In this document: positions 1-64,000 of the stretch, piece after piece
Numbering within the stretch: position 1 is the stretch's first letter
Layout: the number at the start of each line of letters is the position of its first letter
DNA from: Peptococcaceae bacterium
GTDB taxonomy: Bacteria; Bacillota; Desulfitobacteriia; Desulfitobacteriales; Syntrophobotulaceae
Reading direction: 5' to 3'
DNA length: 64,000 bases
Assembly (NCBI GenBank): GCA_012517475.1
Contig: JAAYUV010000008.1
Span: forward strand, 1 to 64,000
Position numbers and translations under genes: made by a program
Notes under the pieces: generated by a model
The model's input: only the letters and a program-made list of their open reading frames with translations
Database searches by the model: none
What the model was told of the DNA's origin: nothing

Positions 1-249
1 GGAACAAGGCTACCTTCTTAAGTCGCTGCCCCTTTAAAGTTGAGAAGAGAAACCAAACTACCTGTATACACCATATTTACCAAATGAAGGATATTATTTT
101 CTGGTTGAAATTCTTGAACATTTTTTATGCAACGTTAATGCTAATTTATATAAATTTAAAACTGGTTATAAATAAATTCCACTTTGCTGCCTTCGGTCAG
201 GATATTAACAAGTATCAGGCTTAAAAGGACAGCGGTGAAAATGCCAATA

Positions 250-1452
250 TCAATTAAAATAGGAAACAAGCGCTTCATTGACATACACCCATCCTTTCCA
301 TCCTATATGCATATGATCCTGCAAAAAGTATGCATCGTATTCATGGCTGGAGAAATCGGCCAGCTGGAATCCATAGGAGGTAACCATTTCTTTAATATTT
401 TTATAATACTGCTGACGGTCTGTTTTGCTGAAACTGCAGTAATCATACCACTTACCGTTTACAGGAATGCTGATAAACAAAGGCTGGATGCCTAGATCTT
501 TGCATAATTGCAGCAAAAATCTGAAGTCGTCATATTCGGGGGATTTACAGTAAGAAAGTCCGTTCATATAACCTTTATAGTCTTTATATTTATTCTTAAT
601 ATAGCGTTCAAAATATCTACTATCCATGTAGTACTCATTATTTTTCGCGTTTTCTTTTCCTGTTTTATTAGCAGCCAGTCTCTCTGCTTCCCAATTAATC
701 GCTGTTTTTGGGATGAATGGTTCCTGAGCAGTTTTCGCTTTATATTTCGTTTTGCTCAACGTATTGTAAGATTTGACCAAATCCTTCGTATTGAGTAATT
801 CCAACCTGATTTTATAGTAAGGTGTAAGAATGAAGAGTGCCACCTTGGAGTACGGTTTATCACTTGTGTAAAGATCACAGTATCTCTGGACCTCGGGAGC
901 TTCGGGGCATCCCTCTACCATGATTCGGACTCTTTGGGCCACATAGGTTTTGATTGATTGGCTGATATTGGGATCAAACATGAGGGATAAAAAATGCTGC
1001 TCGGAAAAATTCATATCAAAGTTTTTATTGGTCAGACCGTGTTCTGTAAACCACTGCGGGGAAATTATTAATGCTATTTTTTTCCCTTTTAATGTATTTC
1101 CCATTGAACCATAATTCATCAACTGCATAAGGCTTTGATAGTATCCCTGGCCAATCAGGTTCACATGAATTCCGCCGCGGTTTGCGAAAAAGTTTACCGG
1201 ATGAAATGGGTTATTTGTATTTGTAAGATCAGAAGTGCCATACAAAGGGATACTGTCACCGCGTTCCAGCGCGACTCGCTGCAGGGCAACTCCTATGTTT
1301 TTCTGATCATTAAGAATATTGCCGAAAGCAGGATTATAAATTTGACTGATCATGACTGACAGCCTGTTGTTGGCCAAGTGCCAAATACCGAATACCAGGC
1401 AAAGCGAAATGAACCAAGTTAACGGCCGGGAAACCGATCTTTTTGTACCCAT
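250..1452 (-). CDS. dltD: DltD, D-alanine transfer to (lipo)teichoic acid
   Basis: A 400-residue protein with one N-terminal membrane segment (about residues 11-27) and an extracellular SGNH-like domain, as expected for DltD, which completes D-alanine transfer onto teichoic acid outside the membrane. The Ser motif is GTSDL (Ser74) and the C-terminal Asp/His pair is in DHMHIGW (Asp379, His382). The ATG has a GGGAG ribosome site. It lies 65 bp downstream of dltB on the same strand, so the two are co-transcribed. The usual dltC between B and D is absent. Identity is confident from the motifs and the MBOAT partner. An acyltransferase acting on another surface polymer remains possible because dltA and dltC are not seen. 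Confidence 0.85.
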   Translation of the reverse strand: MGTKRSVSRPLTWFISLCLVFGIWHLANNRLSVMISQIYNPAFGNILNDQKNIGVALQRVALERGDSIPLYGTSDLTNTNNPFHPVNFFANRGGIHVNLIGQGYYQSLMQLMNYGSMGNTLKGKKIALIISPQWFTEHGLTNKNFDMNFSEQHFLSLMFDPNISQSIKTYVAQRVRIMVEGCPEAPEVQRYCDLYTSDKPYSKVALFILTPYYKIRLELLNTKDLVKSYNTLSKTKYKAKTAQEPFIPKTAINWEAERLAANKTGKENAKNNEYYMDSRYFERYIKNKYKDYKGYMNGLSYCKSPEYDDFRFLLQLCKDLGIQPLFISIPVNGKWYDYCSFSKTDRQQYYKNIKEMVTSYGFQLADFSSHEYDAYFLQDHMHIGWKGWVYVNEALVSYFN

Positions 1453-1516
1453 CTATCTCTTTTCTCCCTTGATCTTTCTATATCTTAAAACCGGTTCAAC
1501 CTTATACTTTGCTTGG

Positions 1517-2680
1517 TCAATAATTGAACAACTTTCCGGAGAAGATTAGGAAGCCAAAACAAATCAGTTGGAAGGTAATGAAAGTTGAGGAAATATTCCA
1601 GATCCGCTTATTTTTATACTGTTTATACAGTTTGCTGTGTCTCTGGAAGAAATCGGTCAAGACAATCAATATACCATGGTAAATCCCATAAAGAATATAA
1701 TAAATTTCTGTGCCGTGCCATATACCCATTGTTGTCATCGTAATCATATAGCCAACATAAGAAGCGGTAAAACGTCCTTTGAAGCGTTTCTTTTTCATAG
1801 ATGACATGACGAAACGGGTGTATATATAATCTCTGAACCAGAAAGATAAGGACATGTGCCAGCGGTTCCAAAAATCTTTAATATCCTTGCTGATAAACGG
1901 TTTGTTAAAATTGTCAGGGGTGTTTACCCCCAGAATATAACTTACACCGATAGCCATTAAGCTGTATCCTGCAAAATCAAAGAACAGGTAAAAACTATAT
2001 CCGTACATATAACTGAAAACACTCAAGATGCCGTTCTTGAGTATCCCCTGCTGCAGGGGGATTTTGGCCAGCCAGTAATTAAAAATTGCACTGCTGATTA
2101 CAAATTTGTAGCCTGCACCGATTGCAATTTTTTTTAAGCCCTGATGAACACGTTCCAGGTATTCGTTTCTTGGGATTTTTTCCAGAATATCTTTGCCGAA
2201 ACGTCTTGAGCGATCAATCGGGCCTGAGCTGATAGTGGGGAAAAACAACAGGAAATAGGTAAACTCAAAAAAAGAGACCTCTTTTATTAACCCGTCGCCG
2301 ATTTCAAGCAACATCTGAATCGCTTTAAAGGTCAGATAAGAAATGCCTAAAAATCCAAACGTCCGCGCTGAAAAATAATGCCCCCATTTAACAAAGGCAA
2401 GCGGAAGTAAAGAAAAGATGATATATATTCTGAGCAGCCAACGTGATTCCCACTTTTTTCTCAAGAGGGAATATGTTTTAACCAACAATAATTCTCCAAA
2501 ATAAAATGCGACTAGGCTGATTGCCTGGACTTTAGATCCTGAGAATAACAGCGAAAGAACAGCCAAAGAAGCCAGAAGCCCGTAATACCGGATCGGCTTT
2601 TCCAGAATTCCTAGTATAAAGGCAGGAATCAGCGACAAAAACAGAAGATAAAAAAAGTAAAAGCTTCCGTAAGGGATCAT
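1517..2680 (-). CDS. dltB: DltB, membrane-bound O-acyltransferase (MBOAT)
   Basis: A 387-residue polytopic membrane protein of the MBOAT family. It is known to move D-alanyl groups from the carrier protein DltC across the membrane to DltD and teichoic acid. The active-site region is visible as GIWHGTE (His322) followed by a second His in GIYHG (His335), and the preceding RWHMSLSFWFRDY stretch is typical of DltB and AlgI. The ATG is preceded by a GGAGGAG ribosome site. It is the first gene of a dltB-dltD unit. No dltA (D-alanine ligase), dltC (carrier) or dltX is found upstream, where a divergent DJ-1 gene begins, so these must lie elsewhere or the substrate differs. Confidence 0.85.
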   Translation of the reverse strand: MIPYGSFYFFYLLFLSLIPAFILGILEKPIRYYGLLASLAVLSLLFSGSKVQAISLVAFYFGELLLVKTYSLLRKKWESRWLLRIYIIFSLLPLAFVKWGHYFSARTFGFLGISYLTFKAIQMLLEIGDGLIKEVSFFEFTYFLLFFPTISSGPIDRSRRFGKDILEKIPRNEYLERVHQGLKKIAIGAGYKFVISSAIFNYWLAKIPLQQGILKNGILSVFSYMYGYSFYLFFDFAGYSLMAIGVSYILGVNTPDNFNKPFISKDIKDFWNRWHMSLSFWFRDYIYTRFVMSSMKKKRFKGRFTASYVGYMITMTTMGIWHGTEIYYILYGIYHGILIVLTDFFQRHSKLYKQYKNKRIWNISSTFITFQLICFGFLIFSGKLFNY

Positions 2681-2937
2681 CTAATCTCCTCCGATAACTG
2701 AACTAATACTTTTACCATTTATATTTTATGTAATCCCATCCGTTTTCAGGAACCGGACAATTGATGCGATTGGCTTTCTATTAAGGCGGGATAATTTTTG
2801 TATTTTTCTGTATTTTAACATAGGATTTGCTGTCTAGTAAGACAGACAAAAAAATATTAATAACTTACATGTAGTTTCCATGCATCGGGATAAAGGATAA
2901 AATAAAAAAGGAAGGAAGAATTAATCTAAGAGATAGG

Positions 2938-3540
2938 ATGATGATAACAATGTACAGGGTAGGAATATTTGTATTTCATAATGTAGAGTTATTGGACTTT
3001 GCCGGCCCTTTTGAGGTTTTTTCGGTTACTTCGGAATTGAATGACTTTAAACTTTTTCAGGTCTTTACAATAAGTAATGATGGAGAGCCTGTTACGTCCG
3101 TAAATGGCCTTAAAACTATACCGGATTATAGTTTTAATAGCCATCCGGTTATTGATATTTTAATCATTCCAGGCGGGGTAGGTACAAAATCAGAAATGGA
3201 AAAGGGGGATGTTCTTGAGTGGCTGATGAATAGCGAAAAACAGGCCAAAATGATCATATCGGTCTGCTCGGGAGCACGATTGCTAGGGAAAATAGGTCTT
3301 TTAGACGGAAAAGAGTGCACAACACATCACGAAGTGATGGAACACCTTAAAGTTATCGCCCCCAAGGCCATCATTAATCCCGACGTAAAATTTGTTGATA
3401 ACGGCAAAATTCTGACTTCTGCCGGAATATCTGCGGGAATAGATTTATCTCTCTATGTTGTAGAGAAACTCTATGGAGCAGAGATCGCCAATAAGACTAA
3501 ATGTTATATGGAATATGGGGACTGGACATCAGTGTTATGA
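2938..3540 (+). CDS. DJ-1/PfpI (GATase1-like) family protein
   Basis: A 200-residue single-domain protein of the DJ-1/PfpI superfamily, close to the isonitrile hydratase/PfpI_2 branch. The nucleophile elbow is VCSGA with Cys110, and the conserved acidic residue in FAGPFEVF (Glu26) would contact the Cys. Members act as glyoxalases, isonitrile hydratases or stress proteins; the substrate cannot be told from sequence. Two starts are possible: this one, and an in-frame ATG at 2950. Neither has a strong ribosome site. It is a single gene converging on the truncated LysE gene 33 bp away. Confidence 0.75.
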   Translation: MMITMYRVGIFVFHNVELLDFAGPFEVFSVTSELNDFKLFQVFTISNDGEPVTSVNGLKTIPDYSFNSHPVIDILIIPGGVGTKSEMEKGDVLEWLMNSEKQAKMIISVCSGARLLGKIGLLDGKECTTHHEVMEHLKVIAPKAIINPDVKFVDNGKILTSAGISAGIDLSLYVVEKLYGAEIANKTKCYMEYGDWTSVL

Positions 3541-3573
3541 TTGCTTTATAAAAAAAACTTCCCCCGAAGAAAA

Positions 3574-4044
3574 TCAGCAAACAGCAAATACTCCCGCAGT
3601 GCCGAAAGATTTATAGGCCTGAAGGAGAAGGCCCAAGCCGATAACCGCCCACCATAATATAAAATAAGGATTGGCTGCACTGATTACTATACCGGAATAG
3701 AACATATTTTTTGTATCGGAGTTGCTACTCTCCAATTCAATTTTCACTTTTTTCTTGATAGAACTCAGGATCATATCAAGTCCCATATATATTAACAATA
3801 ACCCGCCAATGATACCGATACCGATTTGGGCGGCATTTGATTGAAGGATGATATCGAATCCCATAAATATCAAGGCTATTAAAATAATCTCCAGAATGGC
3901 ATGGCCTCCGGTAACGATGAACCCTGAATGAGGCCCCGCGTTTAATGATTGTCTGATGGTATAAGTAAGCATGGACCCAGGCATCATGGCACCTGAAAAA
4001 GCCAAGGCCAATGAAGATAAAAAAATCACAAGCATAGGAGCCAC
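3574..4044 (-). pseudogene. LysE-family exporter, C-terminally truncated
   Basis: A 156-residue membrane protein with the LysE/RhtB N-terminal signature (SGAMMPGSMLTYTI) and the later SAANPYFILWWA motif. LysE-family exporters of amino acids or other small metabolites are usually about 200-210 residues. This frame stops with FAVC directly after the NPYF helix, so the last one or two transmembrane helices (about 50 residues) are missing. No continuation is found in another frame before the opposing DJ-1 gene ends at 3540. The ATG has only a weak ribosome site (GAGGTGG). It is probably a non-functional remnant; a functional short variant cannot be excluded. Confidence 0.65.
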
Positions 4045-4124
4045 CTCTAATTAACATACAAGAAATACATTTGATTTTATCATTTCTTCTAAAAGTCTAC
4101 AATAAAAATAAGAATGGATGATTT

Positions 4125-4196
4125 ATGACAAAAGATCAACAAGAAAGGGCAATAATAGAAGAACATATTCAACTTTATATTGGTGAACATAGTTAA
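4125..4196 (+). pseudogene. N-terminal remnant resembling suppressor-of-fused family
   Basis: A 23-codon open frame beginning [20 protein letters not shown]. It resembles the start of bacterial suppressor-of-fused-domain proteins, which typically begin with a short charged stretch and an IEKHIEKHFG-like helix. It then runs into a stop, and the downstream sequence belongs to the pentapeptide-repeat gene in another frame. It is read as a deletion remnant left by recombination. The match is from memory of the family and short, so confidence is low. Confidence 0.35.
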
Positions 4197-4224
4197 AAAA
4201 CTTCTTGTGGAGATTTGTAAAGAT

Positions 4225-5079
4225 ATGAAAAGTGATCTGGAACTTGATAGGACTCGTGAAAATTTGCGAGCCGGTTGTGCTCACTGTTTCGGTTTGTGCT
4301 GTGTAGGATTGTACTTTGCCGCATCAGACGGCTTTCCAATCGATAAAGAGGCGGGTCAGCCTTGTCCGAACTTGCAGTCGGATTTTCGTTGCAGCGTGCA
4401 CAATAATCTTTGGAAACAAGGTCTGAAAGGCTGCATTTCTTATGATTGTTTTGGTGCAGGACAAAAAGTTTCCCAATTCAGTTTCAAAGGTCGGGACTGG
4501 AGGCAGGATCAACATATTGCAAAGTCCATGTTTGAAGTATTCCTTATTATGGAGCAACTCCATGAATTGCTTTGGTATTTGTCGGAAGCACTACAGTTGA
4601 AGCCGGCTCAGCCAATTCATCCTGAGCTTCGTGTTATTCTCAAAGAGACGGAACAACTTACTGAACTTAGCTTCGATTCCCTATTGAAACTGGATATAGC
4701 CGAACACAGACAAGCCGTAAATATCTTGCTTCAGAAGACGAGTGAACATGTTCGAGCTGGGGTTCGTCAAGGAAAGAAGACTTGGCCAAAGCGCCCAAAA
4801 ACGTTTGGAAGGGGATTAGACCTTATTGGGGCAGATCTCAGAAAAACTGATTTAAAGGGATTGAATTTGAGAGGAGCTTACCTTATTTCGGCGGATCTCA
4901 GAGGGGTGGATTTGGAAGGGGCGGATCTTATCGGGGCAGACTTACGGGATGCTGATATCAGGGGAGCAGATCTAAGTGATAGTATTTTTCTTACCCAAAC
5001 TCAAATCAATTCAGCGATTGGGGATGTTTGCACAAAGTTACCTGTTTCACTTACCCGTCCAATATACTGGGGGGAATAA
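4225..5079 (+). CDS. Cys-rich pentapeptide-repeat protein
   Basis: A protein of about 284 residues. The N-terminal half has a conserved Cys pattern (CAHCFGLCC, then CPNL, CSVH and CISYDCFG), suggesting a metal or Fe-S site. The C-terminal part, from about [14 protein letters not shown], has about eight pentapeptide repeats (A/L-D-L-x-G type) forming a right-handed beta-helix. The ATG at 4225 ([14 protein letters not shown]) is chosen because a GGAG lies about 13 bp upstream and homologues begin near this point; a TTG at 4180 would extend the frame but overlaps the upstream remnant. The function is unknown. Similar two-part proteins are found in Bacilli and Clostridia. It is followed 33 bp later by a YitT gene with its own ribosome site. 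Confidence 0.7.
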
Positions 5080-5112
5080 AAATAAGGGTAATTTGTTGAA
5101 AGGAGGAACAGC

Positions 5113-5973
5113 ATGATAAAGAAGAAAAATAGAATTGGATACTATATCAAGAAATACAGCTTTCTGTTCCTGGGGGCGGTATTTGCATCAATCGGTTTAG
5201 AAATATTTTTAGTTCCCAACGAGATTGTGGACGGAGGTGTCACAGGAATTTCCATCATGGCGAGTATACTTACCAAATTCCCTTTGGGAGCTTATATTTT
5301 TATCCTCAATATTCCGTTCCTGGTTTTGGGTTATCGTCAAATCGGAAAAACATTTGTATGGGCCACGTTGTTTTCCATTACCACGCTTTCTATCGGGGTC
5401 AGCATTTTACAACCTGTACCCGGTCTCACCCAAGATACCTTATTAGCCGCGGTATTCGGCGGAATTATCCTCGGAATAGGGGTGGGTTTGGTTGTGAGAT
5501 ATGGGGGCTCTTTAGACGGAACAGAAATTATGGCCATCGTGGTTTCAAAACGGACTGGATTTTCCGTTGGAGAGATTGTTATGTTTTTTAATATATTTAT
5601 CTTAGGAAGCGCCGGGATATTATTTGGCTGGGATCGAGCTATGTATTCCCTGATCGCATACTTTATTGCCTTCAAAGTAATTGATTTAACGATTCAAGGG
5701 TTGGATGAATCAAAAGCGGTGATGATCGTATCCGACAAGCCGGATGAAATTGCTGAAGTCCTTTTAGCCCGTTTAGGCAGAGGGGTAACTTTCCTGGAGG
5801 GCAGAGGCGGTTATTCCGGGCAAACGAAAAGTGTTTTATACTCAGTGATTACACGCTTAGAGATATCAAAGCTTAAGTCAATTATTGATGAAATTGACGA
5901 GGACGCTTTTGTCGCAATCCATGATGTTCATGAGGTGCTTGGCGGAAAATTGAAGAAGACGGCCATTCATTAG
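5113..5973 (+). CDS. YitT family membrane protein (DUF161 + DUF2179)
   Basis: A 286-residue protein with a hydrophobic N-terminal half of about five to six membrane helices and a C-terminal soluble DUF2179 domain from about residue 205 (LDESKAVMIVSDKPDEIAEVLL). This is the standard YitT architecture. The ribosome site is AAAGGAGG before ATG. The cellular function is not established; the DUF2179 domain is thought to sense a small ligand. It is followed by the E2-like and GNAT genes on the same strand with a gap of 48 bp, so co-transcription is likely but no shared function is evident. Confidence 0.8.
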   Translation: MIKKKNRIGYYIKKYSFLFLGAVFASIGLEIFLVPNEIVDGGVTGISIMASILTKFPLGAYIFILNIPFLVLGYRQIGKTFVWATLFSITTLSIGVSILQPVPGLTQDTLLAAVFGGIILGIGVGLVVRYGGSLDGTEIMAIVVSKRTGFSVGEIVMFFNIFILGSAGILFGWDRAMYSLIAYFIAFKVIDLTIQGLDESKAVMIVSDKPDEIAEVLLARLGRGVTFLEGRGGYSGQTKSVLYSVITRLEISKLKSIIDEIDEDAFVAIHDVHEVLGGKLKKTAIH

Positions 5974-6021
5974 CCATAAATGCCATATGGTTGTAAAAGA
6001 TGGATTAATGAGGATATAACA

Positions 6022-6888
6022 ATGAAAAATATTGGCGAGTATCAAATAGAAGAATTCCCTTTAAGCAGAATATCAACAATTGATATCGGGGCAGCCGGAT
6101 TAAAGAAACATCATATAAAAGCATTAATCGAACTGGATGTCACAGAATCCCGGAAGATGATTCGTGAAAAAAAGAAACTGTCAGAAAAAATCACTTTTAA
6201 TTCATGGCTGATTAAATGTATAAGCCGTGCAGTTGAAGAATTTAAACCCATCCACGGAATAAGGAAAGGTAAAAAAAAGGTAGTCATCTTCGAAGATATT
6301 GATATATCCATTGTGATTGAAAGAGAAGTTGACGGAACAAAAGTGCCGCTTCCATATGTTATTCGAAAGACAAATGAAAAAAGTATTTCCGAAATAAGCG
6401 ATGAAATAAAAAACGGGCAACAACAATCAATCCAAGGTGAAGAAGATTTTGTTTTAGGTCAGGAAAAAATGAACAGGTTTTCTATGAAGGCGTATTATTA
6501 TTTGCCGGGTTTTATGAGAAGGCTAATCTGGAGATTTATCATCAATAGCCCATTTATAACAAAACAAAATATGGGAACCGTAATGATCACCTCGGTAGGA
6601 ATGATGGGCAAAATAAGCGGATGGGTGATACCGGTAAGTGTACATCCCTTATGTTTTGCAATCGGGTCTATAGTAAAAAAACCCGGTATTGTTAACGATC
6701 AAATAGAAATTAGAGAATATCTCTATATCACGGTTCTGGTTGACCATGATATTATTGATGGTGCTCCGGCAGTGAGAGCTCTGTCTAAATTAACTAAACT
6801 CATTGAAAGCGGTTACGGATTAGATTTGTCCGGGGAGGGGATACATCATGAAATACAGCATCAGAAAATGTGTGATGGACGACCTTAG
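6022..6888 (+). CDS. Stand-alone 2-oxoacid dehydrogenase E2 catalytic domain
   Basis: A 288-residue protein matching only the acyltransferase catalytic domain of E2 subunits (BkdB/PdhC/SucB-like). The catalytic motif DHDIIDG (His242, Asp246) is intact. There is no lipoyl domain and no peripheral-subunit-binding domain, and no E1 or E3 genes are nearby, so it is not a normal dehydrogenase-complex subunit. It may act as a trimeric CoA-dependent acyltransferase on a small substrate. The start at ATG 6022 is chosen over an upstream in-frame ATG because a GAGG precedes it and the family begins with a similar ISRMRK-like segment. The next gene overlaps it by 41 bp. Confidence 0.75.
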   Translation: MKNIGEYQIEEFPLSRISTIDIGAAGLKKHHIKALIELDVTESRKMIREKKKLSEKITFNSWLIKCISRAVEEFKPIHGIRKGKKKVVIFEDIDISIVIEREVDGTKVPLPYVIRKTNEKSISEISDEIKNGQQQSIQGEEDFVLGQEKMNRFSMKAYYYLPGFMRRLIWRFIINSPFITKQNMGTVMITSVGMMGKISGWVIPVSVHPLCFAIGSIVKKPGIVNDQIEIREYLYITVLVDHDIIDGAPAVRALSKLTKLIESGYGLDLSGEGIHHEIQHQKMCDGRP

Positions 6889-7402
6889 TGTGCTGCGTGA
6901 ATTCTCACGCCAAACCTTTGATGATACTTTCAGACGTCTCAATACGCCGGAAAATATGAAAGCTTATTTGGAACAAGCTTTTGATATAAGTAAACTCAGT
7001 GAACAATTATCGAATAATCATTCAGCCTTTTATTTTCTTTTTATGAACGAAGAGTTATCGGGTTATTTAAAAGTAAATGAACATGAAGCGCAAACCGACA
7101 TCTATGACCCGCAATCGCTTGAAATCGAGAGAATATACGTGCGTAAAGACCTCCATGGAAAAGGGTTAGGCAGCAGGCTAATGGATAAGGCATTAAAAAT
7201 TGCACAAATAAAGGGAAAGTCTTATATTTGGCTTGGGGTTTGGGAAAAAAATCAAAAGGCTATAGAATTTTACAAAAACAATGGATTTTATGCCATTGGC
7301 AAGCATTCCTTCGTCATGGGAGATGAAGAACAGGCGGATTATTTGATGCGAAAAGATTTAATCCACATAGCAGACCAGGTTTCTCAATGGAAATTACTTT
7401 GA
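6848..7402 (+). CDS. GNAT family N-acetyltransferase
   Basis: A 184-residue GNAT-fold acetyltransferase. The acetyl-CoA binding loop is the RKDLHGKGLGSRLMD segment (about residues 97-111), and the C-terminal part (WLGVWEKNQKAIEFYKNNGF) is typical of the family. The substrate is unknown; the layout resembles polyamine and antibiotic acetyltransferases. It starts inside the 3' end of the E2-like gene, with a very strong GGGGAGGGG ribosome site 8 bp upstream, so the two are translationally linked. Confidence 0.8.
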   Translation: MKYSIRKCVMDDLSVLREFSRQTFDDTFRRLNTPENMKAYLEQAFDISKLSEQLSNNHSAFYFLFMNEELSGYLKVNEHEAQTDIYDPQSLEIERIYVRKDLHGKGLGSRLMDKALKIAQIKGKSYIWLGVWEKNQKAIEFYKNNGFYAIGKHSFVMGDEEQADYLMRKDLIHIADQVSQWKLL

Positions 7403-7425
7403 GCAAAAGAAAAAGTCTCTTAATG

Positions 7426-7992
7426 CTACCGTTTTTTCCAAAATGACTTTGCTTCTTTTTCCAGTTTCGTTAACCTGGTGTAATAATCCGGAAATTCATT
7501 CAAATGCGCTAAAGCAATTTTTCCGGTTGTAATCGGGTCATCATCTGTAACATTGGTCTTAGGGTCCCTTCTGCCGTGTTCCAATTCTACTTCCAGTCCA
7601 ATTCTGAACTGTTCGACATCAAAAGGGCTTCTACTCCAGTCTATGCCAAGCTGTTCGCCGATAAGCCTTGCTTCAGTTATGGTAAATTTTAAACGTGGTT
7701 TGGGCTTGAAGTGATCAACCATAGTACTGCCTGTCAGTTGATGGCATTGATCCATATCTGAAGTCGTAAGTCCTTGATAAGAATGAATATGGCCTCCGTT
7801 GATTTCAATGTTTGGACCGGTAATTAGCTTATAGTAGTGCCGGTGACCATCATCTTTTGTCGTACAACCTGATATTTCATGAACATGGCTTTGATAATTT
7901 TCCGATGGGCTGCTGTAGCCTGAATAGCGATGTGTATGATAAAAGGCTATGTCCGAAACACCCTGGAAATAATGTCGATGTACGGAATTCAT
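7426..7992 (-). CDS. YmaF-like His-rich domain fused to DUF5661-like domain
   Basis: A 188-residue protein. Residues 1 to about 90 contain regularly spaced His residues (HRHYF, YHTHRYSG, SHVHEISG, GHRHYY, GHIHSY) as in Bacillus YmaF. Residues from about 100 onward (FTITEARLIGEQLGIDW, FDVEQFRIGLEVELEHG, NVTDDDP, GKIALAHLNEFPDYYTRL) match a small DUF5661-type domain otherwise seen alone. The His array suggests metal binding, but the function is unknown for both parts. It is transcribed divergently from the AraC gene with about 140 bp between them. Confidence 0.65.
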   Translation of the reverse strand: MNSVHRHYFQGVSDIAFYHTHRYSGYSSPSENYQSHVHEISGCTTKDDGHRHYYKLITGPNIEINGGHIHSYQGLTTSDMDQCHQLTGSTMVDHFKPKPRLKFTITEARLIGEQLGIDWSRSPFDVEQFRIGLEVELEHGRRDPKTNVTDDDPITTGKIALAHLNEFPDYYTRLTKLEKEAKSFWKKR

Positions 7993-8130
7993 TATTTACC
8001 ACCTCGTTATTATGATATTGAATAAGGTGGGAAAGGGTCATCAAAATTATTTTTTTTGTTGGGAGAAATAGCAAAACAGGTCAAGAATAAACCAATTCCC
8101 AATGATACCTTTTTAGTAGGAGGTGAGATC

Positions 8131-9060
8131 ATGGAAAGTTGGGATAAGATAAAGGCCGTACAACGGATGCAGGATTATATTGACAGCCATATTACAGAAG
8201 TGATTACTCTCCGTTCGCTTGCGGGTGTGGCAGGGTATTCTCCGTGGCATTCAGCAAGATTATTTAAAGAGCTAACCGGCAAGACCCCGTTTGAATATAT
8301 TCGGGCACTTCGGTTATCTCAAGCGGCTTTAAAACTTCGGGATGATAATGTGAAAATTGTTACCGTTGCCTTTGATTTCGTTTTTGACTCACACGAAGGT
8401 TTTACAAGAGCTTTTTCCAGGCTGTTTGGCATGACACCTCAATCTTATTGCAAAAACAGGGATAAGGCGTGTATTAAGCTTTTTATGCCTGACTATGTCC
8501 GTGATTATTACCTTACATTACAAAAAGGAGCGAAAAATATGTCCAAAAATTCCAATGTAAACACTGTTTTTGTCCAAGTGGTTGAACGTTCTGCAAGAAA
8601 ACTAATCCTGAAACGCGGTGTAAAAGCAACCCATTATTTTGAATACTGTGAGGAGGTCGGATGCGATGTTTGGGAGTTACTTTCAGGTATTCCGGAGGCA
8701 AGTTATGAACCTATTGGGATGTGGCTGCCCGAGAACTTGCGCAGGGAGGGCACTTCGGTTTACGCGCAGGGAGTCGAAGTTCCATTGAACTATTCGGGAC
8801 ACATTCCCGAGGGGTATGAGATGATGGAACTTCCGCCTTGCAAGATGATGGTTTTTCAGGGAGCGCCTTTTGAAGATGCTAAATTTGGAGAAGCGATTGA
8901 AGAACTATGGGGAGTAATGAAAACTTATAATCCTGAAACTTATGGTTTTCAATGGGCGGACGAGGATGGTCCAAGAGTCCAACTTGCACCAATGGGTTAT
9001 AGAGGATATATTGAAGCTAGACCAGTAAGAGAATTGAATCATACAAAAGCACAGATATAG
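8131..9060 (+). CDS. AraC-family regulator with GyrI-like effector domain
   Basis: A 309-residue regulator. The N-terminal AraC/XylS double helix-turn-helix is at about residues 8-105 (ITLRSLAGVAGYSPWHSARLFKELTG ... GFTRAFSRLFGMTPQSY). The rest resembles the GyrI/Rob small-molecule-binding domain, so it probably senses a hydrophobic or toxic compound. The ATG has an AGGAGGTGA ribosome site 7 bp upstream. It is followed immediately by an intrinsic terminator. The divergent YmaF-like gene is a possible target. Confidence 0.8.
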   Translation: MESWDKIKAVQRMQDYIDSHITEVITLRSLAGVAGYSPWHSARLFKELTGKTPFEYIRALRLSQAALKLRDDNVKIVTVAFDFVFDSHEGFTRAFSRLFGMTPQSYCKNRDKACIKLFMPDYVRDYYLTLQKGAKNMSKNSNVNTVFVQVVERSARKLILKRGVKATHYFEYCEEVGCDVWELLSGIPEASYEPIGMWLPENLRREGTSVYAQGVEVPLNYSGHIPEGYEMMELPPCKMMVFQGAPFEDAKFGEAIEELWGVMKTYNPETYGFQWADEDGPRVQLAPMGYRGYIEARPVRELNHTKAQI

Positions 9061-9087
9061 GGGCCGGCCTCTTTCGGCCCCTTCTTT
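9060..9087 (+). terminator. Intrinsic terminator after the AraC gene
   Basis: A 7-bp GC stem GGGGCCG/CGGCCCC (9060-9066 with 9075-9081), 8-nt loop, then TTCTTT. It starts on the last base of the stop codon. Confidence 0.8.
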
Positions 9088-9176
9088 ATCTTGATTTTGT
9101 CATAGACAAATTAAGTCCTCATATTTACAATCAAGGAGATAGTGTTTTTCATTGACTGAATTTGAGGAGGGTTGGT

Positions 9177-9806
9177 GTGGTTAAAGGGTTAAAGCCTGCA
9201 AAAGTTGAACCTCTGCATATTGGTTTATTATTGGTTTTTTTTATCGTGTTAATTTGGTCTGCGGTCAATCCTAAGGATTTGTTCACATGGTTTTTAGAGG
9301 TTCTTCCCGCCCTTATCGGATTCGGGATTATTGTCTATACATATAATCGGTTTAGACTAACCAATTTGGTTTATGTTCTTATATTCATATACGCCGTGAT
9401 TCTAATTATAGGCGGGCATTATACCTATGCGGAAATGCCGGTATTTAATTGGCTCAGGGATACCTTTCATCTTCAGAGGAATTATTATGATAGATTAGGA
9501 CATTTAGCTCAGGGTTTTATACCTGCTTTGATTACTAGAGAAATACTTTTACGGAATTCAGTCTTAAAGCGAGGAAAATGGCTGTCATGTATTGTTATTT
9601 GTGTTTGCCTTGCCATTAGCGCCTTATATGAATTAATTGAATGGGGGGTAGCTGAGGCTACGGGCAGCGCAGCCGAAGCATTTTTGGGAACCCAAGGCGA
9701 TGTTTGGGATACGCAATGGGATATGTTTATGGCTCTTTGGGGATCAATCATTTCGTTACTATCTCTCAGCAATCTGCATGACAAGTTTCTTAAGAAAATA
9801 AGCTAA
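9177..9806 (+). CDS. YjdF/DUF2238 family integral membrane protein
   Basis: A 209-residue membrane protein with about six helices. The family-typical polar motifs lie between helices: GGHYTYAEMP, YDRLGHLAQGF and LYELIEWGVAEATG, ending with QGDVWDTQWDM. These conserved charged residues within the membrane are the hallmark of DUF2238. Function is unknown. The GTG start is preceded by GAGGAGG with 6 bp spacing; an upstream TTG overlaps that ribosome site and is less likely. It is a single gene. Confidence 0.75.
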   Translation: MVKGLKPAKVEPLHIGLLLVFFIVLIWSAVNPKDLFTWFLEVLPALIGFGIIVYTYNRFRLTNLVYVLIFIYAVILIIGGHYTYAEMPVFNWLRDTFHLQRNYYDRLGHLAQGFIPALITREILLRNSVLKRGKWLSCIVICVCLAISALYELIEWGVAEATGSAAEAFLGTQGDVWDTQWDMFMALWGSIISLLSLSNLHDKFLKKIS

Positions 9807-9902
9807 AGGAATAATTACTAAGAAAAAGTGTAAAAAAAATACCGCAAGTAATGCGGTGTAGGTACCTTTGAGAAAATAATGAATACTGTGTCAGGAGGAT
9901 CT

Positions 9903-10574
9903 ATGAAATTAGCGATATTTGATTTTGATGGAACACTCTTTCCAAAGGATACCCTTCCTTTTTTGCTTTCCCAACGGAAGGACCTTCATTGCTCAAGATT
10001 TACTACCTATAAGCTTTACCTGTCACTTATCCCCTTATTCCTTAAATATAAATTAGAAATCCTAACCAAGCTCTCGCGGGAGCAGATGAAGGTGCTTGCT
10101 GTGAAAAAGTTTAACTATATCTTTAAAGGAATGAGTGAACCGGAACTAATTACTTTTTTTTCGGGATGTTCGGAAAAGGCCCAAGATTTACTCAATAAAT
10201 CCGTGGTTCAGGAAGTAGAAAGGGCGCGCGCGGAAGGATTTCATACCGTTTTGCTTTCAGGAACATATGATTACCTCCTGGCAGAAGTGGGGAAGAGTCT
10301 TCACTTTGATACGGTAATCGGGACGAAAATGCATTTTACAAACGGCCGGTTTGATCCCGACGTTGATTTGGAAATTGTGATTGGAGAGATGAAATTAAAA
10401 AGAGTGTATCAAGCTTTTGAGAATCAGGAAATCAATTGGGAAGAGAGCAGGGCTTATGCCGACGGCTTCTCGGATCTTGATCTGTTACTCGCTGTTGGCA
10501 GCCCAATTGCGGTAAGGCCTGACGCCAAGCTCAGGGCATTGGCAGAAGAAAAGAAGTGGAGAATTATTTCGTAA
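9903..10574 (+). CDS. HAD-superfamily (subfamily IB) phosphatase
   Basis: A 223-residue HAD phosphatase. Motif I is FDFDGTLF with nucleophile Asp7 and acid/base Asp9; motif II is LLSGTYDYL; motif III and IV are the Lys in KLKRVYQ and ADGFSDLDLL. The layout resembles phosphoserine phosphatase (SerB-like) enzymes of subfamily IB, but the substrate is not fixed by these motifs. The start is ATG with AGGAGG 6 bp upstream. A strong terminator follows. Confidence 0.8.
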   Translation: MKLAIFDFDGTLFPKDTLPFLLSQRKDLHCSRFTTYKLYLSLIPLFLKYKLEILTKLSREQMKVLAVKKFNYIFKGMSEPELITFFSGCSEKAQDLLNKSVVQEVERARAEGFHTVLLSGTYDYLLAEVGKSLHFDTVIGTKMHFTNGRFDPDVDLEIVIGEMKLKRVYQAFENQEINWEESRAYADGFSDLDLLLAVGSPIAVRPDAKLRALAEEKKWRIIS

Positions 10575-10613
10575 GTTTATATCCCCAAAAATCCTTTAAA
10601 ATTATTTCACACT

Positions 10614-10682
10614 AAAAAGGCCATCGGCTTTTGTTGATGGCCTCAGACTGCTGACAAAGTTATTTTGTCAGCAGTCTTTTCA
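10614..10682 (+). terminator. Double hairpin terminator after the HAD gene
   Basis: First hairpin AGGCCATC ... GATGGCCT (about 10618-10643). Second hairpin is a perfect 14-bp stem (10645-10658 with 10664-10677) with a 5-nt loop and TTTT tail. Confidence 0.85.
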
Positions 10683-10890
10683 CTTTACGGAGGCTAAAAA
10701 TAATAGTTTTGGCAATACCGTTTCTTTATAACGAAGAAGTTTTGTGTTTTTTGTCCTTCTGTTTTTTAACCCCATCACCCATCTGGGTGACGAAAGGGGT
10801 GAATTCAGGATGATATATTTTAAGTACATATCAGGGAAGCTATCGAGGAGCTTTCCTGACAAAGAAAACAAAACAAAGGAGATGAAATGA
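10683..10890. other. Leader of the CrtI-like gene with a hairpin
   Basis: No gene is seen here. A 10-bp stem (10832-10841 with 10849-10858, one G-T pair, 7-nt loop) lies 32 bp before the start codon and has no T tract, so it is a leader hairpin or an operator rather than a terminator. A second weaker inverted repeat (CACCCATCTGGGTG) lies at about 10777-10790. Confidence 0.4.
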
Positions 10891-12474
10891 ATGACCGCTA
10901 AATATGACATCATCGTTGTAGGAGGAGGGCATAACGGCCTGACGGCAGCATGTTATCTTCAAAAAGCAGGTTACAATGTTCTTGTTCTGGAGCGGCTGAA
11001 CAGGGCCGGCGGAGGAGCATGGACGGAGGAAGCCACTTTGCCGGGTTTTAAGCATAATCTGGCCTCAGTATTTCATGGCATCCTTCATTTAGGGCCTGTG
11101 TACAAAGATCTGGAACTGCAGAAGTACGGCGCCGAATATATCTGGCCGGATGCTCAGGTTGCTGCCGCGTTTACGGATGGCAGATGCCTGGTATTCTACC
11201 GTGATCTGGACAAGACCTGTCAGGAGATTGCCCGATTTTCCGAAAAAGACGCGGAGACTTATCGCAGCCTGGCAACGATGTTCAGAACTGTGCTGGATAA
11301 TATGATTGGGCCGTGGTTCTTTAGTCCCCCCGTACCGAATTCCATCTCATCCTTGGCCTTTGAATCAAGCGTCGAAGGCCTGAATATGATGCGGATGCAG
11401 CTTTCCAATCCAAAAAATATTGTAAATGAGCTTTTTGAGTCCAATGCCATCAAGTCGCTTCTGCTGTCGTTTATTAAGGAGTTTGGCGGCGCTCCCGACA
11501 CCTATGGATTCGGCGTGTTTGTTCCCATGATGCTGGGTGAGACCCATTACCCTCACGGCTGGGCTATATGTAAAGGCGGATCGGGCAATCTCGCCAGGGC
11601 TTTCGTGAATTGTTTGGAAGATCACGGCGGCACGGTAATGACCAATGCGGAAGTCAAAAAAATCCTGGTTGACGGAAAGCGGGCGACAGGAGTTCAGCTG
11701 GCGGACGGAACGGTTATCGAAGCAGGCAAGCTCGTACTGACCAATCTGGAACCGCATACGACTTTCCTGAAGCTGATCGGTGAGGAAAAGCTGGAGCCGC
11801 CCTTCATTCACTCCGTCAAACGCTGGCGCAAAGAGGACACCATCTTATTTCATACCCATCTGGCCCTGGACGAGCCGCTTAAATGGAAATGCGCGGCCTT
11901 CAATCCTGATATCAATCGTTGTCTGGGCGTACTGCTTATCGATGAACCCCAGGAAATTTATGATGATTTTGCGGCAATCGATCGTAGGGAACTTCCCCCG
12001 AAACCGCGAATGTTTACGGCTTATCCCTCAGTGGTGGACCCGAGTCAGGCCCCTCCCGGGAAAGCGACTGCGATAGGCTGGCAGTATGTTCCGTATAATC
12101 TGAGAGAAGGCGGGCCGGCTGCTTGGGATGAAGTAAAAGAAGAGTTTGCTGCCCGATGTATCAAGATCTGGAGCGAATATGTGGAAAACATGGACAAATC
12201 TATCTTGAAGCATTATGCCATGTCACCGCTTGACACCGAACGGCTCTGGACTTCTATGGTACAGGGCGGCTTCAATCACGGGGAAATGAGTCAGGATCAG
12301 TTAACCATCTTCCGTCCTTTTGTAGAATATAAGCCTTATCGGACTCCGTTTGAAAATCTGTATATGTGCGGAGCTAGTACCCATCCCAGCGGGAGTATGG
12401 GAGGTGCCTGCGGCTATAATGCTGTCCAGGTCATTGCCGATGACCTCAAGATTAAGAATAAATGGTGGGAATAG
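10891..12474 (+). CDS. CrtI/phytoene-desaturase-like FAD oxidoreductase
   Basis: A 527-residue flavoprotein. The N-terminal dinucleotide fold is IIVVGGGHNGLTAA (about residues 7-20) with ERLNRAGGGAWTEE following, and the C-terminal FAD motif is LYMCGASTHPSGSMGGACGYNA. This matches the NAD(P)/FAD-dependent oxidoreductases grouped with phytoene desaturases and the PYROXD2 family. No carotenoid synthesis gene is nearby, so carotenoid substrate is unlikely. The ATG follows AAAGGAG. A small membrane-type protein and a LuxR regulator follow on the same strand and are probably functionally linked. Confidence 0.75.
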   Translation: MTAKYDIIVVGGGHNGLTAACYLQKAGYNVLVLERLNRAGGGAWTEEATLPGFKHNLASVFHGILHLGPVYKDLELQKYGAEYIWPDAQVAAAFTDGRCLVFYRDLDKTCQEIARFSEKDAETYRSLATMFRTVLDNMIGPWFFSPPVPNSISSLAFESSVEGLNMMRMQLSNPKNIVNELFESNAIKSLLLSFIKEFGGAPDTYGFGVFVPMMLGETHYPHGWAICKGGSGNLARAFVNCLEDHGGTVMTNAEVKKILVDGKRATGVQLADGTVIEAGKLVLTNLEPHTTFLKLIGEEKLEPPFIHSVKRWRKEDTILFHTHLALDEPLKWKCAAFNPDINRCLGVLLIDEPQEIYDDFAAIDRRELPPKPRMFTAYPSVVDPSQAPPGKATAIGWQYVPYNLREGGPAAWDEVKEEFAARCIKIWSEYVENMDKSILKHYAMSPLDTERLWTSMVQGGFNHGEMSQDQLTIFRPFVEYKPYRTPFENLYMCGASTHPSGSMGGACGYNAVQVIADDLKIKNKWWE

Positions 12475-12506
12475 ATTGCAAAGATAATTATTGACAAGGA
12501 GAAGAT

Positions 12507-12758
12507 ATGAAGCTTACAGTAATATCAGATAAAGGTACTCCCATGGTGGTTGTAACGAAGATTGCCCGGAAAGATGACACGATTGAGATTGTTGGGCAGT
12601 TAATGGGGGCATGGCCTACAAAAATGTATATTACGACCGAGGAGTTTGGAGGATTCCTGCGTGCCGTATTAAGTGTAAGTGTTATCTCCTATTTGATACG
12701 CTACCCATTCTACTACCTGAAGATGAAGCTGAAGCGTGAGAAACCTCCTGCTCATTAA
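12507..12758 (+). CDS. Small protein of unknown function, one membrane segment
   Basis: An 83-residue protein I do not recognise. An N-terminal beta-like part (KLTVISDKGTPMVVVTKIARKDDTIEIVGQLMG) is followed by one hydrophobic segment (about residues 49-70, LRAVLSVSVISYLIRYPFYYL) and a basic tail. The ATG has an AAGGAG site 7 bp upstream. It is 32 bp after the CrtI-like gene and very likely in the same operon, perhaps tethering or assisting the oxidoreductase. Confidence 0.6.
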   Translation: MKLTVISDKGTPMVVVTKIARKDDTIEIVGQLMGAWPTKMYITTEEFGGFLRAVLSVSVISYLIRYPFYYLKMKLKREKPPAH

Positions 12759-12782
12759 ATCATTCAATTTTATAAGACTGTA

Positions 12783-12825
12783 TCATTCCCGGTTTGTTAT
12801 CTATCTGTCAACAAATCGGGAATGA
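12783..12825. promoter_or_regulatory. 16-bp inverted repeat before the LuxR gene
   Basis: The arms TCATTCCCGGTTTGTT (12783-12798) and AACAAATCGGGAATGA (12810-12825) are complementary at 15 of 16 positions, with the remaining pair G-T, and an 11-nt spacer. The 3' arm runs into the AAAGGAG ribosome site with no T tract. It may be a regulator-binding site or an RNA hairpin limiting translation of the LuxR gene. Confidence 0.55.
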
Positions 12826-12841
12826 AAGGAGTCTGTGGATT

Positions 12842-13876
12842 ATGGATTGTCACGGTGAACAATTCGACACATTGGATTCCTTGTATGAGTTGATTTCATC
12901 GATTTCAAATCATCAGGAATTGGAAGAAATCGAAGGAGAATACCTTCGTTCTATTGGCACGCTCATCCCTGCCCATGCCAACGCGGTCTACCTGTTTAAG
13001 CCCAATAAGCCTTATCCTGTCCGGATTACGGCTACAGGAGTAGATGAAGACTTTTTGGTTTACTATGAAGAAAAAGGCCGAACAATTGATCCTCTGCGGG
13101 ACTGGATATTTAAGAATCATTCCCCAAATCAATCGCAGCTCTTGTTCGGTCTTGAGGGCTGGAAGCATCATCCTGTTTACAATGTTGTCGGTTCTGCCAA
13201 GATCGATTACGCCATGCAGTGCCCCATCGTCTCAGATGATCATGTAATCGGCACTTTAAACTTTGGACGTACTGCTACGGATGGACAGTTCAACAGAACT
13301 GACTTAAAAGCTATTAAGATTTTGAGTCAGTTTTTCAGTATGGCTCTTGCGAGAGTACTGCGGCATAGCAATCTATCAAGGAGCCAGGACCAACTCTGTC
13401 AATCTATTGACCATGGCCGGCAAGGGATCGTTATCGTCGATCGGGACTTCACTATTCAATATGCAAATAAATCCGCTCAGAGAATTACCATGAGTGTGTT
13501 TAATGAACAACCCTCACAAGAATTATCCAATCTCATCCGTCTTGAGTGCCAGAATCAAAAGAATAAACACCGGCAGTCAAAAAGCCTTTCAGCACGGTTC
13601 TGTTCTCTTCCGGGCGGAACCACCAACCAAACCCTGATCTTTTTAGATGATGTAATCTCAACCTCCGCGCAGCAGCTCCTGGATGAACTGCTTACGGAAC
13701 GACAGATGGATGTGATCAGACTGGTTGAACTAGGTATGAACAACAGAGAAATAGCCGATAAGCTCGATATCTCCGTAAATACGGTCAAACGCCATCTTGA
13801 TAACCCCTACTACAAGTTTAACGTTTATTCACGGACGGAACTGATCTCCAAAGTCCATCGTCTTGTCAGACTATAA
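12842..13876 (+). CDS. LuxR-family regulator with GAF-like sensor domain
   Basis: A 344-residue regulator. Residues about 15-180 look like a GAF domain, about 190-250 like a PAS-type segment (QGIVIVDRDFTIQYANKSAQRI), and the C-terminus is a LuxR helix-turn-helix (LTERQMDVIRLVELGMNNREIADKLDISVNTVKRHL). It would bind DNA in response to a small ligand or redox signal. The ATG is 10 bp after GGAG. It is downstream of the CrtI-like gene and the 83-residue protein, whose expression it may control. Two terminators follow. Confidence 0.8.
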   Translation: MDCHGEQFDTLDSLYELISSISNHQELEEIEGEYLRSIGTLIPAHANAVYLFKPNKPYPVRITATGVDEDFLVYYEEKGRTIDPLRDWIFKNHSPNQSQLLFGLEGWKHHPVYNVVGSAKIDYAMQCPIVSDDHVIGTLNFGRTATDGQFNRTDLKAIKILSQFFSMALARVLRHSNLSRSQDQLCQSIDHGRQGIVIVDRDFTIQYANKSAQRITMSVFNEQPSQELSNLIRLECQNQKNKHRQSKSLSARFCSLPGGTTNQTLIFLDDVISTSAQQLLDELLTERQMDVIRLVELGMNNREIADKLDISVNTVKRHLDNPYYKFNVYSRTELISKVHRLVRL

Positions 13877-14074
13877 ATACTCACGATACTAAAGGACCAC
13901 ATGGTATACTCAAGCTGCTTTTACTCATAAGCAGGATAGGGCAACACTGAGGAGTGATCCGAGCGGCTTACGAGAAATATAGAAAATAATTTCATTCATT
14001 CCGACATAACGAAGTAATAATTCTCCCAAAAACGTATTTCGTCATTGAGTACAACTAACATAAAATAATAACAA

Positions 14075-14148
14075 AACCCCATGATTCGAAAAAATCATGG
14101 GGTTCGTCAGTAACCTGAGGCCATCGACAAAAGTCGATGGCCTTTTTT
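14075..14148. terminator. Convergent terminator pair, LuxR gene / lldP copy 1
   Basis: Two hairpins: AACCCCATGATT/AATCATGGGGTT (14075-14086 with 14093-14104), T-rich on the minus side and so ending the lactate permease transcript, and AGGCCATCGAC/GTCGATGGCCT (14118-14128 with 14133-14143) followed by TTTTT on the plus side, ending the LuxR transcript. Confidence 0.8.
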
Positions 14149-14157
14149 GAATAAATC

Positions 14158-15900
14158 TTAGTGAGCGGCCGGGCCAATACCAGGAGCCCAAACCTGCATT
14201 CCTGTGAAGACATAAGCTTGCAGCCAGACCAGAGCGCTGAGGAGAATGGCCAGCGCTAAGCTGTGCCAGAATACAGCGCGGAAGATCGGACCAACAGCGT
14301 TCATACCTTCATGGTGGTCTTCATAACAAGCAACGGTGGATACAACGATGGACTGAGCATCGATCATTTTACCCATAACACCACCGGTGCTGTTTGCGGT
14401 TACAATCAGTACAGGGTTCAAACCCAACTGGTCAGCGGTAATTCTCTGGAGGTTACCAAACATCGCATTGGAGGATGTGTCGGAACCGGTCAGGAATACG
14501 CCCAACCAACCAAGCATGGAGGCGAAGAACGGATATGCAGATCCGGTCTTAGTGAAAGCTAAGCCCAGGATAGCGTCAGTACCGGCATAACGGGTCATAT
14601 AACCTAAGCCAAGTACTGTACAAATAACGGTGAAAGGAACTTTCATACGGACGATGGTCATAGTAAATGATTTTTTCCATTCGGCAGCGGAGAGTTTTAA
14701 AACGAACAGACCGGAGAGAACAGCAGCAACCATGATGCCGGTTCCGCCCATGGTCAGGAAGTTCCAGCTGTATTTAGCAGCCATTCCAGCTTTACCGGTT
14801 CCTACAGGAGGAGTGTGAATAGAGAGATTATGCAGATTAGGAACAGCCCAGGTAGGATTAAAGAGGCTGTTCAGGTAAACTTTAACATCATTCAAACCGA
14901 TAATGAATACGGCGACTGCCAGGAAAGCCCAAGGCAGCCAAGCCTGAATGACTTCGCCGGAGGTATGTTGAACATGCTCGTACTTATTTGTGACTCCGGT
15001 ATCTTTACCGTCATAGGATTGGCCGTGACCGACAATTCTTTTCGGTTTCCAAACTTTAAGGAAAAATACTGTACAAATCATGGAGACGATACCGGCCATG
15101 ATATCAACGATCATAGTCCAGCCCATCTGGGAAGAGAAGAACTGGGCCAGAGCAAAGGAAGCGCCGCAAACTAAAGTTGCAGGCCATACTTCCCAAACAT
15201 CGGACCATTTTCCTTTATCCATGAAGACCATGGTGGCAACGAGCCAGAAAGGAACGATGATGGAGAAGAAAGGCAGCTGACGACCAGCCATCATGCTGAT
15301 GTAGGCATCAGGAATACCGGAAACCTGAGACAGGGTGATGATCGGAACACCGATAGCACCGAAAGCAACCGGTGCGGTGTTGGCGATCAGACAGATAACA
15401 GCAGCGGTCATCGGACGGAAGCCAAGGCCCACCATGATAGCACCGCAAACGGCAACCGGAGTTCCGAAACCGCAGGCACCTTCCATGAATGCACCGAATC
15501 CGTAAGCAATTAGGATAGCTTGAAGACGTTTGTCAGGAGTAAGACCGGCTACAGAGTCTTTGAGGATCTCAAATTTGCCGGTAATAAGGGTAGTATTATA
15601 AAGGAAAATAGCGGAGAAAACGATCCAGCCAATAGGGAAGAGACCGTTTAAAGCACCATAAAGGAATGCAGATACGGCCATGACCGGAGGCATTTTCATC
15701 ATGAGAATACAAACGGCGAAAGCTACCAGTGCTGCAATAATAGCGGCATAAGGTGCAAAAATTCCGAGATGTTTGTTACCTTCTTTGTCCTTATGGGGAT
15801 GTAAAGCTAAAAGATATAATAAGACAATAATGGGAAGAGCAGCGAGGAAAGTTGACAGGTAAATGTTACCGGTCGGATTGTAGTTTTGGAAATACTGCAT
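14158..15900 (-). CDS. lldP: L-lactate permease (LctP family), copy 1
   Basis: A 580-residue polytopic membrane protein of the lactate permease family, importing lactate with protons. Family signatures include the GFGAFMEGACGFGTPVAVCGAIMVGLGF stretch and the C-terminal GVMGKMIDAQSIVVSTVAC motif. The ATG has a GAGAGGAG ribosome site. It is almost identical to the permease at 16606-18357, with long blocks of nearly unchanged DNA. Each gene has its own terminator and leader, so they are separately transcribed. Lactate would be a carbon and electron source. No lactate dehydrogenase gene is adjacent. Confidence 0.9.
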   Translation of the reverse strand: MQYFQNYNPTGNIYLSTFLAALPIIVLLYLLALHPHKDKEGNKHLGIFAPYAAIIAALVAFAVCILMMKMPPVMAVSAFLYGALNGLFPIGWIVFSAIFLYNTTLITGKFEILKDSVAGLTPDKRLQAILIAYGFGAFMEGACGFGTPVAVCGAIMVGLGFRPMTAAVICLIANTAPVAFGAIGVPIITLSQVSGIPDAYISMMAGRQLPFFSIIVPFWLVATMVFMDKGKWSDVWEVWPATLVCGASFALAQFFSSQMGWTMIVDIMAGIVSMICTVFFLKVWKPKRIVGHGQSYDGKDTGVTNKYEHVQHTSGEVIQAWLPWAFLAVAVFIIGLNDVKVYLNSLFNPTWAVPNLHNLSIHTPPVGTGKAGMAAKYSWNFLTMGGTGIMVAAVLSGLFVLKLSAAEWKKSFTMTIVRMKVPFTVICTVLGLGYMTRYAGTDAILGLAFTKTGSAYPFFASMLGWLGVFLTGSDTSSNAMFGNLQRITADQLGLNPVLIVTANSTGGVMGKMIDAQSIVVSTVACYEDHHEGMNAVGPIFRAVFWHSLALAILLSALVWLQAYVFTGMQVWAPGIGPAAH

Positions 15901-16551
15901 ATTAATGATTACTCCTCTCTACAAATAACTAATTTCTGAGCAATGCGATTGGGACCCGAATTCACCTCCCCGATTCTATCTTTCCTAATTCGCTGTTAGG
16001 AAGAAGAATTAATAAGGGGGAAAAGAAGAAAATGAAAAATGAAAATAATATAAATCCTGATTTCCCCACAGTTTGAATCTTAATACTAATTTTCTGAATG
16101 TTTAATAAAAAATAATTAAATTTACAAAATATTTCAGCGATTGAATATTTTTAGCTAAAACAATTTTAGACAGTTTTAAAGTTCGGTTTGATTCAAAAAT
16201 TGTAAGTAAACCTAGTTTAATTTGTAATTAATACAAGGAAAAGGTAGTATTCCATTATATATTGTCGAACAAATAATAATTTTGAAAAAACTTAAGTAGA
16301 ATTTTGTCGTATTTGAGAAAACAAATAAAAATTAATGAGAATTGAAGGAGATAATCCGTATAAAAAATATGATAGAAAAGAATAAATATATTTTCAGAAA
16401 ATGAAAGAGTCTATCCATAAAAAGGATAATATTTAAATAAATGTAATATTTGGAAAATGTAATTATTTTCATTATTTGCATAAAGTTCTTTGTTGGATTA
16501 AATGTTCTAAAAGAAAAAGCCGTCAACAAAAATGTTAACGGTTTTCAGAGT
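15901..16551. other. AT-rich intergenic region upstream of lldP copy 1
   Basis: No gene is seen. The region is very AT-rich and should hold the lldP copy 1 promoter. On the minus strand a GGGGAGGTGA sequence about 65 nt before the start matches the position of the leader ribosome site in front of copy 2, but here no good ATG follows it. Confidence 0.4.
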
Positions 16552-16586
16552 ACAAAAAAGGAGATGCCCAGTGGGACATCTCCTTT
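16524..16586 (-). terminator. Terminator of lldP copy 2
   Basis: On the minus strand a 10-bp stem AAAGGAGATG/CATCTCCTTT (16577-16586 with 16557-16566) is followed by TTTTTT. A second weaker hairpin lies just beyond it (about 16518-16545). Confidence 0.8.
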
Positions 16587-16605
16587 AATACATTTAATAA
16601 AAATC

Positions 16606-18357
16606 TTAGTGGGCTGGACCAATACCAGGAGCCCATACTTGCATCCATGGGAAGATATAGGCTTGAGCCCAGACCAAAGCACTGAGCAGAATAGCCAGCG
16701 CCAAGCTGTGCCAGAAGACTGCGCGGAAGATCGGGCCAACGGCCGCCATACCTTCGTGATGGTCTTCATAACAAGCAACGGTGGATACGACGATGGACTG
16801 AGCATCGATCATTTTACCCATAACACCACCGGTACTGTTGGCTGTAACAATAAGTACCGGGTTTAAGCCCATCTGGTCAGCGGTGATTCTCTGAAGGTTA
16901 CCAAACATAGCATTGGAAGCAGTGTCGGAACCGGTCAGGAATACGCCTAACCAACCGAGCATGGAAGCGAAGAACGGATATGCAGATCCGGTCTTGGTGA
17001 AAGCTAAGCCCAGGATAGCGTCAGTTCCTGCATAACGGGTCATATAACCTAAGCCGAGTACTGTGCAAATAACGGTGAAAGGAACTTTCATACGAACTAC
17101 TGTCATGGACAAGGCTTTTGCCCATTGAGCTCCGGTAAGTCTGAGAACAAACAGACCGGAAAGAACAGCGGCAACCATGATGCCGGTTCCGCCCATGGTC
17201 AGGAAGTTCCAGCTGTATTTAGCAGCCATTCCGGCTTTACCTGTTCCGACAGGAGGAGTGTGAATGGAGAGGTTATGCAGATTGGGAACAGGCCAGGTTG
17301 GATTGAAGAGGCTGTTCAGGTAAACTTTAACATCATTCAAACCGATAATGAATACGGCGATTGCCAGGAAAGCCCAAGGCAGCCAAGCCTGGATGACTTC
17401 GCCAGGGGTATGTTGAACATGCTCGTACTTATTGGCAGCTGCGGCGGATTGAGCCACAGTTGTTCCATCATAGGACTGACCATGGCCGATAATTCTTTTC
17501 GGTTTCCATATTTTTAAGAAGAAAACAGTTACGATCATGGAAACAATACCGGACATAATGTCAACGATCATAGTCCAGCCCATCTGGGAAGAGAAGAACT
17601 GGGCGATTGCGAAGGAAGCACCGCAGACTAAAGTTGCAGGCCATACTTCCCAAACATCGGACCATTTTCCTTTGTCCATGAAGACCATGGTGGCAACGAG
17701 CCAGAATGGAACGATGATGGAGAAGAAAGGCAGCTGACGGCCGGCCATCATACTGAGGTAGGCGTCAGGAATACCGGAGACCTGGGATAGGGTGATGATC
17801 GGAACACCGATAGCACCGAAAGCAACCGGAGCGGTGTTAGCGATCAGACAGATAACAGCAGCAGTCATCGGACGGAAGCCAAGGCCCACCATGATAGCAC
17901 CGCAAACGGCAACCGGAGTTCCGAAACCGCAGGCACCTTCCATAAATGCACCAAATCCGTATGCAATCAGGATAGCTTGAAGACGTTTGTCAGGGGTAAG
18001 ACCGGCTACAGAGTCCTTGAGGATTTCAAATTTGCCGGTAATAAGGGTAGTATTATAAAGGAAAATCGCGGAGAAAACGATCCAGCCAATCGGGAACAGA
18101 CCACTGAGTGCCCCGTAAAGGAATGCTGATACCGCCATAATTGGGGGCATCTTCATCATGAAAATACAAACTGCAAATGCAGTAAGAGCGGCAGCGATAG
18201 CTGCGTAGGGGGCAAAAATTCCGAGATGTTTGTTGCCTTCTTTGTCTTTATGGGGATGTAAAGCTAAAAGATATAATAAGACAATAATGGGAAGGGCAGC
18301 GAGGAAAGTTGACAGGTAAATGTTACCGGTCGGATTGTAGTTTTGGAAATACTGCAT
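16606..18357 (-). CDS. lldP: L-lactate permease (LctP family), copy 2
   Basis: A 583-residue lactate permease, paralogue of the gene just downstream. By eye the two proteins differ at only a few dozen positions, mainly at the cytoplasmic loop near residue 300 (a TTVAQSAAAANK insert here), in the LRLTGAQWAKALSMTV segment and at the C-terminus. The ribosome site is GAGAGGAG. It is preceded by a 17-codon open frame with a stronger ribosome site that ends 2 nt before this ATG, suggesting translational coupling or leader-peptide control. Confidence 0.9.
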   Translation of the reverse strand: MQYFQNYNPTGNIYLSTFLAALPIIVLLYLLALHPHKDKEGNKHLGIFAPYAAIAAALTAFAVCIFMMKMPPIMAVSAFLYGALSGLFPIGWIVFSAIFLYNTTLITGKFEILKDSVAGLTPDKRLQAILIAYGFGAFMEGACGFGTPVAVCGAIMVGLGFRPMTAAVICLIANTAPVAFGAIGVPIITLSQVSGIPDAYLSMMAGRQLPFFSIIVPFWLVATMVFMDKGKWSDVWEVWPATLVCGASFAIAQFFSSQMGWTMIVDIMSGIVSMIVTVFFLKIWKPKRIIGHGQSYDGTTVAQSAAAANKYEHVQHTPGEVIQAWLPWAFLAIAVFIIGLNDVKVYLNSLFNPTWPVPNLHNLSIHTPPVGTGKAGMAAKYSWNFLTMGGTGIMVAAVLSGLFVLRLTGAQWAKALSMTVVRMKVPFTVICTVLGLGYMTRYAGTDAILGLAFTKTGSAYPFFASMLGWLGVFLTGSDTASNAMFGNLQRITADQMGLNPVLIVTANSTGGVMGKMIDAQSIVVSTVACYEDHHEGMAAVGPIFRAVFWHSLALAILLSALVWAQAYIFPWMQVWAPGIGPAH

Positions 18358-18359
18358 TC

Positions 18360-18413
18360 TTACACTCCTCTCTTCTTAAGCCGCAAAATAATAATAGTTG
18401 GTTGGAAACGCAT
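18360..18413 (-). CDS. Possible leader peptide upstream of lldP copy 2
   Basis: A 17-codon frame (MRFQPTIIILRLKKRGV) with an AGGAGGTGAAC ribosome site 6 bp from its ATG, stronger than that of lldP itself. Its last codons contain the lldP ribosome site, and its stop is 2 nt before the lldP ATG. The arrangement suggests coupled translation. Copy 1 has a similar GGAGGTGA at the same distance but no matching ATG, so the reading frame is not conserved. Confidence 0.4.
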   Translation of the reverse strand: MRFQPTIIILRLKKRGV

Positions 18414-19150
18414 TGTTCACCTCCTGTTACCCCTCTAACGTTTGAAATCATTAAAAAATTTAATAAAGTTAGAGGAAAAAATCAGGGAAATTACCAATCT
18501 TTGGTATCCAATTACAATTTATTGAAGAAATAGAAAGGAATTCCCCAAAAATAATGTTAAAGTTAAATAGTCAGAATGTTAACAATAATTAAATAAGTTG
18601 TAACAAAACTTCAGCGGATGAAATATTTATAACTAAGGCAAATACATAACTAAACCTAATTGGTTCTATTTATTAAATAAGATTGAAAATCCCTTTTGTT
18701 TATAAATAAACAAAGTAAGACAAAAATTTTATTTTTGTTTCTTCGTGTTTATTTCTGAAATAAACTTCATCAATAAATATGTCGCAAATTGAAAAATAAA
18801 AAAGAAAGATATCTTATCAAGTTATTTGCTTTTTCAGAAATTTCAATTATTATAATGTTCAATTATAGATATGATTGAACTAGGCAGTGTGCAGAGAAGA
18901 AAAGAATGAAAATTAATGGGTTATATAATTTCATTAATTACAAAATAAAGAAATAATGGCAAAAAAAGTAGCCGGAAAAATTCCGGCTGCAGGGATTTCT
19001 TAATTATACGCTTTAATTGTGGCAGCTCTGGTTTCGCTGAGGCGGCTTCTTTTCTTGTTCACCATTACATAGTAGAATAGTGTTATACTTAATTTATATA
19101 CGAATATCCGGCAAAGGAAATCTACTGGCTGGTTAAAGGGGCAAAAGCAC
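18414..19150. other. AT-rich intergenic region with an unassigned hairpin
   Basis: No established gene. It should contain the promoter of lldP copy 2. An 8-bp hairpin AGCCGGAA/TTCCGGCT (18970-18988) is followed on the minus strand by a run of T, like a terminator, yet no known minus-strand gene precedes it. Just upstream on that strand is a 21-codon frame (19000-19065, MVNKKRSRLSETRAATIKAY) with no clear ribosome site, so a small RNA or small peptide is possible. Confidence 0.35.
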
Positions 19151-19567
19151 ATGTTTATTTCAAGCAAAGAAATTCAGATTTCTTACGCAGACACCGATAT
19201 GATGGGAGTCATATATCACGCAAACTATTTAAAATGGTTCGAATTGGGGCGGACCCAGTTGATTGAAGATCTGGGATACAACTACCTGCACATGGAAAAT
19301 GCCGGGTATTATGCACCGGTCTACAAAGGTGAAATTACCTATAAAAAAGCAGTCCGGTACGGGGAGCGGGCCTTTGTGAAGACCTGGATAGAGGAAAATC
19401 AGGGTCTGAAGACAATTTATGGATATCAAATTATCAACGGGGAAGGGATAACCTGTGCTGAAGGCACTACGACGCATATTATTGTAAGAAAAGATACTTT
19501 TAAGCCGGTTTCTTTTAAAAAGGTATTTCCGGAATGGTTTCAAAAGTATGAAGAGGTCAAGAAATAA
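19151..19567 (+). CDS. Acyl-CoA thioesterase, YbgC/4-HBT family
   Basis: A 138-residue hot-dog-fold thioesterase. The signature YADTDMMGVIYHANYLKWFE (Asp16 as catalytic acid) is typical of the YbgC/FadM group, which hydrolyses short or medium acyl-CoA. The length matches the family. It starts with ATG about 12 bp after AAAGGGG. The 3' end overlaps the convergent methyltransferase gene by 11 bp. Confidence 0.85.
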   Translation: MFISSKEIQISYADTDMMGVIYHANYLKWFELGRTQLIEDLGYNYLHMENAGYYAPVYKGEITYKKAVRYGERAFVKTWIEENQGLKTIYGYQIINGEGITCAEGTTTHIIVRKDTFKPVSFKKVFPEWFQKYEEVKK

Positions 19568-20471
19568 TAGCCTTGGCAAAATGGACATGCTCGAAAGCAT
19601 AATAGCCTTCATCAAGTCCCTCGAAGTATCTTTGCTGGATATCACAGGGACTTAAGTTTTCTCTTAGATGGAGGCCCAGCATTCTAAAGTTCTGGGCGAG
19701 GAGAGTAGGATCAAAGCCGGATTTCATGGGTTCTCCCGTACCTTGGGCAAGCTGCTGCATTTTTTTTGTCCGTTCAGCGGTTTTTTCCGGGATAAGGGCA
19801 TCGCTGTCCTGATAATCAAAAGCAATTATGCTTTCCGCAGGGGAGATTTGGGCAATTACACGTAGATTGGCAAACACCTCATCAATTGTCAGATAATAGG
19901 AAACTCCCAGCCAGCTGAAGAAGCTGAGTTGTTCGGGGTGATAATTAGGATTTTCCAGCAGGGCATCCAAATTTTTAGTTTGGAAATCCACCGGGACAAA
20001 ATGCAGATTTGACGGATGATTCCAGCCTTGTTTCCTTATGCGTTCCAATTTCGAAGCCTGGGTGGCCGGGTGATCAAGCTCAAAAACCGTTAGTTCAGTC
20101 AATAACTCGGGCCTGCGGAAGGCAAAAGTATCCATTCCTGCTCCAAGGATGATATACTGCCGGACGCCGTTTTTGATTGCTTTTTCCAGGCAATCTTCCG
20201 TATAGCGCGAACGGCTGAGCACAAGGGAGGCGCTCATTGCCCGCATCACTATTGCAAGCGCGGATTCCTGGTCAGGGGGTATATCAGTAAGTTCGGGTGC
20301 AAAGAAAGAGAGGCCATTTGCCAGATGTTTGGCAATACCTGTTTTCTCATCTTCAGTAAGCAGGTCGTACGCTAAAAAGTCATCAAAGATTTTTGGCTGG
20401 TCGTACCTTGAATGATAACCGCGTATAAACGCAGACATTAAAGCTGTAAAGCTGGCTTGTTGGGTTGACAT
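19557..20471 (-). CDS. Class I SAM-dependent methyltransferase (LCMT/TIGR00027-like)
   Basis: A 304-residue methyltransferase related to leucine carboxyl methyltransferase and the TIGR00027 group. The SAM-binding motif is QYIILGAGMDTFAFR (about residues 108-122), followed by VFELDHPATQASK, where the acidic residue would bind the ribose. The substrate is unknown; relatives act on polyketide or small carboxylates. The ATG follows a GGGGGAG ribosome site. It is a single gene. Confidence 0.8.
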   Translation of the reverse strand: MSTQQASFTALMSAFIRGYHSRYDQPKIFDDFLAYDLLTEDEKTGIAKHLANGLSFFAPELTDIPPDQESALAIVMRAMSASLVLSRSRYTEDCLEKAIKNGVRQYIILGAGMDTFAFRRPELLTELTVFELDHPATQASKLERIRKQGWNHPSNLHFVPVDFQTKNLDALLENPNYHPEQLSFFSWLGVSYYLTIDEVFANLRVIAQISPAESIIAFDYQDSDALIPEKTAERTKKMQQLAQGTGEPMKSGFDPTLLAQNFRMLGLHLRENLSPCDIQQRYFEGLDEGYYAFEHVHFAKAIIS

Positions 20472-20607
20472 AAAAACTCCCCCTCAGGTGTAATATATTG
20501 CCGGGGTCTAAAAGACTCCTATTAATATATAACATAGATAAGGGGGATTAATCAATATGATAAAATATAATCATAACATAAAAATATTTATTTATCAAGA
20601 TGTAAAA

Positions 20608-22623
20608 TTAATTATTTTCTCCCTCTTCAAAAGGTCTAATATCGACTTTTACATCATAAAGCGTACTGGCCTCAGCTTGATCGGTTAGACGCTGGGAAGT
20701 CAGCGCATTTACACTTCGGTTGTTGGGAAAGCTTTGGTTCCAGAACAAACCCTCTGTAACTAATACGCCGCTTGGCACTTTGTCAGTGATTTTTAGTTCA
20801 AATATTACTTCTCCCCTGCTGTTAAAGGCAATTACAAGTTGGCCGTTTTTCAGTTTTCTGTTCTGAGCATCCGAAGGATTAATGAAAAGATATGCGTTTT
20901 CTTTCTTTTGGACTAAATCGGGACGCTCATTAAAAGATGAATTCAATGAGTATATACTGGGTGTGCTCATCAGATAAAAAGGGGCGTTATCCTGGTAAGG
21001 CTTGAGATAATAAGGCAAAGGCTCTTTTTCGCTTGGGTTATAAATCTCAATTTTCCCGGAAGAAGTGAGAAATGATGTTTTATAACCCTCCGGCAGTGGA
21101 AGCTCAACAGGCTGTCCATTGTTAAGCCGGATCAGATCAACCTGCTCCAGCCACGGCGTAGGATTAGCAATTAATTGATTGATCAGGTCATCGGCGGACT
21201 GGAAAAAGTATGGTTCCTGGAATCCAAGGCTCTGGGCCAGTAACTGAAATACTTCCCAGTTGGATTTGGACTCTCCTACGGGAGGGATAACGGCTGAGGC
21301 CCGTTGTATTACGTAATGCCCGTAAGAGCGGAAGATATCGGCTTGTTCCAGAGAACTTGTGGCAGGCAAGACCATGTCGGCGTACCGGGCCGTATCGGTC
21401 AGGAACCTTTCGTGAACGATAGTAAAAAGATCATCTCTGAGCAATCCTTTGATAATCATATTTTGGTCAGGGGCGATTACTGCGGGGTTGGAGTGATATA
21501 CATAGAGACTCATCACCGGTGGTTGAGTTAATTCATTCAGGGCTGTACCCAATTGATTCATATTGATAATCCTTGTAGGGTTTGCCTGAAAATCTTCACG
21601 AGTCACAAGATAAGAATAAAAGGCGCTTCCGGAAGAGACGTTGGCAAATAACCCTCCGCCAGGTTTGCGCCAGGCCCCGACCAAAGCGGGAAGGCAGGTA
21701 ATTGTCCGGACCGTCATAGCACCATTTCCATAGCGGGAAAGACCTGAACCTAAAGAAATAAAGGGTGTTTTAGACCCGGCATAGCCGGCGGCCATGTCTT
21801 CAAGTATGGTTTTATCCACTCCTGTAATCCGACTGACCTTTTCCGGAGGGTAATCCGGAAGGATCTCTTTCTGTAATTTTTCAAACCCTTGAACGTGGGA
21901 AGAGATAAATTCCTTATCGATCCAGCCTTCACGGTTCAGAATATGCATGATTCCTAAGGCCAGGGCTCCATCGCTCCCGGGTCTGACCAGTACGGTCTTG
22001 TCGGCAATGGCTGAAGTAGGGTTTTCATACGTATCTATCAGCCAAACGGCTGCACCTTGTTTCTTGGCAGTTCGAACCAGTTTAACAAAGTGAATGTTTG
22101 TGGCAAATGCGTTTGTGCCCCAGAGAATGATCAGGTCGCTTTGCTTGACTTCTTCAGGATGGGGAGTCCTGGTTGCTCCCATGACCGCAGACCAGCCATA
22201 GCTTTTCGCTGAGGAACAGATTGTCCGGGCCAGCCTGGAAGCCCCAAGACGGTTAAAAAATGCCTCGCCGCAATTTCTTTGAACAATACCCATGGTTCCG
22301 GCATAGGAATAAGGCAGAATGGCTTCTGCGCCATATTGGGCAATTATACTTTTCCACCGGTCGGTTATTTGATCTATGGCATCATCCCAGGAGATCGCGG
22401 AGAATTTTCCTTCTCCTTTTTTCCCTGTTCGCAGAAGGGGTTTGGTCAGCCGCTGGGGGGAATGCACAGTTTTTTCGTAATGAGCCATTTTCGCGCAGAG
22501 AAACCCTTGGGTATAGGGGTGTTCGGGATCTCCGGTTACCTTTACCACCTGGCCGTTTTTTATTTCTGCTATAATCCCGCAGGTATCCGGGCAATCATAT
22601 GGACAGACAGATCGCTTAAGCAT
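20608..22623 (-). CDS. Molybdopterin oxidoreductase, DMSO-reductase superfamily
   Basis: A 671-residue molybdo/tungsto-enzyme. The N-terminal [4Fe-4S] motif is CPYDCPDTC (Cys7, 11, 15) plus FLCAK (Cys43). The region ICSSAKSYGW should bear the metal ligand, but I cannot assign it as Ser or Cys. The C-terminal molybdopterin-dinucleotide-binding domain is LFINPSDAQNRKLKNGQLV onward. There is no Tat signal peptide and no partner iron-sulfur or membrane-anchor gene, so it is a cytoplasmic single-subunit enzyme with unknown substrate. The ATG has AGGAGG. Confidence 0.8.
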   Translation of the reverse strand: MLKRSVCPYDCPDTCGIIAEIKNGQVVKVTGDPEHPYTQGFLCAKMAHYEKTVHSPQRLTKPLLRTGKKGEGKFSAISWDDAIDQITDRWKSIIAQYGAEAILPYSYAGTMGIVQRNCGEAFFNRLGASRLARTICSSAKSYGWSAVMGATRTPHPEEVKQSDLIILWGTNAFATNIHFVKLVRTAKKQGAAVWLIDTYENPTSAIADKTVLVRPGSDGALALGIMHILNREGWIDKEFISSHVQGFEKLQKEILPDYPPEKVSRITGVDKTILEDMAAGYAGSKTPFISLGSGLSRYGNGAMTVRTITCLPALVGAWRKPGGGLFANVSSGSAFYSYLVTREDFQANPTRIINMNQLGTALNELTQPPVMSLYVYHSNPAVIAPDQNMIIKGLLRDDLFTIVHERFLTDTARYADMVLPATSSLEQADIFRSYGHYVIQRASAVIPPVGESKSNWEVFQLLAQSLGFQEPYFFQSADDLINQLIANPTPWLEQVDLIRLNNGQPVELPLPEGYKTSFLTSSGKIEIYNPSEKEPLPYYLKPYQDNAPFYLMSTPSIYSLNSSFNERPDLVQKKENAYLFINPSDAQNRKLKNGQLVIAFNSRGEVIFELKITDKVPSGVLVTEGLFWNQSFPNNRSVNALTSQRLTDQAEASTLYDVKVDIRPFEEGENN

Positions 22624-22828
22624 GATGTCCTCCTGGAATCTACTGTAACACCTTGAATTTAATGATTGTATTACACACTATAACATAATTCAGACTGGAG
22701 ATACTAGATCGGAGAAAGAAACGGTTTTTAGATAAAGGGATTTGGTTTTGAGCCCAGAAATAATAACTAGGGATGACTATTTTCGGTATTAATGGTGAGA
22801 ATTAAAAAAATAATTTGGAGGTTGATTT

Positions 22829-23392
22829 ATGAGGTTCCTTATGGGGTTAGGAAGCTGGATTCTATCTCTGGCAGCCGGAATCATTGCTGCTTTATTTATT
22901 ACACTTTTCGTTGTGCAGCCAACGTATGTGGAAGGAAGTTCGATGGAGCCTACTTTGCAGAATAAAGATAAAATCTTGATTAATAAAGTTCCCTCCACCC
23001 TAAACCGTGTACCGGATTACGGTGACATTGTCGTGATAGACAGCAGGGTTCGGGAGCCTCATTCTTTTGAGGATGACCTTTCATATAACATCAAACATAA
23101 TCTGATCTCTCAATTATTTGTTCCGTCAAATGATAATCGCTACTGGATTAAAAGGGTAATCGGGAAGGCCGGCGACACTTTGGAGTTAAGAGATGGAAAG
23201 ATTTTGAGGAACGGAAAGGAGATACAGGAATCATATATAAAGGAAAAGGCCGTATATCCGAAAATAACAGTTAAGGTCTCAGAAAATCAGGTATATGTAA
23301 TGGGGGATAATCGCAATGTAAGCAGAGACAGCAGGGAGATCGGCTGTGTTCCCTTAAGCCATGTTTTGGGCAAGTATCAATTTAAGTTTTAA
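22829..23392 (+). CDS. lepB: Signal peptidase I
   Basis: A 187-residue type I signal peptidase with one N-terminal membrane segment (about residues 9-29) and the Ser/Lys dyad: Ser38 in GSSMEPTL and Lys108 in YWIKRVIGKAGD. The C-terminal box is VMGDNRNVSRDSRE. It removes signal peptides from exported proteins. The ATG is 6 bp after GGAGG. It stands alone, ending in a terminator shared with galE. Confidence 0.9.
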   Translation: MRFLMGLGSWILSLAAGIIAALFITLFVVQPTYVEGSSMEPTLQNKDKILINKVPSTLNRVPDYGDIVVIDSRVREPHSFEDDLSYNIKHNLISQLFVPSNDNRYWIKRVIGKAGDTLELRDGKILRNGKEIQESYIKEKAVYPKITVKVSENQVYVMGDNRNVSRDSREIGCVPLSHVLGKYQFKF

Positions 23393-23443
23393 GAGTGCAA
23401 TGAATGTTGAATATAAACTCGTTTTAAGTAAATCCATAAAGAA

Positions 23444-23506
23444 TAAAAAAGCTCCTTCTTTCTTAAACTGTAAAAAGTCTTAGTCAGAAAAGAGGGGGCT
23501 TTTTCT
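23444..23506. terminator. Bidirectional terminator between lepB and galE
   Basis: A stem of about 16 bp with G-T pairs (AAAAAGCTCCTTCTTT with AAAGAGGGGGCTTTTT), about 20-nt loop, A-run on the left and TTTTTC on the right. Confidence 0.7.
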
Positions 23507-23526
23507 TGTATGTCCGGATTCCAATC

Positions 23527-24522
23527 CTATTGCCTGTCTTCATACCCGAGCGGGTGGGTGCTATGCCAATTCCAGGCGGTTTCAATGATTTGTTCGAGAC
23601 TGCTGTACTCGGGTGTCCAACCAAGATGTTTTTTGATCCGATCAACTTCAGCGACAAGAATATCGGGGTCTCCGGGGCGGCGGGGTGCTTCCAAAACAGC
23701 GATCTCCCGGCCCGTAATTTGCCGGGCGGTTGTGATAACCTCTTTAACACTATGACCAAAACCGGTACCGACATTGAAAATTCCTGCTATTCCTTTTTCC
23801 AGGGCTTCCAGGGCTAAAATATGGGCCCTGGCTAAATCCAACACATGAATATAATCTCGAATACAGGTACCATCCGGAGTAGAATAATCACTGCCAAACA
23901 CGCTGATCGATTTGCGCTGTCCCAAGGCTGTTTTGAGTACGAGAGGAATAAGATGTGTTTCGGGAAAATGGTCTTCTCCCAGGGAACCATCCAAAGACGC
24001 GCCTGCGGCATTAAAATAGCGCAGGGCTATCCACTGAAGGTTATAGGCTTTAGTCAGCCAGGAAAAAGACTGCTCAATCATCAGTTTGGAGGCTCCATAA
24101 GGATTGATTGGATCTGGGGCGGAATCTTCCGGAATGGGGATTTTGTCAGGGACTCCATAAATAGCGGCTGTGGAAGAAAAAATGATCTTGTTTATTCCTG
24201 ATTGAAGGAGTGTCCTTACAAAACGGTTTGTCTTGGAGGTGTTTTCTTCGAAATAGAGATCGGGCTTTTCTATGGATTCACCAACAAGGCTGCGGGCTGC
24301 AAAATGAATAACAGCGTTGATTTTATGCAGTCTGATTATTTCTTGAACCAACAGAGGATCTGAGATATCTCCGAGGTAAAAAGGAACACCGGCAGGAACG
24401 GATTTTTTATGTCCGGTGACTAAGCTGTCCAGGACAACAGGCTGATAACCCTGCTGCAGCAGCATAAACACTGTATGACTGCCAATATAACCTGCTCCCC
24501 CGGAGACAAGGACTGTCTTCAA
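23527..24522 (-). CDS. galE: UDP-glucose 4-epimerase
   Basis: A 331-residue extended short-chain dehydrogenase. The NAD-binding motif is VSGGAGYIGSHTV and the catalytic Tyr/Lys is YGASK; FSSTAAIYG supplies the Ser. It interconverts UDP-glucose and UDP-galactose for cell-surface glycosylation. The start is placed at TTG 24522 (MKTVLVSGG), preceded by GGGGTGAG; an upstream ATG at 24591 would add 23 residues not found in the family. It lies 129 bp downstream of htrA on the same strand, close to the galU operon, and a TATAAT-like element in the gap may give it its own promoter. Confidence 0.9.
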   Translation of the reverse strand: MKTVLVSGGAGYIGSHTVFMLLQQGYQPVVLDSLVTGHKKSVPAGVPFYLGDISDPLLVQEIIRLHKINAVIHFAARSLVGESIEKPDLYFEENTSKTNRFVRTLLQSGINKIIFSSTAAIYGVPDKIPIPEDSAPDPINPYGASKLMIEQSFSWLTKAYNLQWIALRYFNAAGASLDGSLGEDHFPETHLIPLVLKTALGQRKSISVFGSDYSTPDGTCIRDYIHVLDLARAHILALEALEKGIAGIFNVGTGFGHSVKEVITTARQITGREIAVLEAPRRPGDPDILVAEVDRIKKHLGWTPEYSSLEQIIETAWNWHSTHPLGYEDRQ

Positions 24523-24651
24523 GTTTCTCACCCCACAATCAGGAAAATAAAAAGTATCCTTTTCCTTTGTTAAGAAGGTTTTCCCAGTCAAAAATGGAAA
24601 TAATATTCATTATACCATAATTTAGCTAGGATTCTTTCTGCCATTTTTACA

Positions 24652-25953
24652 TTATTGTTTAGAACTAATTTCACCCAGGGTAGCTTTTACCTGATTTGTT
24701 TTGCCATTGCGGACAAAAGTTACATTAACCTGATCGCCCACATTATACTTATAAAGCTGGCGTACGAGATCTGATGAGTTTTGAATCTGGGCATCATTGA
24801 TTTTGGTGATGACGTCGCCTTCCTTGATCCCGGCTTTGTCCGCAGGTCCATTCGGGGATACCGCTGAAACATAAGCCCCTACAGGGATATTACCGGCTTG
24901 CGCATATGCCCTGTACTGATCGTTAACAGAGATTAAAAGGGCTGGATGTTTAGCTGCACCGGACTGAATTAACTGTTGAATGGTTGGCAGGGCATCGGAA
25001 ATCGGGATAGCAAATCCCATCCCTTCGAACCCTTGAACAGCGTATTTCGCCGAGTTAATCCCTATAACTTGTCCCTGATAATTAACCAGCGGTCCGCCGC
25101 TGTTACCGGGGTTAATGGCAGCGTCTGTCTGAATCAGGTTAAAGCTTGCTTCTCCCTGGATATCAAGGGTACGGTTAAGCGCTGAAATTACGCCGGCTGT
25201 AACAGAACGGGCAAAATCATTACCTCCGGGATTTCCGATAGCCACTGCCGGCTGGCCTACTTCTACCTGAGCGGAATTTCCCAGCGTAACTGCAGTCAAG
25301 TTCTTCGTATCGGAAATTTGTAAAACAGCCAGATCGGTCATGGGGTCCGCACCTACGATTTTGGCATCAAGATTACGGCCATCGCTCAGGCTCACGGTAA
25401 CTTTTTCAGCACCATCGATGACATGATTATTTGTAACAATATAACCTTTTTGGGCATCAATGATAAAGCCGGATCCTGATGCAGCCTCCTGTAATCCCGT
25501 GTTACGATAAAAACCGCGGCCTGTTTGCAGATTATTGACACAAACCACAGCAGGGCCTACAGTTTTGGCGATTTGCTCAACCGGGTATGTTGACTGAGTG
25601 GTATTGCTGATGGTTGCAACCGGAGATGATGCCGAGGTCACCGTATTTGGGGTAAAGGTTGCTTTCTCCGGATAGATGTAGGGAATGGCAGCAGCAGTCG
25701 TAAGGCTGCCTGCAATACCGCTGGCCAGACATAACCCGACGATTGCCATAACTTTAGCAAACGGTTTTTTGGATTTGCGGCTTAGTTCGCTGGTAAACCC
25801 TGCAGGCTTGTCCGAAGTATCCGAAGATATTCGCTCCGCCGGTTCAACGGTCAACCCTTGTTCTAAGGCAGTATTTTCTTGTAAATCCTGAACTTCGAAA
25901 TTTTGTGTGTTGCTTTCATTGACATCATGGTTTTTGAAAAATTCGTCGTTCAT
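24652..25953 (-). CDS. htrA: HtrA/DegP-type serine protease with PDZ domain
   Basis: A 433-residue membrane-anchored protease. A cytoplasmic acidic N-terminus (about 60 residues) is followed by one membrane segment (about 67-91), a trypsin-like domain with His177 (NNHVID), Asp207 (MTDLAV) and Ser285 (GNSGGPL), and a PDZ domain (about 340-425). It degrades misfolded exported proteins. It is transcribed divergently from the response regulator gene. The 248-bp gap between them holds four TTCAG-type repeats and a 12-bp hairpin at the start of the htrA transcript. Regulation by the adjacent two-component system is likely. Confidence 0.9.
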   Translation of the reverse strand: MNDEFFKNHDVNESNTQNFEVQDLQENTALEQGLTVEPAERISSDTSDKPAGFTSELSRKSKKPFAKVMAIVGLCLASGIAGSLTTAAAIPYIYPEKATFTPNTVTSASSPVATISNTTQSTYPVEQIAKTVGPAVVCVNNLQTGRGFYRNTGLQEAASGSGFIIDAQKGYIVTNNHVIDGAEKVTVSLSDGRNLDAKIVGADPMTDLAVLQISDTKNLTAVTLGNSAQVEVGQPAVAIGNPGGNDFARSVTAGVISALNRTLDIQGEASFNLIQTDAAINPGNSGGPLVNYQGQVIGINSAKYAVQGFEGMGFAIPISDALPTIQQLIQSGAAKHPALLISVNDQYRAYAQAGNIPVGAYVSAVSPNGPADKAGIKEGDVITKINDAQIQNSSDLVRQLYKYNVGDQVNVTFVRNGKTNQVKATLGEISSKQ

Positions 25954-26016
25954 AATAATCCTCCTTTTAGGATGAAGATATATAAAAAAACGGTGGCTGT
26001 TTCAGCCGAAAGTCTA

Positions 26017-26049
26017 TCTCAGGGAAGAGTATAAACATCTTCCCTGAGA
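26017..26049 (-). promoter_or_regulatory. Perfect 12-bp hairpin at the htrA mRNA 5' end
   Basis: Arms TCTCAGGGAAGA (26017-26028) and TCTTCCCTGAGA (26038-26049) with a 9-nt loop. A TATAAT on the minus strand (26060-26055) would start transcription just before it, so the hairpin would form the mRNA 5' end, probably affecting stability. Confidence 0.5.
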
Positions 26050-26106
26050 AAAAGATTATAATTTGCTGAAAATAAGCTTAAAATTATTATTGACGAAACT
26101 TTTCTG

Positions 26107-26145
26107 ATTCAGTCTAGTTTCAGCGGGTACTCAGAATCATTTCAG
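26107..26145. promoter_or_regulatory. Four direct repeats, 11-bp phase, likely response-regulator box
   Basis: ATTCAG (26107), TTTCAG (26118), ACTCAG (26129) and TTTCAG (26140) start exactly 11 bp apart, the geometry bound by OmpR/PhoB regulators. They lie between the htrA promoter and the response regulator gene. Confidence 0.6.
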
Positions 26146-26201
26146 CTTGTTGAATAATAATTAAAAGAAAAAGGAGTATTAATCGAAGGAGGCTAACAAT
26201 A

Positions 26202-26885
26202 ATGCCGATTTTAAAAGGAATAAAAATATTGCTTGTTGATGATGAACCGAATATTTTGGACTTTCTGGAGATGGGCCTTCTGAATGAAGGATTTGAGGTA
26301 CAGACAGCTCAGGATGGCATGTCAGCGGTAAGGGTGGCTAAAGAGTTTCAACCTCATATCGTCGTACTGGATGTAATGATGCCCGGTATGGACGGGTTTG
26401 AAGTCTGCCGCATGCTTAAAAAGACCGGGAATATCTCCGTTATTATGCTCACAGCCAAGGATGAGGTTGAGGATAAAGTAAAAGGGCTTACGCTGGGAGC
26501 GGATGATTATATGGCTAAACCTTTTAGTTTTGAGGAGTTACTGGCACGTATCCAGGCCAGAGTACGAAACCAGTTTCCCAATCTGCTGGGGGAGATTATC
26601 TTAGGTCCCTTTCGCATTGATGACAGGCGTAAAGAGATTGTCTACAAACAACAGGTCATGGAATTATCGCCGACCGAGTATGAATTGCTGCGTTTTTTGG
26701 TGATTAATCATGGTTTGGTTTTAAGTAAAATGACGATTTTGGATAAAGTCTGGGGTTATGATTTTGGCGGAGATGAAAATATTGTGGAAGTGTATATCCG
26801 GTCCCTCAGAGATAAATTAAGTGACAAAGAGCACCGCTTGATCCGTACACTGCGCGGTGCCGGTTATCGGGTTGATCTCCAATGA
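26202..26885 (+). CDS. OmpR-family response regulator
   Basis: A 227-residue response regulator. The receiver domain (about 8-120) has the acidic pair DDE (13-15), phospho-acceptor Asp57 in VVLDVMMPG, Thr in MLTAKD and Lys in MAKPFSF. The C-terminal winged helix (about 130-226) is of the OmpR/PhoB type. The ATG has AGGAGG. It overlaps the histidine kinase start by 4 bp. It likely binds the 11-bp phased TTCAG repeats in front of its own gene/htrA and of the downstream glycosylation operon. Role is comparable with CssR-type envelope stress regulators, by inference. Confidence 0.9.
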   Translation: MPILKGIKILLVDDEPNILDFLEMGLLNEGFEVQTAQDGMSAVRVAKEFQPHIVVLDVMMPGMDGFEVCRMLKKTGNISVIMLTAKDEVEDKVKGLTLGADDYMAKPFSFEELLARIQARVRNQFPNLLGEIILGPFRIDDRRKEIVYKQQVMELSPTEYELLRFLVINHGLVLSKMTILDKVWGYDFGGDENIVEVYIRSLRDKLSDKEHRLIRTLRGAGYRVDLQ

Positions 26886-28357
26886 AAAAAATAACCGGTA
26901 TAAAGCGTTTGTTTCCTCCCGATTCCCTCCGTACCCAGTTGTTATCCCGTTATTTGGGTTTAATAGCCCTTTTGCTCATCGTAATTGGTTTCTTTCAATA
27001 TTTTCTCATGAGGGATTTTATCTACAAAAATAAAGCAGAAAGCATTCAAAGCCAGATTATAGCGGTTCCAAATGAAGCCTGGGGTCAGACAATATATGGT
27101 ATGTCAGACAGTATGCCGGCCCCGGGGCCGAACCGATTCCATTTTTTCATTGCTCCGGATGCCAAGATTGCCGTAATTGATGAAAATGGGAACTATTCCG
27201 TATTTGCTGATTCCACTGCCGGTGGGGAAATGCTTAAGCTTACACCGGAAGAATATAAGGCGGCCATGTTTTCCAAAAAGAGACTGAATTACAAAGTCAT
27301 CAACGATTCTTCCGGTCATGAACAGCTTCTTGTTTTGCAGCCTATAGGCAGAGGGCATGTTTCCGGTTTAGTACAAGTGAGCATTAACACGAAGCCTTTG
27401 ACCGACTTGCTGGTAGGACAGCTTGTTGTTTTTCTTTTATTATCTGTTTTAGCCTTGGGTGCCGGACTGCTTGCGTTTATCCCTGTTTTGAAAAAAACAC
27501 TCGTTCCGTTATCGAATATGATTCATACTGCCGAAGAAATAGATGCCGGGAATCTGACGAAACGGTTCCCTGTTCACCAGGGACAAATGGAGATTGACCG
27601 TTTATCGGAATCTTTTAACGGTATGCTGGAAAGACTGCAAATCTCTTTTGAAGCAGAAAAAGAGGCCAAGGAGCAGATGCGGCGTTTTGTAGCGGACGCA
27701 TCTCATGAACTGCGTACTCCTTTAACTTCGATTCATGGATTCTTGGAGGTCTTATTAAGGGGAGCCATGAAAGATTCGGATAAATTGCAGAAATCATTAA
27801 AGAGTATGTTTGCGGAGTCCGAACGTATGAAAAAGCTGGTTCAGGATCTTCTCCTCCTGGCCAAGATGGATCGTTCACCGAAAATCGAATTGAGTGAAGG
27901 AGAATTGGATCTTCTTCTTATGGATATGGAAACTCAGCTCAGACTCCTGGCTGGAAACCGTAAGGTGACGCTGGAATTGACTCCCCATCTTAGCTGTCTG
28001 TTTAACGAAGATAAAATAAAACAAGTGGTTTTAAATTTGTTTCATAATGCTGTACAGCATACAGATCCGATTTTGGGACAAATCGCGGTGTCATTGACCA
28101 AAGTCACAGATGGCATAGAACTGGCGGTGAGGGATAATGGATCCGGAATACCGGAAGAACACCAGCCCCACCTTTTTGAAAGGTTTTACCGGATAGACTC
28201 TTCGCGTACGCGAAAATACGGGGGTTCGGGGTTAGGATTGTCTATCACCAAGTCTATTATTGATCTCCATGGCGGAAGTATCCGGGTAGAAAGCCAACCG
28301 GATAAGGGCAGTGTTTTTTATGTTTATCTTCCCTCGTCCATTCCGGCCGTATTTTAA
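26882..28357 (+). CDS. Sensor histidine kinase with HAMP domain
   Basis: A 491-residue membrane kinase. Two membrane segments (about 22-43 and 176-200) enclose an extracytoplasmic sensor of about 130 residues. HAMP follows (about 201-253), then the H box SHELRTP with His275, the N box FHNAVQH, and G boxes DNGSGIP and GGSGLGLSI. ATG overlaps the response regulator stop (ATGA), so the two are translationally coupled. It probably senses envelope or secretion stress given the divergent htrA, but the ligand is unknown. A terminator follows directly. Confidence 0.9.
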   Translation: MKKITGIKRLFPPDSLRTQLLSRYLGLIALLLIVIGFFQYFLMRDFIYKNKAESIQSQIIAVPNEAWGQTIYGMSDSMPAPGPNRFHFFIAPDAKIAVIDENGNYSVFADSTAGGEMLKLTPEEYKAAMFSKKRLNYKVINDSSGHEQLLVLQPIGRGHVSGLVQVSINTKPLTDLLVGQLVVFLLLSVLALGAGLLAFIPVLKKTLVPLSNMIHTAEEIDAGNLTKRFPVHQGQMEIDRLSESFNGMLERLQISFEAEKEAKEQMRRFVADASHELRTPLTSIHGFLEVLLRGAMKDSDKLQKSLKSMFAESERMKKLVQDLLLLAKMDRSPKIELSEGELDLLLMDMETQLRLLAGNRKVTLELTPHLSCLFNEDKIKQVVLNLFHNAVQHTDPILGQIAVSLTKVTDGIELAVRDNGSGIPEEHQPHLFERFYRIDSSRTRKYGGSGLGLSITKSIIDLHGGSIRVESQPDKGSVFYVYLPSSIPAVF

Positions 28358-28381
28358 GGATAAAAATGTAGGGAATTTGCT

Positions 28382-28425
28382 AAAAAAGCACTTCTTCATC
28401 ATCGGAACGAAGAAGTGCTTTTTTT
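28382..28425 (+). terminator. Terminator after the histidine kinase gene
   Basis: Stem AAAAGCACTTCTTC/GAAGAAGTGCTTTT with an 11-nt loop and a T tract; it separates the two-component genes from the glycosylation operon. Confidence 0.85.
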
Positions 28426-28441
28426 AATAGACTACTCAAAT

Positions 28442-28518
28442 TTTCAGGAAACTTTCAGGTGATTCTAAAGAAATGTTCAGGTTGCATTAAGTTACGATTA
28501 AGGAATTTTGGTTATAGT
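28442..28518 (+). promoter_or_regulatory. Promoter of the glycosylation operon with phased TTCAG repeats
   Basis: TTTCAG (28442), TTTCAG (28453) and GTTCAG (28475) sit on an 11-bp phase, one slot (28464) being degenerate. They end about 33 bp before a TATAGT -10 (28513-28518) that lacks a good -35, as expected for an activated promoter. The same repeat occurs in front of the neighbouring regulator/htrA genes. Confidence 0.55.
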
Positions 28519-28555
28519 AAAAGAGAATTAGAATCTAAGGAGTGAAATCAGCGCC

Positions 28556-30535
28556 ATGGCATTATCGGATATAGCCAAAAACAGGCGTATCGATCCTTTG
28601 CTGATAGGAATCGCCTTGCTTGCGGCTTTTCTTAATATTTACGGAATTTGGAAAGACCAATTTGCCAATTCCTATTACACTGCAGCGGTTGCAAGCATGC
28701 TTCAAAGTTGGCATAACTTTTTTTATGCTTCCTTAGACCCGGGAGGATTCGTTACGGTGGATAAGCCTCCGGTTGCATTTTGGCTGCAGACTCTTAGTGC
28801 TTCCCTCTTGGGGCTTCACGGATGGAGTGTTATTTTGCCCCAGGCTTTAGCCGGAGTGGGGTCCGTTATACTGGTTTATGTTCTGGTTAAACCTTCTTTT
28901 GGGCAATGGGCTGCCAGGCTTGCAGCATTGGTGGCTGCCGGTACGCCGATTGCTATAGCGGTAAGCAGAACAAATAATGTAGACAGCCTGTTGGTATTTG
29001 TGCTTTTACTTGCTTCCTGGTTACTTTTTAAGGCGGCAAGAACTTCAAAATGGATTTGGTCACTTGCAGCTTTTGGGGTGATTGGTGTCGGTTTTAATGT
29101 TAAGATGCTGCAAGCATACATGATTTTACCGGCATTTTATTTGTTTTGCCTGATTGCTTTTAAAGCGGCTTGGCGAAGGAAACTCGGTATCCTTGCTGCT
29201 TCTACAGCGATACTCCTTGCAGTTTCTTTTTCCTGGCCCCTGATTGTTGACAGCGTTCCCAAAGAGAACCGGCCTTATATCGGAAGCAGCCAGACCAATT
29301 CCGTACTGGAGCTGGCATTCGGATACAACGGCCTTTCCCGTTTAACAGGAATGCGGGGACCGGGGCCCCAGGGGCAGGCCGATAATGGTCAGTCTATAGA
29401 TGGAAGGCAAAATCTAGACAATGGGGGGCAGAACTTCAGACCAGGTCAGGATGGTCCCCCCGGCAATGGAGCCCCTGGTCAGACGGCGCCTTTTAATGGG
29501 AATAACCCAAGAGGCCCAATGGGCGGAGGCGGCGGTGCTTTTAATACGGGTCAGCCCGGGCCACTGAGACTGTTTCAGTCACAACTGGCCGGACAGATCA
29601 GCTGGCTGCTTCCTCTGGCGTTATTTGGCGCAGGCAGTTTGCTCTTGGGAATAAGGCGCAGAGAACTAACCGACAAGGAGAAGGAAACTCTTTTTTGGCT
29701 CGCCTGGCTCTTACCTTGCATGGGATTCTTCAGCGTAGCCGGTTTCTTCCATTCTTATTATTTGATTATGCTGGCGCCTCCTATAGCTGCTCTTGTGGGA
29801 GCAGGATGGGCAGAAATCTATGGTTTTTACCGGGATCAGGATAATTGGAAAAAATGGTTCCTCCCTGTTGGGCTGTTGGCCGGCACCTTGTTTGAAATAT
29901 ATATGCTGATGCTCTATCAAGCGCAAACCGGAACGCTTTTGACAATAGTTGTTGGAGTATCGGGAATCGGACTATCTCTTCTGTTATGTTTGCTCCTGGT
30001 GAAGAGAAAACAATTAAAGTCTGTAGCTTGGGCAGCCATCCTGGTTCTGTTGGTTTCTCCTCTTTATTGGGCGGCAACACCTCTTCTCTATGGGGGAAAC
30101 AGTACACTGCCTGAGGCGGGGCCGCAGTTGCGTTCCTCGGCAAATCCGGACGGAATGCGTGGAATGAACCGGGAAAATGTAAATGCTGATTTGTTCGCTT
30201 ACCTGACCAAAAATAATACCGGAGAAAAATATTTATTTGCCACAACGGATTCCCATACGGCAGCGCCTTATATTATTCAAACGGGGCAGGCGGTTATGGC
30301 TATGGGCGGGTTCTCAGGTTCTGACCCGATTTTGACTGTAGAAAAGCTGCAAGAGATGATTCGAAACAAAGAAGTAAAATACTTCCTTCTTTCCTCAGGC
30401 GGTTTTGGAGGAAGAGGAAGCTCGGAAATTCTTCAGTTCATCCGGGAGAAGGGAAAAGAAATCCCACAGGAGAACTGGCAAGGCGCGGGAAGCACAACTG
30501 GTTCATTAACTCTCTATGAGGTTACACTGCAGTAA
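28556..30535 (+). CDS. GT39/ArnT-like membrane glycosyltransferase (YkcB-like)
   Basis: A 659-residue GT-C fold transferase using a polyprenyl-phosphate sugar. The first extracellular loop contains DPGGFVTVDKPPVAFW, where the Asp residues are the usual catalytic site. About ten or more membrane helices are followed by a C-terminal extracellular domain. Residues about 264-337 form a Gly/Pro/Gln/Asn-rich low-complexity loop outside the membrane. It is the first gene of a five-gene operon with GtrB, GtrA, GalU and a second transferase, comparable with the Bacillus ykcBC genes found near htrA. It likely glycosylates a wall polymer or lipid. The ribosome site AAGGAG is rather far (13 bp) from ATG. 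Confidence 0.8.
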   Translation: MALSDIAKNRRIDPLLIGIALLAAFLNIYGIWKDQFANSYYTAAVASMLQSWHNFFYASLDPGGFVTVDKPPVAFWLQTLSASLLGLHGWSVILPQALAGVGSVILVYVLVKPSFGQWAARLAALVAAGTPIAIAVSRTNNVDSLLVFVLLLASWLLFKAARTSKWIWSLAAFGVIGVGFNVKMLQAYMILPAFYLFCLIAFKAAWRRKLGILAASTAILLAVSFSWPLIVDSVPKENRPYIGSSQTNSVLELAFGYNGLSRLTGMRGPGPQGQADNGQSIDGRQNLDNGGQNFRPGQDGPPGNGAPGQTAPFNGNNPRGPMGGGGGAFNTGQPGPLRLFQSQLAGQISWLLPLALFGAGSLLLGIRRRELTDKEKETLFWLAWLLPCMGFFSVAGFFHSYYLIMLAPPIAALVGAGWAEIYGFYRDQDNWKKWFLPVGLLAGTLFEIYMLMLYQAQTGTLLTIVVGVSGIGLSLLLCLLLVKRKQLKSVAWAAILVLLVSPLYWAATPLLYGGNSTLPEAGPQLRSSANPDGMRGMNRENVNADLFAYLTKNNTGEKYLFATTDSHTAAPYIIQTGQAVMAMGGFSGSDPILTVEKLQEMIRNKEVKYFLLSSGGFGGRGSSEILQFIREKGKEIPQENWQGAGSTTGSLTLYEVTLQ

Positions 30536-30550
30536 GGAGGGAGAAAGTAT

Positions 30551-31516
30551 ATGAGTTTACCGGTTCAATATTCCATCGTTATCCCTGTCTATAATGAAGA
30601 AAAGGTGATTGAACAGACCTACGGGAGATTAAAAAATGTTATGGAATCGACAAAAGCGACTTATGAATTGATTTTTGTCGATGACGGGTCTGAAGATCTC
30701 ACTTCGGAAATAATAAAGAATCTGAGAAACCAGGATGAGACAATAAAACTTTTGAGTTTTTCCAGAAACTTTGGCCATCAGATAGCCATCACGGCGGGAA
30801 TGGACTATGCTTCAGGGGATGCTGTCATCGCCATTGATGCGGATTTACAGGATCCGCCGGAATTGATTCCGGAGATGATTGCGAAGTGGAAAGAAGGGTA
30901 TAAGGTAGTCTACGCCAAAAGAACGAAAAGAAAAGGGGAAACTTTCTTCAAAAAGCAGACAGCCCATCTCTTTTACCGTCTCCTTCATGCATCAACCGAT
31001 ATTGAAATCCCTGTGAATACCGGTGATTTTCGTCTCCTGGATAAAAAAGTATGTTCTCTTCTCAAAAAGTTACCTGAAAAAAACCGCTATGTTCGCGGAT
31101 TAGTAAGCTGGACCGGCTTCAGGCAGGTTGCGATAGAATATGAAAGAGACGAAAGGGTTGGCGGAGAGACCAAGTATACACTAAAGAAAATGTTTAAGCT
31201 TTCTTGGGATGGCCTCACCTCGTTTTCATTTAAACCCTTGGAGATTGCCAATTATTTTGGGATTACTCTTGTTCTGGCCGGTTTCGTTTACTTAGCTATT
31301 CTTCTTTGGCGGGAGTTCAGCTCAGTATCGTCCCTTTCCGGCTGGCAGGTAGTTTTAGATATCCAATTCCTGATGTCCGGGATTATTTTGACAACATTAG
31401 GGATTGTTGGGCAGTATATTGGCAGAATCTATGATGAGACAAGAGACAGGCCGTTGTATATTGTGGGAGAAACTTTTGGCTTAGGTAAAAAAGAGAGCCC
31501 CAGGGAAAAAGTATAA
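30551..31516 (+). CDS. GtrB/YkcC-like polyprenyl-phosphate glycosyltransferase (GT2)
   Basis: A 321-residue protein with an N-terminal GT2 domain (YSIVIPVYNEEKVI, FVDDGSEDLT, IDADLQDPPELI) and two C-terminal membrane helices (about 235-255 and 270-295). Such enzymes load a sugar from a nucleotide donor onto undecaprenyl phosphate on the cytoplasmic side. The product would be flipped, perhaps by the next gene's GtrA, and used by the GT39 enzyme upstream. The start is ATG with AAGGAGGG. It lies 15 bp after the previous gene. Confidence 0.85.
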   Translation: MSLPVQYSIVIPVYNEEKVIEQTYGRLKNVMESTKATYELIFVDDGSEDLTSEIIKNLRNQDETIKLLSFSRNFGHQIAITAGMDYASGDAVIAIDADLQDPPELIPEMIAKWKEGYKVVYAKRTKRKGETFFKKQTAHLFYRLLHASTDIEIPVNTGDFRLLDKKVCSLLKKLPEKNRYVRGLVSWTGFRQVAIEYERDERVGGETKYTLKKMFKLSWDGLTSFSFKPLEIANYFGITLVLAGFVYLAILLWREFSSVSSLSGWQVVLDIQFLMSGIILTTLGIVGQYIGRIYDETRDRPLYIVGETFGLGKKESPREKV

Positions 31517-31532
31517 GGAAAAGAGTATTACT

Positions 31533-31946
31533 ATGGTGATTAAGACAAAAAGACTGCCTATTCAATTTATTAAGTTTTGCCTTGTTGGGGTAATGAATAC
31601 CGGAGTGGATTTTACGGTCTTCGCTTTACTTTCTGTTTGGGGCCTGCCGTTGCCGGCAACACAATGTCTGGCTTATTCCTGCGGTATCATCAATAGTTTC
31701 CTGATGAACAGACGGTGGACATTTAACCAATTAGGTCCGGATATTAGTCAGCTGTTCCGGTTCTTCCTGTTAAACCTGTTCACCCTGTCGGTCACATACG
31801 GCTTATTAGCCGTGATGCATGATCGTCTGGGGATTTCCTTATTTGCATCGAAATCTTTGGTTACGGGAGTCGGCTTGGTAATTAACTTTGTCGGAAGCCG
31901 TCTCTGGGTTTTTCCGCAAACAAAAACGATCGTTGTAAAAAGCTAG
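31533..31946 (+). CDS. GtrA family membrane protein
   Basis: A 137-residue protein with four membrane helices and the GtrA pattern (FIKFCLVGVMNTGVDFTVF near the start, FLMNRRWTF in the middle). GtrA proteins are thought to flip polyprenyl-linked glucose or related sugars. It lies 16 bp after the GtrB gene, giving the usual GtrA-GtrB pair. The ribosome site is weak (GGAAAAGAG), so coupling with the upstream gene is likely. Confidence 0.85.
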   Translation: MVIKTKRLPIQFIKFCLVGVMNTGVDFTVFALLSVWGLPLPATQCLAYSCGIINSFLMNRRWTFNQLGPDISQLFRFFLLNLFTLSVTYGLLAVMHDRLGISLFASKSLVTGVGLVINFVGSRLWVFPQTKTIVVKS

Positions 31947-32036
31947 AACAATCGGGGAAGATTAATTAAGAACTGCAGGGGCAGAATAGGGAAAAAGTGA
32001 AAATGAAATTGCTAAAGAAGAAGGAGGGACTATCCT

Positions 32037-32942
32037 GTGAAAATTAAAAAAGCGGTAATTCCGGCAGCGGGGTTAGGGACAAGGTTTCTCCCCGCTACAA
32101 AAGCCCAGCCTAAAGAGATGCTGCCGATTGTAGATAAGCCTGCTATTCAATACATTGTGGAAGAAGCCGTTCAGGCCGGTATTGAGAGCATACTGATTGT
32201 TACCGGCCGCAATAAAAAAGCAATTGAAGACCATTTTGATAAATCGGTAGAGCTTGAACAACTGCTCTCGGCCAAAGGGAAAACCGACTTGCTGGCGGAA
32301 ATCCAGGGCATTAACGAAATGGCGAATATTCATTATATTCGCCAGAGGGAACCGTTGGGGCTGGGGCATGCTATTTTGTGTGCTGAACAATTTATCGGGG
32401 ACGAACCTTTTGCAGTCCTGCTCGGAGATGACATCATGACAGCAGATCCGCCGGCTTTACAACAACTTATTCAGGTTTATGAACAATACCAGACTACTGT
32501 AATCGGTGTTCAGCCTGTTTGTTCGGAAGATGTAAGCAAGTACGGTATCATCTCCGTTGAAAGACAGTTTGGCAGGCTTTTTCAGGTAAAGGATCTGGTT
32601 GAAAAGCCTGGTATTTCTAAAGCCCCATCTAATATAGCTATTATGGGAAGATACATTTTACAGCCGGGCATCTTCGCGGTCTTACGCAACCAGGAAAAAG
32701 GAGCAGGGGGCGAATACCAGCTTACTGACGCTTTGCGTGAGGTTTGTCACAGCGAAGGGCTTTTAAGTTTAGAACTACAGGGAGACCGATATGATGTCGG
32801 GGATAAGCTGGGATATATCCGGGCAATTATCGAAATGGGCCTGCGCAGAGAAGATTTACAGCCGCAATTATCGGAATATCTCCAGGAAGTCGCGCGAAGG
32901 CAGATGGCTAAAAAGCGTCCCCGGGTTGTCGGTCACTTGTGA
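32037..32942 (+). CDS. galU: UTP-glucose-1-phosphate uridylyltransferase
   Basis: A 301-residue nucleotidyltransferase. The signature is AAGLGTRFLPATKAQPKEMLPIVDKP (about residues 9-35), then LLGDDIM and YDVGDKLGYI. It makes UDP-glucose, the donor for GtrB and GalE. Start is GTG after GGAGGG. It overlaps the next frame by 4 bp at most. Together with galE it supplies UDP-glucose and UDP-galactose for the envelope glycosylation operon. Confidence 0.92.
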   Translation: MKIKKAVIPAAGLGTRFLPATKAQPKEMLPIVDKPAIQYIVEEAVQAGIESILIVTGRNKKAIEDHFDKSVELEQLLSAKGKTDLLAEIQGINEMANIHYIRQREPLGLGHAILCAEQFIGDEPFAVLLGDDIMTADPPALQQLIQVYEQYQTTVIGVQPVCSEDVSKYGIISVERQFGRLFQVKDLVEKPGISKAPSNIAIMGRYILQPGIFAVLRNQEKGAGGEYQLTDALREVCHSEGLLSLELQGDRYDVGDKLGYIRAIIEMGLRREDLQPQLSEYLQEVARRQMAKKRPRVVGHL

Positions 32943-32959
32943 TCCGGACTAAGGGGGAT

Positions 32960-34564
32960 ATGGCTGTGAAACTTAAAAAATATTGGCTTCCGGCAAGCTT
33001 GTTGGCAGTACTCATAGTATATGGATATCTGTTTGTATCCTCATCCGGTTTCGGTCATCGCAGTACGGAAAATTACACATCAACGAATAAAACAGTCCAG
33101 GCTGTCACTGGTGGAGGGACAAACCAACAAGTTGCAACTGTTTCAGGTCAATCAGCAGCAGACTCCGGACAAAGGCCAAGGGGACAGTTTTCGCCTGGTT
33201 CAATGCAGCCCGGGCAGGGTTTTAACGGCAGAATGGGTCAAGGGCAAAATACAGGCAGCAATAATTATGCGGTCCCGATTCTGTTCTTTTCTCTGGCTTT
33301 CTTTGGATTAGCCATCGCCGCTTATTTCCGGCTGAAAAAGAAAAAGACCGGGCTCAAACCGATCCCTGCTAAGGTACTGATCATTTTCTTATTCGCTATC
33401 GGCTTCTTGCTGAGGATCTTTCTGGCCGCGCTCGTTTATGGCCATTCTTCTGACCTAAGTTTATTCAGGAACTGGGCAAACGCTGCTGCCAATAATTTTT
33501 CCCAATTCTATTCGGGGCGAAATTCCAGTGATTATCCTCCTCTTTATATCTATGTTCTCTATCTGGTTGGAAAAGCAGCCGCTATCCCGGCGTTAAGCGC
33601 TCATTACACCTTGTTGTTGAAAATTCCATCTATCTTAGCCGACTTGGTCACTTCCTTCCTTATTTATAAACTTGCCAGGAAGTATCTTGCTTTAGAGTCG
33701 AGTATTCTCCTGGCAGCTTTTTATATTTTTAATCCGGCCGTATTAGTCAATTCAACCCTTTGGGGGCAGGTTGATTCATTTTTTACTTTAATCGTTGTCG
33801 CAGCTGTTTGCCTCCTGGCAGAAAAAAGAACCGCCTGGGCGGCTGTCCTATTCACATTGGCTGTGCTGATGAAGCCCCAGGGAATAATCTTTTTGCCTGT
33901 TCTCTTTTTCGAGCTGGTCAGGCAAAAGGACTTTCGTGTCCTTGGGAAGGCTCTGTTGATTTCTATCTTTACTGCGGCAATCATTGTTTTACCGTTTTCC
34001 CTGCAAATGGGCCCGTTATGGATCTTCCGGCTTTTTACGGGCACGCTGGGGGAATATCCCTATGCTTCGGTGAATGCATTTAATTTTTACAGTTTGCTTG
34101 GAGCCAACTATATCAATGACGGAACGCGGTTTTTCTTTATGACCTATCATACTTGGGGAATGATTTTCATCGTCGCGCTTACACTATTAGCCTGGTTGTT
34201 CTACCATAAAGGAAAAAATAGCGGATTTGCAGCTGCGGCCTCATTGCTTCTCATAACCGGAGTATTTACTTTTTCGGTGCGGATGCATGAAAGATACCTT
34301 TTTCCGGCTGTGGCGTTATCGATACTGGCTTTTATCTACCTTCGGGATAAAAGAATACTGTTCTTAAGTGCCGGTTTCAGCCTGACCAGCTATCTCAACA
34401 CCCACTTCATCCTCTTTACCTCAGGAAGAGGAATGAGTTCTGCCGTTTCTAACCCGGTGCTTCTAGGAACCTCCCTTGCGAATATCATCTTGTTTCTGTA
34501 CCTTGTGAAAGTTCTGTATGATATTCTTTTTAAGAAGAGACAATTATTTTTTGAAGCGAAGTGA
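32960..34564 (+). CDS. Membrane glycosyltransferase, GT-C mannosyltransferase-like
   Basis: A 534-residue polytopic protein with a signal-anchor, a periplasm-side low-complexity segment (about 65-105, QRPRGQFSPGSMQPGQG and following) and a GT-C core. The FNPAVLVNSTLWGQVDSFF motif and the SDYPPLYIYVLYL loop are typical of the DUF2029/mannosyltransferase-related proteins. The start is ambiguous: GTG 32939, ATG 32960 or GTG 32966; the last two fit the AAGGGGG site better. It is the last gene of the operon. It shares with the GT39 gene the unusual Gly/Gln/Pro-rich extracellular insert. Confidence 0.75.
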   Translation: MAVKLKKYWLPASLLAVLIVYGYLFVSSSGFGHRSTENYTSTNKTVQAVTGGGTNQQVATVSGQSAADSGQRPRGQFSPGSMQPGQGFNGRMGQGQNTGSNNYAVPILFFSLAFFGLAIAAYFRLKKKKTGLKPIPAKVLIIFLFAIGFLLRIFLAALVYGHSSDLSLFRNWANAAANNFSQFYSGRNSSDYPPLYIYVLYLVGKAAAIPALSAHYTLLLKIPSILADLVTSFLIYKLARKYLALESSILLAAFYIFNPAVLVNSTLWGQVDSFFTLIVVAAVCLLAEKRTAWAAVLFTLAVLMKPQGIIFLPVLFFELVRQKDFRVLGKALLISIFTAAIIVLPFSLQMGPLWIFRLFTGTLGEYPYASVNAFNFYSLLGANYINDGTRFFFMTYHTWGMIFIVALTLLAWLFYHKGKNSGFAAAASLLLITGVFTFSVRMHERYLFPAVALSILAFIYLRDKRILFLSAGFSLTSYLNTHFILFTSGRGMSSAVSNPVLLGTSLANIILFLYLVKVLYDILFKKRQLFFEAK

Positions 34565-34615
34565 GATATCAAAAAGATAGCAGGGTACTGCGAAAACTTT
34601 AAGTGAAACATATAA

Positions 34616-34642
34616 TCCGGGCCTGGCCCGGGCTTTCTATTA
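34616..34642 (+). terminator. Probable terminator of the glycosylation operon
   Basis: Stem CCGGGC/GCCCGG with a 3-nt loop (34617-34631), followed by GCTTTCTATT. Short but GC-rich. Confidence 0.5.
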
Positions 34643-34711
34643 TTGAACCAATTGCCCCGACAGAATATCAGAACACAATGGATTATCAAAAGTGATTGCA
34701 TCATTACAAAA

Positions 34712-34749
34712 TATTAATATTATTAATATGAGTATTAATAATATTAATA
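34712..34749. promoter_or_regulatory. 17-bp perfect AT-only palindrome, candidate operator
   Basis: Arms 34712-34728 and 34733-34749 are exactly complementary, with a TGAG centre. It ends 6 bp before the -35 box of a consensus promoter. Candidate binder: the DUF2089 zinc-ribbon/HTH protein encoded in the operon. Confidence 0.55.
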
Positions 34750-34755
34750 GAACAC

Positions 34756-34784
34756 TTGACAAAATGAATATATATAAATATTAT
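34756..34784 (+). promoter_or_regulatory. Consensus sigma-A promoter
   Basis: TTGACA (34756-34761), 17-bp spacer, TATTAT (34779-34784). It drives the three-gene operon starting at 34923, leaving a leader of about 130 nt. Confidence 0.75.
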
Positions 34785-34922
34785 TAAGATATCAGTTAAA
34801 TATATTAAAATGTTCTGGAATTAATGTTGATAAAATTAAAAATTGTTTTTGCGGGATGGAGCAAAAATTTATTGAGGACGTTATAGTTGTTATAAATAAG
34901 GAATTACGAAAAGGGTGATTGA

Positions 34923-35264
34923 ATGGCAAAAGCCAAAAAAATTAAAGTACGGGTCCGCAAAGGAAGGTGGTTTGTGCTTGTCCTTCCTGCCCTAAGTTTT
35001 AGGTTCCTGAAAAGGGTTTTGCGGTTTGGTTTAAAATTTGTTCCGAAAGATAAGGAATTGATTTTTGGAAATTATCAGGTAAACCATAGGTCAGATATCA
35101 AAGATCCCTGGGAGAAACATTTTCGTGTTGAAGAAGTAGAATGGAAGGAGTTGGCCAAGGATTTAGACCTCCTGTTCGATGAACTTGCGGCACTGGAACC
35201 TTTTGTGCTGGTTGAAGTTGAGGAAGAGACGGAGAATGTCTACGTGAAAATCGAAACGGTATAA
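34923..35264 (+). CDS. Small protein of unknown function, paired with DUF2089 gene
   Basis: A 113-residue protein with a very basic N-terminus (AKKIKVRVRKGRWFVLVLPALSFRFLKRVLRFGLKF) and acidic C-terminus (VLVEVEEETENVYVKIETV). I do not recognise a named family. The order of elements (beta strand, PALSF segment, helix, acidic beta strands) parallels the C-terminal part of the protein at 35747, so the two may be related. It begins with ATG about 6 bp after AAGGGTG and is the first gene of the operon. Confidence 0.6.
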   Translation: MAKAKKIKVRVRKGRWFVLVLPALSFRFLKRVLRFGLKFVPKDKELIFGNYQVNHRSDIKDPWEKHFRVEEVEWKELAKDLDLLFDELAALEPFVLVEVEEETENVYVKIETV

Positions 35265-35277
35265 GGTGGGATAACAA

Positions 35278-35643
35278 ATGAAGTATGAATTATTGGGAAA
35301 GTGTCCGGTCTGCGACAGCGATATGAAGGTAACGGAATTGACCTGCAATGCTTGCCACACTGTGATGAAAGGACAGTTCGAACCATGCAAATTCTGCAAA
35401 TTATCCAAACAACACAAGTATTTTATTGAAGTATTCATTAAGAACCGGGGAAATATTAAGGAGATCGAAAAGGAATTGGCAGTATCCTATCCCACAGTAC
35501 GAAATAAACTGGAGGAAGTTATTGAGGCCCTGGGCTATAAAGTGGATACGAAAGAGAGCAGCATCAACCGGAAAGAAGTTCTCGACAGGCTGAGTAAAGG
35601 TGAAATCAATAAAGAAGAAGCCTTAAAACTTCTTAGTGAATGA
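35278..35643 (+). CDS. DUF2089 protein, zinc ribbon plus helix-turn-helix
   Basis: A 121-residue protein. The N-terminal zinc ribbon is CPVC, CNAC and CKFC (about residues 9-41). The middle is an HTH-like segment (NIKEIEKELAVSYPTVRNKLEEVIEALGY), and the tail (RKEVLDRLSKGEINKEEALKLL) resembles the short helical SHOCT-like motif. It is a likely DNA-binding regulator of its own operon. It lies 13 bp after the previous gene and uses a GGTGGG-like ribosome site. Confidence 0.75.
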   Translation: MKYELLGKCPVCDSDMKVTELTCNACHTVMKGQFEPCKFCKLSKQHKYFIEVFIKNRGNIKEIEKELAVSYPTVRNKLEEVIEALGYKVDTKESSINRKEVLDRLSKGEINKEEALKLLSE

Positions 35644-35746
35644 TGAAAGCGGCAACTCACTTGATCTGAAGTGTGAAGTAAATAATCAAAAGAATACTGA
35701 AGATGTTAAGGATTAATATTATTGAAGAATAATGGAGGATGGTAAC

Positions 35747-36127
35747 ATGAGCAAAGAAGAAAAACTGCAAATACTAAAAATGATTGAGGAAGGGAAAATT
35801 TCTTCTTCGGAAGGGCTGGAACTGATGGATGCCCTGGATAAAGGAGAAAAGGAAGAAAGGATCCCCGGCGGGCAGCAGGCAAAATGGCTAAGAATCGATG
35901 TAAAGGCTGATAACAACAAGACCAAAGCCAAAGTAAACATCCCTCTGTCATTGGTTGACGTGGGACTTAAAATCGGCAGCAAATTTACGCCTGAGTTGAA
36001 AGAAGCGGGGCTGGACAAACTGGACCTGAATGAAATTCTCCAGATGGTGAAAGACGGGGCACAGGGAAAAATTGTGGAAGTTGACGATGAGGAGCATGGA
36101 ACGAAAGTAGAGGTTTATGTAGATTAA
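35747..36127 (+). CDS. SHOCT-like/YvlB-N-terminal domain protein
   Basis: A 126-residue protein. Residues 1 to about 35 (KEEKLQILKMIEEGKISSSEGLELMDAL) match the short helical domain at the N-terminus of YvlB/LiaX-like proteins. The rest is an alpha/beta domain (AKWLRIDVKADNNKTKAKVNIP) with the conserved LVDVGLKIGSKF helix. The ATG at 35747 is chosen because GGAGGATGG lies just before it; an ATG at 35732 overlaps that site. Relatives belong to envelope-stress responses, but a role here is inference. A bidirectional terminator follows. Confidence 0.7.
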   Translation: MSKEEKLQILKMIEEGKISSSEGLELMDALDKGEKEERIPGGQQAKWLRIDVKADNNKTKAKVNIPLSLVDVGLKIGSKFTPELKEAGLDKLDLNEILQMVKDGAQGKIVEVDDEEHGTKVEVYVD

Positions 36128-36167
36128 AAAATAAATACAATAGTCCATAAAACGATAAAGCTATACG

Positions 36168-36217
36168 AAAAACAGCGTATCTTCGTACCAGAAAGTAGAA
36201 TACGCTGTTTTTGTTTT
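36168..36217. terminator. Bidirectional terminator
   Basis: Stem AAAAACAGCGTAT/ATACGCTGTTTTT (36168-36180 with 36200-36212), about 19-nt loop, A and T runs on both sides. It serves both the 34.9-36.1 kb operon and hydF. Confidence 0.8.
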
Positions 36218-36255
36218 GTAAATCCTGCGTTTTATTATTCTTATCGTTTTATGCT

Positions 36256-37557
36256 TTATAGTTGATTGTACTCGATCCCCAAAGGCTTCAAAGCTCTGGG
36301 CAGAATTCCGTGAACTGCGGCGATTAATATACCATAGTTTACGATGGGAATGCCCTTATTCTCGGCCAGATTGATCCGGTGGAGCATTTCTTTTCGATTG
36401 AGCATGCAGCCGCCGCAATGAACAATGAGCTTATATTCATCCAGGTTAGCCGGGTAATTGGAACCATTTGCGAAATCGATTTTCAGCTCGCCCCCTACCA
36501 TTTGCCGCAACCAGCGGGGAATTTTGACTTTGCCGATATCATCCGGCTGCTGGTGATGGGTACAGGCTTCTGCAATCAAGATTTTATCTCCCGGGACAAG
36601 ATCTTCAATGGTTTTGGCCCCCCTTGCGAGGGAAAGTAAGTCACCCTTGTAGCGAGCCATTAGGATGGAAAAGGACGTCAGGGGAACATCCGGGGGCAGG
36701 TCAGCGGAAACTTTCATGAATACCTGCGAGTCCGTAATAACCAATTTCGGTTGTTCTTTAAGTGAATCCAGCGCTTTTTTGAGCTCGTATTCCTTGCAAA
36801 CCACCGTAAGGCAGTCGTGGTCCAGGATATCCCGAATAGTTTGAACCTGAGGAAGGATCAAGCGGCCCTGAGGGGCAGCCATATCGATTGGGACGACTAG
36901 AATAACCATATCTCCCGGAGAGAGTATATCCCCTACGATTGCCGGAGCCAGCCATTCCGTAGGTTTGACTTTGCTAAGGTGTTGTTTTAAAGAAAGAATT
37001 CCTTCTTTGGTAACCGAACTTACCATTAAGACCGGAGAATTACCCACTAGTATCGGAGAATTATCCTCACTTACAACAGAGGTTTTTTCCTCTGGCCGGG
37101 GGGGATTTCCAATCCTTTTCAGATAGAAATTTACCTCCGAGATCCGCAGGTTTCTGTGATAGTCATCCAATAGATCCGCTTTATTTAATACGATAATCAC
37201 AGGAATATTCTTCTCAGCACAAAGGAGGAATATCTTTTGTTCATATTCTCCGAAACCGGTGGAAGAATCGGTTACCAGCAGGGCAACATCTGTTTTTTCC
37301 AGGACTTCCAGAGATTTTTTTACCCTTAAGTTCCCCAGGGCTCCTTCATCATCCAAGCCTGCCGTATCAATCAGCATGACAGGACCGAGGGGGAGAATTT
37401 CCATGGCTTTATATACAGGGTCGGTTGTCGTGCCGGGGACGGATGAGACTAAAGCAATTTCCTGATTGGTCAACGCGTTAATCAAACTGGATTTGCCGGC
37501 ATTTCTTCTGCCCAAAAGAGCTATATGCAAACGGGAACCTTTTGGGGTGTCCTGCAT
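36256..37557 (-). CDS. hydF: [FeFe]-hydrogenase H-cluster maturation GTPase HydF
   Basis: A 433-residue scaffold protein on which the diiron subcluster of the H-cluster is assembled. The GTPase domain has GRRNAGKSS (P loop), DTAGLDD and NKAD. The C-terminal Fe-S motif is CTH ... HCGGC, the CxH/HCxxC pattern of HydF. The start is placed at ATG 37557 (MQDTPKGSRLH, as in the family) with AGAAGG about 9 bp upstream; earlier GTG and ATG codons overlap aspA. It directly follows aspA, with hydG further upstream. The hydrogenase itself and hydE are not in the window. Confidence 0.92.
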   Translation of the reverse strand: MQDTPKGSRLHIALLGRRNAGKSSLINALTNQEIALVSSVPGTTTDPVYKAMEILPLGPVMLIDTAGLDDEGALGNLRVKKSLEVLEKTDVALLVTDSSTGFGEYEQKIFLLCAEKNIPVIIVLNKADLLDDYHRNLRISEVNFYLKRIGNPPRPEEKTSVVSEDNSPILVGNSPVLMVSSVTKEGILSLKQHLSKVKPTEWLAPAIVGDILSPGDMVILVVPIDMAAPQGRLILPQVQTIRDILDHDCLTVVCKEYELKKALDSLKEQPKLVITDSQVFMKVSADLPPDVPLTSFSILMARYKGDLLSLARGAKTIEDLVPGDKILIAEACTHHQQPDDIGKVKIPRWLRQMVGGELKIDFANGSNYPANLDEYKLIVHCGGCMLNRKEMLHRINLAENKGIPIVNYGILIAAVHGILPRALKPLGIEYNQL

Positions 37558-37565
37558 AAAGATCA

Positions 37566-38966
37566 TCACCTTCTTTCTGTTTGACCCGCAATACCCGGCC
37601 TGGCTAGTTTGCGGTAGTCGAGGATGGATTCAATTTCCTGATCCGTTAAATATCCCAGTTCTTTAACAGCCTGTCTCACGGGGATTTTTTCCTTGCGGGC
37701 TGATTTTACTACCTGGGCAGTTTTTTCATAACCCAGATGAGGGAGAAGTACCGGAGCCGTAATGAGACTTTTCTCGATTAATTCGGTACAGCGCTCGTGA
37801 TTGGCTTGAATCCCCTTAATACATTTATCAGAGAGTATTTTTGCCGAGTTAGCCAGAACATCAATGGCAGAAAGGAGATTATGGGCTACCAGCGGCAAAA
37901 ATTGATTAATTTCCAGTTGACCGTTTTGGCAAGCCAATGTTACGGCCAAATCGCAGGCCATAACCTGAAAAGCAGATTGATTGACAGCTTCCGGAATAAT
38001 CGGGTTAACTTTACCGGGCATAATGCTGGATCCGGCCTGCATTTCGGGGAGAGTAATTTCACCAAGCCCTGTATAGGGGCCCGAAGACAATAAGCGCAGG
38101 TCGTTGGCTATTTTGTTCAGGTTTACGGCAGCAGCTTTCAGCAGTCCGGATACTTCCGTAAAAACATCCGCATTTTGGGTAACGTCCATCATATTTTCCG
38201 CGCGGGCCAAGCCGATGCCGGTGTTTTGTCTGAGTTTTTCTATCACCAGATAGATGTATTCCCTTGGCGCATTCAGTCCGGTACCCACGGCGGTTCCACC
38301 CAGGTTGACCTGCCTCAGGCGTTCTTCGACTTTATATATACGCCAGCGGTCACGGGAGACAGCCTGAGCCCAAGCACTGAATTCTTGCCCAAGAGTCACA
38401 GGAAGCGCATCCTGGAGCTGAGTGCGGCCCGGTTTGAGGATGCCGGCAAATTCTGCTTCCTTCTCCTGCAGGGTATCTTGCAATTCGGCGATTTGCTCAC
38501 TCAAAGGAAGAAGCATCTGAATCGCTGCCATCCGAAGGGCGGTCGGGTAAACATCATTGGTCGACTGGTGCATATTGACATGATCCAGAGGGCTGACCAG
38601 ATATTGTCCTTTTGTTCCGCCAAGGATTTCTGTCGCCCTGTTGGCGATCACTTCATTCACATTCATGTTGGAGGAGGTTCCTGCGCCTCCCTGAAGGGCA
38701 TCTATAGGGAATTGGTCTTCGAACTTTCCTGCGATAATTTCTGATCCGGCCTCAATAATCGCAAAAGCAAGGTCTTCACTTAAGTCTCCAAGTTCCATAT
38801 TGGCCTGGGCAGCCGATATTTTAATGATGGCCAAAGCTTTGATCAGGCGTGGGTGAACTTTTTGGGAAGAAAGACAAAAATTCTCCAGGGCTCTTTGGGT
38901 ATGAATACCCCAATAAGCATTCCGGGGGACTGCCTTTTGCCCCAAAAAATCGTGTTCCAATCGCAT
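37566..38966 (-). CDS. aspA: Aspartate ammonia-lyase, within the hyd cluster
   Basis: A 466-residue member of the aspartase/fumarase superfamily with the signature GSSIMPGKVNP and the HVNMHQSTNDV motif. It would convert aspartate to fumarate and ammonia. Fumarase C is the alternative, but the position inside the hydG-hydF operon favours aspartase, since aspA is found beside hyd maturation genes in other Clostridia. There it may supply ammonia for the dithiomethylamine bridge, an inference. It starts 23 bp after the hydG stop and runs into hydF. Confidence 0.8.
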   Translation of the reverse strand: MRLEHDFLGQKAVPRNAYWGIHTQRALENFCLSSQKVHPRLIKALAIIKISAAQANMELGDLSEDLAFAIIEAGSEIIAGKFEDQFPIDALQGGAGTSSNMNVNEVIANRATEILGGTKGQYLVSPLDHVNMHQSTNDVYPTALRMAAIQMLLPLSEQIAELQDTLQEKEAEFAGILKPGRTQLQDALPVTLGQEFSAWAQAVSRDRWRIYKVEERLRQVNLGGTAVGTGLNAPREYIYLVIEKLRQNTGIGLARAENMMDVTQNADVFTEVSGLLKAAAVNLNKIANDLRLLSSGPYTGLGEITLPEMQAGSSIMPGKVNPIIPEAVNQSAFQVMACDLAVTLACQNGQLEINQFLPLVAHNLLSAIDVLANSAKILSDKCIKGIQANHERCTELIEKSLITAPVLLPHLGYEKTAQVVKSARKEKIPVRQAVKELGYLTDQEIESILDYRKLARPGIAGQTERR

Positions 38967-38989
38967 GGACTCATCTCCCTTGTCAAGAA

Positions 38990-40453
38990 TTACAGATACA
39001 GATCACGGACACCCGTTTTGATTTTTTCCAAGTTTTTAGCGGTTAATTCCTTCACCTTTTCATTCTGGATTTCCCCGATAAAGTGATTAATGGTTTTCTC
39101 GCCAAGCTCTCTGGTTTCCGGGGATGCATAATCGATAAGATATTCCTGGAAGGTCATAAGAGCATTGGGAAGACAGACGTTGCAAATGTTACCGGACTTA
39201 GCTAACTGCATAAACCTGTCCCCGGTTCTGCCCTGGCGGTAACAGGCGGTGCAATAGCTCGGCAGATACCCTTGAGTACAAAGATTAGCCAAAATTTCAT
39301 CCGGACTTCTGAGGTCTTCTACCTTAAACTGGGCAGTATCGTCAGGACCCTTTTTGCAGGTCTTTTCTTCAAACTCCTTCTTATAGGCTCCGATACCGGT
39401 GCAGGAACCTGCACTGATCTGAGAAACTCCCAGTTTGATGACTTCATCCCGGAAAACGGCTCCTTCCCTTGTGGAAAGGATAATACCGGTGTAAGGCACG
39501 GCAAGGCGGAAGATGGCTACGATATCTTTAAACTCTTCATCTTTAACGAGGTAGGGGAAATCTTCCAGGTTCATGCCTGCAGCGGGTTTAAGCCGGGGAA
39601 CAGAAATGGTGTGCGGCCCGACACCGAATCTTTCTTCCAGGTGAAGGGCGTGGTAGAGCGTTGCCAGGACTTCAAACTTATAATCATAAAGCCCGAAGAG
39701 CACCCCTGTCCCGACATCATCGATTCCGCCTTCCATGGCGCGGTCCATTGCTGTTGTATGATAAGAATAGGAAGATTTGGGGCCGGTTGGATGCATCTCT
39801 TCATAAGTGCCCTGATGGTAAGTCTCCTGAAAGAGAATATAGGTTCCGATGCCCGCTTCCTTTAACTTGCGGTAATTCTCAACGGTCGTGGCTGCAATAT
39901 TGACATTGACCCTGCGGATCGAACCCTGTTCTTCGCTGGTACTATAGATCACTTTGATGGCATCCAAAACATAATCAATCGGGCAGTTAACCGGATCTTC
40001 TCCCACTTCCAGGGCAAGCCGCTTATGTCCCATTTTTTCCAGAGCGATGACTTCGTCTCTAATTTCATCCATGGTTAGTTTTTTGCGGGTAATTTTGTTG
40101 GAATGGCCGTAACCGCAATATTTACAATTGTTGACACAGAAATTGCTGAGGTAAAGCGGGGCGAAAAGGACGATTCTTTTACCGTAGATCGTCTCTTTCA
40201 CCTCACCCGCTGCAGCGTGGATTTCTTTTTTCAGTTCAGGATCGGCTGTCTGGAGCAATACCGCAGCTTCTAAAGGACTGAGTCCTTTCGCTTCTTTAGC
40301 CTTGGAGATAATGGCTTTGATTTCTTCTTTTGTTGCTTGTTTAGCCTGTCTCAGATTGTTTTCAATCAGGTTTTGGTCGATAAAATCTACTTTTTGTTTT
40401 CCGGCCAGTTTTTCGGTTTCTTCTTTTAAGTGGTTATAAGCGATAGCCGTCAT
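38990..40453 (-). CDS. hydG: [FeFe]-hydrogenase maturation radical SAM tyrosine lyase HydG
   Basis: A 487-residue radical SAM enzyme that cleaves tyrosine to make the CO and cyanide ligands of the H-cluster. The SAM cluster motif is CVNNCKYC (Cys106, 110, 113), and the C-terminal auxiliary cluster is CTACYRQG ... CNVC. The start is ATG 40453 (MTAIAYN) with GAGGAGG 9 bp upstream; an in-frame ATG 81 bp earlier lies in the leader. The leader has a conserved 33-nt element and an intrinsic terminator, also found before the TM1266-like gene, so attenuation control is likely. Confidence 0.93.
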   Translation of the reverse strand: MTAIAYNHLKEETEKLAGKQKVDFIDQNLIENNLRQAKQATKEEIKAIISKAKEAKGLSPLEAAVLLQTADPELKKEIHAAAGEVKETIYGKRIVLFAPLYLSNFCVNNCKYCGYGHSNKITRKKLTMDEIRDEVIALEKMGHKRLALEVGEDPVNCPIDYVLDAIKVIYSTSEEQGSIRRVNVNIAATTVENYRKLKEAGIGTYILFQETYHQGTYEEMHPTGPKSSYSYHTTAMDRAMEGGIDDVGTGVLFGLYDYKFEVLATLYHALHLEERFGVGPHTISVPRLKPAAGMNLEDFPYLVKDEEFKDIVAIFRLAVPYTGIILSTREGAVFRDEVIKLGVSQISAGSCTGIGAYKKEFEEKTCKKGPDDTAQFKVEDLRSPDEILANLCTQGYLPSYCTACYRQGRTGDRFMQLAKSGNICNVCLPNALMTFQEYLIDYASPETRELGEKTINHFIGEIQNEKVKELTAKNLEKIKTGVRDLYL

Positions 40454-40494
40454 CTTTGAATACCTCCTCAATGGTTGTGTTGGATTTTCGCCCG

Positions 40495-40607
40495 GCAGTA
40501 AAAAACTTTCCCCGAAAGGAAAGTTAAAGATCAAAGAAAGCTTATAACCGAAGCATTCATGAAGAATTTTCTTTCCTTTCAGATCAGAGGCAGTCTTTTC
40601 TGTCAGG
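40495..40607 (-). ncRNA. Candidate cis-regulatory RNA/attenuator upstream of hydG
   Basis: In transcript order: conserved element CCTGACAGAAAAG, 10 variable nt, ATCTGAAAGG (40607-40575); then an intrinsic terminator with an 8-bp stem AACTTTCC/GGAAAGTT and T tract (40525-40498). GAAAGGAAAG at the element's 3' side (40580-40571) is exactly complementary to CTTTCCTTTC (40523-40514) in the terminator, giving an antiterminator. The same element and logic occur upstream at 41022-41126. I recognise no known riboswitch class. Confidence 0.6.
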
Positions 40608-40733
40608 TCAATTTGTTATTCAATTAAAAAGGGTAAATTATATTAAAAAGGGTAAATTATATGGAATTTATTTTTGGAATTATTACTTAACACCTTTTAG
40701 AAAATGTGAAATGGTCAAATAAAATGAGAAGTA

Positions 40734-40985
40734 TTAGAAGTCTTTCTTCGACATTGCTGTTTTCACGGATACTTTGTCAATTTTTCCGAGTTTTCCCGTT
40801 AAACTGTTAATTTCATCGGTTTCCCCCAGGACAGCAATGGAAACAAGCGATATTCCCTGTTCCGGGATTGGGATTCCCATTCGTCCTTTGATAATACCTT
40901 TAAATGAGGCAACAATATCATTGAAGTCATGCTGGGTATCTTCCGGATCCTCCAGGATAGCACTGATCACTGCAACTTTTTTCAC
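40734..40985 (-). CDS. TM1266-type iron-only hydrogenase system regulator
   Basis: An 83-residue ferredoxin-like-fold (NikR C-terminal/ACT-like) protein matching the putative regulator that accompanies [FeFe]-hydrogenase maturation genes, as TM1266 of Thermotoga. It has no DNA-binding domain. The start is GTG 40985 (MKKVAVISAILEDP) with AAGGAGA about 9 bp upstream; a GTG 9 bp earlier overlaps the ribosome site. It precedes hydG by 280 bp, and both have their own attenuator-like leader. Confidence 0.85.
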   Translation of the reverse strand: MKKVAVISAILEDPEDTQHDFNDIVASFKGIIKGRMGIPIPEQGISLVSIAVLGETDEINSLTGKLGKIDKVSVKTAMSKKDF

Positions 40986-41021
40986 AGGCAACACTCTCCT
41001 TCAAGCAAAATCAAGTAAAAT

Positions 41022-41126
41022 AAAAAGGACTTTCTTTTCTGAAAAGAAAGTCCCGCAAAAAGCATAAGAAAAAATGTAACAGCTGCGGACTCGCCTTTCA
41101 GATTAGTAGATTACTTTTCTGTCAGG
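41022..41126 (-). ncRNA. Candidate cis-regulatory RNA/attenuator before the TM1266-like gene
   Basis: The 33-nt element CCTGACAGAAAAG-N10-ATCTGAAAGG (41126-41094) matches the one before hydG in all fixed positions and in length. It is followed by a perfect 12-bp terminator stem (41027-41038 with 41042-41053), 3-nt loop and TTTTTATTTT. CTGAAAGGCGAGTCC (41101-41087) can pair with the terminator 5' arm (41054-41039) at 14 of 15 positions, two being G-T. The 5' flank CAGCT can also pair with AGCTG 3' of the element. Confidence 0.65.
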
Positions 41127-41322
41127 ATAAAGCTGAAAAAACTCTAAAATATTGTCGAATTAATACTATCAGATTTTCACGAAGATGACAAGGTGAATAT
41201 CGGCAAATCCAAATAAGCAAGTAAAAATGATTAAAAGAAGGAAATAATATTGAATGTGACGAAATCTAAAAAAATACGAAAAATACAGTTGAAAGTGCCC
41301 TGGAGAAAGGGGAATGGTGAAT

Positions 41323-41856
41323 ATGAACCAGGCGGTTCAATTTGTTTTGCTTATTATTGCCATTAACGTTACATATGTTTCACTTACTACAGTTCGCTTT
41401 ATTTTAATGATTAAAGGTCTGCGCGAATATGCGTCGGCCCTTTCTGTAGCGGAAGTTTTCGTATATATTATGGGACTTTCCATTATTCTTAAGAATCTGG
41501 ACAGTTATTGGAATATCGCTGCATACTGTATCGGTTACGGCATCGGTGTTTATCTCGGAAGCAGGATTGAGGAGCGTCTGGCTCTTGGCTATATCACCGC
41601 CGAAGTGATTGTGGATTCTGTTAACGACACTTTCCCGGAAATGCTAAGGAAGAGCGGTTTCGGTGTAACAACCTGGGTAGGGGAAGGACGGGATGGGGCG
41701 AGATTGGTGATGTTGGTTCTCGCCAAACGCAATCGACAAAAGGAATTGCTTAAAATCGTTGATTCAATTTGTCCCAGCGCCTTTGTGGTTTTCCAGGAAC
41801 CCAAATATTTCAGAGGAGGGTTCTGGGCAGGCAGGCTTGGACCTAACATAAAATAA
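41323..41856 (+). CDS. UPF0316/DUF5698 + DUF2179 membrane protein
   Basis: A 177-residue protein with three membrane helices (about 5-95) and a C-terminal soluble DUF2179-type domain (about 100-170, ITAEVIVDSVNDTFPEMLRKSGFGVTTW). It matches the UPF0316 family (Bacillus YebE). Function is unknown. The start could be ATG 41314 or ATG 41323; the latter is better spaced from GGGG. The next gene follows 25 bp later. Confidence 0.75.
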   Translation: MNQAVQFVLLIIAINVTYVSLTTVRFILMIKGLREYASALSVAEVFVYIMGLSIILKNLDSYWNIAAYCIGYGIGVYLGSRIEERLALGYITAEVIVDSVNDTFPEMLRKSGFGVTTWVGEGRDGARLVMLVLAKRNRQKELLKIVDSICPSAFVVFQEPKYFRGGFWAGRLGPNIK

Positions 41857-41881
41857 ACGGGAAATAATAGGAGTGGCAGTG

Positions 41882-42343
41882 ATGGGAGTAGAAGATGTAA
41901 AAAGATATTTTCAAGAAAAGCATGTAAACTATGAAATCTTGGAGTTTGAAGCAAGTACCGCTACGGTGGAACTGGCTGCCAAGGCGTTGGGCGTAGAGCC
42001 GGGTTGGATCGCCAAAACCATGTCCTTTAAAGTAAGCCAGGATCAATGTCTGCTTGTTCTTGCTGCAGGGGACAGGCGGGTGGACAACCGGAAATTTCGG
42101 GATGCTTTTCAGGCTAAGGGAAGGATGCTTGATTTGGATGAGGTTGTCCGGATTACGGGACACCCTGTTGGGGGAGTCTGCCCGTTTGGCGTAAAAAACC
42201 CATTGCCGGTATATTTGGATATTTCTCTACAGGATTATCCGTTTGTTTATCCCGCAGCCGGCTCTCCAAACTCCGCAGTCAAGATGACTCCGGACGAATT
42301 ACAGGAGATTACGGACGGAAACTGGGTTGATGTCTGCAAATAA
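41882..42343 (+). CDS. YbaK/EbsC-type aminoacyl-tRNA deacylase
   Basis: A 153-residue YbaK/ProX-fold protein that hydrolyses mischarged tRNA such as Cys-tRNA(Pro). Family features: TATVELAAKALG, AKTMSFKV and the GGVCPFGVKNPLPVYLD segment; the conserved Lys is in AKTMSFK. The ATG has AGGAG 8 bp upstream. It is probably co-transcribed with the preceding UPF0316 gene. It converges on glnA with a 14-bp terminator between. Confidence 0.85.
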   Translation: MGVEDVKRYFQEKHVNYEILEFEASTATVELAAKALGVEPGWIAKTMSFKVSQDQCLLVLAAGDRRVDNRKFRDAFQAKGRMLDLDEVVRITGHPVGGVCPFGVKNPLPVYLDISLQDYPFVYPAAGSPNSAVKMTPDELQEITDGNWVDVCK

Positions 42344-42384
42344 GAGAAGAGGGGAGAGCAAAAGCCCTCCCCTCTTCTCTTTCT
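42343..42384 (+). terminator. Terminator after the ybaK-like gene
   Basis: Perfect 14-bp stem (42343-42356 with 42367-42380) with a 10-nt loop and TTTCT; it may also stop glnA from the other side. Confidence 0.8.
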
Positions 42385-42398
42385 GAAGGGTGTATGGA

Positions 42399-44489
42399 TT
42401 AAATGAGGAACAGCATCTCCGCATAGGTAGGTAACGGCCAAACGTCCGCATCCACCATAGTCTCAAGCTTATCCCCATAGATCCTCAAGTTTGTCATTGC
42501 GCTGAAAACTTTATCGCGGTAGTAAACACCGGCTTCATAGCCTTCTGTTTCAGCAGCACCTTCAACTGCTTTTTCCAGAGCGGTGGTGTTTTCTTTGAAA
42601 GATTTTAAGTTAGCAGAAATTTCTTTGATAACTTCTTCCTGGGCGCTGGTATCGGCGCCGGAAACAGCAGATTTAATGCTCAGAACGGCACCGGCAAGGT
42701 CTCCGGCGTATTTAGCTACTGCCGGGAAGATGGTTCTGTTGGCCATATCGATCATGGTTTTGGCTTCAATATTGATTACCTTGCAGTATTGTTCAAGGAG
42801 AATTTCATACCTGGAATGAAGTTCTTCTTTACTTAATACGCTGTGTTTCTCAAAGACTTTGACGCTCTTATCGGAAATGTAATGCGGAAGAGCTTCAACC
42901 ATGGATTTAATATTCGGCAGACCGCGTTTCGCAGCTTCTTCAACCCATTCATCTGAGTAGTTGTTGCCGTTGAAGATAATGCGGTTATGCTTGGTAAGAA
43001 TCTCTTTCAGAAGATCCTGCAGTTCAGCGTTAAAGTCTTTGGCTTTTTCCAGTTTATCTGCAATCTGGGAAATGGTTTCAGCAACGATGGTATTTAAGAC
43101 CATGTTGGGGCAGGCAATGGAAGCGCTGGAAGGAACCATGCGGAACTCAAACTTGTTGCCGGTGAAAGCAAACGGGGAGGTTCTGTTTCTGTCTGTGTTA
43201 TCTTTGGAGAATTCAGGCAGGGTTGTAACGCCCACTTTAAGAATTCCGCCTGTTTTTGAGCTTGTTGCGCCGCCGTTTTGAATCTGCTCTACAATATCAG
43301 TCAGCTGGTCACCAAGGAAGATGGAGATAATAGCCGGAGGAGCTTCATTGGCTCCCAATCTGTGATCATTACCAGGGTTAGCTGCTGAAATTCTCAGAAG
43401 TTCCGCATATTCGTCAACCGCTTTAATGACTGCGCAGAGGAAAGTGAGGAACTGGGCGTTATCATGAGGAGTGCTGCCCGGATCCAAAAGATTTAAACCG
43501 TCGTTGGTGCTCATGGACCAGTTGTTATGTTTACCGGAACCGTTTACGCCGGCGAAAGGTTTTTCATGGAGCAGACAAACCAGACCATGGCGGTTGGCAA
43601 CTTTCTTTAAGGTATCCATAACAAGCTGGTTGTGATCGGTAGCAATATTGGTAGTAGAGAAAATCGGAGCAATTTCAAACTGAGCGGGAGCCACTTCATT
43701 ATGCTGTGTTTTGGCCAGGATGCCCAGTTTCCACAGTTCTTCATTCAGTTCTTTCATAAAGCCGGAGATGCGTTCTTTAATGCTGCCGAAATAATGGTCT
43801 TCCATTTCCTGTCCTTTGGAAGGAGATGCGCCGAACAGGGTACGTCCGGTAAGGAGCAAATCCATTCTGGCTTCATAAAAGTTTTTATCAATCAGGAAAT
43901 ATTCCTGTTCAGGTCCAACAGTAGAAATGACTCTGGTACTTGTCGTGTTGCCGAACAGTCCAAGAAGGCGAACGGCTTGTTTTGACAGGGCTTCCATAGA
44001 ACGCAGGAGTGGAGTTTTCTTGTCTAAAGATTCTCCTGTATAGGAATAAAACGCTGTCGGAATCGTTAAGGTGATGTTCCCGTTTCTATCTTCTTTAATA
44101 AATGCCGGAGAGGTGCAATCCCAGGCGGTATAACCTCTGGCTTCAAAAGTGGCGCGAATCCCTCCGCTGGGGAATGAGGAAGCATCAGGCTCACCTTGGA
44201 TGAGTTCTTTGCCTGAAAATTCCATAATTACTTTGCCATCAGATGTTGGAGAAATAAAGGCATCGTGTTTTTCTGCCGTCAGCCCGGTCATTGGCTGGAA
44301 CCAATGGGTGAAGTGTGTAGCGCCTTTTTCCAAAGCCCAATCTTTCATTGCACTGGCAACTACTTCTGCCACATTAGGATTTAAGGCTGTCCCCTCATCA
44401 ATGGTTTTTTTCAAAGCTTTGTAAGAAGCCTTCGGCAGTCTTTCGCGCATGACTGCATCATTAAAAACATTAGATCCAAAGATACCCAT
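42399..44489 (-). CDS. glnA: Glutamine synthetase type III
   Basis: A 696-residue type III glutamine synthetase (GlnN), which joins ammonia and glutamate using ATP. The length near 700 and the [19 protein letters not shown] and [18 protein letters not shown] segments separate it from types I and II. Active-site motifs: [22 protein letters not shown] and [12 protein letters not shown]. The ATG follows GGGGG. The leader carries a hexaloop hairpin and a terminator-like stem, suggesting nitrogen-responsive attenuation. amt and gltB in the same window complete ammonia assimilation. Confidence 0.92.
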
Positions 44490-44949
44490 GGTGATAAATC
44501 CCCCTTCAGTTAAATAAAAATATTTGAATGAACCTAAAGGTCCATATTCGCAAAAGAAAAAAGCCTAAAAAAGAAAAAAGACACTTAAGCCCACAAAAAA
44601 ACCGCTGTTTTTTTAGGGTATAAAGCATCTTTGCTTTCTTCCATATAAGATATTAAAAAATTAACACACTTCTTTCAAAATAACAAGTGGGAAAGTTTAT
44701 GTATACATAATAAATTTTAGCTTTAGAAAAGAATTCTATTGATTATTGATTGATTTTGGTTTGATTTAGGTTTTCATGAAATTCGGGAAAAAAACCAATA
44801 CTATATGGGATGTCTTATATTCAGTAAAGTAGAGATCTTATTGAATTTAAGCTTATAAGCAGGAAAAATATAGTAACAAAAAGAAAGTACTATGTACCTT
44901 TAATCAAAGGCCTATTTATAAATGACGAAAGATAAGGGGGCTTATTAGA
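44490..44949. other. Divergent intergenic region, glnA / AmmeMemoRadiSam gene
   Basis: AT-rich, no gene. It holds the glnA leader described separately and presumably both divergent promoters in 44690-44930. Confidence 0.5.
44558..44637 (-). promoter_or_regulatory. Possible ANTAR-type attenuator in the glnA leader
   Basis: In transcript order: hairpin AAAGC-AAAGAT-GCTTT (44637-44622), 5-bp stem with a hexaloop having A1 and G4 as ANTAR proteins need; then a stem AAAAAAAC/GTTTTTTT with CCC/GGG base (44618-44590) followed by a T-rich run (44580-44559). Only one clear hexaloop is seen, so the assignment is tentative. Confidence 0.35.
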
Positions 44950-46212
44950 ATGAGTCTTGTTTATGTTGGATTTGTTCCCCATCCGCCGATTGTCATTCCG
45001 GAGGTCGGAAAAGGAGAGGAAAAAAACAGTCAGGCGACAATTGATGCTTTATATAAGCTTGCAGAAGAAATTATTAAATTAGAAGTTAAAACGGTATTGA
45101 TTGTTTCCCCCCATGCGCCTCTGGCGGAGGAAGGATTAGTTTATTTAGAGGGGAAGACCTTAAGCGGAAATTTGGCTCGTTTTGGGGCAAATCACACCAA
45201 ATTTTCTTTTGAAGCAAATGAAGATATTCTGGGAAAAATAGGGGAAGAAATAGAGGAGTCTTTTTCTGAACGCTCTGAACTTGATCATGGGGTCATGGTT
45301 CCGCTTTACTTTTTGCGAAAAGCGGGTTGGGAAGGAAAAATAGTAGTTTTGGGAATGCCCCTTAAAAAACCGGAGTATTATGGAAGAAAGATATCCCAAA
45401 TATTAAATGACTCGCCTGAACGCTGCGCCATTGTAGCAAGCGGGGACCTTTCCCACCGGCTGAAAGAAGACGGTCCCTACGGATTTCATCCGTCGGGGCC
45501 TAAAGTAGACAGCCTTATTGTAAAAGGTTTGAAAAAGGACTCTTCTCTGGTTAGAGCGATTCCTTCTGTTTTATTAGAGGAAGCGGCTCAATGCGGTTAT
45601 AATTCTTTGCTTTTTGCTCTTGGCGCAAGAGAAGGTTCCATAAAAGTTTTTTCCTATGAAGGGCCTTTTGGAGTTGGTTATCTTGTCGCAGAAATCTACC
45701 GGTCTTCGCCGGTGGCAGGGTTCGCCAGGGAATGTTTAACTTATTATTTAACAGCTCAGCCCTTTGATAAACTGGTTATACCCGGCGATCCGCTTCTAAA
45801 GGAAAAGAAAAGCTGTTTTGTAACCTTAAAAAAAGATGGTGAATTGAGAGGGTGTATTGGTACGGTACAGCCGGTAAGGGATAATCTTGCATCGGAGATT
45901 AAACATAATGCCATAGCGGCAGGAACGCAGGATCCGCGTTTTTGGGCCGTACAGGGTGATGAACTTCCTTTAATCTCTGTTTCAGTGGATGTGCTGGGGG
46001 ATATGGAAAAGATCTCGGGTTATGATGAATTAGATCCGGGGCGTTATGGTGTTGTTGTTCGGCGTGGGGGAAAAGTGGGTTTGTTATTGCCCCATTTGGA
46101 AGGAATTGATACCGTAGAAGAGCAGGTTCGGATTGCCAAACAAAAAGCGGGAATATCCGCGGCAGAAGAAGTTGAGCTTTGGCGGTTTGAAGTTGAAAGG
46201 TACTTTGAGTAG
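44950..46212 (+). CDS. AmmeMemoRadiSam system protein, LigB-like/AMMECR1 fusion
   Basis: A 420-residue two-domain protein. Residues 1 to about 255 are a class III extradiol dioxygenase (LigB/Memo-like) domain with GFVPHPPIVIPEVG, VSPHAPL, ELDHGVMVPLYFL and SGDLSHRL. Residues from about 260 are AMMECR1 (FVTLKKDGELRGCIGT, then LPLISVSVDVL). Together with the radical SAM gene that follows they form the AmmeMemoRadiSam system, widespread but of unknown function, perhaps protein or small-molecule modification. The ATG has GGGGG upstream. The next gene starts 22 bp later. Confidence 0.85.
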   Translation: MSLVYVGFVPHPPIVIPEVGKGEEKNSQATIDALYKLAEEIIKLEVKTVLIVSPHAPLAEEGLVYLEGKTLSGNLARFGANHTKFSFEANEDILGKIGEEIEESFSERSELDHGVMVPLYFLRKAGWEGKIVVLGMPLKKPEYYGRKISQILNDSPERCAIVASGDLSHRLKEDGPYGFHPSGPKVDSLIVKGLKKDSSLVRAIPSVLLEEAAQCGYNSLLFALGAREGSIKVFSYEGPFGVGYLVAEIYRSSPVAGFARECLTYYLTAQPFDKLVIPGDPLLKEKKSCFVTLKKDGELRGCIGTVQPVRDNLASEIKHNAIAAGTQDPRFWAVQGDELPLISVSVDVLGDMEKISGYDELDPGRYGVVVRRGGKVGLLLPHLEGIDTVEEQVRIAKQKAGISAAEEVELWRFEVERYFE

Positions 46213-46234
46213 CCGTTATCCGGAGGATAAAAAG

Positions 46235-47182
46235 ATGACAGAAGTTGTGGAATGCGATCTTTGTCCGCATCATTGTAAACTGGCAGAGGGGCGGACCGGT
46301 TTTTGCAAGGCAAGAACCGCAAAAGGAGGAGAAATTATTTCTCTTACTTTTGGTGAAGTTGCTTCGGTTCATCTGGATCCGATTGAAAAGAAGCCTCTTT
46401 ATCATTTTTTCCCCGGCAGCTGGATTCTTTCCGCCGGAGGGTATGGCTGCAACCTCAAATGTTTTTATTGTCAAAATCATGAAATCTCCCAGAAGGTTGA
46501 ACCAGGTCATAAGGTTAGTCCGGAACAGCTGGCCCGCTTTTCGGAAGAGGATGAATCCATCGGAATATGTTTTACCTATTCAGAACCCCTTGTGTGGTAT
46601 GAAATGATTGCCCGGACTGCTCCCCTGGTGAAAAAACAAGGGGGGAAAGTCCTACTCGTGAGCAATGGGATCATAGAAGAGAAATATCTTGAAAACCTTA
46701 TTCCGTTTTTGGATGCAGCCAATATTGATATCAAAGGATTCACCGAAGAATTTTACCGGAAACATACCGGGGGCAAATTGGAGTGGGTTTTACGTACTGT
46801 GGAAAAGTTGGCTCCGAAGGTTCATACAGAGATCACAACTTTAGTGATTCCTACTTTAAATGACAGTCCTGATGAAATAAAAGGGCTGGCATCCTGGCTG
46901 GCAAAATTGGATGCGCCGGTGGCCTGGCATCTGAGCAGATATTTCCCCATGTATCAATGCGATATTCCTCCGACAGAGGAAAAGAAGCTTAGGGAGCTTT
47001 GGGGATTAGCAAAAGATTATTTGCCTTACGTCTATTTGGGAAATATGGCTGGCGGAAATAATACGTACTGTCCTCAATGCGGTTCGGAAGTAATCAAAAG
47101 GGGAAGAGAGATAACAATGCATACAAAGGACAGCAAATGCCAGAGATGCGGAAAAGAAATATGGGGGATAGGATTACAGTAA
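46235..47182 (+). CDS. AmmeMemoRadiSam system radical SAM enzyme
   Basis: A 315-residue radical SAM protein related to pyruvate-formate-lyase activase. The SAM motif is CNLKCFYC within GGYGCNLKCFYCQNHEIS; an N-terminal Cys cluster CDLCPHHC ... GFCKAR and a C-terminal zinc ribbon (CPQC ... CQRC) flank it. It probably modifies a target with the AMMECR1/LigB partner. The ATG at 46235 (MTEVVECDLC) has CGGAGG 9 bp upstream. It forms an operon with the preceding gene. Confidence 0.85.
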   Translation: MTEVVECDLCPHHCKLAEGRTGFCKARTAKGGEIISLTFGEVASVHLDPIEKKPLYHFFPGSWILSAGGYGCNLKCFYCQNHEISQKVEPGHKVSPEQLARFSEEDESIGICFTYSEPLVWYEMIARTAPLVKKQGGKVLLVSNGIIEEKYLENLIPFLDAANIDIKGFTEEFYRKHTGGKLEWVLRTVEKLAPKVHTEITTLVIPTLNDSPDEIKGLASWLAKLDAPVAWHLSRYFPMYQCDIPPTEEKKLRELWGLAKDYLPYVYLGNMAGGNNTYCPQCGSEVIKRGREITMHTKDSKCQRCGKEIWGIGLQ

Positions 47183-47215
47183 GATCGTGTATACAATATT
47201 TATTTTAAAAAACAC

Positions 47216-47244
47216 TTTACAGATTTATCGTTTGATACTATAGT
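47216..47244 (+). promoter_or_regulatory. Sigma-A-type promoter of amt
   Basis: TTTACA (47216-47221), 17-bp spacer, TATAGT (47239-47244). It lies upstream of the leader terminator, so amt is transcribed through it. Confidence 0.65.
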
Positions 47245-47254
47245 ACTGGTATAA

Positions 47255-47324
47255 CCTAATGATATGGATCCATTTGCAGGCAACGAGGCCTCAAAAAAAG
47301 TGCAAGCTTTTTTTGAGGCCTTCT
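47255..47324 (+). promoter_or_regulatory. Leader attenuator of amt, ANTAR-like
   Basis: Hairpin AGGC-AACGAG-GCCT (47278-47291) has a hexaloop with A1 and G4, and its 3' strand is part of a perfect 13-bp terminator (47287-47299 with 47308-47320) followed by TTCTTAATTTT. A weaker upstream hairpin closes AATGAT (47258-47263), also A1/G4, through T-A and CC/GG with one bulge. Formation of the hexaloop hairpins would block the terminator. Confidence 0.55.
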
Positions 47325-47372
47325 TAATTTTCAGAATTCTTACATCATATTATTTTTAAGGAGGAGAAAAAA

Positions 47373-48632
47373 ATGAATTTCACATCGGGCGATATTGCTT
47401 TTATGCTGGTTTGTACAGGGCTCGTATTTTTAATGACACCAGGCCTTGCATTCTTTTACGGGGGGCTTGTTAAGAAACGCCATGTTCTATCTATCATGAT
47501 GCAAAGCATTGCCGCACTTGGCATTGTAACACTGATCTGGGTAATAATCGGTTATTCTCTGGCTTTCGGACCAGATGTCGGTTCGATCATCGGCGGTCTG
47601 GATCACGCCTTGCTCAAAGGGGTGGGCTTGGAAGGAAGAAGTGAAGGTGCAGCCATTCCTCATCTGTTATTCATGGTATTCCAGTTGATGTTTGCCATCT
47701 TGACTCCTGCCTTAATGACCGGCGCTACGGCCGAACGCTTGCGTTTTCCGGCATATGTATTGTTGATCGGACTTTGGAGCCTGATCGTCTATGCTCCGGT
47801 CGCACATTGGGTGTGGGGCGGCGGTTGGTTAAGTCAACTGGGGGCTCTTGATTTCGCCGGCGGCACCGTTGTTCATATCAGTTCCGGGTTCTCCGGCTTA
47901 ATTGCCGCTATGGTAATCGGAAAGCGTTTAAACAGGTCTACTGACCCGACAATCCCTCACAATATTCCTTATGTTATCCTCGGCGGCGGATTATTGTGGT
48001 TTGGCTGGTTCGGCTTTAATGCCGGCAGCGAACTTGCAGCAGACGGCACGGCTGTCATCGCTTTCGTTACAACCCATATCGCTGCAAGCGCAGGACTGCT
48101 TGGCTGGGTTTTAATTGAGAAGCTTCATCATGGAAAACCAACCGTACTGGGTGCTGTTTCCGGGGCTGTAGCCGGTTTGGTTGCAATCACTCCCGCTTGT
48201 GCTTTTGTCACACCGGCTGCCTCTATCATTATCGGATTAATATCAGGAGCTGTCTGTTACTTTGCAGTGGCAATCCTTAAAGAAAAACTTGGATATGACG
48301 ATGCTCTGGACGCATTCGGAATTCACGGTATCGGCGGAACTTGGGGCGCTTTGGCCACCGGGATATTCTCCACAACGGCGGTTAACTCCCTGGGTGCGGA
48401 CGGACTTTTCTACAGCGGAAGCTTCCATCAGGTTGCTGTTCAGGGGATTGCAGTTTTAGCCACCTATGCTTATGCAGGTATTGCTACCTTCGTTATTCTG
48501 AAAGTAATCAGCGCAATTACACCGCTTACTGCTTCCGATGAGGAACAGGTTTCCGGCCTCGATACCACTCAGCATGGTGAAAGTGCTTATCCGGATATGG
48601 ATGGTCTTACGTCTCCGACGTTTAATGTATAA
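47373..48632 (+). CDS. amt: Ammonium transporter
   Basis: A 419-residue Amt/Mep family channel with about 11 membrane helices. Signatures: DIAFMLVCTGLVFLMTPGLAFFYGGLV at the start, FAGGTVVHISSGFSGL, and DDALDAFGIHGIGGTWGALATG with the twin-His pore residues. The ATG has AAGGAGGAG. No glnK/PII gene follows, which is unusual for bacterial amt. Expression probably depends on antitermination at the leader terminator under nitrogen limitation. Confidence 0.93.
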   Translation: MNFTSGDIAFMLVCTGLVFLMTPGLAFFYGGLVKKRHVLSIMMQSIAALGIVTLIWVIIGYSLAFGPDVGSIIGGLDHALLKGVGLEGRSEGAAIPHLLFMVFQLMFAILTPALMTGATAERLRFPAYVLLIGLWSLIVYAPVAHWVWGGGWLSQLGALDFAGGTVVHISSGFSGLIAAMVIGKRLNRSTDPTIPHNIPYVILGGGLLWFGWFGFNAGSELAADGTAVIAFVTTHIAASAGLLGWVLIEKLHHGKPTVLGAVSGAVAGLVAITPACAFVTPAASIIIGLISGAVCYFAVAILKEKLGYDDALDAFGIHGIGGTWGALATGIFSTTAVNSLGADGLFYSGSFHQVAVQGIAVLATYAYAGIATFVILKVISAITPLTASDEEQVSGLDTTQHGESAYPDMDGLTSPTFNV

Positions 48633-48683
48633 ATAGGTCTTACCGCCTCCTGGTGACTGTTTGCCAATACACTCCCCTTAATT

Positions 48684-48718
48684 AACCATGGGAAATATAA
48701 GTTTCCTGTGGTTTTTTT
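48684..48718 (+). terminator. Terminator of amt
   Basis: Stem AACCATGGGAAA/TTTCCTGTGGTT (two G-T pairs), 6-nt loop, T tract. Confidence 0.75.
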
Positions 48719-48797
48719 ATTTTCTCTTCCTAAAGGGGTATAATGTAATAGTAAGTTTAATGGAACGATAATAGAAAAATAAAGGTGTGGATCGGAC

Positions 48798-49367
48798 ATG
48801 GAAAATTTAGACCCAAAGACAGTGTTTTACTGGAGCGAACCGGTTCGGAAAAATGATGCTGCTTTTGAGTTATTCACAGCCGTTTGCAACCGCGGGCTTA
48901 TTTGCAGCGGGTTGGGACAAAGAACAGGCTACCGTGATCAATGTCTCAGGGATGTAGAGGCGACGGTTGAAAAGTATCTGCGGGGGTACCGTATTGTTCC
49001 GGACAAAGGGGCAAATCTTTCCGTCATTAGGCAGATAAGGGAGTATCTTGAAGGGCTGCGGCAGGAATTTACCATAAATCTTTACCCCTTGGGCACGGAA
49101 TTTCAGATGAAGGTTTGGGAAGAACTTCGCAACATCCCATATGGCGAGACCTGCAGCTATTCGGAAATTGCCGAAAAAATAGCATGCCCGAAAGGGCAAA
49201 GGGCGGTGGGAATGGCCAATAACCGGAATCCCCTGGGGGTGGTTGTGCCCTGCCACCGGGTTATTGGAAAGAAAGGTGACCTCGTGGGGTATGCAGGGGG
49301 CCTCGGAATTAAAAAAATGCTGCTTGAGCTGGAGAAACAGGGGAAGAAAGAAAGCTTTTATGAATAA
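48798..49367 (+). CDS. ogt: Methylated-DNA--protein-cysteine methyltransferase
   Basis: A 189-residue DNA repair protein that removes alkyl groups from O6-alkylguanine. The active-site motif is VVPCHRVIG (acceptor Cys about residue 152), with the helix-turn-helix IPYGETCSYSEIAEKI before it. An N-terminal Ada-like ribonuclease-type domain is present and short. The start ATG has an AAGGTGTGG site. The next gene's ATG overlaps its 3' end by 8 bp, so they are translationally coupled. Confidence 0.88.
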   Translation: MENLDPKTVFYWSEPVRKNDAAFELFTAVCNRGLICSGLGQRTGYRDQCLRDVEATVEKYLRGYRIVPDKGANLSVIRQIREYLEGLRQEFTINLYPLGTEFQMKVWEELRNIPYGETCSYSEIAEKIACPKGQRAVGMANNRNPLGVVVPCHRVIGKKGDLVGYAGGLGIKKMLLELEKQGKKESFYE

Positions 49368-50271
49368 GCCATATTATACATTGAATGAACATTTGCGGGA
49401 GGTTTTCGGGGAAAAGGTTATTAAGGTTTCCTTGAGCGCAGGTCTCAGCTGTCCGAACAGGGATGGTACACTGAGTACCGGCGGCTGTATCTTTTGCAGC
49501 GGAAAGGGTTCAGGGGATTTCGCCGGGGAAAAAGAATTATCTATTCCCGAACAATTTGCACGGGTAAGGGAAAGAACAGTGAAGAAATGGCCTAAAGCCA
49601 AATACATTGCTTATTTTCAGTCTTTTACAGGAACATATGGACCGGCGGAATATTTGAAAAGCTTGTATGAGGAAGCACTCCGACAGGACGGGGTAGTCGG
49701 GCTGTCCATTTCAACCCGGCCCGACTGCATATCGCCGGAAATATTAGCGGTGCTGGATGAACTCAACCGGAAAACGTATTTATGGATTGAACTGGGATTA
49801 CAATCAATCCATGCTAAGACTCTAGCGTGGATCAATAGGGGACATGATTACGGCTGCTTGACAGAAGCGGTATACAGACTGCGGCAAAAGGGTATCCGGG
49901 TATGTGTTCATATTATTTTGGGATTGCCCTGCGAGAGCCGCCGGGAGATGATCGAAACGGCTCATATGGCGGGAAATTTGCCGATTCAGGGAATAAAGAT
50001 CCATTCTCTGCATATCTTAAGGGGAACACCCCTGGCCGATCTTTATGAACGGGAAAAGTTTCCGCTTCTGACCATGAGAGAGTACATCGAATTGGTTGCC
50101 GACATTCTTGAAATTTTACCGAAAGGGTTAATCATCCATAGGTTAATGGGAGACGGACCGGAAAAAGAAGTGGTCGCACCGGAATGGACCCGCCGAAAAT
50201 GGGAAGTCTTAAACGGTATTGATCGGGAGATGGCCAGAAGGGGCGGTTATCAGGGGAAAAGGCTTCAATGA
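49360..50271 (+). CDS. Radical SAM protein, TIGR01212/YtqA family
   Basis: A 303-residue radical SAM protein of the YtqA/YhcC family. The cluster motif is SCPNRDGTLSTGGCIFC; the first Cys lies 12 residues before the CxxC pair, as in this family. ISTRPDCI and IHSLHILRGTPL are further conserved stretches. Its reaction is unknown. The start is placed at ATG 49360 (MNKPYYTLNEHLREVFG), the family's normal N-terminus, overlapping ogt by 8 bp. It converges on the aminomutase gene with a 7-bp overlap. Confidence 0.85.
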   Translation: MNKPYYTLNEHLREVFGEKVIKVSLSAGLSCPNRDGTLSTGGCIFCSGKGSGDFAGEKELSIPEQFARVRERTVKKWPKAKYIAYFQSFTGTYGPAEYLKSLYEEALRQDGVVGLSISTRPDCISPEILAVLDELNRKTYLWIELGLQSIHAKTLAWINRGHDYGCLTEAVYRLRQKGIRVCVHIILGLPCESRREMIETAHMAGNLPIQGIKIHSLHILRGTPLADLYEREKFPLLTMREYIELVADILEILPKGLIIHRLMGDGPEKEVVAPEWTRRKWEVLNGIDREMARRGGYQGKRLQ

Positions 50272-51512
50272 TTTTCATAATAAACAATCTTTCCTTCCCA
50301 GGTACGGAGTACGGCTCTATGATCGTTAAGAGAAAGCAGGTATTGCGGAAGAACCGGGGTCTTGCCTCCTCCCATCGGTGCATTGATAATGTAGTATGGG
50401 ACCGCCAGGCCTGAGGTGAAACCCCGGAGGGATTCCATTATTTTCAGTCCATCGTAAATCGAAGGGATAAAATGGCGGGTACCTTTCACATTTTTAGCAT
50501 GAAAGATGTAATATGGGCGAACCCGGATCTTTAATAGTTCTTGGTTTAATTTTTTCATCACATCCGGATTGTTATTAATGTTTTTTAGGAGAACTGCCTG
50601 GTTTCCCAAAATAACACCGGCAGAGATCAAGCTGTCTGCAGCCGCTTTCGCTTCCAGAGTAACCTCCTTGGGATGATTGAACTGTGTATTGAGATAGATG
50701 GGGGGGTATTTAGCCAATATCCGAATTAGCTCATCGGTAATACGCATCGGAAGTGTAACAGGGACCCTTGTACCCAGTCGTTTTATTTCAACATGCGGGA
50801 TGCTGTGCAATTCACCGAGGAGCCAATCAAGGGTGTTGTCACTCAATAAAAGCGCATCACCGCCGGTTACCAGAACATCCCTGATCTCGGGGTTTGAACG
50901 TATATAGTTTAAAGCTTTGGTTAAATCTTCGCGTTTCCTATGCTCGTCGATTTGTCCAATATTACGACGTCGCTGGCAATGACGGCAATACATGCCGCAG
51001 ATGTTAGTCACGTTAATGATTAACCTGTCCGGATAACGTCTGGTTATACAGGGGGCAGGTGAGTTTAATATTTCTCCCATGGGATCAGTTTCTCCGGCTT
51101 CGTCCAAAAGTTCGGCATGCTTTGGAATCCCCTGGAGAACGATAGGATCTTCATAATCACTAAAATCCATTAAACTTAGGTAATAGGGCGACACAGCCCA
51201 ACGGTAAGCTTTACCCACATCTGTTATCTCGTTCTTTTGAGTATCCGTTAAAGGAAATATTGCATCCAACGTATTGATATCGGTAATCCTGTGTCTCATT
51301 TGCCAATGCCAATTACTCCAGTCTTCCTGAGTTGCCTTGAAGTGACGGAGGATCCTACTTTTTTGCATTTCATAGAATTCCAACAGTTTAAATCCTGTTT
51401 TCACTGTTTTAGCTTGTTTTAAATAAGGTTCGGCTTGTTCTTTTAACTTTTGAGCCCTCTTCACAGAATAGCCCTGAAAATCTTTATCCCTATGATAGAA
51501 ATCTATAGCCAT
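50265..51512 (-). CDS. Probable glutamate 2,3-aminomutase (KamA family)
   Basis: A 415-residue radical SAM, PLP-dependent aminomutase. The SAM motif is CGMYCRHC (Cys172, 176, 179) and the PLP Lys is Lys384 in APMGGGKTPV. In lysine 2,3-aminomutase two Asp residues hold the substrate's side-chain ammonium; the aligned positions here are Asn314 (KNINNN) and Lys340 (FHAKNV), so the enzyme should not bind lysine, and glutamate is the better guess. It would make beta-glutamate, a possible osmolyte. A BusR-like osmotic regulator gene lies directly upstream in the other direction. The ATG has AAGGAGG. Confidence 0.8.
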   Translation of the reverse strand: MAIDFYHRDKDFQGYSVKRAQKLKEQAEPYLKQAKTVKTGFKLLEFYEMQKSRILRHFKATQEDWSNWHWQMRHRITDINTLDAIFPLTDTQKNEITDVGKAYRWAVSPYYLSLMDFSDYEDPIVLQGIPKHAELLDEAGETDPMGEILNSPAPCITRRYPDRLIINVTNICGMYCRHCQRRRNIGQIDEHRKREDLTKALNYIRSNPEIRDVLVTGGDALLLSDNTLDWLLGELHSIPHVEIKRLGTRVPVTLPMRITDELIRILAKYPPIYLNTQFNHPKEVTLEAKAAADSLISAGVILGNQAVLLKNINNNPDVMKKLNQELLKIRVRPYYIFHAKNVKGTRHFIPSIYDGLKIMESLRGFTSGLAVPYYIINAPMGGGKTPVLPQYLLSLNDHRAVLRTWEGKIVYYENH

Positions 51513-51557
51513 AATAAGAACCTCCTTTCGAAATAACGATTAACAACTAACAACTTT

Positions 51558-51586
51558 ATGTTAACATTAGAGTTGTCATGCGTCAA
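51558..51586 (-). promoter_or_regulatory. Probable promoter of the aminomutase gene
   Basis: On the minus strand TTGACG (51586-51581), 17-bp spacer, TAACAT (51563-51558), about 45 bp before the start codon. Confidence 0.5.
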
Positions 51587-51763
51587 GGGTAAAAAAAGCT
51601 TGAATAATGTCAGGTTTTCTTCGATTTTTCACTGTGTCCAAAGGATATTATTGTGTTCGAACTTAGCCTACTGTAGAATTGTGGTAGCAAAAGATCGTAA
51701 ACATTATTAGTTGGGAAGAATATGATTAAGTCTTAAATATAAAGTGAAAGCAAGGGATTTGTT

Positions 51764-52366
51764 TTGGAACAAGCGAGGTACCAGGAAATAGCCAACGAAA
51801 TAGCACATGCCATTGTTTTAGGGGAATATCATGAAGGCGATAAAATTCACGGAAGGTCTACTTTAGCGGGGAGATTTAACGTTTCTCCGGAAACGATTCG
51901 CAGATCAATTGCCATTTTGCAAAATGAAGGAGTCGTTGCCGTAAAGCAGGGAATAGGGATTATTGTCAACTCCAAAGTACAAGCAGAGAAATTCTTAAGG
52001 TCGTTTAACCAAAAGAATGAAATTCAGGCGTTTATGGAGGAATTAAAGGTTTTAACCGAGAAGAGACGTGAAATAGACAGGCAGATTGATGTGCTTTTGG
52101 GTAAGGTCTCTACGTACGCGGATCGTTTTATTTCCAGGTGGAATGATGTGGCTGAAATTGAAGTAAATCATAACTCTCCGGCGGTGGGGCGTACTCTGAG
52201 GGATTTGAAAATCAGAGAAATAACTGGGGCAACTGTCGTTGGCGTGGTAAGAAACGGGTATGAGAACTTTTCCCCGCAGGCGGATTATATACTCCGGGAA
52301 GGGGATATCTTATTGGTTGTCAGTTCCGAGGGCGGGAAAGAGAAGGTTGAATCCTTGCTATATTAA
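51764..52366 (+). CDS. GntR/RCK_C regulator, BusR-like
   Basis: A 200-residue regulator: GntR winged helix (about 1-68, NVSPETIRRSIAILQNEGVVAVKQGIGI), a coiled-coil linker (about 75-115) and a TrkA_C/RCK_C domain (about 125-200, GATVVGVVRNG ... LREGDILLVV). The same architecture in BusR of Streptococcus and Lactococcus binds c-di-AMP and represses osmolyte uptake. Direct evidence for c-di-AMP binding here is lacking. The start is TTG with CAAGGG upstream. It is followed 28 bp later by a LytS-like kinase gene and faces the aminomutase gene. Confidence 0.8.
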   Translation: MEQARYQEIANEIAHAIVLGEYHEGDKIHGRSTLAGRFNVSPETIRRSIAILQNEGVVAVKQGIGIIVNSKVQAEKFLRSFNQKNEIQAFMEELKVLTEKRREIDRQIDVLLGKVSTYADRFISRWNDVAEIEVNHNSPAVGRTLRDLKIREITGATVVGVVRNGYENFSPQADYILREGDILLVVSSEGGKEKVESLLY

Positions 52367-52393
52367 AACTATTTAAGAGTCTGGGGATTAAAG

Positions 52394-53731
52394 ATGGCAA
52401 ACAGGAAAAATAATTGGAAAAAGGAACAAATTCTATATTACAAAGAAAAAATATTGTTGGCTTTTCTTATTTTAACTGAGCTTGTTGTAGGTTCTCTCAT
52501 GAGGAACAATGTTTTATGGGTAATTTTTTTGCTTGTGAACACAATTGTCTTTTTGGCAATTTACAGTTTTTTGGAGAAGAAGGCAATACCTCATAACCCG
52601 CTGCGACGGGCGGATCTCAGTGTTAAGATCGCACATGAGACACTTCCCTATTTGAGAAGAGGTCTAAATGAACAAAATGCCGAAGCCATTGCCAATATTA
52701 TTCTGGAGATAGCCCAGGTAGCTGCCGTATCCATAACGGATTGCGAGAAGCAGCTCGCGTATATCGGGGCAGGTTGTGACAGGCATCATCCCGGTGATAA
52801 GATTCTTACCGAAGCCACCCGGGAAGTTATCCGGACGAGCAACTACAAAATTGTGCAGACCCAACAGGAATTAAACTGTCCTTTATCAAATAACTGCAAC
52901 TGCCCTTTAGCGGCAGCGGTTATTGTACCTCTTGTTTGCAGGGGAAATGTGGTTGGAACTTTTAAGCTGTATGAAACAAAAGACGGTAAAATATCTCCGG
53001 ATTTGATCAGGCTTGCCATAGGGATGGGACAAATTCTAAGTCTTCAGGTGGAACTTGCCGAATTGGATCATCAGGCTAATTTAGTGACTGAAGCAAAATT
53101 GGATGCGCTGCAGGCTCAAATCAATCCCCACTTCTTTTTTAATGTGATGAATACGATTATTGCCACAAGCCGTTCCAATCCGAATCGGGCCCGCAGATTG
53201 CTGATTCATCTTGCTGAATTTTTCCGCAGGGCGCTTAAGTCCAAAGGGGCTCTTATTTCACTGAAAGAAGAGATGGAATTTGTGAATACGTATCTTGTCT
53301 TGGAAAAAGCCCGGTTTGGGAGGAAACTAAAAATCAAGTCCGAGATCCCAAGGGATCTTTTGGATGCAGAAGTTCCGCGATTAAGTATCCAACCCTTAGT
53401 CGAAAATGCTGTAAAGCATGGTATAACCCCTCTGTTGACAAGCGGTACCGTAGTCATCCGTGTGGACCGGGTTGAGTCGGAAAACGGGGACGTAGAACTT
53501 GTGGTCGAAATCATAGATGACGGTATGGGGATCGAAGAAGAAAGACTGAAAGATGTTCTTTTGCCGGGTGTCGGATCCGGTAACGGGGTTGGGCTGGCCA
53601 ATGTTCATGCCCGACTGCAGGGACTTTACGGAGAAGATTTTGGTTTAAAAATTCAGAGCGAACATGGGGAGGGTACTACTGTGACGATGAGGCTCCCCTA
53701 TTCGCGGGTGATCAGGGAAGAGGCTTCCTAA
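52394..53731 (+). CDS. LytS-like sensor histidine kinase with GAF-type Cys-rich domain
   Basis: A 445-residue kinase with two N-terminal membrane helices (about 20-62), a GAF-like domain (about 85-230) carrying Cys residues (DCEKQ, GAGC, CPLSNNCNCPL), and a His_kinase/HATPase part with INPHFFFNVMNTI (phospho-His), VENAVKHG and DDGMGI. LytS itself has more membrane helices. The Cys set could bind metal or a cofactor. No LytR-type response regulator lies next to it, so its partner is elsewhere. The GntR/RCK_C gene upstream is in the same direction and probably the same operon. Confidence 0.8.
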   Translation: MANRKNNWKKEQILYYKEKILLAFLILTELVVGSLMRNNVLWVIFLLVNTIVFLAIYSFLEKKAIPHNPLRRADLSVKIAHETLPYLRRGLNEQNAEAIANIILEIAQVAAVSITDCEKQLAYIGAGCDRHHPGDKILTEATREVIRTSNYKIVQTQQELNCPLSNNCNCPLAAAVIVPLVCRGNVVGTFKLYETKDGKISPDLIRLAIGMGQILSLQVELAELDHQANLVTEAKLDALQAQINPHFFFNVMNTIIATSRSNPNRARRLLIHLAEFFRRALKSKGALISLKEEMEFVNTYLVLEKARFGRKLKIKSEIPRDLLDAEVPRLSIQPLVENAVKHGITPLLTSGTVVIRVDRVESENGDVELVVEIIDDGMGIEEERLKDVLLPGVGSGNGVGLANVHARLQGLYGEDFGLKIQSEHGEGTTVTMRLPYSRVIREEAS

Positions 53732-53765
53732 AATAAGCTATTGAATGGTAAGGTGCTGATAATCA

Positions 53766-54125
53766 ATGTTTCCCGGTGTTGATATTATTGAAATTTCCAG
53801 ATTTGATGAAGCCTGCAGCAGGCATCCCGGCTTACTGGCAAGGCTTTTTACCCCAAGAGAGCTGGAGTCCTGCAAAGATAGGGATATCCGTTCTTTGGCA
53901 GTAAGGTTTGCAGGTAAAGAAGCCATTCTTAAAGCTTTTGGTACCGGTTTAAAAGGTTTATCCTGGCAGGATATCGAAATTTTGAACGATAAAACCGGAG
54001 AACCAATTGTTTTTCTAAGTGAAAAGGCCCAAATTATTGCCGAATCCAGGGGAGGAAGGGTAATAAGAATAAGCCTTTCTCATAGCAGGGATAATGCAGT
54101 TGCCTTTGCCATTTTAACCCCTTAG
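53766..54125 (+). CDS. acpS: Holo-[acyl-carrier-protein] synthase
   Basis: A 119-residue AcpS-type phosphopantetheinyl transferase that activates acyl carrier protein. Motifs: GVDIIEISRF (metal-binding Asp) and RFAGKEAILKAFGTG. The length is normal. It starts 35 bp after the kinase gene and precedes nnrD and alr, the arrangement seen in Bacillus. Confidence 0.9.
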   Translation: MFPGVDIIEISRFDEACSRHPGLLARLFTPRELESCKDRDIRSLAVRFAGKEAILKAFGTGLKGLSWQDIEILNDKTGEPIVFLSEKAQIIAESRGGRVIRISLSHSRDNAVAFAILTP

Positions 54126-54208
54126 GGTATTTCTTTTTATTTCCAAAGAGTCTAAACTATAATATAAATGAAAAAATGACCAAGAAAATAGCCGGGGAGG
54201 AAGACTAT

Positions 54209-55777
54209 ATGCGTGTTGTAAGCGCAGGACAAATGCGAAGCATTGATTCCAACGCAATAAACAACTTTGGAATACCAGGGATTGTACTGATGGAAAATGC
54301 GGCCTTGGCTGTAGTCAGGGAAATTTTGAATATCTTATTCCAGGGGGAAAAGCGAAGTCTCCGGGGACAAAAAGCAGTAATTCTGGCTGGGAAAGGGAAT
54401 AACGGCGGTGATGGATTTGCCGTTGCCAGGCATTTGAGTATTTTAGGGATGGAGGTCAACTTATTTCTCTTTGCAAATCCCGGAGATCTGACGGGTGATG
54501 CCAAGTTGAATTTCGAACTCTATCAAAAAATGGGCGGTAAAATTGTATTTGTTGAGGATGAGAAACAGATAAGATTGTTCAAGCTTGCTTTGATGCAGTC
54601 ACACATTGCTGTTGACGCCCTTTACGGCACCGGTTTCAAAGGTGAAGTTCCTGAAATCATGGCCGGTTTTATTGAAGATTTGAATAAAGCGGAATTACCG
54701 GTAGTTTGTGTAGACATTCCCAGCGGACTGGAGGCCGATACCGGAAGGGTCAATCATATCGCTGTCCGGGGAGATGTGACAGTTACCTTTGGATTGGCTA
54801 AACTGGGTCATTTCTTAGGAGAAGGTCCGATGTATACAGGGAAATTAGTCATTGATCAAATTTCTATTCCCGAGTACATATTCAATGAAGAGAAAGTTTT
54901 TGCCTATCTTTTAACAAACGAAGTCATTAAGCCGTTAATTCCGGTCAGACACCCCCAAGGACATAAAGGAACACATGGCAGGGCTGTGCTGATAGGCGGA
55001 TCGGTAGGGATGAGCGGCGCTATTATGCTGGCGGGACGGTCAGCCCAAAGATGCGGAACCGGGCTTTTACAAATTGTTGTGCCGGAGGCTATTGCCGAGA
55101 CGGTGGATTTAGGGGTAATGGAAGCAACAGTCTGGCCTGCCAAAGATTTTGAGATGTTGACAGGAAGTTCCTGGGCGCTGATTGCAGAAAGGCTGGAGGG
55201 CGCCAATGCCTGTGCTGTCGGACCGGGGCTTAAACAGACAGAATCATTCCTTTCTGTTATAAAAAACATCCTGAGTGAAACCGATATCCCTGTGATTTTG
55301 GATGCTGATGCCTTAAACCTCATTTCCCGAGAACCTGATCTTCTCAGCTTGCGAAAAGGCAAAGGCACCCTGATTCTCACTCCGCATCCGGGTGAAATGG
55401 CAAGGCTTTGCGGATGCTCTATTGCCGATGTACAGGAAAACAGAATGAAACTGGCCGTATCAAAAGCGCTGGAATGGGGCGCCATCGTCGTGTTAAAGGG
55501 TGCAGGTACAATCGTTGCTTCTCCTGACGGCAGGGTATTCTTAAATGCAACCGGGAACGCAGGCTTAGGGTCAGGGGGAACCGGGGATGTTCTTACAGGC
55601 TGTATTCTGTCATGGGTGGCACAAGGGGTTCCGCCGCTGGGGGCTGCCTGTATGGGTGTTTATCTGCATGGGAAAGCTGCTGACCTGTTAAAAGATCAAT
55701 ATGGCTTATCGGGATATACTGCATCGGAAGTAGCCGATCATCTTCCGAAGGTCAGAAAAGAAATAGAGGAGTCTTAA
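54209..55777 (+). CDS. nnr: Bifunctional NAD(P)H-hydrate epimerase/dehydratase
   Basis: A 522-residue protein repairing hydrated NADH and NADPH. The N-terminal epimerase (YjeF_N, about 1-210) has VILAGKGNNGGDGFAVARHL and VDALYGTGF; the C-terminal ADP-dependent dehydratase (ribokinase-like, about 225-515) has HKGTHGRAVLIGGS, LTPHPGEMARL and GNAGLGSGGTGDVLTG. The ATG at 54209 (MRVVSAGQM) has GGGGAGG 9 bp upstream; the upstream in-frame codons add an unlikely extension. It lies between acpS and alr. Confidence 0.9.
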   Translation: MRVVSAGQMRSIDSNAINNFGIPGIVLMENAALAVVREILNILFQGEKRSLRGQKAVILAGKGNNGGDGFAVARHLSILGMEVNLFLFANPGDLTGDAKLNFELYQKMGGKIVFVEDEKQIRLFKLALMQSHIAVDALYGTGFKGEVPEIMAGFIEDLNKAELPVVCVDIPSGLEADTGRVNHIAVRGDVTVTFGLAKLGHFLGEGPMYTGKLVIDQISIPEYIFNEEKVFAYLLTNEVIKPLIPVRHPQGHKGTHGRAVLIGGSVGMSGAIMLAGRSAQRCGTGLLQIVVPEAIAETVDLGVMEATVWPAKDFEMLTGSSWALIAERLEGANACAVGPGLKQTESFLSVIKNILSETDIPVILDADALNLISREPDLLSLRKGKGTLILTPHPGEMARLCGCSIADVQENRMKLAVSKALEWGAIVVLKGAGTIVASPDGRVFLNATGNAGLGSGGTGDVLTGCILSWVAQGVPPLGAACMGVYLHGKAADLLKDQYGLSGYTASEVADHLPKVRKEIEES

Positions 55778-55793
55778 TTGGAGGAATTAAAAA

Positions 55794-56909
55794 ATGAACC
55801 ATTTCCGTCCGGTATGGGCAGAAGTTAATCTAGGGGCTTTAAAGCGGAATCTGGAGCGGATTAAAAAATATACAAACAGTGAGATCATGCCTATAGTAAA
55901 AGCAGATGCCTATGGTCACGGTGCGGTGGAAGTTGTTCGCGCTCTTAAGGACGAAGGGGTTAACCGGTTTGGAGTTGCTTTTTTAGAAGAGGCGTTAATA
56001 TTAAGAAAGCATTTTCAGGATATTGAGATATTGGTCATTGGCCCGACCTTACCGGAGTATTCGGAAATCCTTGTCAAAGAGAGTATTACGCCGGAAATAT
56101 TCCAAACAGTTCAGGCCGAGGCCCTATCAGCAGCTGCTATCCAATTGAATAAGACGGCCAAGGTGCATCTGAAAATTGATACAGGAATGGGGAGAATTGG
56201 TTTTCGTGAAAGTGATTTTCATGATATTGTAAAAATTGCTTCCCTTCCGGGGTTGTATATAGAAGGAATCTACACTCATTTAGCCACGGCGGACAGTGCA
56301 GACTTATCCTATACCTACAAGCAATTGCAAACATTTGATCAACTTTATGAGAAGTTATGTGCACGGGGCATAAAGATTCCGTTCAGGCATACCGCTAATT
56401 CTCCTGCGCTGATTCAAGTTCCGCAAAGCCATTATGAACTTTGCAGACCCGGAATCATACTCTATGGTTGTTTTCCCCTGGATCATCAGAAAAATGAAGC
56501 CGGATTTGAGCCTGTGATGTCTTTGAAGACACAAATAGCACACCTGAAAACAGTGGAAAAAGGTCAAAGCATTGGATATGGGCGAACTTTTATTGCCGCC
56601 TGGCCAACTGATGTGGCAACATTACCCATTGGGTACGCCGATGGTCTTCGCCGCTCCTTGTCCAATGGATGGGAAGTTCTGGTTAATGGAAAAAGAGCTG
56701 TAATCATTGGAAGGATCTGCATGGATCAAACCATGGTGGACGTAACCGGGATCAACGGAGTGAAAGTAGGGGATGAGGTTACGATCATTGGTCAAAACGG
56801 GGACGAAATAATTGACGCGGAACAGATGGCCCGTGCCTTGGGAACAATCAGCTATGAAGTTCTCTGCGGAATAAGCAAACGGGTTCCGCGGGTTTATGTA
56901 AATCAGTAA
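55794..56909 (+). CDS. alr: Alanine racemase
   Basis: A 371-residue fold-type III PLP enzyme giving D-alanine for peptidoglycan and for teichoic acid D-alanylation. PLP Lys36 is in VKADAYGHG; the second catalytic base is the Tyr in IGYGRTFIA, with IGYADGLRR beyond it and ICMDQTMVDV near the C-terminus. The ATG follows GGAGG. It lies 16 bp after nnrD. A terminator follows. Confidence 0.92.
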   Translation: MNHFRPVWAEVNLGALKRNLERIKKYTNSEIMPIVKADAYGHGAVEVVRALKDEGVNRFGVAFLEEALILRKHFQDIEILVIGPTLPEYSEILVKESITPEIFQTVQAEALSAAAIQLNKTAKVHLKIDTGMGRIGFRESDFHDIVKIASLPGLYIEGIYTHLATADSADLSYTYKQLQTFDQLYEKLCARGIKIPFRHTANSPALIQVPQSHYELCRPGIILYGCFPLDHQKNEAGFEPVMSLKTQIAHLKTVEKGQSIGYGRTFIAAWPTDVATLPIGYADGLRRSLSNGWEVLVNGKRAVIIGRICMDQTMVDVTGINGVKVGDEVTIIGQNGDEIIDAEQMARALGTISYEVLCGISKRVPRVYVNQ

Positions 56910-56959
56910 AGCAGCGCGATATGTGGAGTGTTCAAATATAAAGCTGTATCCTTATATTG

Positions 56960-56987
56960 GTCCTTCCGGTTTTCCGGGGGACTTTTT
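56960..56987 (+). terminator. Terminator of the acpS-nnr-alr unit
   Basis: Stem GTCC..CCGG/CCGG.GGAC with a 4-nt loop and TTTTT (56960-56987). Confidence 0.75.
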
Positions 56988-57142
56988 ATATTAATATTTA
57001 AGGGTTAACACTTTTGTTTGTTGTTATGCACATTGTATACATTGGGGAAGTTAGTTGAAAAAAGGCCGGAACCCGTTGAAAGTTAGAAATTTTTTACTTA
57101 AAATTAAAAATGTTACAAATCTTCTGAAGGGTGTGTAGCTTA

Positions 57143-58783
57143 ATGGGTGTATGGCTAAAAGCCAACGATGTGCTGGGTACGGTTAATCGCGGGAACCCGG
57201 CCGAATCCGGTCTGTGTACTTTGTGCCGGGCCGATTGTCAGGGGAAGTGTGAAACTTTTCTCTCCAGCATGAGGGGGAGAAAGATGCTCTATCCCCGTGA
57301 TTTTGGAACTGTAACCGCTGGCAGTGACAACATTACCCACGTAGGGATTTCTTACAATTCCCTGCGTATTCAAGGGTATAATTATGGAGCCAACGGGGTT
57401 CCCCAGGGTCTATCCAGGGATCCTGACGACTGTATTTTCCCGAATGTCAGTCTTGAGACGGAATTTGGAAGTACAGTAAAGACTAAGGCTAGGGTGCCGA
57501 TCATGACAGGTGCCCTTGGGTCGACTTTTATTGCCGCCAAGTATTGGGAATCATTCTCTATTGGAGCTGCCTTGGTAGGTTTCCCTATTGTGGTTGGGGA
57601 AAATGTTGTTGGTATTGACAAGCAGGCAGTTATTGAAAACGGCAAAATTATCAAGGCGCCGGAACTGGACCGCCGCATTAATACTTTCCTCAAATATTAT
57701 GATGGTTATGGGGCGATCATCGTTCAAATGAACGTTGAAGATACCCGGAACGGGGTAGCCGATTACGTCATTGAAAAGTATGGGGACAAAGTAATCATCG
57801 AACTCAAATGGGGACAAGGAGCAAAAGACATAGGCGGAGAGATTCAGGTTGCAGATCTGGATTACGCCATATTCCTTAAAAACAGGGGTTATGTAGTTGA
57901 TCCTGATCCCACCAAACCGGAAGTACAATATGCTTTTAGATCCGGGGCTATCAGATCTTTTGCCCGCCACAGCCGTCTGGGCTATACGGATCTCTCCAGT
58001 TATGATCAGGTTAAAGAATCCTTCATAAATGCCGTTGAAGGCTTGCGCAGCAAAGGGTATAAGAGAATTACCCTTAAAACAGGCTCTTATGGAATGGAAG
58101 CTTTGGCATTGGCCATGAAACTGGCAACTGAGACCAAGCTTGACTTATTGACCATTGACGGTTCCGGCGGCGGTACAGGCATGAGTCCCTGGAATATGAT
58201 GGAGACTTGGGGTGTTCCTTCGCTTCTTCTTCATGCCAAGGCTTATGAATATGCCAAAACTTTAGCTGCCAAAGGTTCAAAAGTTGTTGACCTCGCATTT
58301 GCAGGAGGACTGGCCAGAGAGGATCATATCTTTAAGGCTTTGGCATTGGGTGCTCCATATACCAAATTGGTTTGTATGGGAAGGGCCCTCATGATTCCGG
58401 GCTTCCTCGGTGCCAATATTGAAGGCGTTCTCAAGCCCGAACGCAAGGCGGCGGTAAATGGTAACTGGGATGATCTTCCTAAGGCAGTCAGTGAAATTGG
58501 GTTAAACCCCGAGGAAATTTTCGCGGGTTATTATGATGTCCAGAAGAAGATCGGGGCAGACGAAATGAAAAATATCCCGTTCGGTGCAATTGCAGTCTGG
58601 ACCTTGTCGGATAAACTGGCCGCAGGATTACAGCAGTTAATGGCCGGAGCCCGGAAGTTTTCCCTGTCGGAGATCACCAGAGAAGAATTGGCATCAGGGA
58701 ACAGGGAAACTGAAAGAGAAACCGGGATTCCGTTTATTACCGATGTTCAGGACGAAATAGCCAGAAAGATACTTGCCACCTAA
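57143..58783 (+). CDS. Glutamate-synthase-like FMN-binding protein with N-terminal [4Fe-4S] motif
   Basis: A 546-residue protein matching the FMN-binding, TIM-barrel synthase domain of GltB, with GSYGMEALALAMKLA, DGSGGGTGMSPW and LAFAGGLAREDHIFKALALGA. It lacks the glutaminase domain and the GltB [3Fe-4S] Cys set. The N-terminus has CTLCRADCQGKC (about residues 24-35), which fits a [4Fe-4S] cluster. It may be an archaeal-type or ferredoxin-linked glutamate-synthase relative, or act on another substrate. The ATG at 57143 has GAAGGG about 11 bp upstream; a GTG at 57131 is less likely. A terminator separates it from gltB. Confidence 0.75.
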   Translation: MGVWLKANDVLGTVNRGNPAESGLCTLCRADCQGKCETFLSSMRGRKMLYPRDFGTVTAGSDNITHVGISYNSLRIQGYNYGANGVPQGLSRDPDDCIFPNVSLETEFGSTVKTKARVPIMTGALGSTFIAAKYWESFSIGAALVGFPIVVGENVVGIDKQAVIENGKIIKAPELDRRINTFLKYYDGYGAIIVQMNVEDTRNGVADYVIEKYGDKVIIELKWGQGAKDIGGEIQVADLDYAIFLKNRGYVVDPDPTKPEVQYAFRSGAIRSFARHSRLGYTDLSSYDQVKESFINAVEGLRSKGYKRITLKTGSYGMEALALAMKLATETKLDLLTIDGSGGGTGMSPWNMMETWGVPSLLLHAKAYEYAKTLAAKGSKVVDLAFAGGLAREDHIFKALALGAPYTKLVCMGRALMIPGFLGANIEGVLKPERKAAVNGNWDDLPKAVSEIGLNPEEIFAGYYDVQKKIGADEMKNIPFGAIAVWTLSDKLAAGLQQLMAGARKFSLSEITREELASGNRETERETGIPFITDVQDEIARKILAT

Positions 58784-58848
58784 AATTGTTATATAATAAG
58801 AGCTTATATACAAATCTTTTATAAAAGATTAAAAATTATCTATTTAAA

Positions 58849-58893
58849 CAAGTCCACTAATCATATTATTTATGATTGTGGATTTGTTTTTTT
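58849..58893 (+). terminator. Terminator before the gltB region
   Basis: Stem CAAGTCCACTAATCATA with TATGATTGTGGATTTG (58849-58865 with 58871-58886; G-T pairs and one bulge) and a T tract. Confidence 0.7.
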
Positions 58894-59535
58894 ATAGATA
58901 TGAACCGTTTCTTTCGACTTGTTTTGACAAACTTTTATCTTTCTGCTTGATAGGCATAATATACTATTTTTTTTATATTTGGGAATACAGTTGGAGACAT
59001 TTTTTTAGGGTGTTTAATCACATTGTCAATTTAAATTCAAAAATCTTATGATTTTTTATAAGCGCGGTTTAATTATCAAATAGAAGATACTGAATTTGTT
59101 TAAAATCATTAACTTTTATATTTGTTTCTGTTATTCGTTTAAAATATGGCTGGTAATAAAAATGATTTATAACCTGTCCTTTTTAACGGTTTGCTATATT
59201 ATTGCATAAATACAAAAAGATTTGGTCTTTTCATTATTCAGGAAAGATAATACAATAGATAAGTAAGATTTTTAGCAAGAATACATTATATTTAAAAAAT
59301 TATGCTTAATATTTTATGAAAGTATGTTAAAATTTAAGTCGGTGTATGTGATTTTTTTTTCTGAAGGGGCAATTATCTTTTAACCCGGGTGTTTGATATA
59401 GATAACTGGGTCAACTTTCTGGAGGGGGGAGATTTTTGTTTACAGTCGAAAAGCCTTGCTTAAGGACAAGAGGGCAGTAATGCTATGAAGCAAATACAGC
59501 ATAATGTGTAATCTCCAACAAAGGGTGTGTAATAT
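58894..59535. other. Long AT-rich region upstream of gltB
   Basis: About 640 bp with no gene and no clear terminator. It presumably contains the gltB promoter and leader. A short inverted repeat (ATGCT ... AGCAT) lies at about 59478-59500. No consensus promoter could be assigned with confidence. Confidence 0.4.
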
Positions 59536-62500
59536 ATGGAAAACTATTTATTGCCAAAAAAACAAGGTCTTTATGATCCGGCATTTGAACATGATGCCTG
59601 CGGAATGGGATTTGTCGTAAACATCAAAGGTGAAAAATCTCACGATATTATTGATGAGGCTTTAACCGTTTTGGAAAACCTAAGCCACAGGGGCGCCAGC
59701 GGTGCGGATGAGCATACCGGCGACGGCGCAGGGATACTGATCCAGATCCCGCATGATTTTTTCAAGAGGGAATGCGAAGTTCTTGGGTTTGATTTGCCGG
59801 AAAAAGGCAGCTACGGTGTGGGAATGATTTTTGCCCACAGGTATGATGATTTCAGAAAAACCCAGATCCAAACCTTTGAAAAAATTGTTCAGGAGGAAGG
59901 CCAGAAGATTCTTGGCTGGAGGGAAGTACCTATTGATAAGACAACAATAGGTGAAACGGCGAAAGCTGCCATGCCTCGCTTTATCCAGGTATTTATTGAA
60001 AAAAATCCGGCTATCACGGATACATTGGATTTTGAAAGAAAACTGTACGTCATCAGGAAAAGAGCAGAAAAAACGATTGTTCCGATGTGTGAGGACAAAG
60101 GCGGTACTTTTTACGTATCCAGCCTTTCTTCTAAAACCATTGTATATAAAGGGATGCTCACGGCAGAACAGCTCAGGAGTTTTTATCTTGACCTTTCGGA
60201 CCTTGATTTTACTTCAGCGCTGGCCATGGTACATTCCAGATTCAGCACCAACACCTTCCCAAGTTGGGAAAGGGCGCATCCGAACAGGTATCTCGTTCAT
60301 AATGGTGAAATCAATACAATCAGAGGGAATGTCAACTGGATGAAAGCCAGACAGAAATGTATGAATTCACCCCTGTTTGATGATATTTCCAAAGTGTATC
60401 CCATTATTGATGAGGGCGGCAGCGACTCCGCAATGTTTGATAACAGTCTGGAATTTATTCACCTGGCAGGCAGGTCACTTCCTCATGCCGTCATGATGAT
60501 GATCCCGGAACCATGGGAAAAAAATGAACTCATGTCTGAGGAAAAAACTGAATTTTATCGGTTTAATAATTTTATCATGGAGCCTTGGGACGGCCCGGCT
60601 GCTATGGGGTTTACCGACGGCGTGGTTATTGGCGGCGTACTGGACAGGAACGGGCTCAGACCTTCACGGTATTATGTCACTAAGGATGATAAAGTTATCC
60701 TGGCTTCCGAAGTTGGCGTTCTTGATATCAAGCCTGAAAATGTGAAATATAAAGGCAGGCTGGAACCAGGAAAGATGCTTCTAATCGATACAGAGGCAAA
60801 GAGAATTATCTCGGATGAAGAAATCAAGAAAAACGTATCCACGGCCAACCCCTATCAAGAATGGAATTCCCGTCATATTGTCAAGCTTAGCGATCTGCCG
60901 GTAGTGGAAGAGAAGAAAGAACACGTAACAGAAAACCTTATCCAACAACAAAAAGCGTATGGTTATACTTTTGAGGATATCACGAAAACCATCCAACCCA
61001 TGGCCATTAATGGTGATGACCCGGTAGGGGCTATGGGAATGGACGTACCATTGGCGGTTTTGTCTGAAAAACCTCAAATGTTGTATCTGTACTTTAAACA
61101 ACTCTTTGCTCAGGTTACGAATCCTCCGATTGACGGTATCAGGGAGGAAATTATCACTTCCGCCAGTATGCTTCTCGGAAATACCGGAAATCTGCTGGAT
61201 CCCGATCAGAAAGATGCCGCAGGCATTTTTCTAGAACATCCGATTCTTACCAATGAACAATTAAATACGATTAAGCACCTGAATAATGACAAATTCAGGG
61301 CCGTAACGATTTCCATCCTTTATAAAGTCTCAGAAGGGGCAAAAGCGATGGAAAAGGCTTTAGATAAAATATTCAGGCAAGCAGATAAAGCCATCAGCCA
61401 AGGCATGAATATTATCGTCCTTTCCGATAGGGGTATGAATGAGGAATTTGCGGCAATTCCGGCGCTTTTGGCATCCTCAGGACTGCATCACCATCTGATC
61501 AGAAAAGAAATCAGGACGAATGTAGGAATTGTTCTGGAATCAGGCGAAGCACGAGAAGTACATCATTTTTGCACATTGATCGGTTATGGTGTGACTGCCA
61601 TTAATCCTTATCTTGCCTATGATACAATTAAGGACCTGGCAGAAAAAGAGTTCCTCAATGGACTTAGTTATGAAGAGGGTAAAAAGAACTACATTAAAGC
61701 TTCTGTTAAAGGTATCCTAAAAGTACTGACCAAAATGGGTATTTCCACCATGAGAAGCTACCACGGAGCCCAAATATTTGAGGCCGTGGGTTTACGAAAA
61801 GAGCTTATCGATAAATATTTCACCCTGACACCATCCAGAGTGGAAGGGATAGGGCTTGAGGAAATTGCTATAGAAAATGAAATGCGCCATCACAGTGCCT
61901 TTGATGAAGATCCTCTTTTTGCCGATACGCTTGAAAGCGGAGGATGTTTCCAATGCAAGGATGACGGTGAAATCCACCTCTATAATCCTGAAACCATTTA
62001 CCTCTTGCAGAGAGCATGCCGGGAGGGTAATTACAATCTCTACAAGGAGTACTCCAGAAAGATCAATGATGAAGAATTATATACTTTAAGGAATCTCCTC
62101 GCTTTCAATTTCAATGCGGGAGACACTATTCCGATAGAGGAAGTTGAACCGGTTGACTCCATTGTTAAAAGATTTAAGACCGGAGCAATGTCCTATGGGT
62201 CTATCAGTAAGGAAGCACATGAATGTCTCGCCATTGCCATGAACAGACTGGGCGGCAAAAGCAATAGCGGTGAAGGCGGGGAGGACCCTGCTAGATTCAA
62301 GGTTTTGCCGAACGGTGACAAAGTAATCAGTGCGATAAAACAGGTAGCCTCCGGTCGTTTCGGAGTTACCAGCAATTATTTGGTGAATGCGGAAGAAATA
62401 CAGATCAAAATGGCACAAGGGGCAAAACCCGGTGAAGGGGGTCAGCTCCCCGGACGCAAGGTTTACCCCGCGATTGCAAAGGTAAGGCATTCAACCCCGG

Positions 62501-64000
62501 GTGTAGACTTGATTTCACCGCCCCCTCACCATGATATTTATTCTATTGAAGACCTGGCTGAGTTGATTCATGACCTGAAAAATGCCAATAGAGGGGCAAG
62601 CATCAATGTTAAGCTGGTTTCCGAAGTTGGTGTCGGTACAATTGCTGCCGGTGTAGCCAAGGGAAAAGCGGACGTCATTTTGATCAGCGGATATGACGGC
62701 GGAACAGGGGCATCTCCCCGGACGAGTATCAGAAACACGGGACTTCCCTGGGAGTTGGGGGTAGCTGAAACGCATCAGACGCTTGTCCTGAACCGCTTAA
62801 GGGACCGGGTTATTTTAGAAACAGACGGCAAGCTGATGTCGGGAAGAGATGTCGTCATAGCAGCCATGCTGGGAGCTGAGGAATATGGATTTGCGACAAC
62901 ACCCCTGATTGCCATAGGTTGTGTGATGATGAGAGTTTGCAACCTGAACACATGCCCGGTCGGGATTGCGACGCAGGATGAGAACTTAAGAAAATACTTT
63001 ACAGGCAAACCTGAACATGTTGAAAACTTTATGCGTTTTGTAGCCCAGGAAATGCGCGAGATAATGGCCAAACTGGGTATGCGGACAGTCAATGAAATGA
63101 TCGGCCGCACGGATAAATTAAAGCACAAAGAGAATATCAAGCTCTGGAAGGCAGCTCATCTCGATTTATCCAATATCCTGTATCAGCCTTATGCGGGTTC
63201 CGATGTGGGAAGGTATAAAACCCAAGCACAGAATCATCAGCTGGATGAATCTCTGGATATGAGAAAGCTTCTCAGAATGTGCAAACCGGCGCTGGAAACA
63301 AAGAAACCGATCCGGGCTAAACTGAAAATCAATAATGTGGATAGAGTTGTAGGAACCATCATTGGAAGTGAAATATCCAAGCGCTATGGCGAGGATGGAC
63401 TGCCTGAGGATACCATTAAGCTGACCTTCGTTGGCTCAGCGGGTCAAAGTTTTGGCGCCTTTGTGCCAAAAGGAATGACCCTGGAACTGGAGGGAGACTC
63501 TAACGACTATATTGGTAAAGGCTTATCCGGTGGTAAAATCATTGTATATCCTCCAAAAAATTCTGACTTTGAGCCGGATAAAAATATCCTGATCGGAAAT
63601 GTGGCTTTCTACGGGGCAACTTCCGGAGAGGCTTATATCAACGGCATTGCCGGTGAGCGGTTCTGTGTAAGAAACAGCGGTGTCAAGGCTGTTGTTGAAG
63701 GCGTAGGCGACCATGGGTGCGAATATATGACAGGAGGCAAAGCGGTTATCCTGGGGAAAACAGGAAGAAACTTTGCTGCGGGAATGTCCGGCGGAATCGC
63801 GTATATTCTGGATTTTGACGAAATCTACTGCAATAAATCCATGGTTCTGCTTGAAAAGATTGGTTCTGAAGAAGAACTCAATGAGATTAAGCAAATGATT
63901 GAAAAACATGTGGCGTATACCGGAAGTCCTTTAGGTACAAAAATCCTGGAGGATTGGAAAAATGCTTCACAAAGATTTACCAAAGTAATACCGAAAGATT
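59536..64000 (+). CDS. gltB: Glutamate synthase large subunit (partial, runs off the window)
   Basis: The first 1488 residues of the large GOGAT subunit, close to the family's usual 1500-1530. A 21-residue propeptide precedes the glutaminase nucleophile Cys22 in EHDACGMGF. The FMN-binding domain has GSGG-type loops ([15 protein letters not shown]), and the [3Fe-4S] Cys set is [12 protein letters not shown]. The C-terminal beta-helix domain ([27 protein letters not shown]) is present. It makes glutamate from glutamine and 2-oxoglutarate. The ATG has an AAAGGGTG site. The small subunit gltD is probably downstream, outside the window. Confidence 0.95.

Follow-up and report, generated by a model that had tools for sequence, protein, structure and literature searches.

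A symmetric RNA hairpin as a predicted switch in front of [FeFe]-hydrogenase maturation genes

The hyd locus and its two leader elements

The stretch of DNA analysed here (referred to as the window) comprises 64,000 nucleotides from a Peptococcaceae bacterium (assembly GCA_012517475.1, contig JAAYUV010000008.1) and carries, on the minus strand, a TM1266-family gene followed by hydG, an aspartate ammonia-lyase gene and hydF (Table 1). A 33-nt element precedes both the TM1266 gene and hydG, and in the two copies the outer parts, CCTGACAGAAAAG and ATCTGAAAGG, are identical and separated by exactly 10 nt. This exact pattern occurs only these two times in the 3.68-Mb genome, while the reversed control gave 0 matches, and each copy is followed by an intrinsic terminator. 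The original prediction, which described the duplicated element as an unrecognised attenuator with 10 variable nucleotides in its center, is therefore confirmed as an observation, with the refinement that the variable nucleotides are not just a spacer. They hold a covarying inner stem (AGT/ACT versus AGA/TCT), and the whole element is one hairpin that RNAfold finds without any constraint (-7.8 and -8.2 kcal/mol for the two copies).

Table 1. Features of the hyd locus in the window and the basis on which each was assigned
Position	Strand	Feature	Basis and remarks
41163..41191	-	Promoter-like site TTGTCA-17-TAGTAT with extended TG, upstream of the TM1266 leader	Consensus scan; weak evidence by itself
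41094..41126	-	Element copy 1, two-fold symmetric hairpin (CCU / GA / CAGA / AA / AGU ... ACU / AA / UCUG / AA / AGG), anti-antiterminator of the TM1266 leader	Pattern search, covariance model, RNAfold
41083..41102	-	5' strand of the antiterminator, overlapping the 3' half of element copy 1	RNAfold of the 89-nt transcript
41038..41058	-	3' strand of the antiterminator, overlapping the 5' arm of the terminator	RNAfold of the 89-nt transcript
41026..41054	-	Intrinsic terminator GGGACTTTCTTTTCAGAAAAGAAAGTCCT followed by a T tail	Stem of 13 pairs, 39 nt beyond the element
40734..40994	-	TM1266-family gene (TIGR03959 / PF21699), proposed hairpin-binding protein	93.8 versus 60.8 bits (TIGR03959) and 85.6 versus 27 bits (PF21699), score versus cut-off; listed start GTG at 40994, but relatives and SD spacing favour the in-frame GTG at about 40985 (MKKVAVIS...)
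40618..40655		19-nt tandem direct repeat (ATTCAATTAAAAAGGGTAA / ATTATATTAAAAAGGGTAA)	Between the TM1266 gene and the hydG element
40575..40607	-	Element copy 2, the same hairpin before hydG	Pattern search, covariance model, RNAfold
40571..40582	-	5' strand of the antiterminator of the hydG leader	12 pairs with 40523-40512; RNAfold of the 97-nt transcript
40512..40523	-	3' strand of the antiterminator of the hydG leader, overlapping the terminator 5' arm and loop	RNAfold of the 97-nt transcript
40504..40525	-	Intrinsic terminator AACTTTCCTTTCGGGGAAAGTT followed by a T tail	Stem of 9 pairs, 49 nt beyond the element
38990..40453	-	hydG, radical SAM maturase of the [FeFe]-hydrogenase H-cluster	TIGR03955, 672 bits
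37566..38966	-	Aspartate ammonia-lyase gene	Downstream in the same cluster
36256..37569	-	hydF, GTPase of H-cluster maturation	TIGR03918, 575 bits

Conservation and distribution of the hairpin

Each element folds into CCU, an internal loop GA/AA, four pairs, a second internal loop (AA/AA or AA/GA), three or four pairs and a terminal loop. In a seed alignment of 15 relatives, 95% of the cells are paired, 8 of 10 pairs show two-sided changes, none of 500 shuffles is as good, and sliding the partners by one base causes a sharp loss. Part of this seed was chosen by the pairing of the central 4-bp stem, and the hits of the resulting model lean towards the structure, so that the inner stem, which is free of that choice (as are the unaided folds of the window copies), is the cleaner test: 44 of its 45 cells are paired, with 11 two-sided changes. 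With 85 model hits the figures are 94% paired and 221 two-sided changes, against 59 in shuffles. Column frequencies show that both strands carry the same half-site, CUGA-N4-RAAG (of 85 sequences, left C84 U84 G75 A84, then A84 and G58 in the RAAG part; right C58 U70 G64 A80, then A85, A83, G84). The element is a two-fold pseudo-symmetric hairpin, in which two equivalent half-sites pair head to tail around two purine internal loops.

The covariance model, applied to both strands of about 950 kb of related loci, gave 91 non-redundant hits at E up to 1, of which 68 lie directly before TM1266, 19 before hydG, 1 before hydE and 3 elsewhere. The 88 copies at hyd genes, far more than expected by chance, are all on the sense strand and none is inside a hyd gene. 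Many leaders carry two hairpins in tandem about 50 nt apart (start to start 48–53 nt in ten loci), and in one set of leaders (loci L012/L013/L018 and L014-L030 among those fetched) a further conserved hairpin of different sequence (TATCTGCTCGC...GATACAGGGC or GTTGTGTTGGAGG...CAGAGTGGATC) lies upstream of the canonical one and is possibly a degenerate first hairpin of the tandem. In many Clostridia the hydG copy lies just before hydG with its 3' end against the Shine-Dalgarno sequence (CUGACGGGGAAG...CUGACCCGAAAGAAAGGA..AUG), which suggests translational control there. No element was found before hydE of the window organism, which is on a different contig.

In 69 whole genomes all the non-coding hits of a second covariance model lie at TM1266 or hydG/hydE, two of them at truncated TM1266 genes, and five further hits lie inside open reading frames and are attributed to chance; in 22 genomes, 14 of 14 hits are at hyd loci. 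Internally deleted or truncated TM1266 genes still preceded by the intact element were seen in loci L174 (G061:C278) and L191 (G014:C204), whose genomes have another full TM1266 copy. These genome searches show specificity and not completeness, since the pre-filter scores only 94–150 of about 3000 candidates per genome and missed both window copies, and the absence of further targets is thus weakly tested. A pattern scan of the genome of the window organism with a pairing check left only the hydG copy plus two chance-level sites.

No family of Rfam 15 reaches its gathering cut-off in the window, T-box leaders (RF00230) included, and nothing at the elements matches Rfam in 38 related loci. The PyrR attenuator family (RF00515) scores 20.3 bits against a cut-off of 54, which was treated as chance. 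A TwoAYGGAY RNA (RF01731, 46 bits, above the cut-off of 43) was found at one related locus (L168:1841-1906, plus strand), downstream of the TM1266 start and about where TM1266 ends and the next gene begins, and it represents a second structured RNA of unknown function in a hyd locus. No report of the hairpin or of the function of TM1266 was found in the open library searched, which did not cover supplements or a 2017 survey of 224 RNA motifs (10.1093/nar/gkx699).

Competing folds in the leaders

Of 86 leaders, 78 have an intrinsic terminator within 230 nt (median about 30 nt after the element), against 13–25 in dinucleotide shuffles. The 3' half of the element pairs with its own terminator arm at -14.1 kcal/mol on average, against -11.1 kcal/mol with the arms of other leaders (permutation z -9.7, none of 5000 permutations as low), while the 5' half shows little of this (z -2.7). 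In both window leaders, folding of the growing transcript gives first the element hairpin, then the antiterminator as the minimum-energy fold (at 89 nt in the TM1266 leader and 97 nt in the hydG leader), and finally a return to hairpin plus terminator at 105 nt.

That the element is part of an RNA attenuator is nearly certain, and these observations support the original prediction of a mutually exclusive antiterminator responding to a ligand or protein tied to hydrogenase maturation, which also survived the search for further copies before hyd genes and for known Rfam relatives. However, two refinements are needed. The hairpin is the anti-antiterminator, a polarity that is computed and not measured. 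By inference, while it is held together the 3' strand is not available, the terminator forms and transcription stops, and when it is not, the antiterminator forms and TM1266 and hydG are transcribed, so whatever stabilises the hairpin should switch the genes off. In addition, co-occurrence points to the TM1266 protein as the binder rather than to a small-molecule riboswitch, although this last step is inferred.

The proposed role of TM1266 and the alternatives

TM1266 heads the hyd maturation operon in most relatives. One test separates linkage from function. In TM1266-positive genomes in which hydG lies elsewhere, hydG still carries the element in 16 of 20 (in three families, E up to 0.013), whereas in genomes with hydG but no TM1266 it was found in 0 of 11 of the same class and 0 of 17 of the same phylum (Fisher p of 2e-9 by genome, and a modest 0.025 by family). 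Within two families (f67 and f79), TM1266-positive members have hits upstream of TM1266, those of f67 being two weak ones (E 0.03–0.06), and TM1266-negative members have none. The converse does not hold. Many TM1266 genes have no recognisable element upstream (about half of the sampled loci at this sensitivity), and two TM1266-positive families lack it at both TM1266 and hydG. Divergent TM1266 paralogues without hyd genes (loci L037, L038 and L040-L043) also lack it; in three of these loci (L037, L038 and L040, from a single genus) the TM1266-like proteins are 57–58% identical to that of the window and occur in genomes without hydG, so their role must be different or their RNA target lost.

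An AlphaFold model of the window protein (pLDDT 96.9) was placed by Foldseek with TM1266 of Thermotoga maritima (PDB 2NZC, TM-score 0.88), and next with the NikR C-terminal regulatory domain (about 0.8) and ACT domains. The similarity to NikR is of fold only; the 86-aa protein scores 17.6 bits against the NikR_C cut-off of 22, has no extra domain and no ribbon-helix-helix DNA-binding domain, and its family has no conserved His/Cys nickel site. Taken together, these observations suggest, with somewhat better than even confidence, that a dimer or tetramer of TM1266 binds the symmetric hairpin and represses its own operon and, in parallel, hydG, as PyrR does with its three pyr attenuators (PMC7430163). 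Binding is probably modulated by a small ligand, plausibly a signal of H-cluster supply or need, although no ligand is identified, and at the hydG copies that abut the Shine-Dalgarno sequence the same binding would block translation instead.

The logic proposed for TM1266 is that of PyrR in that copies lie before the regulator gene and between operon genes, a protein-stabilised anti-antiterminator with a purine-rich internal loop leads to termination, and the first gene of the operon regulates itself (PMC7430163), although here this is inferred and the anti-antiterminator role rests on computation. The consensus differs (CUGA-N4-RAAG twice and not ARUCCAGAGAGGYU), the protein fold is unrelated (NikR-C/ACT and not phosphoribosyltransferase), the hairpins are often in tandem and some copies lie at the ribosome-binding site.

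The main alternative, possible but less likely, is that the hairpin is itself the aptamer of a small-molecule or ion riboswitch (for example for a SAM-derived compound, iron, a tyrosine-derived product, or a CO/cyanide signal) and that TM1266 is only one of the regulated genes. Its conserved purine internal loops, attenuator architecture, broad distribution, use at ribosome-binding sites and tandem copies at a fixed pitch, as in some known tandem riboswitches, fit this view, and a riboswitch inherited together with TM1266 would give most of the same patterns. On the other hand, hydG lacks the element in all 28 sampled genomes without TM1266, which would have the same need to sense, the conserved positions are few and repeated by symmetry, as is typical of the binding site of an oligomer, and the element is a single 33-nt hairpin with no conserved loop or pseudoknot.

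Binding by another protein encoded elsewhere, such as an ANTAR or LicT/SacY-type antiterminator or a general RNA chaperone, seems unlikely. The two-hairpin leaders appear to resemble ANTAR substrates in layout, and the two internal loops those of RAT hairpins, but neither consensus is matched, no such regulator is encoded in the hyd neighbourhood, and the presence of TM1266 tracks the element. As for ANTAR targets, the terminal loops here vary in length, are not conserved and lack the hexanucleotide signature, and a single hairpin suffices in the window; as for RAT hairpins, their binding probably favours the antiterminator, which the present hairpin opposes. A ligand-independent element (fixed partial termination, an mRNA processing site or a stability element that sets the stoichiometry of TM1266 and hydG) is more doubtful still; intergenic hydG copies could tune expression within an operon, and no ligand or protein is proven, but the preservation of two competing folds across divergent leaders and the conserved unpaired purines argue for a regulated switch. 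Chance similarity or a recent local duplication without function, which the presence of only two copies in the genome might have suggested, is ruled out by the covarying copies before the same genes in many families.

A protein-stabilised anti-antiterminator is a known type of mechanism, while the RNA class and, if the inference is right, the protein–RNA pair are new as far as the open library searched shows. It is about as likely as not that TM1266 is the founder of a new class of RNA-binding regulators, a NikR-C/ACT-fold sensor that lost (or never had) a DNA-binding domain and instead reads a two-fold symmetric hairpin, tuning H-cluster assembly in anaerobes by attenuation or by blocking the ribosome-binding site in response to an H-cluster-related ligand. 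How cells adjust H-cluster assembly, for which HydG makes the CO and cyanide ligands, is largely unknown, and TM1266, found in over half of 399 sampled genomes of the phylum and structurally known since 2006, has only been called a “putative regulator”. The present analysis gives it a concrete, testable RNA target, defines a widespread RNA class absent from Rfam, and offers a symmetric protein–RNA recognition motif not seen in the known attenuators compared here.
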